36,534 bases of DNA, from assembly GCA_945828295.1 (NCBI GenBank), contig CALZQV010000005.1, positions 1-36,534 of the forward strand. Reading direction: 5' to 3'. The stretch's first letter is position 1, and every line of letters begins with the position of its first letter. Position numbers and translations under genes: made by a program. The stretch comes from an uncultured Prevotellaceae bacterium (GTDB lineage Bacteria > Bacteroidota > Bacteroidia > Bacteroidales > Bacteroidaceae). A model generated the notes under the pieces. It was not told the origin of the DNA and searched no databases. It saw only the letters and a program-made list of their open reading frames with translations. This document shows positions 1 through 36,534 of this stretch, piece by piece.

Positions 1-26
1 CCAGAAATAATAACTACATATATAAT

Positions 27-76
27 AAAAACTCAGCCCTCGGAAATTGATCAAACTTTCGGGGGCTGAGTTTTTA
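27..76. terminator. Bidirectional intrinsic terminator
   Basis: An inverted repeat with arms AAAACTCAGCCCTCGGAAA and TTTCGGGGGCTGAGTTTT (one or two mismatches) surrounds a short loop. It has A-runs on its left and T-runs on its right, so a U-tract follows the hairpin in both directions. It lies about 80 bp past the ddh stop and would end ddh transcripts on the minus strand and any plus-strand transcript entering from the left. Confidence 0.85.
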
Positions 77-155
77 GAAAATCTTCTTTACAATCCAAGA
101 ATTGCTTATACGCAATTGCATGAAGTCATATCCTAAGGTGGGTTTTGGGTGAGGG

Positions 156-1055
156 TCAGACGAGGTGGCGGATGATGTCTTCGCGATTGCCGGGCAAGTA
201 GTCGATAACGGGAATTTCAATCATCGTGTAGCAACCGGGCTGCTGACGCATGGAGGCGCGGGCCACGTTGACGAGCACCTGGGCCGTCAGAGCGGGGTTG
301 TTAATCTTCATGTTGAACTCGAAGAGCTGATTGTGGGTCTGGCCGCTGACTCCCTTGCGCACGAGGTTAACGCCGTGGCCCACATCGTTGAGCGCATCGA
401 CGCTATCTACCTGGAATACGTGGGTCTCGTCGGAGGCAAAGTAGGGGTCGGCCTTGATGGCACGCGTAACTTCGTCGAGGTCGGCGCCTTCCTCCAGCTC
501 GACATACACCATGCGGCGATGGATGCCTTGGCCAACGGGGATGGTCATCGACAGGGCGTCCTTGACACCGGCCTTCGAACGCACGCAAACGCTGTGGCCC
601 ATCGAGCGTCCGGGGCCGAAGTTGGTGTAGGAGATGCCTTTGGGAGCCAGGCTCTCCATAAGGGTGCGCACGACGCTGTCGCTTCCCGGATCCCAGCCGG
701 CAGAGATGATGCTCACGGCCCCACCCTTCTTGGCAGCCTCGTCGAGCGAACGGCGCAAGTCGACAATCTGGGTGTGGATGTCGAACGAGTCGACCGTGTT
801 GATTCCCTTGGCCAGATACTGCTTGGCATATTCCTCTACGCTGCGCGTGGGCGTTGCCAGTATGGCCACGTCGACCTTGCCCAGCTCGTCGATATCCTTA
901 ACAACCTTGTATCCCTCAAGTTCCTTGGGCAGGTTTTCGGCACCCTTGCGGCGCACGATGCCTGCTATTTCCATGTCCGGCGCTTCGAGCAAAGCCTGAA
1001 GGGCATACTTTCCGATGTTGCCATATCCAACGATGGCTACTTTGATTTTTTCCAT
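156..1055 (-). CDS. ddh: meso-diaminopimelate D-dehydrogenase
   Basis: Cytoplasmic enzyme that makes meso-diaminopimelate in one step from tetrahydrodipicolinate, ammonia and NADPH, feeding lysine and peptidoglycan synthesis and bypassing the acylated DapD/E/F route. The 299-residue length is normal for the family. A Rossmann motif GYGNIG sits at residues 10-15, and the family stretches SAGWDPGSDS and NFGPGRSMGHS are present in mid-protein. The ATG at 1055 gives the expected N-terminus MEKIKVAIVGYG. It lies 60 bp downstream of the exported peptidase gene on the same strand and ends before a strong terminator. No separate promoter is obvious, so co-transcription with the peptidase is possible. 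I am confident of the family from the overall sequence. Confidence 0.9.
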   Translation of the reverse strand: MEKIKVAIVGYGNIGKYALQALLEAPDMEIAGIVRRKGAENLPKELEGYKVVKDIDELGKVDVAILATPTRSVEEYAKQYLAKGINTVDSFDIHTQIVDLRRSLDEAAKKGGAVSIISAGWDPGSDSVVRTLMESLAPKGISYTNFGPGRSMGHSVCVRSKAGVKDALSMTIPVGQGIHRRMVYVELEEGADLDEVTRAIKADPYFASDETHVFQVDSVDALNDVGHGVNLVRKGVSGQTHNQLFEFNMKINNPALTAQVLVNVARASMRQQPGCYTMIEIPVIDYLPGNREDIIRHLV

Positions 1056-1115
1056 AATACCTATTATTTAATAACTGTTATTACTTTCTGGGTTAGCGTT
1101 GTGTCTCATGACTGT

Positions 1116-2510
1116 TCATTCCTCTTCCTGGAACATGGGGTCCCATGCGGGCAGGCGGATGGGCTTCTGCTTAAGCAGGGCGAGGATGTTTTCGGGAATG
1201 TACTTCTTGTTCACCACGACGCGGAACATGTATTCGCGGAACCACTGGTCGGTCATAATGAGATGGCCGGCATAGCCGTAGGTGGGGCCCCACGAGTTTT
1301 CAACCTTCCACTTCGTGGGTCGTCCGTTTTTGTCGAGGTCTACTGCCACGAGGGTCATGGCGTGGCTCGAGCCCGAGTCGTGGGTCTGGATGCGCTGGCG
1401 CTTGTCCATCGAGAACGTGGTGCCAAAGAGGTCGTCATAGTCGTAGTTGTTGATGTCGAGGAGTCCGTTGGTGCGGTTCAGCTGCTTGCCCACGTCGCAA
1501 GAGAAATACATGGGCACACTGTCGCGCAGCGAGGCGATGGCCAAGGGCGCAAGGTCGTTGATGTCGAGGTTCAGGTAGAGCCAGTTGTGACCTTCGTAGA
1601 CGTGGCGGTCCATGTCAATCTCATATACCTTATTATAAGGGCGGCTGGGGTCGTTCATGAGCATGACGTAGTCGGCATTGAGGTCTTCGTCCGGAGCACA
1701 CACTTCCTTGTAGAACGACATAGGCGTATATGACTTGGGCTCGCCCAGCAGCTTGCCGTTCTTGTCCTTGGGGGCCCAGGTGAACTGCTTCACGGGCTGG
1801 CCGTAGGCAATAGTGAGCATTCGGTAAATGACCTTCATCTGTTCCATCTTGTAAGCCTCGAGCGCAGCCACGCTCTCGCCTTGCGCTGCCTTTTCACGCA
1901 GGTTGATGGCAATCTCGCGCAACTTGCGTTTCAGGTGGCTGTTGAATTCGCTGGTGTTGTTGGCAATGTAGGTCTCGGGCATGACATCCTTGGGCACCAG
2001 ACCGTATTTCGTTACCAGGTCGGCCACGCCCGTGTAGGTGCCACCGTCGCTCAGCGGATTGCTCATCAGCCACTGCACCTGCTGTGCGTCGATGTCCTGC
2101 TTGCGGGTGTCGATGATGCCCTGGAGGAAGAGGTTACTCTTTTCCAGCTGGTCGTAGAAGAAAAGGTAGACGTGGCTGAACATGAAGTTTTCAATCTTCA
2201 GATTCTTCATGGCTCGCTGGCGCAGGACATTGGTGCCCGTGAACAACCAGCAGCGGCCCGAGCTCTCCTGGTTCGTGATGCCTGAGTTCTTCACTTCCAC
2301 CGAAAACCACGTGTCGAGGGCTTGGGGGTTGCCTGGCACAAGCGTCATCTTGTTGATGGATACGGATTGGATGGCATTGCGCAAGGCGCGCTCGGCACTG
2401 CTGCTTTCGCTTTGTTTTTCCAACTGGTTCAAAACTTCGGGGGTGATTGTCTGTTGGGCGCTCAAGGTTCCGCAGCACAACAGAGAGAAAACTAATAATA
2501 TACCTTTCAT
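1116..2510 (-). CDS. pepC: Exported C1B cysteine peptidase (aminopeptidase C / bleomycin hydrolase family)
   Basis: Papain-fold peptidase of the bleomycin hydrolase family, 464 residues from the chosen start. The catalytic Cys is in SSGRCWLF (C87), the His in SSHAMTL (H383) and the Asn in VENSWG (N405), so the triad is intact. Unlike the cytosolic enzymes of Firmicutes and eukaryotes, it begins with a signal peptide (MKGILLVFSLLCCGTLSA), so it should act in the periplasm or at the outer membrane. The open frame can be extended 7 codons to a TTG at 2531, but that codon lies inside a -7 promoter box; the ATG at 2510 begins the signal peptide directly and is preferred. ddh follows 60 bp downstream. 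The role is probably peptide trimming in a peptide-using anaerobe (inference). Confidence 0.88.
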   Translation of the reverse strand: MKGILLVFSLLCCGTLSAQQTITPEVLNQLEKQSESSSAERALRNAIQSVSINKMTLVPGNPQALDTWFSVEVKNSGITNQESSGRCWLFTGTNVLRQRAMKNLKIENFMFSHVYLFFYDQLEKSNLFLQGIIDTRKQDIDAQQVQWLMSNPLSDGGTYTGVADLVTKYGLVPKDVMPETYIANNTSEFNSHLKRKLREIAINLREKAAQGESVAALEAYKMEQMKVIYRMLTIAYGQPVKQFTWAPKDKNGKLLGEPKSYTPMSFYKEVCAPDEDLNADYVMLMNDPSRPYNKVYEIDMDRHVYEGHNWLYLNLDINDLAPLAIASLRDSVPMYFSCDVGKQLNRTNGLLDINNYDYDDLFGTTFSMDKRQRIQTHDSGSSHAMTLVAVDLDKNGRPTKWKVENSWGPTYGYAGHLIMTDQWFREYMFRVVVNKKYIPENILALLKQKPIRLPAWDPMFQEEE

Positions 2511-2528
2511 AATGCTATGATTTTGTTG

Positions 2529-2536
2529 CAAAATTA
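2529..2536 (-). promoter_or_regulatory. Bacteroidetes -7 box for the exported peptidase
   Basis: On the minus strand this reads TAATTTTG, a full match to the Bacteroidetes consensus TAnnTTTG. It lies 18 bp upstream of the ATG at 2510. I see no good TTTG at the usual -33 position. It covers the alternative TTG start and argues against it. Confidence 0.6.
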
Positions 2537-2703
2537 ATACATTTTGTCAATACTACCATTAAATAATGTTTTTATTTGTAATAAATTGACATTTTAGCCC
2601 CTCTTTGCTTCGCCTTTCTTGCCACAATGGCTCACTTTGGGAAATGTTTAGCCTTTTCTGTCAAAAACGGCCGTAAAAGGCGCTTCGAATCGGCTTTTTT
2701 GTG

Positions 2704-2711
2704 TAATTTTG
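2704..2711 (+). promoter_or_regulatory. Bacteroidetes -7 box for nadB
   Basis: TAATTTTG matches TAnnTTTG 22 bp upstream of the nadB ATG. No clear -33 TTTG is found at 19-21 bp spacing. The divergent peptidase promoter is about 170 bp away in the same intergenic region. Confidence 0.6.
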
Positions 2712-2733
2712 CGCAAACTTAGCACAAGATACC

Positions 2734-4323
2734 ATGATACGTAAATTTGATTTTCTGATTATCGGCGGCGGTGTTGCCGGCATGAGTTATGCACTGAAGG
2801 CGGCTAACAGCAGGAAGGGCAAGGTTGCCCTGGTGTGTAAGACCACACTCGACGAAGCCAACACGGCAAAGGCGCAGGGCGGCATCGCATCGGTTACGAA
2901 CCTGAAGGTAGATAACTTCGAAAAGCACATCCAGGATACAATGGTTGCCGGCGACTTTATCAGCGACCCGCAGGCCGTGGAACAGGTGGTTCGCAACGCC
3001 CCAAAGGGTATTGAAGACTTAATCAAGTGGGGCGTGAACTTCGACAAAAAGGAAGACGGCGAGTTCGACTTGCACCGCGAGGGCGGACACTCCGAGTTCC
3101 GCATTCTGCACCATGCCGACGACACGGGCTTCGAAATACAGCGCGGACTGATGGAGGCCGTGCGGCGCAACAAACGTATCACGGTTCTTGAGAACCACTA
3201 TGCCGTGGAGATTATCACCCAGCACCACTTGGGCCGCGAGGTGAATCGCCACATGACCGACATCGAGTGCTATGGGGCCTACATTCTGGACCCCGACACA
3301 CAGAAGGTGGATACGTTTCTCAGCCGCGTGACACTGATGGCCACGGGAGGCACGGGAGCCGTCTATGCCACCACGTCGAACCCCAACATTGCCACTGGCG
3401 ACGGCATAGCCATGGTGTACCGCGCCAAGGGCATCGTCAAGGACATGGAGTTTGTGCAGTTCCACCCTACCGTTCTCTTCAACCCTGCCGAAACGCATCC
3501 TGCCTACCTCATTACCGAAGCCATGCGCGGCTATGGCGGCATACTGAAGCTGCCCAATGGCGAAGAGTTCATGCAGAAGTACGATAAGCGGCTGTCGCTG
3601 GCTCCGCGTGACATCGTGGCCCGCGCCATAGACCGCGAGATGAAGATTCACGGCATAGACCACGTGTGTCTCGACGTGACCCACAAGGATCCCGACGAAA
3701 CGCGCCACCACTTTCCGAATATCTATGCCAAGTGCCTATCCATCGGCATCGACATCACGAAGCAGATGATTCCCGTTTGTCCCTCGGCCCACTACATGTG
3801 CGGAGGCATTAAGGTGGACCTTAACGGCGAGTCGACCATCCATCGCCTATACGCCGTGGGCGAATGTTCGTGCACGGGACTGCACGGCGGCAACCGCCTG
3901 GCATCGAACTCGCTTATCGAAGCCGTCGTCTATGCCGACGCTGCGGCCAAGCACTCGCTTGAGCACATCGATGAGTATAGCTTCAACGACCAAGTGCCCG
4001 AGTGGAACGACGAAGGCACGATGTCGAACGAAGAGAAGGTGCTCATTGCCCAGGACATGAAGGAAGTGGGACAGATTATGTCGAACTACGTGGGCATTGT
4101 CAGAAGCGACCTTCGCCTGCACCGCGCCTGGACACGACTCGACCTCCTGTACGAAGAGACGGAGGAACTCTTCAAGCGCGTGAAGCCCACGAAGGACATC
4201 TGTGAGCTGCGCAACATGATTAACGTGGGTTATCTTATCACACGCCAGGCCTTGGAGCGCAAGGAGAGCCGCGGACTGCACTATACCGTGGACTATCCCA
4301 AACACGCCTACGACCAGAAGTAA
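2734..4323 (+). CDS. nadB: L-aspartate oxidase
   Basis: FAD enzyme that oxidises L-aspartate to iminoaspartate, the first step of NAD synthesis; iminoaspartate passes to NadA, which is not in this window. Length is 529 residues. The FAD dinucleotide motif IIGGGVAGMSYA is at about residues 8-19. The succinate dehydrogenase/aspartate oxidase family signature HSEFRILHH, the QFHPTV motif, the PRDIVARAID segment with its active-site Arg, and SNSLIEAVV with the C-terminal helical domain are all present. In anaerobes NadB uses fumarate as electron acceptor, which fits a Bacteroidales host with a fumarate reductase-type SdhC at the other end of the window. It is a single-gene unit with its own -7 box, convergent with trkH. 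Confidence 0.93.
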   Translation: MIRKFDFLIIGGGVAGMSYALKAANSRKGKVALVCKTTLDEANTAKAQGGIASVTNLKVDNFEKHIQDTMVAGDFISDPQAVEQVVRNAPKGIEDLIKWGVNFDKKEDGEFDLHREGGHSEFRILHHADDTGFEIQRGLMEAVRRNKRITVLENHYAVEIITQHHLGREVNRHMTDIECYGAYILDPDTQKVDTFLSRVTLMATGGTGAVYATTSNPNIATGDGIAMVYRAKGIVKDMEFVQFHPTVLFNPAETHPAYLITEAMRGYGGILKLPNGEEFMQKYDKRLSLAPRDIVARAIDREMKIHGIDHVCLDVTHKDPDETRHHFPNIYAKCLSIGIDITKQMIPVCPSAHYMCGGIKVDLNGESTIHRLYAVGECSCTGLHGGNRLASNSLIEAVVYADAAAKHSLEHIDEYSFNDQVPEWNDEGTMSNEEKVLIAQDMKEVGQIMSNYVGIVRSDLRLHRAWTRLDLLYEETEELFKRVKPTKDICELRNMINVGYLITRQALERKESRGLHYTVDYPKHAYDQK

Positions 4324-4350
4324 TCCTTAAGATTTATTGTAGCCTTGCCG

Positions 4351-4377
4351 CGGGCTGGCCGAAACTTGGCTGGCCCG
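4351..4377. terminator. Possible hairpin between convergent nadB and trkH
   Basis: CGGGCTGGCC and GGCTGGCCCG can form a 10-bp stem with two G-U pairs around a 7-nt loop, directly after the trkH stop and 27 bp after the nadB stop. No T-run follows on either strand, so intrinsic termination is uncertain. Confidence 0.35.
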
Positions 4378-5868
4378 TCAGAGGCGCCATGCCTTGGGCA
4401 TAAAGAGGAAGAGGACGGTGAATATCTCGAGACGGCCGACGAGCATCAGGAAACTCAGGAATACCTTAGCGGCCGGCGAAACGGCAACAAAGTTGCCTGC
4501 AGGACCCAGTTCGCCCAGCGCCGGTCCCGTGTTGCCAAGACTCGTGACAACGGCTCCGAAGGCCGTCGTGAGGTCGTAACCCATGAACATCGTCATCAGG
4601 GCGCAACTCAGCACCAGGATAAATACGTAGATTACCAGGAACGACATCACACGGCGAATGTGCTGTTCGGCAATGACGCGCCCGTTGAACTTGATGCTGA
4701 TGACAGCGTGAGGGTGGAGATGGGTGCGGAACTCGCGGAAGGCATACTTCAGGTATATGATGATGCGCATCATTTTTACGCCTCCTGCCGTGCTCATCGT
4801 GCAACCTCCGACTATCATCATGATGACGGTGGGCATCCAGAATGGTGTGCCCCAACCCACGTAGTCGTAGATTTCACTCTGGAATCCGCTGGAACTGATG
4901 ATGCTGGCCACGTGGAACAGGCTTGTGCGGAACACTTCTTCACCGCTTTGGGGAACGGCCACGCTGCCGTCGAATGTCGTGAAGCGGAACAGCAGGCAGA
5001 ACACGGCCACCAGGCCGACAACGGTGAACAGGAATCCCCGAACCTCCTCGTTCTTCATGCATTCGCGCACGCGCCATATAGATAAATAGTAGTAGAGGCC
5101 GAAGTTGATAGCGCAAATGAGCATGAAGACGGCGCAGACATATTCGATGTAGGCTGAGTGGAAGTAGCCAATGTTTGCCGTGTGGGTGCCGAAACCTCCC
5201 GTGGACACGGTGGACAGGGAATAGCATAGCGCGTCGAACAGGCCCATGGGGCCCACCCAATACATAAAGGTGCACAGGGCGGTGAGCACAAGGTAGATGA
5301 GCAGCAGGCGACGCGACGTGGCACCAATCTTCGGTTGCAGGCGGTTGATGGTGAGACACGACACCTCCGCTATGAACATCGTGGAGTTCTTGAGGTCCTT
5401 CACGGGTAGAATCGCAAACGAGAACACGACGATACCCAGACCGCCCATCCATTGCGTCAGGCTGCGCCACAGCAGGATGCCGTGCGGCATTGCCTCAATG
5501 TCGGGAATTGCTGTCGCACCCATCGCGGTGAAGCCACTCATCGTCTCGAAGTAGGCGCTCGCTATGTCGATGTCGAGGCCTTCGTATAGAATGTAGGGCA
5601 GCATGCCGAAGGCTGAAAACACCACCCATGTCAGTCCTACGATGATATAGGCTCCCCCGCGCGACAGTTGCTTCGTCGTCCTGCCTAATTTGGTGTGGCC
5701 ATACGACGTGAGCAGCGTTCCGCAGGCGAAGGTGATTAAGGTTGTCCAAAGCAGCGCTTTCCAGTCGCTCTCGCCCGCCGTGTGGTGGTAATAGAGAGCA
5801 ACCAGCGTGGTGAAGCCCATAAATAGGCTCTCCATGGTAAGCAACATGCCAAATATGCTCTTCTTCAT
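4378..5868 (-). CDS. trkH: TrkH/KtrB-family potassium uptake protein
   Basis: Inner-membrane potassium channel-like transporter of 496 residues with about ten or more membrane segments. The four quasi-repeated pore loops can be seen in order: TMSGFTAMGAT, STVSTGGFGTH, SIISSSGFQSE and TSLGNTGPALG. Each carries the Gly of the selectivity filter. Family members normally need a cytoplasmic RCK partner (TrkA or KtrA) that binds nucleotides and gates the pore; none is encoded here, so it must be elsewhere. The start is 12 bp after the stop of the radical SAM gene, so the two are very probably co-transcribed from the promoter at 6655-6686. No functional link between the two is known to me. Confidence 0.92.
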   Translation of the reverse strand: MKKSIFGMLLTMESLFMGFTTLVALYYHHTAGESDWKALLWTTLITFACGTLLTSYGHTKLGRTTKQLSRGGAYIIVGLTWVVFSAFGMLPYILYEGLDIDIASAYFETMSGFTAMGATAIPDIEAMPHGILLWRSLTQWMGGLGIVVFSFAILPVKDLKNSTMFIAEVSCLTINRLQPKIGATSRRLLLIYLVLTALCTFMYWVGPMGLFDALCYSLSTVSTGGFGTHTANIGYFHSAYIEYVCAVFMLICAINFGLYYYLSIWRVRECMKNEEVRGFLFTVVGLVAVFCLLFRFTTFDGSVAVPQSGEEVFRTSLFHVASIISSSGFQSEIYDYVGWGTPFWMPTVIMMIVGGCTMSTAGGVKMMRIIIYLKYAFREFRTHLHPHAVISIKFNGRVIAEQHIRRVMSFLVIYVFILVLSCALMTMFMGYDLTTAFGAVVTSLGNTGPALGELGPAGNFVAVSPAAKVFLSFLMLVGRLEIFTVLFLFMPKAWRL

Positions 5869-5880
5869 TTCTTTTCCTGG

Positions 5881-6645
5881 CTAATACGATACGCTGCAGT
5901 CGAAACCTGCCTCCCTTACGCGCCGGGCTATGCTGTCGAGTACGTCAGCCCTCGCCTTCTCCAAACCGCTGACTGGCGTTTCGCGGGCAACGGTGTAGAT
6001 CATAACCTGGCGCGGCTTTATGCGATGCAGGGCTTCCAGCCATGGTGATACGTACTCCTCGCCCGTGTTGTCCATGCCCATGCCGGTTAAAAACATCGTC
6101 TGGATGATGACCTTGGGACTCATCTCTGCCAGGTGGCCGATGATGGCCGCCACGTCGTAGTGGCCCTGCGGGCGGTCGAGGCGGCGGATGTAGTCTGCCG
6201 ACACGGTGTCGAGCTTCATGATAGGATTATCGGTGCGGAGCAGCGCCTCGCGCACTGCTGCACTGGATACTCGTGTGCTATTGCTCAGCACGGAAATCTT
6301 GGCTTCGGGGAAATATTTATCGCGAAGGCCGATAACGTCGTCCACAATCTCGGGGAACAGGGGATGGAGCGTGGGTTCACCGTTACCGGCAAAGGTCAGT
6401 ACGTCGGGCCGGGGCCCCTCGTTTTGCATCTTAATCAACTGGCTTTCAAGTGCGCTGCTCACTTCCTGACGCGTAGGGAGCGGTGCCTTGGCACGTCGTT
6501 CTTCGTTCAGCCCGCACTCACAATAGATGCAGTCAAACGAACACCATTTTCCGTCGGAAGGTAATAAGTTGATACCCAGCGACACACCAAGGCGCCTGCT
6601 ATGCACGGGACCGAATATTGGCGACGGATAGACAATTGTACTCAT
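5881..6645 (-). CDS. Radical SAM protein, TYW1/COG0731-like
   Basis: Radical SAM enzyme of 254 residues from the ATG at 6645. The iron-sulfur cluster motif has the canonical C-x3-C-x2-C spacing (C35, C39, C42 in CSFDCIYC), followed by a TFAGNGEPTLHP stretch that is the SAM-binding GGE-like motif. N-terminal FGPVHSRRLG and SLGINLLP are typical of the COG0731 group distantly related to the wybutosine enzyme TYW1. The substrate is unknown, and bacterial members should not be assumed to make wybutosine. An upstream in-frame TTG (6657) lies inside the -7 box, so the ATG is chosen. It heads a two-gene unit with trkH. Confidence 0.85.
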   Translation of the reverse strand: MSTIVYPSPIFGPVHSRRLGVSLGINLLPSDGKWCSFDCIYCECGLNEERRAKAPLPTRQEVSSALESQLIKMQNEGPRPDVLTFAGNGEPTLHPLFPEIVDDVIGLRDKYFPEAKISVLSNSTRVSSAAVREALLRTDNPIMKLDTVSADYIRRLDRPQGHYDVAAIIGHLAEMSPKVIIQTMFLTGMGMDNTGEEYVSPWLEALHRIKPRQVMIYTVARETPVSGLEKARADVLDSIARRVREAGFDCSVSY

Positions 6646-6654
6646 ATTCAGCGG

Positions 6655-6686
6655 CAAAGTTAATGCAAAGCAAATAAAAAGGCAAA
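6655..6686 (-). promoter_or_regulatory. Promoter of the radical SAM-trkH unit (TTTG-N20-TAACTTTG)
   Basis: On the minus strand TTTG (6683-6686) is followed after exactly 20 bp by TAACTTTG (6655-6662), a full Bacteroidetes primary sigma-factor promoter. The -7 box ends only 9 bp before the ATG at 6645, so the transcript would have almost no leader. Confidence 0.8.
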
Positions 6687-6711
6687 TTTTCGGGCAGCAA
6701 ATAGGCTATTG

Positions 6712-8688
6712 TCATATCCTCAGCCTGAGCTGAAGGGTGATGTCGTTCTTCCAGGGACTGCGGATTTGTTGCATGCCATTGCCTTGGGTGTTGCGGTCGA
6801 AAAAGTGTGTCAGGCCGTAAAGTACCTCGGCCATGAGACGCTTCTTCCACAGGGCAAACTTGCCGGTTGCCACAAGTCGCAGGCCCTTTCCGAAAAGGGA
6901 GGGGAAGTGGAACTGGTCGCTCACCACGGGCTCGTATTGAAAGATGCGTGTGTCGTAGTTTGGGGTACGAAAATAGGAAAGCAGAGCCGACGTCTGTGCC
7001 CATTTCTTTTCGTAGCGCAGGCGCTGTGACAGGGAGATGCCCGTGCCGCGACTCCTGAGAGAGTGGAGGTTGAAGGTGGACTGCAGTTGCCACGACTTGC
7101 CTTGGCGGCGCGTATATTGCAGGCGCAGGCGGTTGTGGACCTCCATCTTGTCGTAGCGCTCCTTGCGTTTCAGCTGAAAGCGGACAAGGAGGGTGTTGCG
7201 CCTGCGTATGGTGTATTCGGCTCGCACACTGCCCTCCTGACCGCGACTGCTGTGGGTGAGACTATAGCGCGGCCAGGGGTTGTAGAAGAAGTCGGCGTAG
7301 GCCGTGACATTCAAAGCGTCGGCGGGCATTGCGTCAAGTCGCAGTGTTGCCCCGCTTTCGTTCTGGGCGTTGCTGTTCTCGGAGAGTGCCGAAGCGTAGA
7401 ATGAATAGTAGCGATAGGAATAGAAGCGGTAGGAGGCGCTCAGCGTGTAGCGAGGCGATATCTTCCAGCTGGCACGCTCAAGGGTTGCCCAGCCGCCCTG
7501 CTCGGTGCTGTAGGCCGTCTCGCCGCCAAGACTGAACCACAGGCTCTTGTAGCTGTAGTTGATGCCCACGATGCCAAAGTTGCTGCCCGCAGGGTATATC
7601 TGGCGATAGACTTCGGTGCCCGGCTTCAGCTTGCGGTTGAAGTGTTGGTAGTAGCCAGTCGTTCCCAGGCGCAGGCCCTTGTGCTTCCATGTCAGATTGG
7701 CACCCGCTGAGGTGCTCACGAGGTTGTGTTTCATTTCCATTTCCTTGTCGGTGCGATGCAAGCCCGAGGTTTGTATGGTGCGGACGGTGCCGTCGGCGTT
7801 GAGCGAGGCGTCGTGTTGGCGTGCCGACAACCACGTCGAGAGTTCCACCTCCCCAAAGCGAAGTGTGGCGGCTGCTCCGCGCAGGTAATTCACTTCGTCC
7901 ATGCCGCGTTTGGCTCGCAGTCCTTGGCTGGGCTGATCCATCAGGCTCGACTTGCCTGTTGCGAACCCGCCGTTGTTGATTACCAGCCCTTCGCCGAAGC
8001 CTACTTTGTAGTCACCCGCAACGGCCGTGCGCAGGCAGCCCATGTCGCGAACCATCAGCCAGAAGCCATAGCTGTCCCATCCGCGATTGTTGCGGAAGGG
8101 CTCGCCTGGGTCTTTTTCTGCCGTTGCGCCAAGGTCGAGCCGGTTATGGCTGCTCAGCCGATAGCGAATCTTGTGGTAGAGGGGATTACCATTGTAACCT
8201 CCGGATTGGGGGGAGTAACTATACCCGTCGCGATAATATAGGGGTAGGTCGATGCGTGACGAAACCTCGTGGTGTGCCTCGCGGAGCAGCGACTTCAGGG
8301 TGAGGGTGTCATGCCGCACGAAAACGGAAGGGTCGGCATGAAGGAACAGCGACAGATAGCGCCGTGTCTTGGAGTCGACCGACGGGATTGCCATCAGCTC
8401 ACTGAGCGATCGCATGCCACGATGGAGAAAGATGTAGGTATGAATCTCCTCGATTTGCTCGTCGGAGAGAAAGGGTATCTGACTCAGTTGTTCGCGTGTG
8501 GCTGTGTTGATGTCCAGGGGATGGGCTGCCAGCTCGGCCAGTTCTTCCATGTGGTCGGTCCATCCTTGTTGCTCGGCATATTCGTCGTCGCCGACCTCCT
8601 CGACAAAGTCTTGCCAGGTCATCGTCGACTGCCCTCTCGCCTGCCCTATGGCCACGATGAATGTGGCAATGATGATGCTCAGTCTCAC
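6712..8688 (-). CDS. Secreted helix-hairpin-helix protein with probable outer-membrane beta-barrel
   Basis: Protein of 658 residues with a short signal peptide (about residues 1-19, ending QARG). Residues about 55-115 hold tandem ComEA-like helix-hairpin-helix motifs (LDINTATREQL, then MRSLSELMAIPSV). The remaining ~500 residues are rich in alternating Tyr/Arg/Ser strands and end in LRLRI, like an outer-membrane barrel. Similar helix-hairpin-helix/barrel proteins are common and uncharacterised in Bacteroidetes; involvement in DNA binding or uptake at the surface would be a guess. The start is a GTG at 8688 that overlaps the stop of the upstream 68-residue gene as GTGA, which indicates translational coupling in an operon led by mutS. 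Confidence 0.75.
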   Translation of the reverse strand: MRLSIIIATFIVAIGQARGQSTMTWQDFVEEVGDDEYAEQQGWTDHMEELAELAAHPLDINTATREQLSQIPFLSDEQIEEIHTYIFLHRGMRSLSELMAIPSVDSKTRRYLSLFLHADPSVFVRHDTLTLKSLLREAHHEVSSRIDLPLYYRDGYSYSPQSGGYNGNPLYHKIRYRLSSHNRLDLGATAEKDPGEPFRNNRGWDSYGFWLMVRDMGCLRTAVAGDYKVGFGEGLVINNGGFATGKSSLMDQPSQGLRAKRGMDEVNYLRGAAATLRFGEVELSTWLSARQHDASLNADGTVRTIQTSGLHRTDKEMEMKHNLVSTSAGANLTWKHKGLRLGTTGYYQHFNRKLKPGTEVYRQIYPAGSNFGIVGINYSYKSLWFSLGGETAYSTEQGGWATLERASWKISPRYTLSASYRFYSYRYYSFYASALSENSNAQNESGATLRLDAMPADALNVTAYADFFYNPWPRYSLTHSSRGQEGSVRAEYTIRRRNTLLVRFQLKRKERYDKMEVHNRLRLQYTRRQGKSWQLQSTFNLHSLRSRGTGISLSQRLRYEKKWAQTSALLSYFRTPNYDTRIFQYEPVVSDQFHFPSLFGKGLRLVATGKFALWKKRLMAEVLYGLTHFFDRNTQGNGMQQIRSPWKNDITLQLRLRI

Positions 8689-8891
8689 AGATGCACGTAT
8701 CGTGGTTCTTCTTGGTTCAGCTGAGGAGCAGGTTGAGGAGTGAGGCGTGGTGCCTGTCCGTAGTCGGCGAAGTCGGCTCTGCGCATGTTATATTCGATGT
8801 CCGGCGAGCCCAGAAACTCCTGTGTGCTTGCTGCCACTGCCTGTTCGTCGTGCAGTTGTGATGTCAGTGTGTATATGGAGATGTCTTTCAT
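8685..8891 (-). CDS. Small hypothetical protein between mutS and the helix-hairpin-helix gene
   Basis: I do not recognise this 68-residue protein. It starts 24 bp after the mutS stop and its TGA overlaps the GTG start of the next gene by one base-pair step (GTGA), so it fits the operon exactly, which is the main support for it being real. There is no signal peptide and no membrane segment. The first half is predicted soluble (TSQLHDEQAVAAS), and the second half is Pro/Gln-rich (RLTPQPAPQLNQ). Plus-strand open frames over the same DNA look like shadows. It may be a translational-coupling peptide or a small partner of a neighbour. Confidence 0.55.
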   Translation of the reverse strand: MKDISIYTLTSQLHDEQAVAASTQEFLGSPDIEYNMRRADFADYGQAPRLTPQPAPQLNQEEPRYVHL

Positions 8892-8915
8892 GGGCGTTGG
8901 TGTTCTGTCCTATGC

Positions 8916-11519
8916 TCAGCCCTTCACGATTCGTTTGATGTCGCTGAGCTTGTTGAGGGCTTCGAGGGGCGTGAGGTTGTTGACATCGAGCCCCAGGATT
9001 TCGTCGCGCACCTGAGCCAGCACGGGGTCGTCGAGCTGGAAGAAGTTCATCTGCACGTTGTCCTGCTTCTTCAAAATCTGGATGCTGCCGCCAACCTCGT
9101 TGTTCTTGGTGGCTTCGAGCTGGTGAAGCACTTGGTCGGCGCGCGACACGATGCTTGTGGGCATGCCTGCCAGTTTGGCCACGTGGATGCCGAAGGAATG
9201 TTCCGACCCGCCGCGTTCCAGCTTGCGCAGGAAGATGACCTTGCCATCGATTTCGCGCACGCTGACGTTGAAGTTCTTGATGCGCGGGTAGGTCGACTGC
9301 ATTTCGTTAAGCTCGTGGTAGTGGGTGGCAAAGAGTGTGCGTGCCTTTGCGCGCTGATTCTCGTGGATGTATTCCACAATGGCCCAGGCGATGCTGATGC
9401 CGTCGTAGGTGGAGGTGCCGCGACCCAGTTCGTCGAAGATGACGAGGGAGCGTGGCGACAGGTTGTTCAGTATGTTCGAGGCTTCGCTCATCTCCACCAT
9501 GAATGTGCTCTCGCCCATCGAGATGTTGTCGCTGGCGCCGACGCGGGTGAAGATTTTGTCGACGATGCCTATGCGTGCCCGTTCGGCCGGAACGAAGCAG
9601 CCAATCTGGGCCATCAGCGTGATGAGGGCCGTCTGGCGCAGCAGTGCGCTCTTACCAGCCATGTTGGGGCCGGTGATGATGATGATTTGCTGTGTTTCGT
9701 TGTCGAGGTAGACGTCGTTGGGGATGTAGCGTTCGCCCACGGGCATCTGGGTTTCGATTACCGGGTGGCGGCCCTGCCGGATGTCGATGATAAAGCTGTC
9801 GTCAACCACCGGCCGGATGTAGTGTTGCTCGCGGGCAGCCATGGCGAAGGACAGCAGGCAGTCGAGCTGTGCAACGAGGTTGGCGTTGATTTGAATCTGA
9901 GGTGTGAAATCGGCAAGGGCCACCACGAGTTCGTTGAACAGGCGTGTCTCCAGTGCCAGAATCTTGTCCTCGGCTCCCAGAATCTTCTCTTCGTATTCCT
10001 TCAGCTCTTGGGTGATGTAGCGCTCGGCCTGGGCAAGGGTTTGCTTGCGCACCCACTCTTGCGGCACCTTGTCCTTGAAGGTGTTGCGCACCTCCAGGTA
10101 GTAGCCGAAGACGTTGTTGTAGCCAATCTTCAGGCTGCTGATGCCCGTGCGTTCGGCCTCGTTTTGTTGCAGCTGCAGCAGATAGTTCTTGCCGCCATAG
10201 GCGATGTTGCGCAACTCGTCGAGTTCTTGGTTCACGCCGTTGGCAATCACGTTGCCCTTGTTCACCATGAGTGGTGGGTCGGGCTGAATCTCGCGGGCTA
10301 TGCGATCGCGAATACTGGTGCACGGGCTCAGCTGCTCGCCGATTTGGCGTATGGTGTCGTTACTGCTCTGCTGACAGGCGGTCTTGATTTGCTCTACGGC
10401 CTGCAAGGCTATGCGCAGCTGCACCACGTCGCGCGGCGAGACGCGCCCCACGCTCACCTTCGATATGATGCGCTCCAGGTCGTTGATGGGATGAAGGTTT
10501 TCCTCGATGAAGTCGCGGAATTCGGGTTCCCGGAAGTAGTAGTCCACCACGTCGAGACGTTGCTCGATGAGGCGTACGTCGTTGAGTGGGAACGTTATCC
10601 AGCGGCGCAGCATGCGGGCCCCCATGGGGGTGATGGTGTGGTCGATGACGTCGGTCAGCGATTTGCCGTCTTCGTTCATCGAATAGAGCAGCTCGAGCGA
10701 GCGCAGGGTGAACTTGTCGAGGCGCACGTAGCGGTCTTCTTCGATGCGGCGCAGGGCCGTGATGTGACGCAGCTGAATGTGTTGTGTGATTTCGAGGTAC
10801 TGCAGTATGGCCCCGCTGGCCACGATGCCGCTCTTGAGGTGTTCCACGCCGAAGCCTTTGAGGTTCCTGACTTCGAAGTGCTTGGTCAGTTTCTTCGTGG
10901 CAAACTGTTCGGTGAACACCCAGTCGTCGAGCTCAAAGGTGCAGTGGCGCGTGCCGAACGAACCTTCGAACTGAGGGCGCCGTCCCCGTTCGAAGAGCAC
11001 CTCTTTGGGCCCGAAGTTATCAATGAGTTTGTCGACGTATTCCACCGTGCCCTCGGCACAAAGGAACTCGCCGGTGCTGATGTCGAGGAAAGAAACGCCG
11101 CAGGTTGCCTTGCCGAAGTGGACGGCGCAGAGGAAGTTGTTCTCCTTGTAGTTAAGCACGTTGTCGCTCATGGCCACGCCTGGCGTCACCAGTTCCGTGA
11201 TGCCCCTCTTGACGAGTTTCTTCGTCAGCTTCGGGTCTTCCAGTTGGTCGCAGATGGCCACGCGGCGGCCTGCCCTGATGAGTTTCGGCAGATAGGTGTC
11301 CAGCGCATGATGCGGGAAGCCCGCCATCTCCGTCGGGTTTTCACCGCCGTTGTTGCGCTTCGTCAGCGTGATACCCAGTATGGCCGATGCCTCCACGGCA
11401 TCCTGGCAGTAGGTCTCGTAGAAGTCGCCGCAGCGGAAGAGCAGTATCGCGTCGGGGTGCTTCGCCTTCAGGTCGAAGAACTGCTTCATCATTGGTGTAA
11501 GACCTTCGCTCTTTGCCAT
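8916..11519 (-). CDS. mutS: DNA mismatch repair protein MutS
   Basis: Recognises mismatches and small loops and starts methyl-independent repair with MutL. Length 867 residues, normal for MutS1. The mismatch-reading Phe-x-Glu motif is at F33-Y-E35 (GDFYE). The ATPase has Walker A GPNMAGKS at 617-624, Walker B VIFDE at about 693-697, the RGTSTYDG signature and the ATHYHEL motif. A QMNFF stretch near residue 823 resembles a sliding-clamp binding motif. It heads an operon with the 68-residue gene and the helix-hairpin-helix gene. Short tandem repeats elsewhere in this window (polA, mnmG, dtd gap) are the type of sequence whose slippage MutS limits. Confidence 0.96.
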
Positions 11520-11577
11520 GCTATTGTGTGTGCTGTTATTTGAGTGTAAAGTTATTCAAAATATATGAATGCGGGAA

Positions 11578-12504
11578 TTATTTTTCGGTTTTTCGGCTGT
11601 GCCACATGCACCAGGCGCCGAGGAGGACGAAGGGGATGCTGAGGAGCTGGCCCATGTTCAGGAGCATGCCGTTTTCGAAGTCGACCTGGTTCTCCTTGGT
11701 GTACTCGATGAAGATGCGCGCGGTGAAGATGAGGAAGAGGCAGAGGCCGAAGAAGAAGCCGGTGCCCACCTTCTGGGGCTGGCGGCGGTAGAAGTACCAG
11801 TGGACGAGGAAGAAGAGGGCGTAGCACAGTGCCTCGTAGAACTGGCCGGGGTGGCGTGGCAGCTGGTCGATGCGCTCGAAGATGAAGGCCCAGGGCACGT
11901 CGGTGGGGCGGCCGATGATTTCGGAGTTCATGAGGTTGCCCATGCGTATGGCGCAGGCGCAGATGGGGGTGACGATGGCGATGTTGTCGAGCACGGTGAA
12001 CAGTCGGAGTCCCGTCTTGCGCACGAAGAGCCACAGGGCAATCATCAGTCCCAGTGTGCCGCCGTGGCTGGCCAGTCCCTCGTAGCCGGTGAAGTGCCAC
12101 GAGCCGTCGGCTCCCAGCTTGGCCGGGACGATCATTTCCAGCATGTGGGTGGGGCTGCCGAGGAAGTAGGCGGGTTCGTAGAACAGGCAGTGGCCCAGGC
12201 GGGCGCCGATGAGTATGCCGAAGAAGCAGTAGAAGACCAGGGGTTCGAACTTCTCTTCGGGTATGCGCTGCTCTTTGTACAGCTTATGTTCGAGCAGATA
12301 GACCGAGAAGAGGCCGATGGCCCAGCACAGCGAGTACCAGCGCACGCCGAAGCTTCCGAGGTGGAAGGCGAAGATGTCGGGGTTCCAGTGTATGAACAGC
12401 AGACCCACCCCAGCCCTCCCTTGTAGGGAGGGAGTGGTTACTTGTGCCAACAATGGAATGGTTATTATTGCTGCGAATAGAAAAAGTAGAATTCTTTTGT
12501 TCAT
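11578..12504 (-). CDS. lgt: Prolipoprotein diacylglyceryl transferase, with an unusual N-terminus
   Basis: Inner-membrane enzyme that moves diacylglyceryl from phosphatidylglycerol to the lipobox Cys of prolipoproteins. The body is typical: multiple membrane helices, GILIGARLGHCLFY, the essential His in ASHGGTLG and the Arg in RMGNLMNSE. Family proteins begin a few residues before the IHWNPD segment. Here the frame stays open upstream through an inverted-repeat arm to an ATG at 12504, adding about 33 residues that start with a signal-peptide-like stretch (MNKRILLFLFAAIITIPLLA). The alternative is a GTG at 12408 inside the repeat arm, giving a normal 276-residue enzyme. Which start is used is not settled. 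Extending further, to 12771, would overlap ychF and is not credible. Confidence 0.88.
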   Translation of the reverse strand: MNKRILLFLFAAIITIPLLAQVTTPSLQGRAGVGLLFIHWNPDIFAFHLGSFGVRWYSLCWAIGLFSVYLLEHKLYKEQRIPEEKFEPLVFYCFFGILIGARLGHCLFYEPAYFLGSPTHMLEMIVPAKLGADGSWHFTGYEGLASHGGTLGLMIALWLFVRKTGLRLFTVLDNIAIVTPICACAIRMGNLMNSEIIGRPTDVPWAFIFERIDQLPRHPGQFYEALCYALFFLVHWYFYRRQPQKVGTGFFFGLCLFLIFTARIFIEYTKENQVDFENGMLLNMGQLLSIPFVLLGAWCMWHSRKTEK

Positions 12505-12555
12505 GGTTGTCTGATGTTTTTGCTCCCTCCCTACAAGGGAGGGCTGGGGAGGGTC
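12402..12555. repeat. REPIN-like inverted-repeat element at the ychF/lgt junction
   Basis: Two 33-bp arms (12402-12434 and 12523-12555) are inverted copies of each other, identical at 32 positions. Each arm holds its own palindrome CCCTCCCT-TGT-AGGGAGGG next to a GC-rich CAGCCC stretch. Between them lie 88 bp of AT-richer DNA. The right arm abuts and shares one base with the ychF stop codon; the left arm forms the codons just before the conserved start of Lgt. A pair of palindromic repeats in inverted order is the architecture of a REP doublet (REPIN). No transposase is present here. Confidence 0.75.
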
Positions 12556-13658
12556 TACACGTTGAAGCGGAAATGCATGATGTCGCCGTCCTGCACTTCG
12601 TATTCCTTGCCTTCGACGCCCATCTTGCCGGCCTCGCGCACGGCGGCCTCGCTGCCGTAGCGGATGTAGTCGTCGTACTTGATGACCTCGGCGCGGATGA
12701 AGCCTTTCTCGAAGTCGGTGTGGATGACGCCGGCGCACTGGGGAGCCTTCCAGCCGCGGCGGAAGGTCCATGCCTTCACTTCCATCTCGCCGGCGGTGAT
12801 GAAGGTCTGGAGGTTCAGCAGTGAGTAGATGGCCTTGATGAGGCGGTTGCAGCCGCTCTCCGTGAGGCCCATGTCCTCGAGGAACATCTGCTTCTCCTCG
12901 TAGGTCTCCAGTTCGGCGATGTCGGCCTCGGTCTGGGCCGAGATGATGAGCATCTGGGCCTGTTCGTCCTTGATGGCTTCCTCGACGGCGCGTGTGTACT
13001 GGTTGCCGTCCTTGGCGCTCTGGTCGTCGACGTTGCAGACGTACAGCACGGGTTTGGTGGTCAGGAGGAAGAGGTTCTTGGCGGCAGCGGCTTCGTCCTC
13101 CGTGTCGAATTCCACGGTGCGGGCGCTCCGGCCCTGCAGCAGTGCGGCCTTGTAGGCCTCCAGCACGGTGAGTTCAATCTTGGCCTGCTTGTCGCCGCCC
13201 ACGCGGGCCTGTTTCTCCACCTTCGCCATGCGGCTTTCGATGGTTTCCAGGTCCTTCAGTTGCAGTTCCATGTCGATGATTTCCTTGTCGCGCACGGGGT
13301 TGACCGAGCCGTCGACGTGCACGATGTTGGGGTCGTCGAAGCAGCGCAGCACGTGGATGATGGCGTCGCACTCACGGATGTTGGCCAGGAACTGGTTGCC
13401 CAGTCCCTCGCCCTTGGAGGCTCCCTTCACCAGTCCGGCGATGTCGACGATGTCGCACACGGCGGGCACGATGCGCCCGGGGTGGACGAGTTCGGCGAGT
13501 TTCGTGAGTCGCTCGTCGGGGACGGATACCTGGCCCATCTGGGCGTCGATGGTGCAAAAGGGGAAATTAGCAGCCTGGGCTTTGGCGCTCGACAGGCAGT
13601 TGAACAGGGTGGACTTGCCAACGTTGGGCAGTCCCACGATTCCAGCTTTCAGTGACAT
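12555..13658 (-). CDS. ychF: Redox-regulated ATPase/GTPase YchF (OLA1 family)
   Basis: Cytoplasmic P-loop protein of the Obg-related OLA1/YchF family, 367 residues. P-loop GLPNVGKST is at 8-16. The switch region DIVDIAGLVKGASKGEGLGN is exact for the family, and the base-specificity motif is CNVD rather than NKxD, as expected for a protein that prefers ATP. The C-terminal TGS-like domain ends in GDIMHFRFNV. It associates with ribosomes and is linked to stress responses in other bacteria. It is transcribed from a full promoter at 13689-13720. Its stop codon touches the repeat element before lgt. Confidence 0.95.
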   Translation of the reverse strand: MSLKAGIVGLPNVGKSTLFNCLSSAKAQAANFPFCTIDAQMGQVSVPDERLTKLAELVHPGRIVPAVCDIVDIAGLVKGASKGEGLGNQFLANIRECDAIIHVLRCFDDPNIVHVDGSVNPVRDKEIIDMELQLKDLETIESRMAKVEKQARVGGDKQAKIELTVLEAYKAALLQGRSARTVEFDTEDEAAAAKNLFLLTTKPVLYVCNVDDQSAKDGNQYTRAVEEAIKDEQAQMLIISAQTEADIAELETYEEKQMFLEDMGLTESGCNRLIKAIYSLLNLQTFITAGEMEVKAWTFRRGWKAPQCAGVIHTDFEKGFIRAEVIKYDDYIRYGSEAAVREAGKMGVEGKEYEVQDGDIMHFRFNV

Positions 13659-13688
13659 ATTTACGATTTACTATATTTCATTAGGCAG

Positions 13689-13720
13689 CAAAGGTACGAA
13701 GAAGTGAGCGTAATGCCAAA
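13689..13720 (-). promoter_or_regulatory. ychF promoter (TTTG-N20-TACCTTTG)
   Basis: On the minus strand TTTG (13717-13720), a 20-bp spacer and TACCTTTG (13689-13696) form a full Bacteroidetes promoter 31 bp upstream of the ychF ATG. Confidence 0.8.
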
Positions 13721-13728
13721 TAAATTCG

Positions 13729-13736
13729 TAACTTTG
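13729..13736 (+). promoter_or_regulatory. Divergent -7 box upstream of a small secreted ORF
   Basis: TAACTTTG matches TAnnTTTG and lies 26 bp before the ATG at 13763. It sits just 9 bp from the -33 element of the ychF promoter on the other strand. No TTTG is seen at the expected -33 distance. Confidence 0.45.
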
Positions 13737-13762
13737 GGGCGTTTCGTAAATACTGAAACAGC

Positions 13763-13978
13763 ATGAAACAACTACACTTTCTTGCGCTTGCCTTCCTTGT
13801 TGCGGCGCAACAGTCGTGGGCCCCAGGCGCCGCGAGCCTCTCCCCCACCCTCGCCGCGTTGCTTGTCCCACAAGGGTCGGCCAAGAGAATCAAAGCATTG
13901 TCGAGCCCCATTCAAAGCATTGTCTGCCTTGTCCCACAATTGTCGGACAAGACAGACGCCGCTTTCTTTTCCTATTAA
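13763..13978 (+). CDS. Small hypothetical secreted protein or gene remnant
   Basis: A 71-codon frame whose first 20 residues (MKQLHFLALAFLVAAQQSWA) look like a good signal peptide, preceded by a -7 promoter box. The rest (from PGAASLSPTL to the stop) has no recognisable domain and is encoded partly by two copies of a palindromic repeat and two copies of TCAAAGCATTGTC. The likely explanations are a remnant of a secreted protein gene whose body was lost or replaced by repeats, or a genuine small secreted peptide. The overlapping +3 frames are less convincing because they lack a signal peptide. Expression is unsupported beyond the promoter box. Confidence 0.35.
   Translation: MKQLHFLALAFLVAAQQSWAPGAASLSPTLAALLVPQGSAKRIKALSSPIQSIVCLVPQLSDKTDAAFFSY
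13862..13952. repeat. Intergenic palindromic and direct repeats
   Basis: CTTGTCCCACAA...TCGG.CAAG occurs at 13862-13885 and again at 13928-13951. The second copy is a 24-bp palindrome with one mismatched pair. TCAAAGCATTGTC occurs at 13890-13902 and 13912-13924, between them. There is no T-run to suggest a terminator. Confidence 0.6.
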
Positions 13979-13991
13979 CGATGATTTATGA

Positions 13992-14106
13992 TGGCTCCGC
14001 TGATGCCTTATGCGGCATCAGACGATGCCTTGGGCCATCGGCGGAAGAACCTTGGCTCCGCTTCGCTTCGCCGAGCTTTTCGCATCAGACGATGCCTTGG
14101 GCCATC
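13992..14106. repeat. Partial duplication of the gdhA 3' end
   Basis: A 25-bp sequence that contains the gdhA stop region (14082-14106) is repeated exactly at 14015-14039, and a shared TGGCTCCGCT precedes both copies (13992-14001 and 14053-14062), with an insertion or deletion between. The extra copy lies downstream of gdhA and carries a second, out-of-use end of the gene (KAMMAQGIV-type codons and stop). GATGCC-TTATGC-GGCATC (14002-14019) can form a small hairpin. Confidence 0.65.
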
Positions 14107-15422
14107 ATAGCTTTGGCAACCTTCATGAAGCCGGCAACGTTGGCGCCGCGGACGTAGTTGATGTAGCCGTCGGGCTGGGTGCCGTACTTCACGCACTGGT
14201 CGTGGATGGCGTGCATGATTTGGTGGAGGCGCTGGTCGACCTCCTCGGCGCGCCAACTGAGGTGCATGGCGTTCTGGCTCATCTCCAGTCCGCTCGTGGC
14301 CACACCGCCTGCGTTGACGGCCTTGCCGGGGGCGTAGAGCATCTTGGCGGCGATGAAGGCGTCGATGGCCTCGGGCGTGCAGCCCATGTTGCTGATTTCA
14401 CCGACGCAGGTGACGCCGTTCCGGATGAGCTGCTGGGCGTCGTCGCCGTTCAGCTCGTTCTGCGTGGCGCAGGGCAGGGCGATGTCGCACTTCACCTCCC
14501 AGGGCTTGCGGCCGGGCACGAAGGTTGAGCCGGGGAACTCGTCGGCGTAGGGCTGGCAGATGTCGTTGCCCGAGGCGCGCAGTTCCAGCATGTAGTCAAT
14601 CTTCTCGCCCGAGATGCCGTCGGGGTCATAGATGTAGCCGTCGGGGCCGCTCAGGGTGATTACCTTGGCGCCCAGCTGGGTGGCCTTCGTGGCTGCGCCC
14701 CAGGCCACGTTGCCGAAGCCCGAGATGGCCACCGTCTTGCCCTTGATGTCTATGCCGCGGGTCTGCAGCATTTGGTTGACAAAGTAGAGGCCGCCGAAGC
14801 CTGTGGCCTCGGGTCGCACGAGACTGCCGCCGAACTCCAGGCCCTTGCCCGTGAGCACGCCGCTCCAGTCGCGCGTCAGCTTCTTGTACTGGCCGAAGAG
14901 GTAGCCCACCTCGCGTGCGCCGACGCCGATGTCGCCGGCGGGCACGTCGATTTCGGGACCGATGTAGCGATACAGCTCATTCATGAAGGCCTGGCAGAAG
15001 CGCATCACCTCGGCGTCGCTCTTGCCGCGGGGCGAGAAGTCGCTGCCGCCCTTGCCGCCGCCCATGGGCAGCGTGGTCAGAGCGTTCTTGAAGGTCTGCT
15101 CGAAGCCCAGAAACTTCAGTATCGAGAGGTTGACCGAGGCGTGGAAGCGCAGTCCGCCCTTGTAGGGGCCGATGGCCGAGTTGAACTGCACGCGGTAGCC
15201 CAGGTTCACCTGCACCTCGCCCTTGTCGTCGACCCAGGGCACGCGGAACGTGATGATGCGCTCGGGCTCCACCAGTCGCTCGATGAGCTTTGCCTTCTCG
15301 AACTCGGGGTGTTGGTTATACACTTCTTCGATACTGAGCAGCACCTCGTGTACGGCCTGCAAGTACTCTTTCTCTCCAGGGTGTTTGGCCTCAAGTTGGG
15401 CCATTATTTGCTTTACATCCAT
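14085..15422 (-). CDS. gdhA: NADP-dependent glutamate dehydrogenase
   Basis: Interconverts 2-oxoglutarate plus ammonia and L-glutamate; in gut and rumen Bacteroidales it is a main ammonia-assimilation enzyme. The 445-residue length matches the hexameric small-subunit class. The substrate-binding K88 is in GPYKGGLRFH and the catalytic K124 in PMGGGKGGSDF. The Rossmann fold begins at ISGFGNVAWGA, and VGAREVGYLFG and RPEATGFGG are typical. The start is the ATG at 15422. It lies 48 bp downstream of the alpha-galactosidase gene on the same strand. A partial copy of its last codons follows the gene. Confidence 0.95.
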   Translation of the reverse strand: MDVKQIMAQLEAKHPGEKEYLQAVHEVLLSIEEVYNQHPEFEKAKLIERLVEPERIITFRVPWVDDKGEVQVNLGYRVQFNSAIGPYKGGLRFHASVNLSILKFLGFEQTFKNALTTLPMGGGKGGSDFSPRGKSDAEVMRFCQAFMNELYRYIGPEIDVPAGDIGVGAREVGYLFGQYKKLTRDWSGVLTGKGLEFGGSLVRPEATGFGGLYFVNQMLQTRGIDIKGKTVAISGFGNVAWGAATKATQLGAKVITLSGPDGYIYDPDGISGEKIDYMLELRASGNDICQPYADEFPGSTFVPGRKPWEVKCDIALPCATQNELNGDDAQQLIRNGVTCVGEISNMGCTPEAIDAFIAAKMLYAPGKAVNAGGVATSGLEMSQNAMHLSWRAEEVDQRLHQIMHAIHDQCVKYGTQPDGYINYVRGANVAGFMKVAKAMMAQGIV

Positions 15423-15470
15423 ATGTGTGTGTTGATTTAAGGGATAATGGTTATTGTGTTTTTCTTGTGT

Positions 15471-17060
15471 TCACTTCATGGGGTTCAGCTCAATGTAGTC
15501 GATGTCGGGCATCCAGGCCTCGGCGTTCGACAGGCGGATGGTGTTCTGCCCCTTCTTCAGCTTGACGGGGATGGTGACCTCCCCTACCCTGTCCCAGGCA
15601 CCGCTGTTCAGCTTCAGCGTCTGCTGCGCCTTGCCGTTGACGCTCACCGTAAGCTCCCGTTCCTCGCCCGACAGGTAGGCTATCGTGAGCTGTCGCTTGC
15701 CACCCTTCTGGGCATCGACGTTGGTCCACACGAGGTCGTTCCGTTCGCTCTGTCCCAGCCAGCAGGCCTTGTAGCCCGAGGCGCAGTTGTCGTCGGCCGT
15801 GTAGATGCCCGTCTTGGCTTGCTGGTTGTTGCGTATCTCCTGGTAGTCGCTGATGTAGCCCGTCTCAGCCTCGTAGCGGCGGCGTTCCAGTCGGCGCTCG
15901 CCCGTTGCCTTGTAGATTCGTGTGCCGTGGGCGGGCACGAGCACCTGGTAGCCCGTGGTGAAGGTGCCCACCTCCTCTTGCTTGAAGCAGTCGCGCAGCT
16001 TGACTTGCCCTGCCAGGTCGATGTCGCTGAAGTTCACCGTCACGTAGCGTGCGTCGTCGCCTGGGTTATAGATGGCCAGCACGCGCGACAGTCCGTTCAG
16101 CTTCTCCACGTCGCGCGTCAGGACGTAGCAGTTGTTGACGCGCTTGACGAGGTAGGCCTGCTGGAAGGTGCGGTCCTGATTTATGCCGATTAAATCGGAG
16201 TTTTTCATCAATTTGAGGGATTCCGGGCGCACGTTTCGCAGGTCGCAGCCGATGAGCAGCGGCGAGTTCATGATGCACCACATGCCAAAGTGTGTCTCGT
16301 CCTCCGTCTGGGTCATGCCACGGCCAACCTCCAGCATGTCCATGTCGTTGTAGTGGCCGGGCTTGCAGTAGGCCGAGAGGTAGAGGTTCTGGGCCAGAAT
16401 GGGGCGCACGGAACGCTTGAAGTCGTCGCGGATGTCGAAGGTCGTGCGCCACGAGTCGGCCACGTCGGCGCTCCACGTGCCGGGGTAGTCCCAGCGGCAC
16501 ATGTTGTAGACGATGCCAGGCTTTCCGCAGTTCTTGATGGCGTTGGAAATCTTGGTGTACTGTTCGCGCTCGTCGAGCCCCATGTGGGCACCGCCGCAGT
16601 AGTCCACCTTAATGAAGTCGAAGTCCCAGTCGATGAAGTAGAGCTTGCAGTCCTGTTCCTCGTGGCCGGCCAGTCCCACACCCAGGCCCCATGCGTGGCG
16701 GTTGCCCGAGCCACAGGTGTTGTCGCCCGCGTCGCTGTAGATGCCGGCCTTCAGGCCCAGCAGGTGGATGTAGTCGACCAGCGGGCGCATGCCCGAGGGG
16801 AAGAGTTTGGTGTTCAGGCGCAGGTGGCCGTCCTCGCCTCGTCCGTCCCAGTATCCATCGTCGATGTTGATGAACTGGTAGCCGGCCTTGTTAAGGCCCG
16901 TGGCCACCATGGCGTCGGCCTGGCCCTTGATGAGGTCTTCGTTGATGTTCAGGGCAAATGTGTTCCACGAGCTCCACCCCATGGTTGGCGGCAGCTGGGC
17001 ATGGACTAAATTGAACACTGACAGTTGAAAACTCAGAATTAACAGTGCAAAGCGTTTCAT
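15471..17060 (-). CDS. Secreted GH27 alpha-galactosidase with a C-terminal carbohydrate-binding module
   Basis: Glycoside hydrolase family 27 enzyme that releases terminal alpha-1,6-galactose, for example from galactomannan or raffinose sugars. Residues 1-21 are a signal peptide (ending LVHA). The catalytic barrel starts at MGWSSWNTF (27-35) and has INIDDGYW, the nucleophile D153 in KVDYCGG and the predicted acid/base D209 in SWRTTFDI. A beta-sandwich GH27 C-domain follows, and about residues 400-529 (from RYEAETG) look like a CBM35-type module. The start is the ATG at 17060, 33 bp after the polA stop. There are no SusC/SusD neighbours, so it is an isolated enzyme rather than part of a classical locus. 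Confidence 0.9.
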   Translation of the reverse strand: MKRFALLILSFQLSVFNLVHAQLPPTMGWSSWNTFALNINEDLIKGQADAMVATGLNKAGYQFINIDDGYWDGRGEDGHLRLNTKLFPSGMRPLVDYIHLLGLKAGIYSDAGDNTCGSGNRHAWGLGVGLAGHEEQDCKLYFIDWDFDFIKVDYCGGAHMGLDEREQYTKISNAIKNCGKPGIVYNMCRWDYPGTWSADVADSWRTTFDIRDDFKRSVRPILAQNLYLSAYCKPGHYNDMDMLEVGRGMTQTEDETHFGMWCIMNSPLLIGCDLRNVRPESLKLMKNSDLIGINQDRTFQQAYLVKRVNNCYVLTRDVEKLNGLSRVLAIYNPGDDARYVTVNFSDIDLAGQVKLRDCFKQEEVGTFTTGYQVLVPAHGTRIYKATGERRLERRRYEAETGYISDYQEIRNNQQAKTGIYTADDNCASGYKACWLGQSERNDLVWTNVDAQKGGKRQLTIAYLSGEERELTVSVNGKAQQTLKLNSGAWDRVGEVTIPVKLKKGQNTIRLSNAEAWMPDIDYIELNPMK

Positions 17061-17093
17061 GGTATGTGGTTTTGGATATTATCTTCAGCTTCG

Positions 17094-19928
17094 TCAGTGG
17101 GCCTGCAGCCAGTTGCTGCCCCAGCCACAGTCGGCCACGAGCGGGACGCTGAGCTGGCATGCCGACTCCATTTCCTCGATGACCATGGCCTGCAGGCGCT
17201 CCTTCTCCTCGGGCACGACGGTGAAGTTCAGTTCGTCGTGCACCTGCAGTATCATGCGGCTCTGGAAGCCTTCGTCCGTGAGGCGGCGGTAGACGCGAAC
17301 CATGGCAATCTTGATGATGTCGGCTGCCGTGCCCTGGATGGGGGCGTTGATGGCGTTGCGCTCGGCATAGCCGCGCACGACGGCGTTGTGGCTGTTGATG
17401 TCGGGGAGCACGAGACGGCGGTGGAACAGCGTCTCGGTGAAGCCGCGCTCGCGTGCCATCTGTATGCTGCGGTCCATGTATTCGCGCACCTTGGGATAGG
17501 TGAGGAAGTAGCCGTCGATGAGCTCCTTGGCCTCGGAGCGGCTGCATCCGATGCGCTCCGCCAGTCCGAAGGCGCTGATGCCATAGATGATGCCAAAGTT
17601 GGCCGTCTTGGCGCGCCGGCGTTCGTCGCTGCTGACGTCGCCTATCGGCTTGTGGAAGATTTTGGCGGCCGTGGCTGCGTGGATGTCGTGGCCCGAGCGG
17701 AATGCCTCTATGAGGTTGGGGTCTTGGCTCAGGTGGGCCATGATGCGAAGCTCTATCTGGCTGTAGTCGGCCGAGAAGAGCTCTTGGCCGGGCTCGGGGA
17801 TGAAGGCCCGGCGCACTTCCTTGCCCTCGGCGTCGCGCACGGGGATGTTCTGCAGGTTGGGGTTGCTGCTCGAGAGGCGCCCCGTGGCGGCCACGGTTTG
17901 GTTAAATGAGGTGTGGATGTGACCCGTCTGGGGGTTGATGAGCTGCGGCAGGTTGTCGATGTAGGTGCTCAGCAGCTTCTTCAGGCCGCGGTATTCCAGT
18001 ATCTTGCCCACCACGGGATGTTTTGAGCGCATCGACTCGAGCACCTCCTCCGAGGTCACGTACTGGCCTTTCTTTGTCTTCTTGGCCTTGTCGTTAATCT
18101 TGAGGTGCTCGAACAGGGCCTCGCCCACCTGTTTGGGCGACGAGATGTTGAGCTCGGGCAAGCCCGTCAGTTCGTGAATCTCCTGCTCGATGTTCAGCAT
18201 GCGCTGGGTGAAGAGGCGGCTGGTTTCGCGCAGTCCCTCGGTGTCGATGCGCACGCCGTTGCGCTCCATGTAGGCCAGCACGGGCATCAGGGGCATCTCG
18301 ATGTCGTAGAACAGGCTTTCGCAGCCCAGCTCGGCCAGGCGCGGCCGGAGCACGTTCCACAGGCGCAGCGTGACGTCGGCGTCCTCGCAGGCGTAGACAT
18401 AGATTTCCTGCGGGCTGAGTTCGGCCATGGAGCGCTGTTTCTTGCCTTTGGGGCCGATGAGTTCTTCGATGTGTATGGTTTGGTAGTTGAGCAGGGTTTC
18501 GGCCATGTAGTCCATGCCGTGGTGCAGCTCGGGGCTTATCAGGTAGTGGGCAATCATGGTGTCTATGAACTTGCCCTTTAGCGTGATGCCGTGATTCTGC
18601 AGCACCATCATGTCGTACTTCAGGTTTTGCCCGATTTTGGTGATGCCGGATTCATAGACGGGGCGGAACACCTCCACTACCCTGCTTGCCCCCTCGCGGC
18701 TTTGCGGAACGGGCACGTACCAGGCCTGGCCTTCGCGTATGGCAAAGCTGAGGCCCACCAGTCGGGCGCGCATGCTCTCGGTGCTGGTGGTTTCGGTGTC
18801 GAGGCAGATAGCCTCGGCCTGCAGCAATGTGTCGCACAGGGCGGCCATCTTATCAGGGCTGTCTATGAGCTGGTAGTCGGGATTGAGGTCTTTAAAGTCT
18901 TTAAGGTCCTTAAAGTCCTTAAAGTCCTTAAAGTCCTTAAGGTCGTTAGGGTCGTTAAAGTCATTAGGGTCATTGGGGTTGCCAAAGGCATCGTCGAAAA
19001 GGTTCAGCTGGGCATTCTTGGGGGCGGCCTTCTCTGCCTTCGGGGCCACGGCTGCGCCCTGCATCTTCTTGCTGAGCAGGGCACGGAATTCAAGTTCCTC
19101 GTAGAGGGATTTCAGGCTGTCGAGGTCGGGCTGCGTCACGCTCAGCGATGCCATGTCGAGCGTGATGGGCACGTCGGTCTTGATGGTGGCGAGCCACTTC
19201 GAGAAGATTATCTGCTCGCGGTTTTCCTCCACCTTCTGCCGCAGTGCACCCTTGATTTCGTCGGTATGCTCCAGAAGGTTCTCGACGGAGCCGAACTGCT
19301 GGATGAGCTTCTGGGCGGTCTTCTCCCCCACCCCTGGGCAGCCGGGAATGTTGTCGGCGGTGTCGCCCATCAGTCCCAGCATGTCGATGACCTGGAGGCA
19401 ATCGGTGAGCCCGTATTTTGCCTTCACCTCTTCGGGGCCGAGGAGTTCGGCGTCTTGCTTGCCCACGCTGGGGCGGTACATCCTCACCTTCGCCGTCACC
19501 AGCTGGGCGTAGTCCTTGTCGGGGGTCATCATGAAGGTGTCGATGCCCTGGCTGTCGGCCTGCCGGGCCAGTGTGCCGATGACGTCGTCGGCCTCGTATC
19601 CACTGACCTCCAGGATGGGGATGTGGTAGGCTTCCAGAATCTTTTTAATGTAGGGAACGGCCGTGCGAATGGCCTCGGGCGTCTCTTCGCGCTGGGCTTT
19701 GTATTGGGGGTACGCTTCGTGGCGGAAGGTGGGCCCCGAGGGGTCGAACGCCACGCCCAGGTGGGTTGGCCTTTCCTTTTCGAGCACCTCCTCCAATGTG
19801 TTCACGAAACCCATGATGGCTGATGTGTTCATGCCTTTCGAGTTGATTCTCGGGTTCTTGATAAAGGCGTAGTAGGCGCGGAATATCAGTGCATAAGCAT
19901 CGAGCAGAAACAGCTTTTCCATGGTCAT
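17094..19928 (-). CDS. polA: DNA polymerase I, with a tripeptide-repeat linker
   Basis: Repair and Okazaki-fragment polymerase, 944 residues. The N-terminal 5' nuclease spans about residues 1-300. The 3'-5' exonuclease keeps its metal ligands (LDTETT, NLKYDMMVL, YACEDADVT), so proofreading looks intact. The polymerase domain has motif A FSADYSQIELR, motif B RRAKTANFGIIYG and motif C QVHDELNF. Residues about 318-347, between the nuclease and exonuclease domains, are ten tandem xND/xKD tripeptides encoded by a 9-bp repeat. Two starts are possible: ATG 19928 (MTMEKLF) or ATG 19922 (MEKLF), the latter matching the usual family N-terminus. It is transcribed from the promoter at 20002-20033. Confidence 0.96.
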   Translation of the reverse strand: MTMEKLFLLDAYALIFRAYYAFIKNPRINSKGMNTSAIMGFVNTLEEVLEKERPTHLGVAFDPSGPTFRHEAYPQYKAQREETPEAIRTAVPYIKKILEAYHIPILEVSGYEADDVIGTLARQADSQGIDTFMMTPDKDYAQLVTAKVRMYRPSVGKQDAELLGPEEVKAKYGLTDCLQVIDMLGLMGDTADNIPGCPGVGEKTAQKLIQQFGSVENLLEHTDEIKGALRQKVEENREQIIFSKWLATIKTDVPITLDMASLSVTQPDLDSLKSLYEELEFRALLSKKMQGAAVAPKAEKAAPKNAQLNLFDDAFGNPNDPNDFNDPNDLKDFKDFKDFKDLKDFKDLNPDYQLIDSPDKMAALCDTLLQAEAICLDTETTSTESMRARLVGLSFAIREGQAWYVPVPQSREGASRVVEVFRPVYESGITKIGQNLKYDMMVLQNHGITLKGKFIDTMIAHYLISPELHHGMDYMAETLLNYQTIHIEELIGPKGKKQRSMAELSPQEIYVYACEDADVTLRLWNVLRPRLAELGCESLFYDIEMPLMPVLAYMERNGVRIDTEGLRETSRLFTQRMLNIEQEIHELTGLPELNISSPKQVGEALFEHLKINDKAKKTKKGQYVTSEEVLESMRSKHPVVGKILEYRGLKKLLSTYIDNLPQLINPQTGHIHTSFNQTVAATGRLSSSNPNLQNIPVRDAEGKEVRRAFIPEPGQELFSADYSQIELRIMAHLSQDPNLIEAFRSGHDIHAATAAKIFHKPIGDVSSDERRRAKTANFGIIYGISAFGLAERIGCSRSEAKELIDGYFLTYPKVREYMDRSIQMARERGFTETLFHRRLVLPDINSHNAVVRGYAERNAINAPIQGTAADIIKIAMVRVYRRLTDEGFQSRMILQVHDELNFTVVPEEKERLQAMVIEEMESACQLSVPLVADCGWGSNWLQAH
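18887..18976. repeat. 9-bp in-frame tandem repeat in polA
   Basis: Ten contiguous 9-bp units of the form RGTCNTTAR on the plus strand (six near-identical AGTCCTTAA/GGTCTTTAA-type units, then four more divergent GGTCGTTAG-type units). On the coding strand each gives a tripeptide Phe/Leu/Pro-Lys/Asn-Asp. Because the unit is a multiple of three, gain or loss of units keeps the frame. Confidence 0.9.
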
Positions 19929-20001
19929 AAGTCTGGCGGATGGGGGTTAAATGTTTGTGGGTGTGCGCCTTTCTGGCTCCCTTTTCTCCATTCGCGTATC
20001 A

Positions 20002-20033
20002 CAAAGTTAACGAAAGAATCCGATACCACCAAA
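20002..20033 (-). promoter_or_regulatory. polA promoter (TTTG-N20-TAACTTTG)
   Basis: On the minus strand TTTG (20030-20033), 20 bp and TAACTTTG (20002-20009) form a full Bacteroidetes promoter. It lies 74 bp upstream of ATG 19928 and just past the stop of the regulator gene, so polA is transcribed separately from that gene. Confidence 0.8.
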
Positions 20034-20041
20034 TATGGGCA

Positions 20042-22252
20042 TTATCTTTTGTCGGATTCTTTGGTACCCCGATATTCCGACGGGTTGACACCGAAGAGCT
20101 GGCGGAAGCACTGGCTGAAGTAGCGTGGCGTTTGGAATCCCACCATGACGGCCACCTGGTTGATGGGCGTTTCCGTTTCGGCAAGCAGGCGGGCGGCATG
20201 TTTCAGTCGCACGTTGCGCATGAAGTCGTTGGGCGTGATGCCCAGCATGGTTTGCATCTTCTTGTAGAGCGACGAGCGGCTCATGGCCACGTCGGAGGCC
20301 AGCAGGTCTACGGTGTAGTCCTCGTCGCCCATGTGTTCGCCGATGGCCTTCAGCAGTTGCTCGACAAGAATTTGCTCCTCCTTGTTCTGCGTAATCTTCT
20401 GTGGATCGATGTGCACCGACTTGGCAAATTGGTTACGTGCCTCGTCGCGCAGTTCAAAGAGATAGTTCACGCGTTCGTCGTTCTCGCGTTCCATCTTCTT
20501 TTGCTTGCGTCTCAGGTAGTAGGCCAACAGGCTGCCGACAGCCACCACGAGCAGCAGGGCGTAGAGGGCCTTGGCCCACCAGGTGAGCCACAGGGGCGGG
20601 TTGATGGTGAAGGTATACTGCGTAGCGGTGCTCCACTCTCCGTTCGTCGACCCTGACTGCACCTCGAAGACATATTGCCCGGGCGGCAGGGCCGTGTAGG
20701 CGGCGGTGCCTTGTCCGTTGCTGTTGGTGCAGGTGTTCCACTCCTTTTCGAACGGGGCGAGGCGATAGCGGTAGCGCGTGTGGGAGGGGTGGGCATAGTC
20801 GAGCGTGGAGAACTGCAGGCTCACGTAGTTTTGGTTGTAAGGCAGGACCGTGTCGTCGGCGAGATTCATGGGATTGCCATTGGCCCAGGCGGCAGTGATT
20901 ACGACGGGCAGCAGCAGTTCGTCGGTAATGAGGGAGTCGGGGTGGAACATGACCCCGCTCAGGCGTGTGGTGACAAAAACCAGATGCCCGTCGGCGGTGA
21001 TGTGGGAGGCGCGTTCGAGCATGGCTGCCTCGGGTATTCCGTCCTCGGTGCCCATGTTCACCACCGACGGCGTGATGCGCGAAATGCCGCACGAGGTGCC
21101 GGCCCACACGTGGCCGTCGTTGTCGACCACCAGGCTGCGTATGCAGTTGCTGCGCAGGTCGCCAATGCGGGAAAGACTGTCGCCGGCGAGGCTCCACAGG
21201 CCGTTTTGCGTGCCTATCCACAGTCGTCCCTCGCCGTCCTTCGCCATGCAGTTGTATTTCTTGGTGTATCGCCCTATCTCTTCCTCGGCGGGGAAGGGCG
21301 CGATGGTGTCGGCCTCGGTGTCGAGCATGAAGATGCCGTTCTGTGCGTAGACGACCGTCCAGCGCTTGCTCACAGGGCAGGCTCCTACGAAGTGGCGGTA
21401 ATGGCCGAGCTGGGGCAGTTTGGCGTTGAGCGGCTGGAACTCGCGCCTCTCGGGCAGGAAATAGCCCAGCGTGGAGAGTGAGTCGCACAGCAGGTAGCGC
21501 CCGTCGGAGAGGAGTTGCTGAATGAACGTAACGCGGTTGTAGGGCAGCCCCTCGACGTTCTTCTTATTATATAGGATTGCCGTGCCCTGTTCCTCACATT
21601 CCACGCCGTCGCCCCTGCAGCGCCAAATGCGCCCTTTGCCGTCCACTGTGCTGCGGGCAATGCCTATCAGCCCGTGTTTGTTTGGCAGCAGTTGGGATGT
21701 TTCCTTGCGTGGTGGCACGTAGACGATTCCATCGCCGCGTGTGCCAATCCAGAGCGCTCCCTGGCGGTCCTCAACCATGGTGCCATAGACCGATGCGAGT
21801 CCCAGCGCATTGATGATGCCCCACTGTCGCTCGTCCGGCACTTCGCGCAGCAGTGCGCCGCGGGTGAAGCGTTCGATGATGGTGTCGGCCTGCTCCGGGC
21901 GTATGTCGTAGCGAAAGGCCAGGCGGCGGGCATCGAAGAGGTAGAGGTGGTAGAAGTCGTGGAGCCAGAGCAGCGAATCGCCCTGCCACCAGCGGCCGTA
22001 GCCCTTGGCGTAGGTCGTCAGTGCATAGGTGCTGTTGTGGTCGCAGGAAATCGTGTTGAAGCCCGCCCCGTTGGACAGGCAGAACACTCCCTCGCAGTTC
22101 ACCAGCATCTGTCCGTTGGGCAGTTCCACGATTTGCTGCACCTCGTCGGTGGGCAGTCCGTTGGCCGTCGTCCAATGGCGGTTCACGGCCAGGCTCTCCA
22201 CGGCCGAAAACCACAGCAGCAGGCTTACGATGAGGCAGTGTTTTGTTGTCAT
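20042..22252 (-). CDS. SusR-like membrane-spanning regulator (periplasmic propeller sensor, AraC-type HTH)
   Basis: A 736-residue regulator. There is a signal/anchor segment at 1-22, then a periplasmic sensor of two-component-regulator propeller repeats (for example GALWIGTRGDGIVY, GRLWIGTQNGLWSL, GHVWAGTSCGISRI), then a Y_Y_Y-type beta domain (about 470-550). One membrane helix follows (about 554-579), a charged linker of ~60 residues, and an AraC-type helix-turn-helix at about 643-730 (MSRSSLYKKM, then GFQTPRYFSQCFRQLFGVNPSEY). There is no histidine kinase H-box, ATPase or receiver domain, unlike hybrid two-component systems of the same group. The layout matches SusR, which senses an oligosaccharide and binds DNA directly. 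It is divergent from the lyase-like gene, its probable target. Confidence 0.85.
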   Translation of the reverse strand: MTTKHCLIVSLLLWFSAVESLAVNRHWTTANGLPTDEVQQIVELPNGQMLVNCEGVFCLSNGAGFNTISCDHNSTYALTTYAKGYGRWWQGDSLLWLHDFYHLYLFDARRLAFRYDIRPEQADTIIERFTRGALLREVPDERQWGIINALGLASVYGTMVEDRQGALWIGTRGDGIVYVPPRKETSQLLPNKHGLIGIARSTVDGKGRIWRCRGDGVECEEQGTAILYNKKNVEGLPYNRVTFIQQLLSDGRYLLCDSLSTLGYFLPERREFQPLNAKLPQLGHYRHFVGACPVSKRWTVVYAQNGIFMLDTEADTIAPFPAEEEIGRYTKKYNCMAKDGEGRLWIGTQNGLWSLAGDSLSRIGDLRSNCIRSLVVDNDGHVWAGTSCGISRITPSVVNMGTEDGIPEAAMLERASHITADGHLVFVTTRLSGVMFHPDSLITDELLLPVVITAAWANGNPMNLADDTVLPYNQNYVSLQFSTLDYAHPSHTRYRYRLAPFEKEWNTCTNSNGQGTAAYTALPPGQYVFEVQSGSTNGEWSTATQYTFTINPPLWLTWWAKALYALLLVVAVGSLLAYYLRRKQKKMERENDERVNYLFELRDEARNQFAKSVHIDPQKITQNKEEQILVEQLLKAIGEHMGDEDYTVDLLASDVAMSRSSLYKKMQTMLGITPNDFMRNVRLKHAARLLAETETPINQVAVMVGFQTPRYFSQCFRQLFGVNPSEYRGTKESDKR

Positions 22253-22333
22253 TCCGGGTATGTTGTGACGGCACTAAGGTACGGCTTTTTGTTGAAAAAG
22301 CGTCGAACGAAGGTGCAAAAATTGTGTAAAGCA

Positions 22334-22347
22334 ACGATAAAAATCGT
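22334..22347. promoter_or_regulatory. Candidate operator between regulator and lyase gene
   Basis: ACGAT-AAAA-ATCGT is a 5-bp inverted repeat in the divergent intergenic region. Its half-site recurs as ACGATAAT at 22408-22415, immediately upstream of the -7 box of the lyase gene. AraC-type proteins bind such half-sites, but nothing here proves binding. Confidence 0.25.
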
Positions 22348-22420
22348 CTTTTTCGTGCTTTTGGACGATTCTTACTACTAAAATTAAACGCGTGTGACGT
22401 TTTTTTTACGATAATCCATG

Positions 22421-22428
22421 TAACTTTG
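22421..22428 (+). promoter_or_regulatory. -7 box of the lyase-like gene
   Basis: TAACTTTG matches TAnnTTTG 34 bp upstream of the ATG. No TTTG is found at the -33 position, which fits a promoter that needs an activator. Confidence 0.6.
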
Positions 22429-22462
22429 TGGCAAATCTCATTTAATAACCTAATCCAATACA

Positions 22463-25400
22463 ATGATGTGTAAGAAGATGCTATCAATGGTGTTCCTGCT
22501 GCTCGCAATGCTGGGCAGAGCCTGGGCACAAGACGAGAACCTGAGGCTGCATTTCGACTTCAGCCAGGTTGACGGTACAAATGTGACTGACGTTGCCGGC
22601 GGCGTGACTGCCCGCCTGGTGGGTTCCGCCACGGTTGAGCAAATGGGCAAGTATAATGTGCTGAACCTTGGCAATGCCTCGGGCTACCTGAACATGACCA
22701 GTGGCACGGGCAACATCGTGAAGTCGCTGAGCGATTTCACCATCTCGGCCTACTATCGGGTTGACGACGGTATCTCGATTACGGGCAACGGCTACTTCCT
22801 TTGGTCCTTTGCAAACTCTACGTCCTGCACGAACACCGGCGGAAAGTACATGACCTACCGCCTGAATGCGCAGCGGGTTGCCAGCTCGGGCAGCGGCTCG
22901 GACAGCGAGACTGGCATTGAGGTCGGCACCGTTACGCCAAAAGGCCGCTGGAAGCATGTGCTCTATCGCCAGGCTGGGGCGTACGGCGAACTTTACGTCG
23001 ACGGCCAGCGCGTGGGGCAAAACGCGCTCATGCCCGTGCCGAGCGAGCTGTTCACCAGCCGCCCCTCCTATTGCTGGATTGGCCGTTCGCCTTTCGCCGA
23101 GGACAGTTACTTGCGGCAGACGCTGGTGGCTGACTTCCGCATCTACGACGTTGCCCTGAGCGACGAGCGCGTGGCCGAACTGGCCGCCGCAACGGCCGAC
23201 TTGGACCAAGAATACTATTATGGCGTTGTGGGCGATTTCACCACGCTGCAGCAAAAGCTCGACGAGTGCCAGTCGTACCTCAGCGAAAACGGGGCGAACT
23301 GCGCCCCCAATGCTGTGGCTGAGTTGCAGGACGTGATGTCGCTGGCCGCGTGGGAACTTTCTGCGGCACGGGCATCGCAACAGCTCATCGACCAGTATGT
23401 TGCCTCGCTGACCCGTCAGTTGTCGAAGACCAAGGCAACCAAGGGCTACCAGGCCAAGCACGTGTTTGCGGCAAACGATGATTATGGCTTTGTGCATCCC
23501 GGCGGCATCGTGTCGCAGCAGGACATCGACCGCGCCAAGAAGCTGCTGGCCGACGGCGACGAGCGCATCAAGCGGGCCTGGGAAATCCTCTGCGCCAACG
23601 AATACTCCAGTTCCACCATTGCCACGTGGCCTACGTGGACTGTGATTCGTGGTGGCGGCAGCGGACAGAACTACATGAACTGCGCCCGCGGTGCTGCCAT
23701 GGCCTACCAGAATGCCCTTCGCTGGAAAATTGGGGGCACGCGTGAGAATGCCGATGCCGCCGTGCGCATCATGATGCAGTGGGTGCGTGGGTGCAACGGC
23801 CTGGGCGGCGACACCAACATCTCGCTTGCCTCAGGTATCTACGGCTACGAATGGGCCAACGCAGCAGAGCTCATGCGCGACTACGAGGGCTGGAGCCGCG
23901 AGGACTTCGATGCCTTCCGCCGCTGGATTGTGCGCGTGTTCTACAACCCCGCCATCGACTTCCTGCGCCGCCGCCACGACACGTGGCCCAACTTCCGCTA
24001 CGCCAACCTTGGCGAGCGCCCGGGCCACTACTGGAGCAACTGGGGCTTGTGCAACGCCCTGTGCGTGGCCTCTATCGGCATCCTGTGCGACGATGTGCAC
24101 ATGTATAACCAAGGCATCTCCTTCTACAAATACGACCACGTGGGAACCTTCAAGGACCGCTCGGCGGAGAGCGTGATCCTCAACGACGGCTGCAACGAGT
24201 TTATCGGAAACCTCGTGCCCGTGGTGCATGCCCACGCACGAGGCCCCTTGGGCTACCTCGGACAGATGCAGGAGAGCGGTCGCGACCAGGGCCACACGCT
24301 CATGGCGCTGGGACTGGCGCTCGACATCTGCCAGGTGGGCCTGACACAGGGCGACGACCTCTTTGCCTATATGGACGACCGCATTGCTGCCGGACTGGAG
24401 CACGTTGCAGCGCTGAACTTCGGCGGCGTGGCTGCCGACGGACTGCCCTGGACTCCCTATAATTACGCCGACTGCCGCGGCACCATGGGCGCCGGCTGGC
24501 ACATGACGGGCCCCAACGAGAGCGGCAAGGGCGAGTTCCGTCCCTACTGGGACCGCGCCATCGGTTACTATGAGGGACTGCGCGGCGTGAAGCTGCAGTA
24601 TGCCGAGATGGCCAGCGCAGCCGTGTGTCCCGACGGCGGTGGCGGCAACTACAGCCAGAACTCCGGCGGCTACGACCACATCGGCTTCTCAACGCTCACC
24701 AGCTGGCGCCCGGCCATCACGGCCGAAGAGGCCATCACTCCCCTCTCGGGCGATATCATCTATAATGGCGAGACCCTGAAGAACCAGACCAATCTGGGCG
24801 GCCTGAAATACAACTACGCGGCCAACGGCACGAAGGCCATCCCGGCCGACGGCGCCGACATCACCCTCGTCCCGCAGCTGCCCAAGGGCGTGGAGGACAG
24901 CGGCAACTGGCAGTGGAACACGGGCGAGACGACGCGGCAGATTACCGTGAAGGCCGACCATAGCTACGTCTACCGCGTAACCTACACCGCCCAGAACGGC
25001 AAGCAGAGCCAGCAGGCCTTTGCCATCGCCGTCAGCGGAGACGCCCCGGCCGAGTACATGAATACTGAGCTCACGGTCGACGCCACTACCCTATCCGGAT
25101 CGACCGCGGAGACTACCGAGGCCACGGTGCTCAGCGGAAGCACGGTTGTCCTGAAGGTGAGCCCCACCACCGGCTGGAGCGACGACTACCTTTGGGATAA
25201 CGGACAGAAAGGCAACACGATAACTGTTTCCAACCTCGTGGCCAGCCGTACCTACACCTGCCAGTATGTCAACCAGAGCGGAGCCGTCAGCGAGTGCCGC
25301 TTCAAGCTGAACGTGGTGGCGGCCAAGCAGGCCATCACCGTATCCGACGGTGCCCCCGCTGAGACCAACGAGGTCAAAGTGCTGGCAGGCTCCAAGGTGA

Positions 25401-26713
25401 CGCTGCAGCTCATCGTGCCCGCCGCCACCAGCCGGGACGACGTGACGTGGAGCGACGGCTCCCACGGCCTGACCTACACCGTGGCCAGCATCGACGAGGA
25501 CATGACCGTCACGGCCACCTTCCGCGGCGTCACCTATACGTTCACGATCAAGGTGAAGGCTGCCGACTACTCCTACTACAACCTGCTCACCAACGCCAAG
25601 GGCTACAAGCATGTTGCCTCGGCCGAGGAACTCAGCTCGCTGGCCAACGACTGCTATTTCGTGCTGGCCAGTGACCAGGCCGACCTGCTCATCGGGCTGA
25701 AGGACGCACCGAACAACGGCAACAAGGCCCTCTTCTTCCAGTCGCCCGCCGACCCCCTGACCGACCTCACGAAGGTGTTCACCATCGAACCCAACGGCGA
25801 TGCCTACGGACTGCGCAACATCGACTACGACGGACTTTTGCTGCAGACGGAGTGGGACCGCCCCGACCAGCTGCGCACCCACGACCAGCCTGCTGCCTGC
25901 GAGTGGTCGCGCCTGCTCCTGACCTGCACCGATGGCAGCTGGACCGTGGAGAACGGCAAGTACACCGGCAACTGGCTGGGCCTGTGGACACCCGCCAACG
26001 GATACCGCGACGGCGAGGAGATTGCCTGCAACAAGACGGGCGACGACATTGCCCGCCTGCAAATCTTTGCCATCGAGAAGAGGCGCTTCAACAACGACTA
26101 CCTCACAACGAACTTCTCGGAACAGACCTCCGAGGCCGACGCCACGCCGCTCATTCTCAACCCCCAGTTCACGGGCAACGGATACGGGTGGACCATGACG
26201 GGCTCGTGGGGCAACCAGCGCTACAACGGCGCCGTGGAGGTTTGGCACAGCACCGACTTCAACTTCAAGCAGAGCCTGAGCGGACTGCCCAACGGCCGCT
26301 ACACCGTGACCTGCCAGATGGCCAACGGCGAGGGCAAGAACACGGGCTACCTCTACGCCACCTCGGGCAAGACGACCGTGAAGGACGTGGTTAGCCAAAG
26401 TTGCGCTGGCAGCAACTTCGACGCCGAGCGCGATAAGATGGCTGCCAACGACAGCTATGGATTGCTCTCCGTCGACATCGACATCACCAACGGGGCCCTG
26501 ACCTTCGGCATCAGTGAGCCCACGTCGGGCACCACATGGCTCGTGTGGGACAACTTCCGCCTCCTCTACAAGGGGCAGGTGGACACGGGCATCGACGACG
26601 CAGTGGCCGTGCCCGCCGCAACGGGTGCCATCTACGACCTTCAGGGCCGTCGCCTGAGCGCCAAACCGCAGCGCGGCATCTACATTCTCAACGGCAAGAA
26701 GTACGTGAGATAA
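22463..26713 (+). CDS. Large secreted LamG / alginate-lyase-like multidomain protein
   Basis: A 1416-residue secreted protein. Signal peptide about 1-23 (ending GRAWAQ). Residues ~25-235 form a LamG/concanavalin-like domain (DFRIYDVALSDERV at its end), followed by a helical linker (~255-325). Residues ~330-745 resemble the alginate-lyase (PF05426-type) alpha-toroid: YGYEWANAAELMRDY (~460), NWGLCNAL (~525), ESGRDQGHTLMALGL (~604). Next come two or three Ig-like beta repeats (~765-1040), then a trefoil- or binding-like region and a galactose-binding-like domain (~1215-1360). The C-terminus, IYDLQGRRL...GIYILNGKKYV, is a Bacteroidales sorting-type tail. It is likely a surface polysaccharide lyase, probably of uronic-acid-containing glycans; the exact substrate is unknown. 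The likely regulator is the divergent SusR-like gene. Confidence 0.8.
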   Translation: MMCKKMLSMVFLLLAMLGRAWAQDENLRLHFDFSQVDGTNVTDVAGGVTARLVGSATVEQMGKYNVLNLGNASGYLNMTSGTGNIVKSLSDFTISAYYRVDDGISITGNGYFLWSFANSTSCTNTGGKYMTYRLNAQRVASSGSGSDSETGIEVGTVTPKGRWKHVLYRQAGAYGELYVDGQRVGQNALMPVPSELFTSRPSYCWIGRSPFAEDSYLRQTLVADFRIYDVALSDERVAELAAATADLDQEYYYGVVGDFTTLQQKLDECQSYLSENGANCAPNAVAELQDVMSLAAWELSAARASQQLIDQYVASLTRQLSKTKATKGYQAKHVFAANDDYGFVHPGGIVSQQDIDRAKKLLADGDERIKRAWEILCANEYSSSTIATWPTWTVIRGGGSGQNYMNCARGAAMAYQNALRWKIGGTRENADAAVRIMMQWVRGCNGLGGDTNISLASGIYGYEWANAAELMRDYEGWSREDFDAFRRWIVRVFYNPAIDFLRRRHDTWPNFRYANLGERPGHYWSNWGLCNALCVASIGILCDDVHMYNQGISFYKYDHVGTFKDRSAESVILNDGCNEFIGNLVPVVHAHARGPLGYLGQMQESGRDQGHTLMALGLALDICQVGLTQGDDLFAYMDDRIAAGLEHVAALNFGGVAADGLPWTPYNYADCRGTMGAGWHMTGPNESGKGEFRPYWDRAIGYYEGLRGVKLQYAEMASAAVCPDGGGGNYSQNSGGYDHIGFSTLTSWRPAITAEEAITPLSGDIIYNGETLKNQTNLGGLKYNYAANGTKAIPADGADITLVPQLPKGVEDSGNWQWNTGETTRQITVKADHSYVYRVTYTAQNGKQSQQAFAIAVSGDAPAEYMNTELTVDATTLSGSTAETTEATVLSGSTVVLKVSPTTGWSDDYLWDNGQKGNTITVSNLVASRTYTCQYVNQSGAVSECRFKLNVVAAKQAITVSDGAPAETNEVKVLAGSKVTLQLIVPAATSRDDVTWSDGSHGLTYTVASIDEDMTVTATFRGVTYTFTIKVKAADYSYYNLLTNAKGYKHVASAEELSSLANDCYFVLASDQADLLIGLKDAPNNGNKALFFQSPADPLTDLTKVFTIEPNGDAYGLRNIDYDGLLLQTEWDRPDQLRTHDQPAACEWSRLLLTCTDGSWTVENGKYTGNWLGLWTPANGYRDGEEIACNKTGDDIARLQIFAIEKRRFNNDYLTTNFSEQTSEADATPLILNPQFTGNGYGWTMTGSWGNQRYNGAVEVWHSTDFNFKQSLSGLPNGRYTVTCQMANGEGKNTGYLYATSGKTTVKDVVSQSCAGSNFDAERDKMAANDSYGLLSVDIDITNGALTFGISEPTSGTTWLVWDNFRLLYKGQVDTGIDDAVAVPAATGAIYDLQGRRLSAKPQRGIYILNGKKYVR

Positions 26714-26739
26714 ACCAGGCGCACGGTCGCCGTGACGAC

Positions 26740-26784
26740 AATCGTGGCCATTCCTCGGGTGGGGGAGTGGCCACGATTTTCTTT
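26740..26784 (+). terminator. Intrinsic terminator after the lyase-like gene
   Basis: An 11-bp perfect stem (AATCGTGGCCA / TGGCCACGATT) with a 17-nt loop is followed by TTTCTTT. It lies 27 bp past the stop codon and before the promoter of the next gene. Confidence 0.85.
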
Positions 26785-26846
26785 CGCTGGGCTGGTAATT
26801 AGCCACAAAGGCGGCAAAAATGTTGCAATAAACCAACTTTATTTCG

Positions 26847-26854
26847 TAATTTTG
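26847..26854 (+). promoter_or_regulatory. Promoter -7 box of the polyprenyl synthase gene
   Basis: TAATTTTG matches TAnnTTTG; a near -33 element GTTG lies at 26822-26825 (21-bp spacing). A purine-rich AAGAAGGAA lies before the ATG at 26875, one of the few Shine-Dalgarno-like sites here. Confidence 0.65.
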
Positions 26855-26874
26855 CAGGTAAAGAAGGAACGACC

Positions 26875-27861
26875 ATGGATTTACTGGCTGAGATAAGGCG
26901 CCCCATCGAGGAAGAACTCAGGGATTATCGACACATTTTTGAACAGACGTTGCAGACCGATAATTCACTCCTGCAGATGGCGCTCAACCACTTGCTGAAG
27001 CGACAGGGAAAGATGATGCGCCCCATTCTGGTGCTGCTCGTGGCCCGATATGTGGGCCACGACGGGCCGATGCCCCAGAGCGTGCTGCACGCAGCCGTAT
27101 CCCTCGAACTGCTCCACACGGCCTCGCTCGTCCACGACGACGTGGTTGACGAGAGCGACCGCCGCAGGGGCCAGAAGTCGGTGAATGCCTTGCTCGACAA
27201 CAAGGCGGCCGTGCTCGTGGGCGATTTCCTCCTGTCGAAGGCTCTCTTCCACGCTGCCCAGACGGGAAGCCAGCAGGTGGTCACCTGGGTATCGGAGCTT
27301 GGGCAGACCCTCTCCGACGGTGAACTTCATCAGCTCGCAAATCTTGACAAAACGGAGGTTTCTGAGGACGACTACTTCGAGGTGATTCGAAAGAAGACGG
27401 CGTCGCTCTTCGAGACCTGCGCCCTCGCCGGTGCCTTGCTGGGTGGGGGAGAGCCGGCCGACATCGACCGCATGGCCCGGTTCGGCCGTTCGCTGGGCCT
27501 CTGCTTCCAGATGCGCGACGACCTTCTCGACTTTGATAATCAACATGATACGGGTAAGCCGGCGGGCAACGACCTGAAGGAGGGGAAGCTCACGCTACCC
27601 GTCATCCATGCCCTCCTGACCGGCGCATCCAAGCCGATGATGGACCTGGCCATAAAGGTGCGTAGGGGAGAGGCCTCGCAACCTGAAATCGACCGTCTCC
27701 TGGCGTATACCCTTGAGAAGGACGGCATCGAGTACACGAAGAAATATATGTACAAAATAGAATCCCAGGCCAACGGCTTCCTAATCCAGCACGAGGGCCG
27801 GGAGGATGTCACACAATCCCTTGTTTCTTACTTGAAATTCGTTGTCGGTCGCGACGTGTAA
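26875..27861 (+). CDS. Trans-polyprenyl diphosphate synthase
   Basis: Head-to-tail prenyltransferase that extends farnesyl diphosphate with isopentenyl diphosphate to make the long side chain of menaquinone (IspB/HepT type). Length is 328 residues. The first aspartate-rich motif is DDVVDESD in LVHDDVVDESDRRRG, and the second is DDLLD in QMRDDLLDFD; both are complete, and GKMMRPILVLL is the substrate-binding Lys-Arg region. It is a single gene between its own promoter and a repeat-rich convergent junction with the OmpA-like gene. The product chain length cannot be told from sequence alone. Menaquinone would serve the fumarate-reducing SdhC at the right edge. Confidence 0.9.
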   Translation: MDLLAEIRRPIEEELRDYRHIFEQTLQTDNSLLQMALNHLLKRQGKMMRPILVLLVARYVGHDGPMPQSVLHAAVSLELLHTASLVHDDVVDESDRRRGQKSVNALLDNKAAVLVGDFLLSKALFHAAQTGSQQVVTWVSELGQTLSDGELHQLANLDKTEVSEDDYFEVIRKKTASLFETCALAGALLGGGEPADIDRMARFGRSLGLCFQMRDDLLDFDNQHDTGKPAGNDLKEGKLTLPVIHALLTGASKPMMDLAIKVRRGEASQPEIDRLLAYTLEKDGIEYTKKYMYKIESQANGFLIQHEGREDVTQSLVSYLKFVVGRDV

Positions 27862-27883
27862 GCATCGTCCTTTTTCCGACCCC

Positions 27884-27973
27884 TCAACGACGGGCGTTCG
27901 TCGACGCATCGACGGAGCCCCAACGACGCATCGACGGAGCCCCGACAATGCATCGTCGAAGCTCCGTCGTTGA
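27884..27973. repeat. Repeat cluster in the convergent junction after the prenyl synthase
   Basis: CGACGCATCGACGGAGCCCC occurs twice in tandem (27902-27921, 27924-27943), with a degenerate third copy to about 27965. An outer 10-bp inverted repeat, TCAACGACGG / CCGTCGTTGA (27884-27893, 27964-27973), closes the block. It could fold into a branched hairpin and may end transcription from both sides, but no U-tract is present. Confidence 0.6.
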
Positions 27974-28018
27974 AGGACCCTTTCCGCGCCCTGTATGAGG
28001 GGGGCGAGGGTAGGGCAG

Positions 28019-28864
28019 TTACTGTGCTGAAATCAGCTCGTAGAGTTTGTCGAGCTTGGGAGCAATAATGATTTCCGTGCGGCGGTTGCGCGCGCGCCCT
28101 TCGGTGCTCTTGTTCGTGTCGACAGGCTTGAATTCGCCACGGCCGCAGGGCTGAATCTGCAGTGGGTTCACAGCGTAAGTCTCTGTCAGTATGCGCACTA
28201 CGCTTGTGGCACGAATCACGCTCAGGTCCCAGTTGTCCTTGAACACCGCCGTGCGTATGGGCACCGAATCCGTGTGTCCCTCGATGAAGACGTCGATGTC
28301 GGTCTGGCGGTTCAGCACGCCTGCCAGCTTGCCCAGGGCCGATTTGCCCATTTCGTTCACTGTGGCGCTGCCCGACTCGAAGAGCAGCTTGTCGCTCATG
28401 GCCACGTACACCTTTCCGCCTTCCTCGCGCACCGTGAGTTCGTCGCTGCTGAATCCCGTGAGTGCGGACTTCACGTTGTCGAGCAGTGACTTCACGCGGG
28501 CGTTCTGCTCGTCGATGACGCCGCGCAGCTGCCGGATGGTCTCCTCGCGCTCGCCCAGTTCCTTCAGTTTACTATTGAGCTGGTTGCTCAGTTGGTCGCG
28601 CTCGCTCTTGTTGGCATTGAGCAGCGTTTGGTAGTTTCGGATTCCGTCGCGCAGTTGGGCCGTGTCAACCTTCAGTCCGTTGTAGAGTTTCTCCAGTGCG
28701 TCGTAGCTTACACGTTTTTCGGCGAGCAAATCTTCAACGCTGTCCCGACTGAAGATGGCAGCCAGTCGTCCTGCCTCCGCAATGTCGTATTTCTTCCTCG
28801 TCACCAGACAGGAGGTCAGGAAGAAGGGCAGCGAGGCCAGAATAAGTAGTTTCAGGGTTTTCAT
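28019..28864 (-). CDS. OmpA-family outer-membrane lipoprotein
   Basis: A 281-residue lipoprotein. The signal peptide ends in a lipobox LTSC (C19), so it is a substrate of Lgt. Residues ~45-125 are a coiled-coil-like region (repeated Leu/Gln/Arg heptads around LSNQLNSKLKELGEREE). Residues ~145-275 are an OmpA C-terminal peptidoglycan-binding domain: VFIEGHTDSVPI, NWDLSVIRATSVVRIL and the ARNRRTEI motif that contacts diaminopimelate. It probably ties the outer membrane to the cell wall. It stands alone, convergent with the prenyl synthase gene. No clear TAnnTTTG box was found upstream. Confidence 0.9.
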   Translation of the reverse strand: MKTLKLLILASLPFFLTSCLVTRKKYDIAEAGRLAAIFSRDSVEDLLAEKRVSYDALEKLYNGLKVDTAQLRDGIRNYQTLLNANKSERDQLSNQLNSKLKELGEREETIRQLRGVIDEQNARVKSLLDNVKSALTGFSSDELTVREEGGKVYVAMSDKLLFESGSATVNEMGKSALGKLAGVLNRQTDIDVFIEGHTDSVPIRTAVFKDNWDLSVIRATSVVRILTETYAVNPLQIQPCGRGEFKPVDTNKSTEGRARNRRTEIIIAPKLDKLYELISAQ

Positions 28865-28936
28865 GTTCTATTTCGTTTAAAAGGGTTGTATTGAATTTAT
28901 GGTCCTTATTCCCCGTAAATCAACGCTTTAGGCCTG

Positions 28937-29015
28937 TTTTTGCCCCGCTGAGAATCGCGCAGAATATTTTTCCTTGCCCGTGGGCGGCAAATATCGCGCT
29001 CTCGGAGGGCAAAAA
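28937..29015. other. Intergenic inverted repeat between deoC and the OmpA-like gene
   Basis: TTTTTGCCC (28937-28945) and GGGCAAAAA (29007-29015) could pair across a 61-nt loop that has weaker internal repeats (GCGCAGAATATTT against AAATATCGCGC). It lies downstream of deoC and might act as its terminator. No other feature is seen in this gap of about 160 bp. Confidence 0.3.
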
Positions 29016-29026
29016 TGGGGTAGTGG

Positions 29027-29962
29027 TCAGAAGAATTTCGTCTCCTTGCCCTCAACCTCGCTGAGCAGCAGATTTGCCAGTCGGCTCGTGCCGAGGCGCA
29101 GGTACTGATTCGTGAGCCACTTCTCACCAAGAATTTCTTTTACAATTGTGTAGTACACCAGCGCGTCGTGGACCGTGTTGAGTCCGCCGGCGGGTTTGAA
29201 GCCAATCTGGATTCCGGTCTTGTCGTAGTACTCCTTGATGGCCTGGCACATCACGTAGGCAGCCTCGGGCGTGGCGGCGGGTTTCTCTTTTCCGGTGCTC
29301 GTCTTGATGTAGTCGGCGCCGGCATACATGGCCAGGATGCTTGCCTTCTTGATGTTCTCGGCGCTGCCCAGGAGTCCGGTTTCCAGGATGACCTTCAGTT
29401 TCTTTTCACCGCAGAGCGCCTTCAGTTCGAAGATTTCGTCGCACACGGTCTCGTAGTCGCCCGACAGGAATTTGCCGACGCTCATGACCATATCTATTTC
29501 CGTTGCACCATCCTTCAGGGCGAGGGCGGTTTCGGCTACTTTCACCTCGAGCAGGGCCTGGGATGAAGGGAAACTTCCGCTAACGCATGCAACTTCCACG
29601 CCCTCAACCTCGAGGCTCTGCCTCACGATGCTGGCAAAGCACGGATAGACGCATATCGTTGCCACGTGGGGCAGGGTAGGGTAGGCCTCCTCGAACTGGT
29701 TGACGCGCTCGGTGAAGGCCAGCACGCTTTCGTCGGAGTCGGTGGTCTTCAGTGTGGTCAGCTCAACGCTTCCCATCAGGAACTTCTTAACCTCCAAGGT
29801 GTCATTTTCGGGCACTTTTTCCTCGATGAGACGGGCAACCTTTTGTGCCACTTCCTCGTCGCTGACGTGTGTGTCGTACTGTGCAAGCGCTTGTTCGTAC
29901 TTGCTCATTTCCTCTGTGTGGTGGTCGTGGTGGTGATGTCCACAGCTGCAATTTTCGCTCAT
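29027..29962 (-). CDS. deoC: Deoxyribose-phosphate aldolase, with a Cys/His-rich N-terminus
   Basis: Class I aldolase splitting 2-deoxyribose 5-phosphate into glyceraldehyde 3-phosphate and acetaldehyde, the last step of deoxynucleoside breakdown. Length is 311 residues. The Schiff-base Lys is in YIKTSTGK, the second active-site Lys in IGFKPAGG, and the proton-relay Asp is probably the one in ATEIDMVM. The first 18 residues (MSENCSCGHHHHDHHTEE) contain two Cys and six His and precede the usual start region KYEQALAQY; a second ATG at residue 19 could give a normal N-terminus. The start is 2 bp after the mazG-like stop, so it ends the mnmG-apt-uvrC-dtd-mazG-deoC run. Confidence 0.92.
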   Translation of the reverse strand: MSENCSCGHHHHDHHTEEMSKYEQALAQYDTHVSDEEVAQKVARLIEEKVPENDTLEVKKFLMGSVELTTLKTTDSDESVLAFTERVNQFEEAYPTLPHVATICVYPCFASIVRQSLEVEGVEVACVSGSFPSSQALLEVKVAETALALKDGATEIDMVMSVGKFLSGDYETVCDEIFELKALCGEKKLKVILETGLLGSAENIKKASILAMYAGADYIKTSTGKEKPAATPEAAYVMCQAIKEYYDKTGIQIGFKPAGGLNTVHDALVYYTIVKEILGEKWLTNQYLRLGTSRLANLLLSEVEGKETKFF

Positions 29963-29964
29963 AG

Positions 29965-30309
29965 CTATTGTAATTTGGGGTTATTTTTATGTCTTTCCTT
30001 ATCGCGGTTGGTCTTCTTTTCGAATGTCTTTTGCAGGGCTTTGCCAAGGTCGACGCCGGTCTGGTTGGCCAGGCAGAGGAGCACCCACATCACGTCGGCC
30101 ATTTCTTCCTCGAGGGCCTGCTCTCCGTTGTCGGCAGCACGCGGGTCCCTGGCTTTCCACGACTGTTCGCCGTAGCGCCTACTGATTACGCGCGCCAGTT
30201 CGCCAACTTCCTCGGTGAGTACGGCCATATTGGTGAGTTCCGAGAAGTATCTCACGCCATACTCTTTAATCCACGCGTCTACGCGCGCCTGTGCTTCCTC
30301 TATCGTCAT
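29965..30309 (-). CDS. MazG-like nucleotide pyrophosphohydrolase
   Basis: A 114-residue all-alpha NTP pyrophosphatase of the MazG/dUTPase superfamily. The metal-binding helices are visible: EEVGELARV (E-E-x-x-E) at about 32-40 and the E-x-x-D motif in EEEMADVMWVL at about 69-79. Such single-domain proteins hydrolyse non-canonical or excess NTPs to NMP and pyrophosphate, and this one is probably house-cleaning. The C-terminal tail is Lys/Asn-rich and disordered. The ATG at 30309 lies right after a 70-bp heptamer repeat; the stop is 2 bp before deoC, so translation is probably coupled to deoC. Confidence 0.85.
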   Translation of the reverse strand: MTIEEAQARVDAWIKEYGVRYFSELTNMAVLTEEVGELARVISRRYGEQSWKARDPRAADNGEQALEEEMADVMWVLLCLANQTGVDLGKALQKTFEKKTNRDKERHKNNPKLQ

Positions 30310-30310
30310 A

Positions 30311-30380
30311 ATTCTTAACTCTTAACTCTTAATTCTTACCTCCTACCTCTTACCTCTTACCTCTAATCTCTTACCTCCCC
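30311..30380. repeat. 7-bp tandem repeat filling the dtd/mazG gap
   Basis: Ten contiguous heptamers, with consensus CCTCTTA or ACTCTTA on the plus strand, occupy the whole gap between the dtd stop (30381) and the mazG-like start (30309). On the mRNA they read as repeated TAAGAGG/TAAGAGT, so they hold several GGAGG/AGAGG runs that resemble ribosome-binding sites. Confidence 0.85.
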
Positions 30381-30833
30381 TCACTCCCTGTTCTTCGAGT
30401 CGATGCAGATGGTTACGGGGCCGTCGTTGACGAGAGAAACCTGCATATCGGCGCCGAATACGCCCGTGCCTACCTCCTGTCCCAGCAGGGAGGAGATGTG
30501 GCGGCAGAATGCGTTGTAGAGTGGTTTGGCAACCTCTGGGCGCGCGGCACGGATGTAGCTTGGGCGGTTGCCCTTGCGTGTGCTTGCAAAGAGGGTGAAT
30601 TGGCTAACGACGATAATCTCGCCACCGGCGTCTGTGATGTTGCAGTTCATGACGCCCTCGCTGTCGTCGAAGATGCGCAGGGCGATAATTTTGCGGCAAA
30701 GCCAGTCGATGTCGTCCTGGCCGTCGGTGTCCTCGATGCCCAGGAGCACCAGCATGCCGGCTTTTATGCTGCATTTCGTGCGTCCGTCGATGCTGACGCT
30801 GGCTTCCTTTACGCGTTGTATGACGACTCTCAT
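30381..30833 (-). CDS. dtd: D-aminoacyl-tRNA deacylase
   Basis: Removes D-amino acids and glycine mis-attached to tRNA. The 150-residue length is standard. The chiral-proofreading motifs SQFTLFA (about residues 77-83) and NDGPVT (about 136-141, with the Gly-cisPro) are complete, and the N-terminus MRVVIQRVKEASV is typical. The ATG lies 9 bp after the uvrC stop, so the two are co-transcribed. The stop is followed directly by the 7-bp repeat. Confidence 0.94.
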   Translation of the reverse strand: MRVVIQRVKEASVSIDGRTKCSIKAGMLVLLGIEDTDGQDDIDWLCRKIIALRIFDDSEGVMNCNITDAGGEIIVVSQFTLFASTRKGNRPSYIRAARPEVAKPLYNAFCRHISSLLGQEVGTGVFGADMQVSLVNDGPVTICIDSKNRE

Positions 30834-30842
30834 ATTGCGAAA

Positions 30843-32684
30843 TTACGTATTTTCTTCATTACGCACAAGCGCATCGTGCAGAATTTTAGCTTTATTAACA
30901 CCTATAACTTCACTTAACGCTTCAAGTGATGCTTCGCGTATGCGCTTTACGCTGCGGAACTGCTTGATGAGCTGGTCGCGCGTTTTCGGCCCGATGCCTT
31001 TGATGTTGTCCAGTTCCGATGCAACCTGGTGCTTGCTGCGCTTGTCGCGGTGGAAAGTGATGGCAAAGCGGTGCACTTCGTCCTGTATATGTGTGAGCAG
31101 GTGGAAGAGTGGGCTGTCGCTCTTCATGCCCACAACCTGCGGCGGGAATCCGTAGAGCAGTTCGTGGGTGCGGTGGTGGCTGTCCTTGGCCAATCCGGCG
31201 ATGGGAATCTGCAGTCGCAATTCGTCTTCTACAACCTTGCGCACGACCTCCATTTGGCCCCTTCCGCCGTCGGTGATGATGAGGTCGGGTAGGGGAGTCT
31301 CTTCCTCTTTCATGCGCGAATAGCGGCGTCGCACGACCTCCTGCATCGAGGCATAATCGTCGGGGCCTTCAACGGTCTTGATGATGTATTTGCGGTAGTC
31401 CTTTTTCGATGGTTTGCCCATCTTGAACACGACGCAGCCAGCCACGGCATCGGTGCCCTGCGAGTTTGAATTATCGAAACACTCGATGCTCACGGGCATC
31501 TTTTCGAGGTCGAGCAGCGACTGCAGCTCCTTCATCAGTCGCACGCCTTTCTGTTCGGGATTCAGCTTGTCGGCCTGGTTCAGGCGGTCTTTTTTATATT
31601 GTAATACGTTGAGGCGCGACAACTCCAGCAGTTTCTTCTTATCGCCCCGTTGTGGGATGATAAATTCGACGCCGTCGAGCGATAGTTCCACGTGGAACGG
31701 TACGATTATTTCCTTGCTCTTGCTGGGGTATCGCTTGCGCATTTCGCCGATGCCCAGCACCAGAAGTTCCTCGGGTGATTCGTCGAGCCGCTTCTTGATT
31801 TCGAAGGTGAAGGCCTGCGTGATGCAGCCGTTCACGACGTGGAGGAAGTTGACGTAGGCCTCCTTTTCGCCCACCTCGATGTTGTAGACGTCGGTATTCG
31901 AAACCACGCTGCTCACGACCTCGCTCTTGCTGCGATAGTTCTCCAGCATGAGGTATTTGCGCTTGAGCGCCTCGGCTTCCTCGAAGCGCAGTTCGGCGGC
32001 CAGCTGCTGCATCTCGTCGCGCATGTGCTGTTGTAATTCGCGCGTGTTTCCCTTCAGTATTTCCATGGCTTCGTCAATCCATCGCATGTATTCCTCGTGG
32101 GATAGTTTGCCGATGCACATGCCGGCGCAGTTATGGATGTGGTAGTCCAGGCACTCGCGGTACTTGCCAGCGGCCACGCCCTCGGCCGTTACGGGTGTGT
32201 TGCAGCGCCTGAGGGGGTAGATGTTGCGGATGAGTTCGAGCAGCATATACATCGTCTGCACGTGGCTGTAGGGGCCGAAATAGGTGCCAAAGCGCTTGTT
32301 AATCTTGCGTGTCTGGAAGATGCGCGGGAAGTACTCGTTGGTCACGACGATGCTGGGGTAGGTCTTGCCGTCCTTCAGCAGGATGTTGTACTTGGGGTTC
32401 CACTGCTTGATGAGGTTGTTTTCGAGCAGCAGCGCGTCTTCCTCGGTGTTCACGACGACGTACTTGATGTCGCGAATGTTCTCTACCAGACGCTTTGTCT
32501 TCAGGTTTTGGTGCTCTTTCTGGAAGTACGAAGATACCCTGCGCTTCAGCCGCTTTGCCTTGCCCACGTAGATGATGGTGCCCGTATCGTCGAGATACTG
32601 GTAGCAGCCAGGCTTGTCGGGCAGGTTGCTGACGATGCCCTTCAGGTATTCCTTCAGTTCTTCCTTTGTGCGTTTTTGCACCAT
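30843..32684 (-). CDS. uvrC: Excinuclease ABC subunit C
   Basis: Makes both incisions in nucleotide excision repair with UvrA and UvrB. Length 613 residues. The GIY-YIG nuclease (3' cut) is at about 20-100 (PGCYQYL, IIYVGKAKRLKRRV, EEDALLLENNLI). A UVR domain that binds UvrB is near 205-240. The RNase H-like 5'-cut nuclease has IECFDNSNSQGTDAV and IITDGGRGQ. Helix-hairpin-helix motifs end the protein (IKGIGPKTRDQLIKQF, LSEVIGVNKAKILHD). It is 11 bp after apt. A parS-like site lies inside the coding sequence at 31684-31699, over the codons for PFHVELS. Confidence 0.96.
   Translation of the reverse strand: MVQKRTKEELKEYLKGIVSNLPDKPGCYQYLDDTGTIIYVGKAKRLKRRVSSYFQKEHQNLKTKRLVENIRDIKYVVVNTEEDALLLENNLIKQWNPKYNILLKDGKTYPSIVVTNEYFPRIFQTRKINKRFGTYFGPYSHVQTMYMLLELIRNIYPLRRCNTPVTAEGVAAGKYRECLDYHIHNCAGMCIGKLSHEEYMRWIDEAMEILKGNTRELQQHMRDEMQQLAAELRFEEAEALKRKYLMLENYRSKSEVVSSVVSNTDVYNIEVGEKEAYVNFLHVVNGCITQAFTFEIKKRLDESPEELLVLGIGEMRKRYPSKSKEIIVPFHVELSLDGVEFIIPQRGDKKKLLELSRLNVLQYKKDRLNQADKLNPEQKGVRLMKELQSLLDLEKMPVSIECFDNSNSQGTDAVAGCVVFKMGKPSKKDYRKYIIKTVEGPDDYASMQEVVRRRYSRMKEEETPLPDLIITDGGRGQMEVVRKVVEDELRLQIPIAGLAKDSHHRTHELLYGFPPQVVGMKSDSPLFHLLTHIQDEVHRFAITFHRDKRSKHQVASELDNIKGIGPKTRDQLIKQFRSVKRIREASLEALSEVIGVNKAKILHDALVRNEENT
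31684..31699. promoter_or_regulatory. parS-like site inside uvrC
   Basis: AGTTCCACGTGGAACG matches the ParB-binding consensus TGTTYCACGTGRAACA at 14 of 16 positions, mismatched only at the two ends. The inner 14 bp GTTCCACGTGGAAC is a perfect palindrome. It lies 1.57 kb from the better site at 33264-33279. Being in coding sequence does not exclude function, since parS sites often lie inside genes. Confidence 0.5.
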
Positions 32685-32695
32685 GTCGCCGTCGT

Positions 32696-33226
32696 TTAGA
32701 TTTTGATGAGCGTGGTTATTTCCGTGTCGTCGTCGAACACGCTGCGGCCGTTGAGGCCTTCGATGGTGAGCTCGATGAGGAAGTTAATGTAGATTTTGCG
32801 GGGGTGGAACTCCTGCACGAGGCCGTAGGCGGCCTTCATGCTGCCGCCCGTGGCCAACAGGTCGTCGTGGAGCAGCACCACGTCGTCGGGCGTGATGGCG
32901 TCGGTATGTATCTCGATGGTATCCTTGCCGTATTCCTTCATGTAGGTTGCCTTGCGCGTCTCGGCGGGCAGTTTGCCTGGTTTGCGGCACATGACGAAGC
33001 CGGCTCCCAGCCGGAGTGCCAGCGCGGCGCCTACGACGAAGCCTCGGCTCTCGATGCCCACAACCTTGGTGATGCCTTTGTCCTTGTAGAGGTCATAGAG
33101 TTCGTCGACGAGGATGCGCAGGCACTCGGGGTTTTTGAACAGTGTGCTCACGTCCTTAAACTGGATGCCCTTGATGGGGAAGTCGGGCACGTTGCGCAGG
33201 TTTTGCAGTAGGATGGGGTTATTCAT
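32696..33226 (-). CDS. apt: Adenine phosphoribosyltransferase
   Basis: Purine salvage enzyme joining adenine and PRPP to give AMP. The 176-residue length is normal. The PRPP-binding loop is VVLLHDDLLATGGS (about 121-134); KVVGIESRGFVVGAALA is the adenine/phosphate-binding segment, and the N-terminal RNVPDFPIKGIQFKDV is typical. It is in the mnmG-apt-uvrC run, 51 bp after mnmG and 11 bp before uvrC. The gap before it carries the parS-like site. Confidence 0.94.
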   Translation of the reverse strand: MNNPILLQNLRNVPDFPIKGIQFKDVSTLFKNPECLRILVDELYDLYKDKGITKVVGIESRGFVVGAALALRLGAGFVMCRKPGKLPAETRKATYMKEYGKDTIEIHTDAITPDDVVLLHDDLLATGGSMKAAYGLVQEFHPRKIYINFLIELTIEGLNGRSVFDDDTEITTLIKI

Positions 33227-33263
33227 TTGTTTTATTGGTTAGGGTTGACGGTTTGGGATTGAA

Positions 33264-33279
33264 TGTTTCACGTGGAACT
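33264..33279. promoter_or_regulatory. parS-like centromere site overlapping the mnmG stop
   Basis: TGTTTCACGTGGAACT matches TGTTTCACGTGGAACA (reverse complement of the well-known parS sequence TGTTCCACGTGAAACA) at 15 of 16 positions. It lies between mnmG and apt and overlaps the last two bases of the mnmG stop. ParB binds such sites near the replication origin, and mnmG (gidA) is a classic origin-proximal gene in many bacteria. No parA or parB is in the window. Confidence 0.7.
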
Positions 33280-35221
33280 ATCGCTTCATGAGCACGAGTA
33301 GCACGTTGACGTCGCTGGGCGAGACGCCCGGTATGCGGCTGGCCTGTGCCAGGGTTTCGGGGTCGATGTGCGTGAGCTTCTGCCGGGCCTCGGTGGAGAG
33401 GCTTTGTATCTGGTCGTACTGGAAGCGTCCGCGAATGTGGAGGTTCTCGAGGCGCTGCATCTTCTCGGCCATCTGCCGCTCGCGCTCGATGTAGCCCTTG
33501 TATTTAATCTGAATCTCGGCAGCCTCGGCGATTTCCTCGCGGCGGTTGGGAATGCGGTCGAGGGCTTCGGCCAGTCGGGGCAGCGAGGGCTTAAGGTTGT
33601 CGAGCGACAGGCCGGGACGGCTCAGCAGGTCGACGAGCTTGCATCCCTTGGCCAGCGGTGTCGTGCCCAGTGCCTCGAGTGTGGGGTTGATGAGGTTTGC
33701 CTTCACTGAAAAATTTTGACAGAAGGCTATCAGTCTGTCAATCTCTTCCTGCTTCGTGGCCCAGTGGCGGAAGCGCTCGCTGGTGGCCAGTCCCAGGTTG
33801 TGGGCTCGGGGCGTGAGTCGGGCATCGGCGTCGTCCTGGCGGAGCAGGATGCGGTATTCGGCCCGGCTGGTGAACATGCGGTAGGGCTCGTCAACGCCCT
33901 TCGTCACCAGGTCGTCGATGAGCACTCCGATGTAGCTCTCGTCGCGGTGCATGACGAACTGGCCTCCGCCGCCGCACTTGAGGGCAGCGTTCACGCCGGC
34001 CACCAGTCCCTGTCCGGCGGCTTCCTCGTAGCCGGTGGTGCCGTTGACCTGTCCGGCCAGGAAGAGACCGTCCACGCGTTTCGACTCCAGCGTGTGGTGG
34101 AGCAGGGTAGGGTCGAAGTAGTCATACTCGATGGCGTAGCCCGGGCGGTAGATTTTGATGTCGCGGAAGGCTGGGATGAGTCGCAGGGCCTCAAGCTGCA
34201 CGTCGATGGGCAGCGAGGAGGAGAATCCGTTGAGATAGTACTCCTGCGTGTCGAGCCCCTCGGGTTCGAGGAACAGCTGGTGCTGCTCCTTGTCGGCAAA
34301 GGTCACGAGTTTGGTCTCGATGCTGGGGCAGTAGCGCGGGCCGATGGATTGTATCTGGCCGTTATAGAGCGGCGAGTCGGGCAGGCCCTGTCGCAGCCGT
34401 TCGTGCACGGCGGGGTTGGTGAACGTAATCCAGCAGGGCAGGCCTTTCCTGTCGCGGCCTTCGGCGTCTCCCGGGCCGGCGGCCTTATCCGGCTTATCCG
34501 GATTTTCCGGAAATTCCGGAATTTCCGGAGTCCCGGGATAATACGAAAAGCGGTGAAAGTCGTTGTCGCCCGGCTGCAGGGTCATCTCGTCGAAGTGGAC
34601 GCTGCGGCCGTCGATGCGCACGGGTGTTCCCGTCTTCATGCGGCCGATGGTGATGCCGTGGCGGGCAATGCTCTCCGAGAGGTGGAGCGAGGGCGGTTCG
34701 GCACAGCGTCCGCCGGGCAGCTGCGTGCGCCCGATGTGCATGAGTCCGTTGAGGAACGTGCCTGCGGTGATGACGACGCATCGCGCCTGGAACGTCACGC
34801 CCAGGTAGGTCTCCACGCCCGCTACCCGTCCGTCTTCGACCAGCAGTTCCTTCACCTGGTCCTGCCAGATGCTCAGGTTGGGCTGGTTCTCCACGACGTG
34901 GCGCCAGGCCCAGATGAAGCGGCCGCGGTCGCACTGGGCGCGCGGGCTCCACATGGCGGGTCCCTTCGAGCGGTTGAGCATGCGGAACTGCAGGGTTGTC
35001 TGGTCGGTGACCTGGCCCATGTGGCCCCCCAGGGCGTCGATTTCGCGCACGATCTGGCCTTTGGCAATGCCGCCCACGGCGGGGTTGCACGACATCTGTG
35101 CAATCTTGTTCATGTCCATGGTGATGAGCAGCGTCCGGGCCCCCATCTGGGCTGCCGCACAGGCCGCCTCGCAGCCCGCGTGGCCGGCGCCCACCACCAC
35201 GATATCGTATTTCTCCTTCAT
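33278..35221 (-). CDS. mnmG: tRNA uridine-5-carboxymethylaminomethyl modification enzyme MnmG (GidA)
   Basis: With MnmE it modifies the wobble uridine (cmnm5U34) of several tRNAs, using FAD. Length is 647 residues from the ATG at 35221, chosen because it begins MKEKYDIVVVGAGHAGCEAA with the FAD motif (11-16); the frame runs 104 codons further upstream through repeat DNA and should be ignored. SCNPAVGGIAKG, the GPRYCPSIE motif with its Cys, and the helical C-terminus (PGVSPSDVNVLL) are present. Residues 229-246 are six tandem P-x-x tripeptides from a 9-bp repeat, inside a loop longer than in E. coli. A -7 box is at 35250-35257. Confidence 0.96.
   Translation of the reverse strand: MKEKYDIVVVGAGHAGCEAACAAAQMGARTLLITMDMNKIAQMSCNPAVGGIAKGQIVREIDALGGHMGQVTDQTTLQFRMLNRSKGPAMWSPRAQCDRGRFIWAWRHVVENQPNLSIWQDQVKELLVEDGRVAGVETYLGVTFQARCVVITAGTFLNGLMHIGRTQLPGGRCAEPPSLHLSESIARHGITIGRMKTGTPVRIDGRSVHFDEMTLQPGDNDFHRFSYYPGTPEIPEFPENPDKPDKAAGPGDAEGRDRKGLPCWITFTNPAVHERLRQGLPDSPLYNGQIQSIGPRYCPSIETKLVTFADKEQHQLFLEPEGLDTQEYYLNGFSSSLPIDVQLEALRLIPAFRDIKIYRPGYAIEYDYFDPTLLHHTLESKRVDGLFLAGQVNGTTGYEEAAGQGLVAGVNAALKCGGGGQFVMHRDESYIGVLIDDLVTKGVDEPYRMFTSRAEYRILLRQDDADARLTPRAHNLGLATSERFRHWATKQEEIDRLIAFCQNFSVKANLINPTLEALGTTPLAKGCKLVDLLSRPGLSLDNLKPSLPRLAEALDRIPNRREEIAEAAEIQIKYKGYIERERQMAEKMQRLENLHIRGRFQYDQIQSLSTEARQKLTHIDPETLAQASRIPGVSPSDVNVLLVLMKR
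34484..34537. repeat. 9-bp in-frame tandem repeat in mnmG
   Basis: Six 9-bp units ending in TCCGG or CCGGG (CTTATCCGG twice, ATTTTCCGG, AAATTCCGG, AATTTCCGG, AGTCCCGGG). On the coding strand they give PGT-PEI-PEF-PEN-PDK-PDK. Part of the array (34507-34528) is a perfect 22-bp palindrome. Confidence 0.9.
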
Positions 35222-35249
35222 GGGTGTCTCTCTTCTCTGGATTGTTGTG

Positions 35250-35257
35250 CAAATGTA
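35250..35257 (-). promoter_or_regulatory. -7 box of the mnmG run
   Basis: TACATTTG on the minus strand matches TAnnTTTG, 28 bp upstream of the mnmG ATG; no TTTG is found at -33. A purine-rich AGAAGAGAG lies in the leader. Confidence 0.6.
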
Positions 35258-35366
35258 GTGATTTTCTGCGAAACTTCGTCCCTCGCGCACGTAATAATTT
35301 AAATAGGTGACGTACGCCCTTCCCGACGGCCTTGCGGGGCATAATTGCAAGCCTTGCGCGGCAAAG

Positions 35367-35504
35367 TATATTCGTCGGGCGATGAATATATAATCGTCGG
35401 CGATGTTTGTACGTTCGTCATGCGATGTTTGTATAGCCGTCGTTCGATGAATATAGTTTGCCTTGCAGCGGCTGCAATTTGGCGCGGCGGCGGCTGCAAT
35501 TTGG
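35367..35504. repeat. Degenerate repeat array between mnmG and sdhC
   Basis: Four units of 21-24 bp with the core CGTC-n2/3-CGATG and AT-rich ends lie at 35367-35390, 35391-35411, 35412-35433 and 35434-35456. The first is a near-perfect palindrome (TATATTCGTC...GATGAATATA). After them GCGGCTGCAATTTGG occurs twice (35468-35482, 35490-35504), 22 bp apart. The rest of this intergenic stretch (35258-35366) shows nothing clear. No protein is credible here although frames are open on both strands. Confidence 0.65.
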
Positions 35505-35549
35505 GGGCGCTGTTTTTTGGGGTTTGGGCGCACGCTTTTCGCTGAAATG

Positions 35550-35581
35550 TTTGCGCGAATGGTAAAAAAATCTTAAATTTG
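35550..35581 (+). promoter_or_regulatory. sdhC promoter (TTTG-N20-TAAATTTG)
   Basis: TTTG (35550-35553), 20 bp and TAAATTTG (35574-35581) form a full Bacteroidetes promoter. The leader to the ATG at 35647 would be about 60 nt and is AT-rich. Confidence 0.8.
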
Positions 35582-35646
35582 TCGCGCTGAATACCCAAAA
35601 GTGAGTAATAACAAATCATTAATAACTTAATTCAATCCTATTTTTT

Positions 35647-36534
35647 ATGTGGTTAATCAAATCATCTATTGGTAGGAAAGTGGTGATGTCGGTAACCGGC
35701 ATTGCGCTTGTCCTGTTCTTGACCTTCCATGCGTCAATGAACATCGTAGCCCTCATCAGTGCTAAGGGTTACAACATGATTTGTGAGTTCCTGGGTGCCA
35801 ACTGGTATGCTGTTGCAGCAACCATCGGTCTGGCTGTCCTGGTGGCCTTGCATTTCATCTTTGCTTTCATCCTCACCCTGCAGAACCGCAGGGCACGCGG
35901 TAACAGCCGCTATGCCGTGACCGACAAGCCCGGCAAGGTGGAATGGGCCAGCCAGAACATGCTCGTGCTGGGTATCATCGTGGTACTGGGTATGCTGCTG
36001 CACCTCTACAATTTCTGGTACAACATGATGTTTGCCGAACTGGCTCACATTGAGGAACTGGAGGCCAACGCTGCCAACGGTGTCTATCACATCGTCAATA
36101 CCTTCTCGTGCCCTGTCTTCACCGCCATCTATATCGTGTGGCTGGCAGCCCTGCTCTTCCACCTGACCCACGGCATCTGGAGTGCCTTGCAGACCCTGGG
36201 CTTCAGCGGCAAGGTATGGTTCCAGCGCTGGAAGTGCATCGGCAATGCCTGGGCTGTCATCGTGGTGGCCATGTTCGCCGTGGTGGCCATAGCCTTCTGG
36301 TCCGGCTACCGTCCCTGTGACTATGAGGAGGCCATGAACACCGAGGCTGCTGCCTGCCCCATGATGAAGGGGGAGTGCAAGAAGGCTTGCGACAAGTCCT
36401 GTGCCGGTCCTTGCGAGAAGCCCTGCATGAAGGCGTGCGAGAAGGCGTGCGAGAAGCCCTGTCATGAGGCTGGCGAAGGTCCTTGCGAGAAGCCCTGCCA
36501 CAAGGCTTGTGCTGAGGAGGGTGAGGCTGTTGTT
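35647..36534 (+). CDS. sdhC: Succinate dehydrogenase/fumarate reductase cytochrome b subunit, with a Cys-rich tail (partial at the window edge)
   Basis: Single-subunit, five-helix diheme membrane anchor of the succinate:quinone oxidoreductase used by Bacteroidales for fumarate reduction. Residues 1-220 are the usual protein: helices with candidate heme-ligand His at H28, H69, H119 and H172/H175 (LLFHLTHGIWS), plus ASQNMLVLG. After the last helix (~205-219) comes an unusual tail. From C244 to C288 a Cys recurs every fourth residue (244, 248, 252, 256, 260, 264, 268, 272, then 280, 284, 288, with Gly at 276), in units such as EKPC and EKAC. C224 and C237 precede it. The frame is still open at residue 296, at the edge. 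sdhA and sdhB are expected next. Confidence 0.9.
   Translation, partial: MWLIKSSIGRKVVMSVTGIALVLFLTFHASMNIVALISAKGYNMICEFLGANWYAVAATIGLAVLVALHFIFAFILTLQNRRARGNSRYAVTDKPGKVEWASQNMLVLGIIVVLGMLLHLYNFWYNMMFAELAHIEELEANAANGVYHIVNTFSCPVFTAIYIVWLAALLFHLTHGIWSALQTLGFSGKVWFQRWKCIGNAWAVIVVAMFAVVAIAFWSGYRPCDYEEAMNTEAAACPMMKGECKKACDKSCAGPCEKPCMKACEKACEKPCHEAGEGPCEKPCHKACAEEGEAVV
36376..36510. repeat. 12-bp repeat encoding the SdhC Cys tail
   Basis: Degenerate tandem 12-bp units (GAGAAGCCCTGC / GAGAAGGCGTGC type) run in frame and encode the x-Lys-x-Cys tetrapeptides. Eleven of twelve registers keep the Cys codon. Confidence 0.8.

Follow-up and report, generated by a model that had tools for sequence, protein, structure and literature searches.

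A cysteine-rich, predicted periplasmic C-terminal tail of the SdhC cytochrome b subunit in Prevotellaceae and its possible role as a metal-ligand array

The membrane cytochrome b subunit of succinate dehydrogenase / quinol:fumarate reductase (SdhC/FrdC), encoded at the end of the analysed DNA, has been found to carry a long cysteine-packed tail behind its five-helix core. This tail is real, widespread among relatives, fast-evolving, under selection for its cysteines and predicted to be periplasmic, and its function, as we infer from these features, may lie in the binding of metals and in the protection of the enzyme.

Results

The window, i.e. the whole stretch of 36,534 nucleotides under study, contains sdhC/frdC at positions 35647..36534 of the forward strand. 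The reading frame gives 296 aa and remains unclosed at the window edge because the contig itself (C5) ends at 36534, inside the tail, so that the 3' end of the gene is cut. The protein scored 202.8 bits with the SdhC profile TIGR02046 (b558 family), whose cut-off is 96, and it is a true SdhC. The missing end of the tail was read from the relative P0001, which is 314 aa long, 98% identical to the window SdhC and the representative of a cluster with 191 member sequences, and from a near-identical contig (C3 of genome G007, locus L111). It runs EHNHLTKDIKEDCPACPKN and then stops, and the terminus of the tail is given by both as ...CEKPCHKACAEEGEAVVEHNHLTKDIKEDCPACPKN followed by the stop codon. 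In P0001 the tail comprises 97 aa with 15 cysteines. The operon with the flavoprotein and iron-sulfur subunits is present in relatives, the window contig ending before it: in L111 sdhA starts 28 nt past the sdhC stop, and the operon of L022 has sdhA (NF005749, 1129.5 bits) and sdhB (NF005746, 397.9 bits). In the assembly of the window itself, only query residues 513-660 of sdhA are matched, on contig C41.

The contig end falls inside the tail here and likewise in the relative G007, which might point to repeat DNA that was misassembled or read in the wrong frame. Such an artefact is, however, already refuted by the relatives and can be given a negligible chance, as complete in-frame tails are found in P0001 and its relatives from many separate assemblies and the L111 tail stops just ahead of sdhA. 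The preliminary description of this DNA had named absence of the tail from all relatives, a frameshift or an assembly error as grounds for discarding it; many relatives carry the tail in frame.

The core, residues 1-217 (35647..36297, forward strand), has five transmembrane helices and the heme ligands H28, H69, H119 and H172, as seen by hydropathy, alignment, AlphaFold and Foldseek. These four histidines are invariant in 336 of 336 sequences. P0001 displays five hydropathy segments, the core blocks of its AlphaFold model mostly reach 80-98, and its best solved fold match is the Chloroflexus SDH (9lay_C, E 3.2e-8), followed by far weaker matches (E ~0.1 and above) to the D. gigas and W. succinogenes QFR (5xmj_C, 2bs3_C). 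The profile, the hydropathy, the model and the fold match thus agree with the earlier statement of a normal five-helix cytochrome b. The loops of P0001 carry 3/6/3 Lys+Arg on one face of the membrane and 1/0 on the opposite face, which places the N-terminus inside and the C-terminus outside. In the model of the Prevotella bryantii enzyme, as given in the available text of PMC10739449, His28 and His119 hold the distal, periplasm-side heme whereas His69 and His172 hold the proximal one. The side of the tail could therefore be predicted, as had been anticipated, and loop charges together with heme-ligand positions argue strongly for the periplasm, beside the menaquinol/distal-heme face. The complete tail has 14 Lys+Arg next to 19 Asp+Glu (P0001), and 14 basic residues are unusual for the outside by the charge rule. 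In comparison to the FrdC of P. bryantii and Wolinella succinogenes (type B QFR), the same five helices, four heme histidines, sdhC/A/B order and Glu47 region are found, whereas a Cys-rich tail is not mentioned for them in the published text consulted and here 97 predicted periplasmic residues with 15 cysteines are added (P0001).

In the window the tail occupies residues 218-296 (36298..36534, forward strand), with cysteines at 224, 237, 244, 248, 252, 256, 260, 264, 268, 272, 280, 284 and 288. Twelve of these 13 share one modulo-4 register, a degree of order that was not reached once when the tail was shuffled 20,000 times. The C-x3-C array at 36376..36510 (forward strand), counted in the translation, contains 11 cysteines between residues 244 and 288 with Gly in the register at residue 276, and the exact four-residue spacing claimed at first sight holds on recount. 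The array is encoded in part by a 12-bp tandem repeat (TGCGAGAAGGCG, 3.8 copies by TRF, 36412..36456, forward strand), lying within an array of 36-bp period at 36406-36507. A single Cys-Pro pair (CPMM) occurs in the window tail and the completed end adds two (CPACPK). In the AlphaFold model of P0001, pLDDT is 46-62 over tail residues 231-300 and 76-81 over 301-314.

To describe the spread of the tail, defined as everything after residue 217, 336 unique complete SdhCs were drawn from 384 items by removing partial or open sequences (the window included), the fragments P0121 and P0122, and then duplicates. In this set, which leans to long tails since its 117 database proteins are the best matches to the window protein (the other 219 coming from loci), 78 tails have at least 40 aa, 71 have at least 40 aa together with at least 6 cysteines, and 43 have no cysteine; the extremes are 27 tail cysteines (P0064) and 124 aa (P0071). 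Within the genus, 57 of 61 searched genomes matched and 54 complete SdhCs were read from 53 genomes: 39 have at least 2 tail cysteines, 10 have at least 6, 9 have none and just 8 reach 40 aa, so the Cys-rich tail is dispensable. Prevotellaceae bacterium HUN156 (L064), whose record is not labelled as a MAG, carries a version with 8 Cys that measures 38-40 aa according to where the cut is set. Within the family, 287 of 301 searched genomes matched. The 89 complete SdhCs considered there, mostly top-scoring ones, include 72 with at least 2 tail cysteines, 9 long ones with at least 6 and 5 with none; short Cys-containing stubs, which the preliminary description had ascribed to Bacteroides SdhC, are usual in this family.

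At the level of the order, 130 of 149 searched genomes matched and 128 were read. When the window, the split hit L271 and the same-family genome G062 are set aside, at least 2 tail cysteines are present in 10 of 125 and 103 of 125 proteins end in 3-7 aa devoid of cysteine. Tails of at least 40 aa are those of L261 (11 Cys), L266 (7 Cys) and L264 (no Cys). Relatives of L266 vary in a similar manner, with at least 2 tail cysteines in 72 of its 120 best matches, 14 cysteines in P0134 and HHHH plus 10 cysteines in P0215. L264 (G375) and L261 (G488), from another Bacteroidales family, both have tails of ~110 aa, with 11 cysteines in L261 and none in L264, and cysteines may have been gained or lost within an existing tail. 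A standalone or shared form of the tail domain was not found: a search with a 96-aa tail returned two proteins only, both pieces of SdhC. The P0122 tail fragment, searched in 31 relatives, gave besides sdhC weak places only (best G002, E 2.8e-5, with an internal stop), and in the window's own genome the sole place besides sdhC had E 0.04 and two stops. Cys-dense segments outside SdhC look by eye like non-gene frames (window plus 606 kb, 80 loci). Matches found by tblastn through stop codons, considered as remnant tails, turned out to be sdhC running into sdhA in all 8 loci inspected from a set of 12.

The cysteines of the tail are better conserved than their surroundings. Over 80 independent tail pairs, selected as alignable and in which the regular spacing eases Cys-Cys alignment, cysteine is identical in 1048 of 1266 positions (0.83) against 0.66 for the other residues, and the cores of the same pairs show the reverse (0.75 for Cys against 0.86). 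For long tails (34 pairs) the values are 748/889 (0.84) and 0.63, cysteine being ahead in 32 pairs and the next commonest residues, Ala, Glu and Gly, lying at 0.66-0.71. Tyr, a rarer residue, equals Cys at 0.83 in the 80-pair set. In 25 pairs, again selected for alignable tails, pN/pS amounts to 0.30 for the tails and 0.16 for the cores, and Cys sites are kept in 125 of 150 cases, 34 of which differ synonymously in the codon. The value of 0.30 shows that the tails are translated and under purifying selection. The cysteines are thus conserved in spite of a varying number of units, and a pattern of this kind had been proposed in advance as support for a function.

The tails change rapidly in length. 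In-register blocks are gained or lost between near relatives (P0001-P0003, P0121, P0122), whose tails differ by 4- and 12-residue steps, and the suggested expansion and contraction through the repeat is thereby borne out. Of 23 long locus tails, 12 contain tandem repeats according to TRF (score at least 30), and their best periods of 12-24 bp are all multiples of 3. Cysteine is encoded by 10 of the 12 best units when read by eye, the units of L007 and L195 having none, and the Cys-bearing units are diverse (CEKA; ECCQEKK; CCKGACDE-type; CQAKHEG; CDKP). A tree of the cores built with FastTree requires at least 30 changes, by gain or loss, between the long and the short state and has 34 maximal all-long clades, 19 of which are single sequences, the window clade having a support of 98. 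Well-supported branches alone provide 12 independent pairs differing by at least 6 cysteines. A terminal motif, HxH...DCxAC, is common to 14 sequences with otherwise differing tails (P0001-P0006, P0010, P0012, P0015, P0016, P0064, P0068, P0076 and L008) and changes 6 times on the tree. Docking of this motif on the core was considered from the confidence of P0001 over residues 301-314, and no claim is made as the last 20 residues of P0016 reach just 53-67.

Other repeats are present in the window. The divergent neighbour mnmG (gidA; 33278..35185, reverse strand; TIGR00136, 766 bits), a relative of which is present in 46 of 80 fetched relative loci, is matched by its profile in two stretches and has a 9-bp repeat stretch at 34484-34529 (GTPEIPEFPENPDKPDK...). 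In polA, encoding DNA polymerase I (17094-19928, reverse strand; NF004397, 1119 bits), an in-frame 9-bp repeat stretch at 18882-18991 reads NDPNDFNDPNDLKDFKDFKDFKDLKDFKDLN. The adenine phosphoribosyltransferase gene apt lies at 32696..33226 on the reverse strand (NF002636, 194.1 bits). About nine 7-bp units (TCTTACC) are located at 30313-30377, mostly between the listed frames of at least 100 aa, and a 22-bp repeat of 2.3 copies at 35400-35449, between mnmG and sdhC, is possibly part of their divergent promoter region.

Discussion

Cysteine makes up 17.9% of tails of at least 70 aa (52 sequences) and 16.3% of those of 40-69 aa (26 sequences) in comparison to 1.8% of the core. In 55 non-redundant long tails the residues ILVFWYM amount to 9.3%, the Cys spacing peaks at 4 and 6, and the cysteine number is even in 28 and odd in 27, so that the even bias of a disulfide domain is absent. 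His occurs alongside Cys in some tails (P0039, P0041, P0093, P0215), and this combination would form a metal-ligand signature that disulfides would leave unexplained. Binding of soft metals (or heme) is probably to be preferred over disulfides because the even bias is lacking and His takes the place of Cys in some tails. The preliminary description had offered metals, iron-sulfur precursors and disulfides as candidates. A closed intramolecular set of disulfides is disfavoured by the 28 even and 27 odd counts, while intermolecular or partial disulfides are compatible with them. Iron-sulfur precursor binding appears unlikely, since the iron-sulfur subunit and cluster assembly are cytoplasmic and the tail is predicted to be periplasmic.

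SdhC anchors the menaquinol:fumarate reductase in the membrane and holds its heme b. In the reading that we prefer, with a probability of about 0.4, the C-terminus just outside the fifth helix would be a thiol-rich stub or disordered tail in the window's family and a few others, acting as a metallothionein-like array of ligands that is tethered to the membrane. This array may bind soft or transition metals (Cu+, Zn2+, Cd2+, Ag+/Hg2+) near the distal heme and the menaquinol site, serving as a buffer for them and as a shield for a heme-b enzyme that they could poison. Its capacity would be set as short repeats are gained and lost in frame, length and sequence drifting while the thiol density stays. 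A protective role is plausible since, according to the accessible part of PMC6247083, high Ag+ concentrations inhibit the Rubrivivax and E. coli SDH, and that paper also cites the loss of heme from b-type hemoproteins under the action of metals. Against a metal role stand the B. subtilis SDH, unaffected by Ag+ in the same source, and the lack of a match to any metallothionein family: none was listed in a Pfam scan, with E up to 1, of 10 SdhCs including the window protein. PF27846.1 is precomputed on P0004 and P0016, whereas the Pfam scan of those two does not report PF27846.

Metallothioneins of the bacterial SmtA/BmtA kind are the Cys-rich reference for comparison. The tails resemble them in 16-18% Cys, few hydrophobic residues, CxC/CxxC/Cx3C spacings and a mostly low-confidence model, and differ in being fused to a membrane cytochrome, predicted periplasmic and often built of repeats instead of forming a small standalone protein. 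Proteins with heme regulatory motifs are recognised by Cys-Pro. In long tails CP pairs are about twice as frequent as expected, 12 of 55 tails having none, and here they stand in dense, predicted periplasmic arrays with only putative heme binding. Helicobacter has the nickel proteins Hpn and Hpn-like. These (compare PMC4671568) are likewise small sequences rich in metal ligands, but they are His-rich and separate proteins, whereas a tail with mainly Cys on a respiratory enzyme is seen here.

The strongest rival to a metal-ligand array is mostly neutral drift, by which a tolerated Cys stub was lengthened by in-frame slippage and its cysteines are inherited or weakly constrained. The repeats with periods in multiples of 3, present in about half of the long locus tails (12/23), the two best units without Cys, the lack of tail cysteines in 9 of 54 genus SdhCs and the 30 or more long/short changes can all be accommodated by drift, and the in-frame 9-bp repeats of PolA and MnmG indicate that slippage is general in this DNA. 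The frequent coming and going of long tails also fits weak selection. Drift would, however, leave several facts aside: among the common residues of the tails none is as well conserved as Cys, which is not so in the cores, the pN/pS of 0.30 denotes purifying selection, tails made of differing units become rich in Cys (or Cys/His) in other families too, and the repeat stretches of PolA and MnmG in the same genome contain no Cys. Mostly neutral drift is considered improbable. Heme capture, in which Cys-Pro pairs resembling heme regulatory motifs would hold periplasm-imported heme for the two heme b sites of SdhC, is less probable still. Pro is enriched beside Cys more than any other neighbour (111 CP in 55 long tails where 54.5 would be expected), tails with CP arrays exist (8 CP among 12 Cys in P0029, 7 among 23 in P0071), and HemB has no match in the window's own genome (82.8% complete) and is found in 29 of 149 order genomes. 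Nevertheless, a fifth or so of the long tails (12/55) lack CP, the window tail has one and its completed end two more, repeats inflate dipeptide counts, and lack of HemB as a predictor of the tail was discarded as not discriminating: at least 2 tail cysteines occur in 10 of 99 HemB-less against 1 of 27 HemB-bearing order genomes (window and split hit L271 omitted).

Redox-active thiols, serving as a thiol/disulfide buffer, as an oxygen sensor at the menaquinol site or as intermolecular disulfides tethering partners like NQR, have similarly slender odds. A periplasmic position next to the quinol site would suit them, and P. bryantii has an NQR-QFR supercomplex (available text of PMC8516057). 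Cys46 adjoins Glu47, which PMC10739449 places at the menaquinol site in the model of P. bryantii FrdC, and is cysteine in 292 of 293 sequences with tail cysteines; it is, however, also kept in 30 of 43 sequences without them and is thus independent of the tail. The 28:27 ratio and the His-bearing variants speak against redox thiols as well. Coupling of the loop residue Cys155 to the tail cysteines, suggested by raw counts, was rejected, since it is not borne out by independent pairs from well-supported branches, too few of which differ for significance.

A wider proposal, that Complex II of gut Bacteroidales has repeatedly built a copy-number-tunable, metallothionein-like array on its periplasmic face for handling metals or heme, is held to be rather doubtful. 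A description of such a tail was not found in the full-text literature searched, a scope outside which most subscription papers as well as all bioRxiv preprints lie.

Conclusion

QFR/SDH is central to the energy metabolism of bacteria that abound in the rumen and the gut, and its subunits usually change little. To our knowledge, a metallothionein-like domain on a respiratory complex would, if true, be the first known. A tail that changes fast, conserves its cysteines and has been expanded repeatedly points to a selective pressure in the periplasm, exerted by metals, heme supply or redox state, and such a pressure was not found in the available text of the papers on the enzyme that were examined. 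The role of the tail can be tested, as the frdCAB of B. thetaiotaomicron is functional in E. coli according to the accessible text of PMC5210497 and HUN156 provides an 8-Cys version. The many lengths and sequences of the Cys-packed tails in relatives suggest that a core energy enzyme bears an attachment for handling metals or heme, of a kind not described so far.
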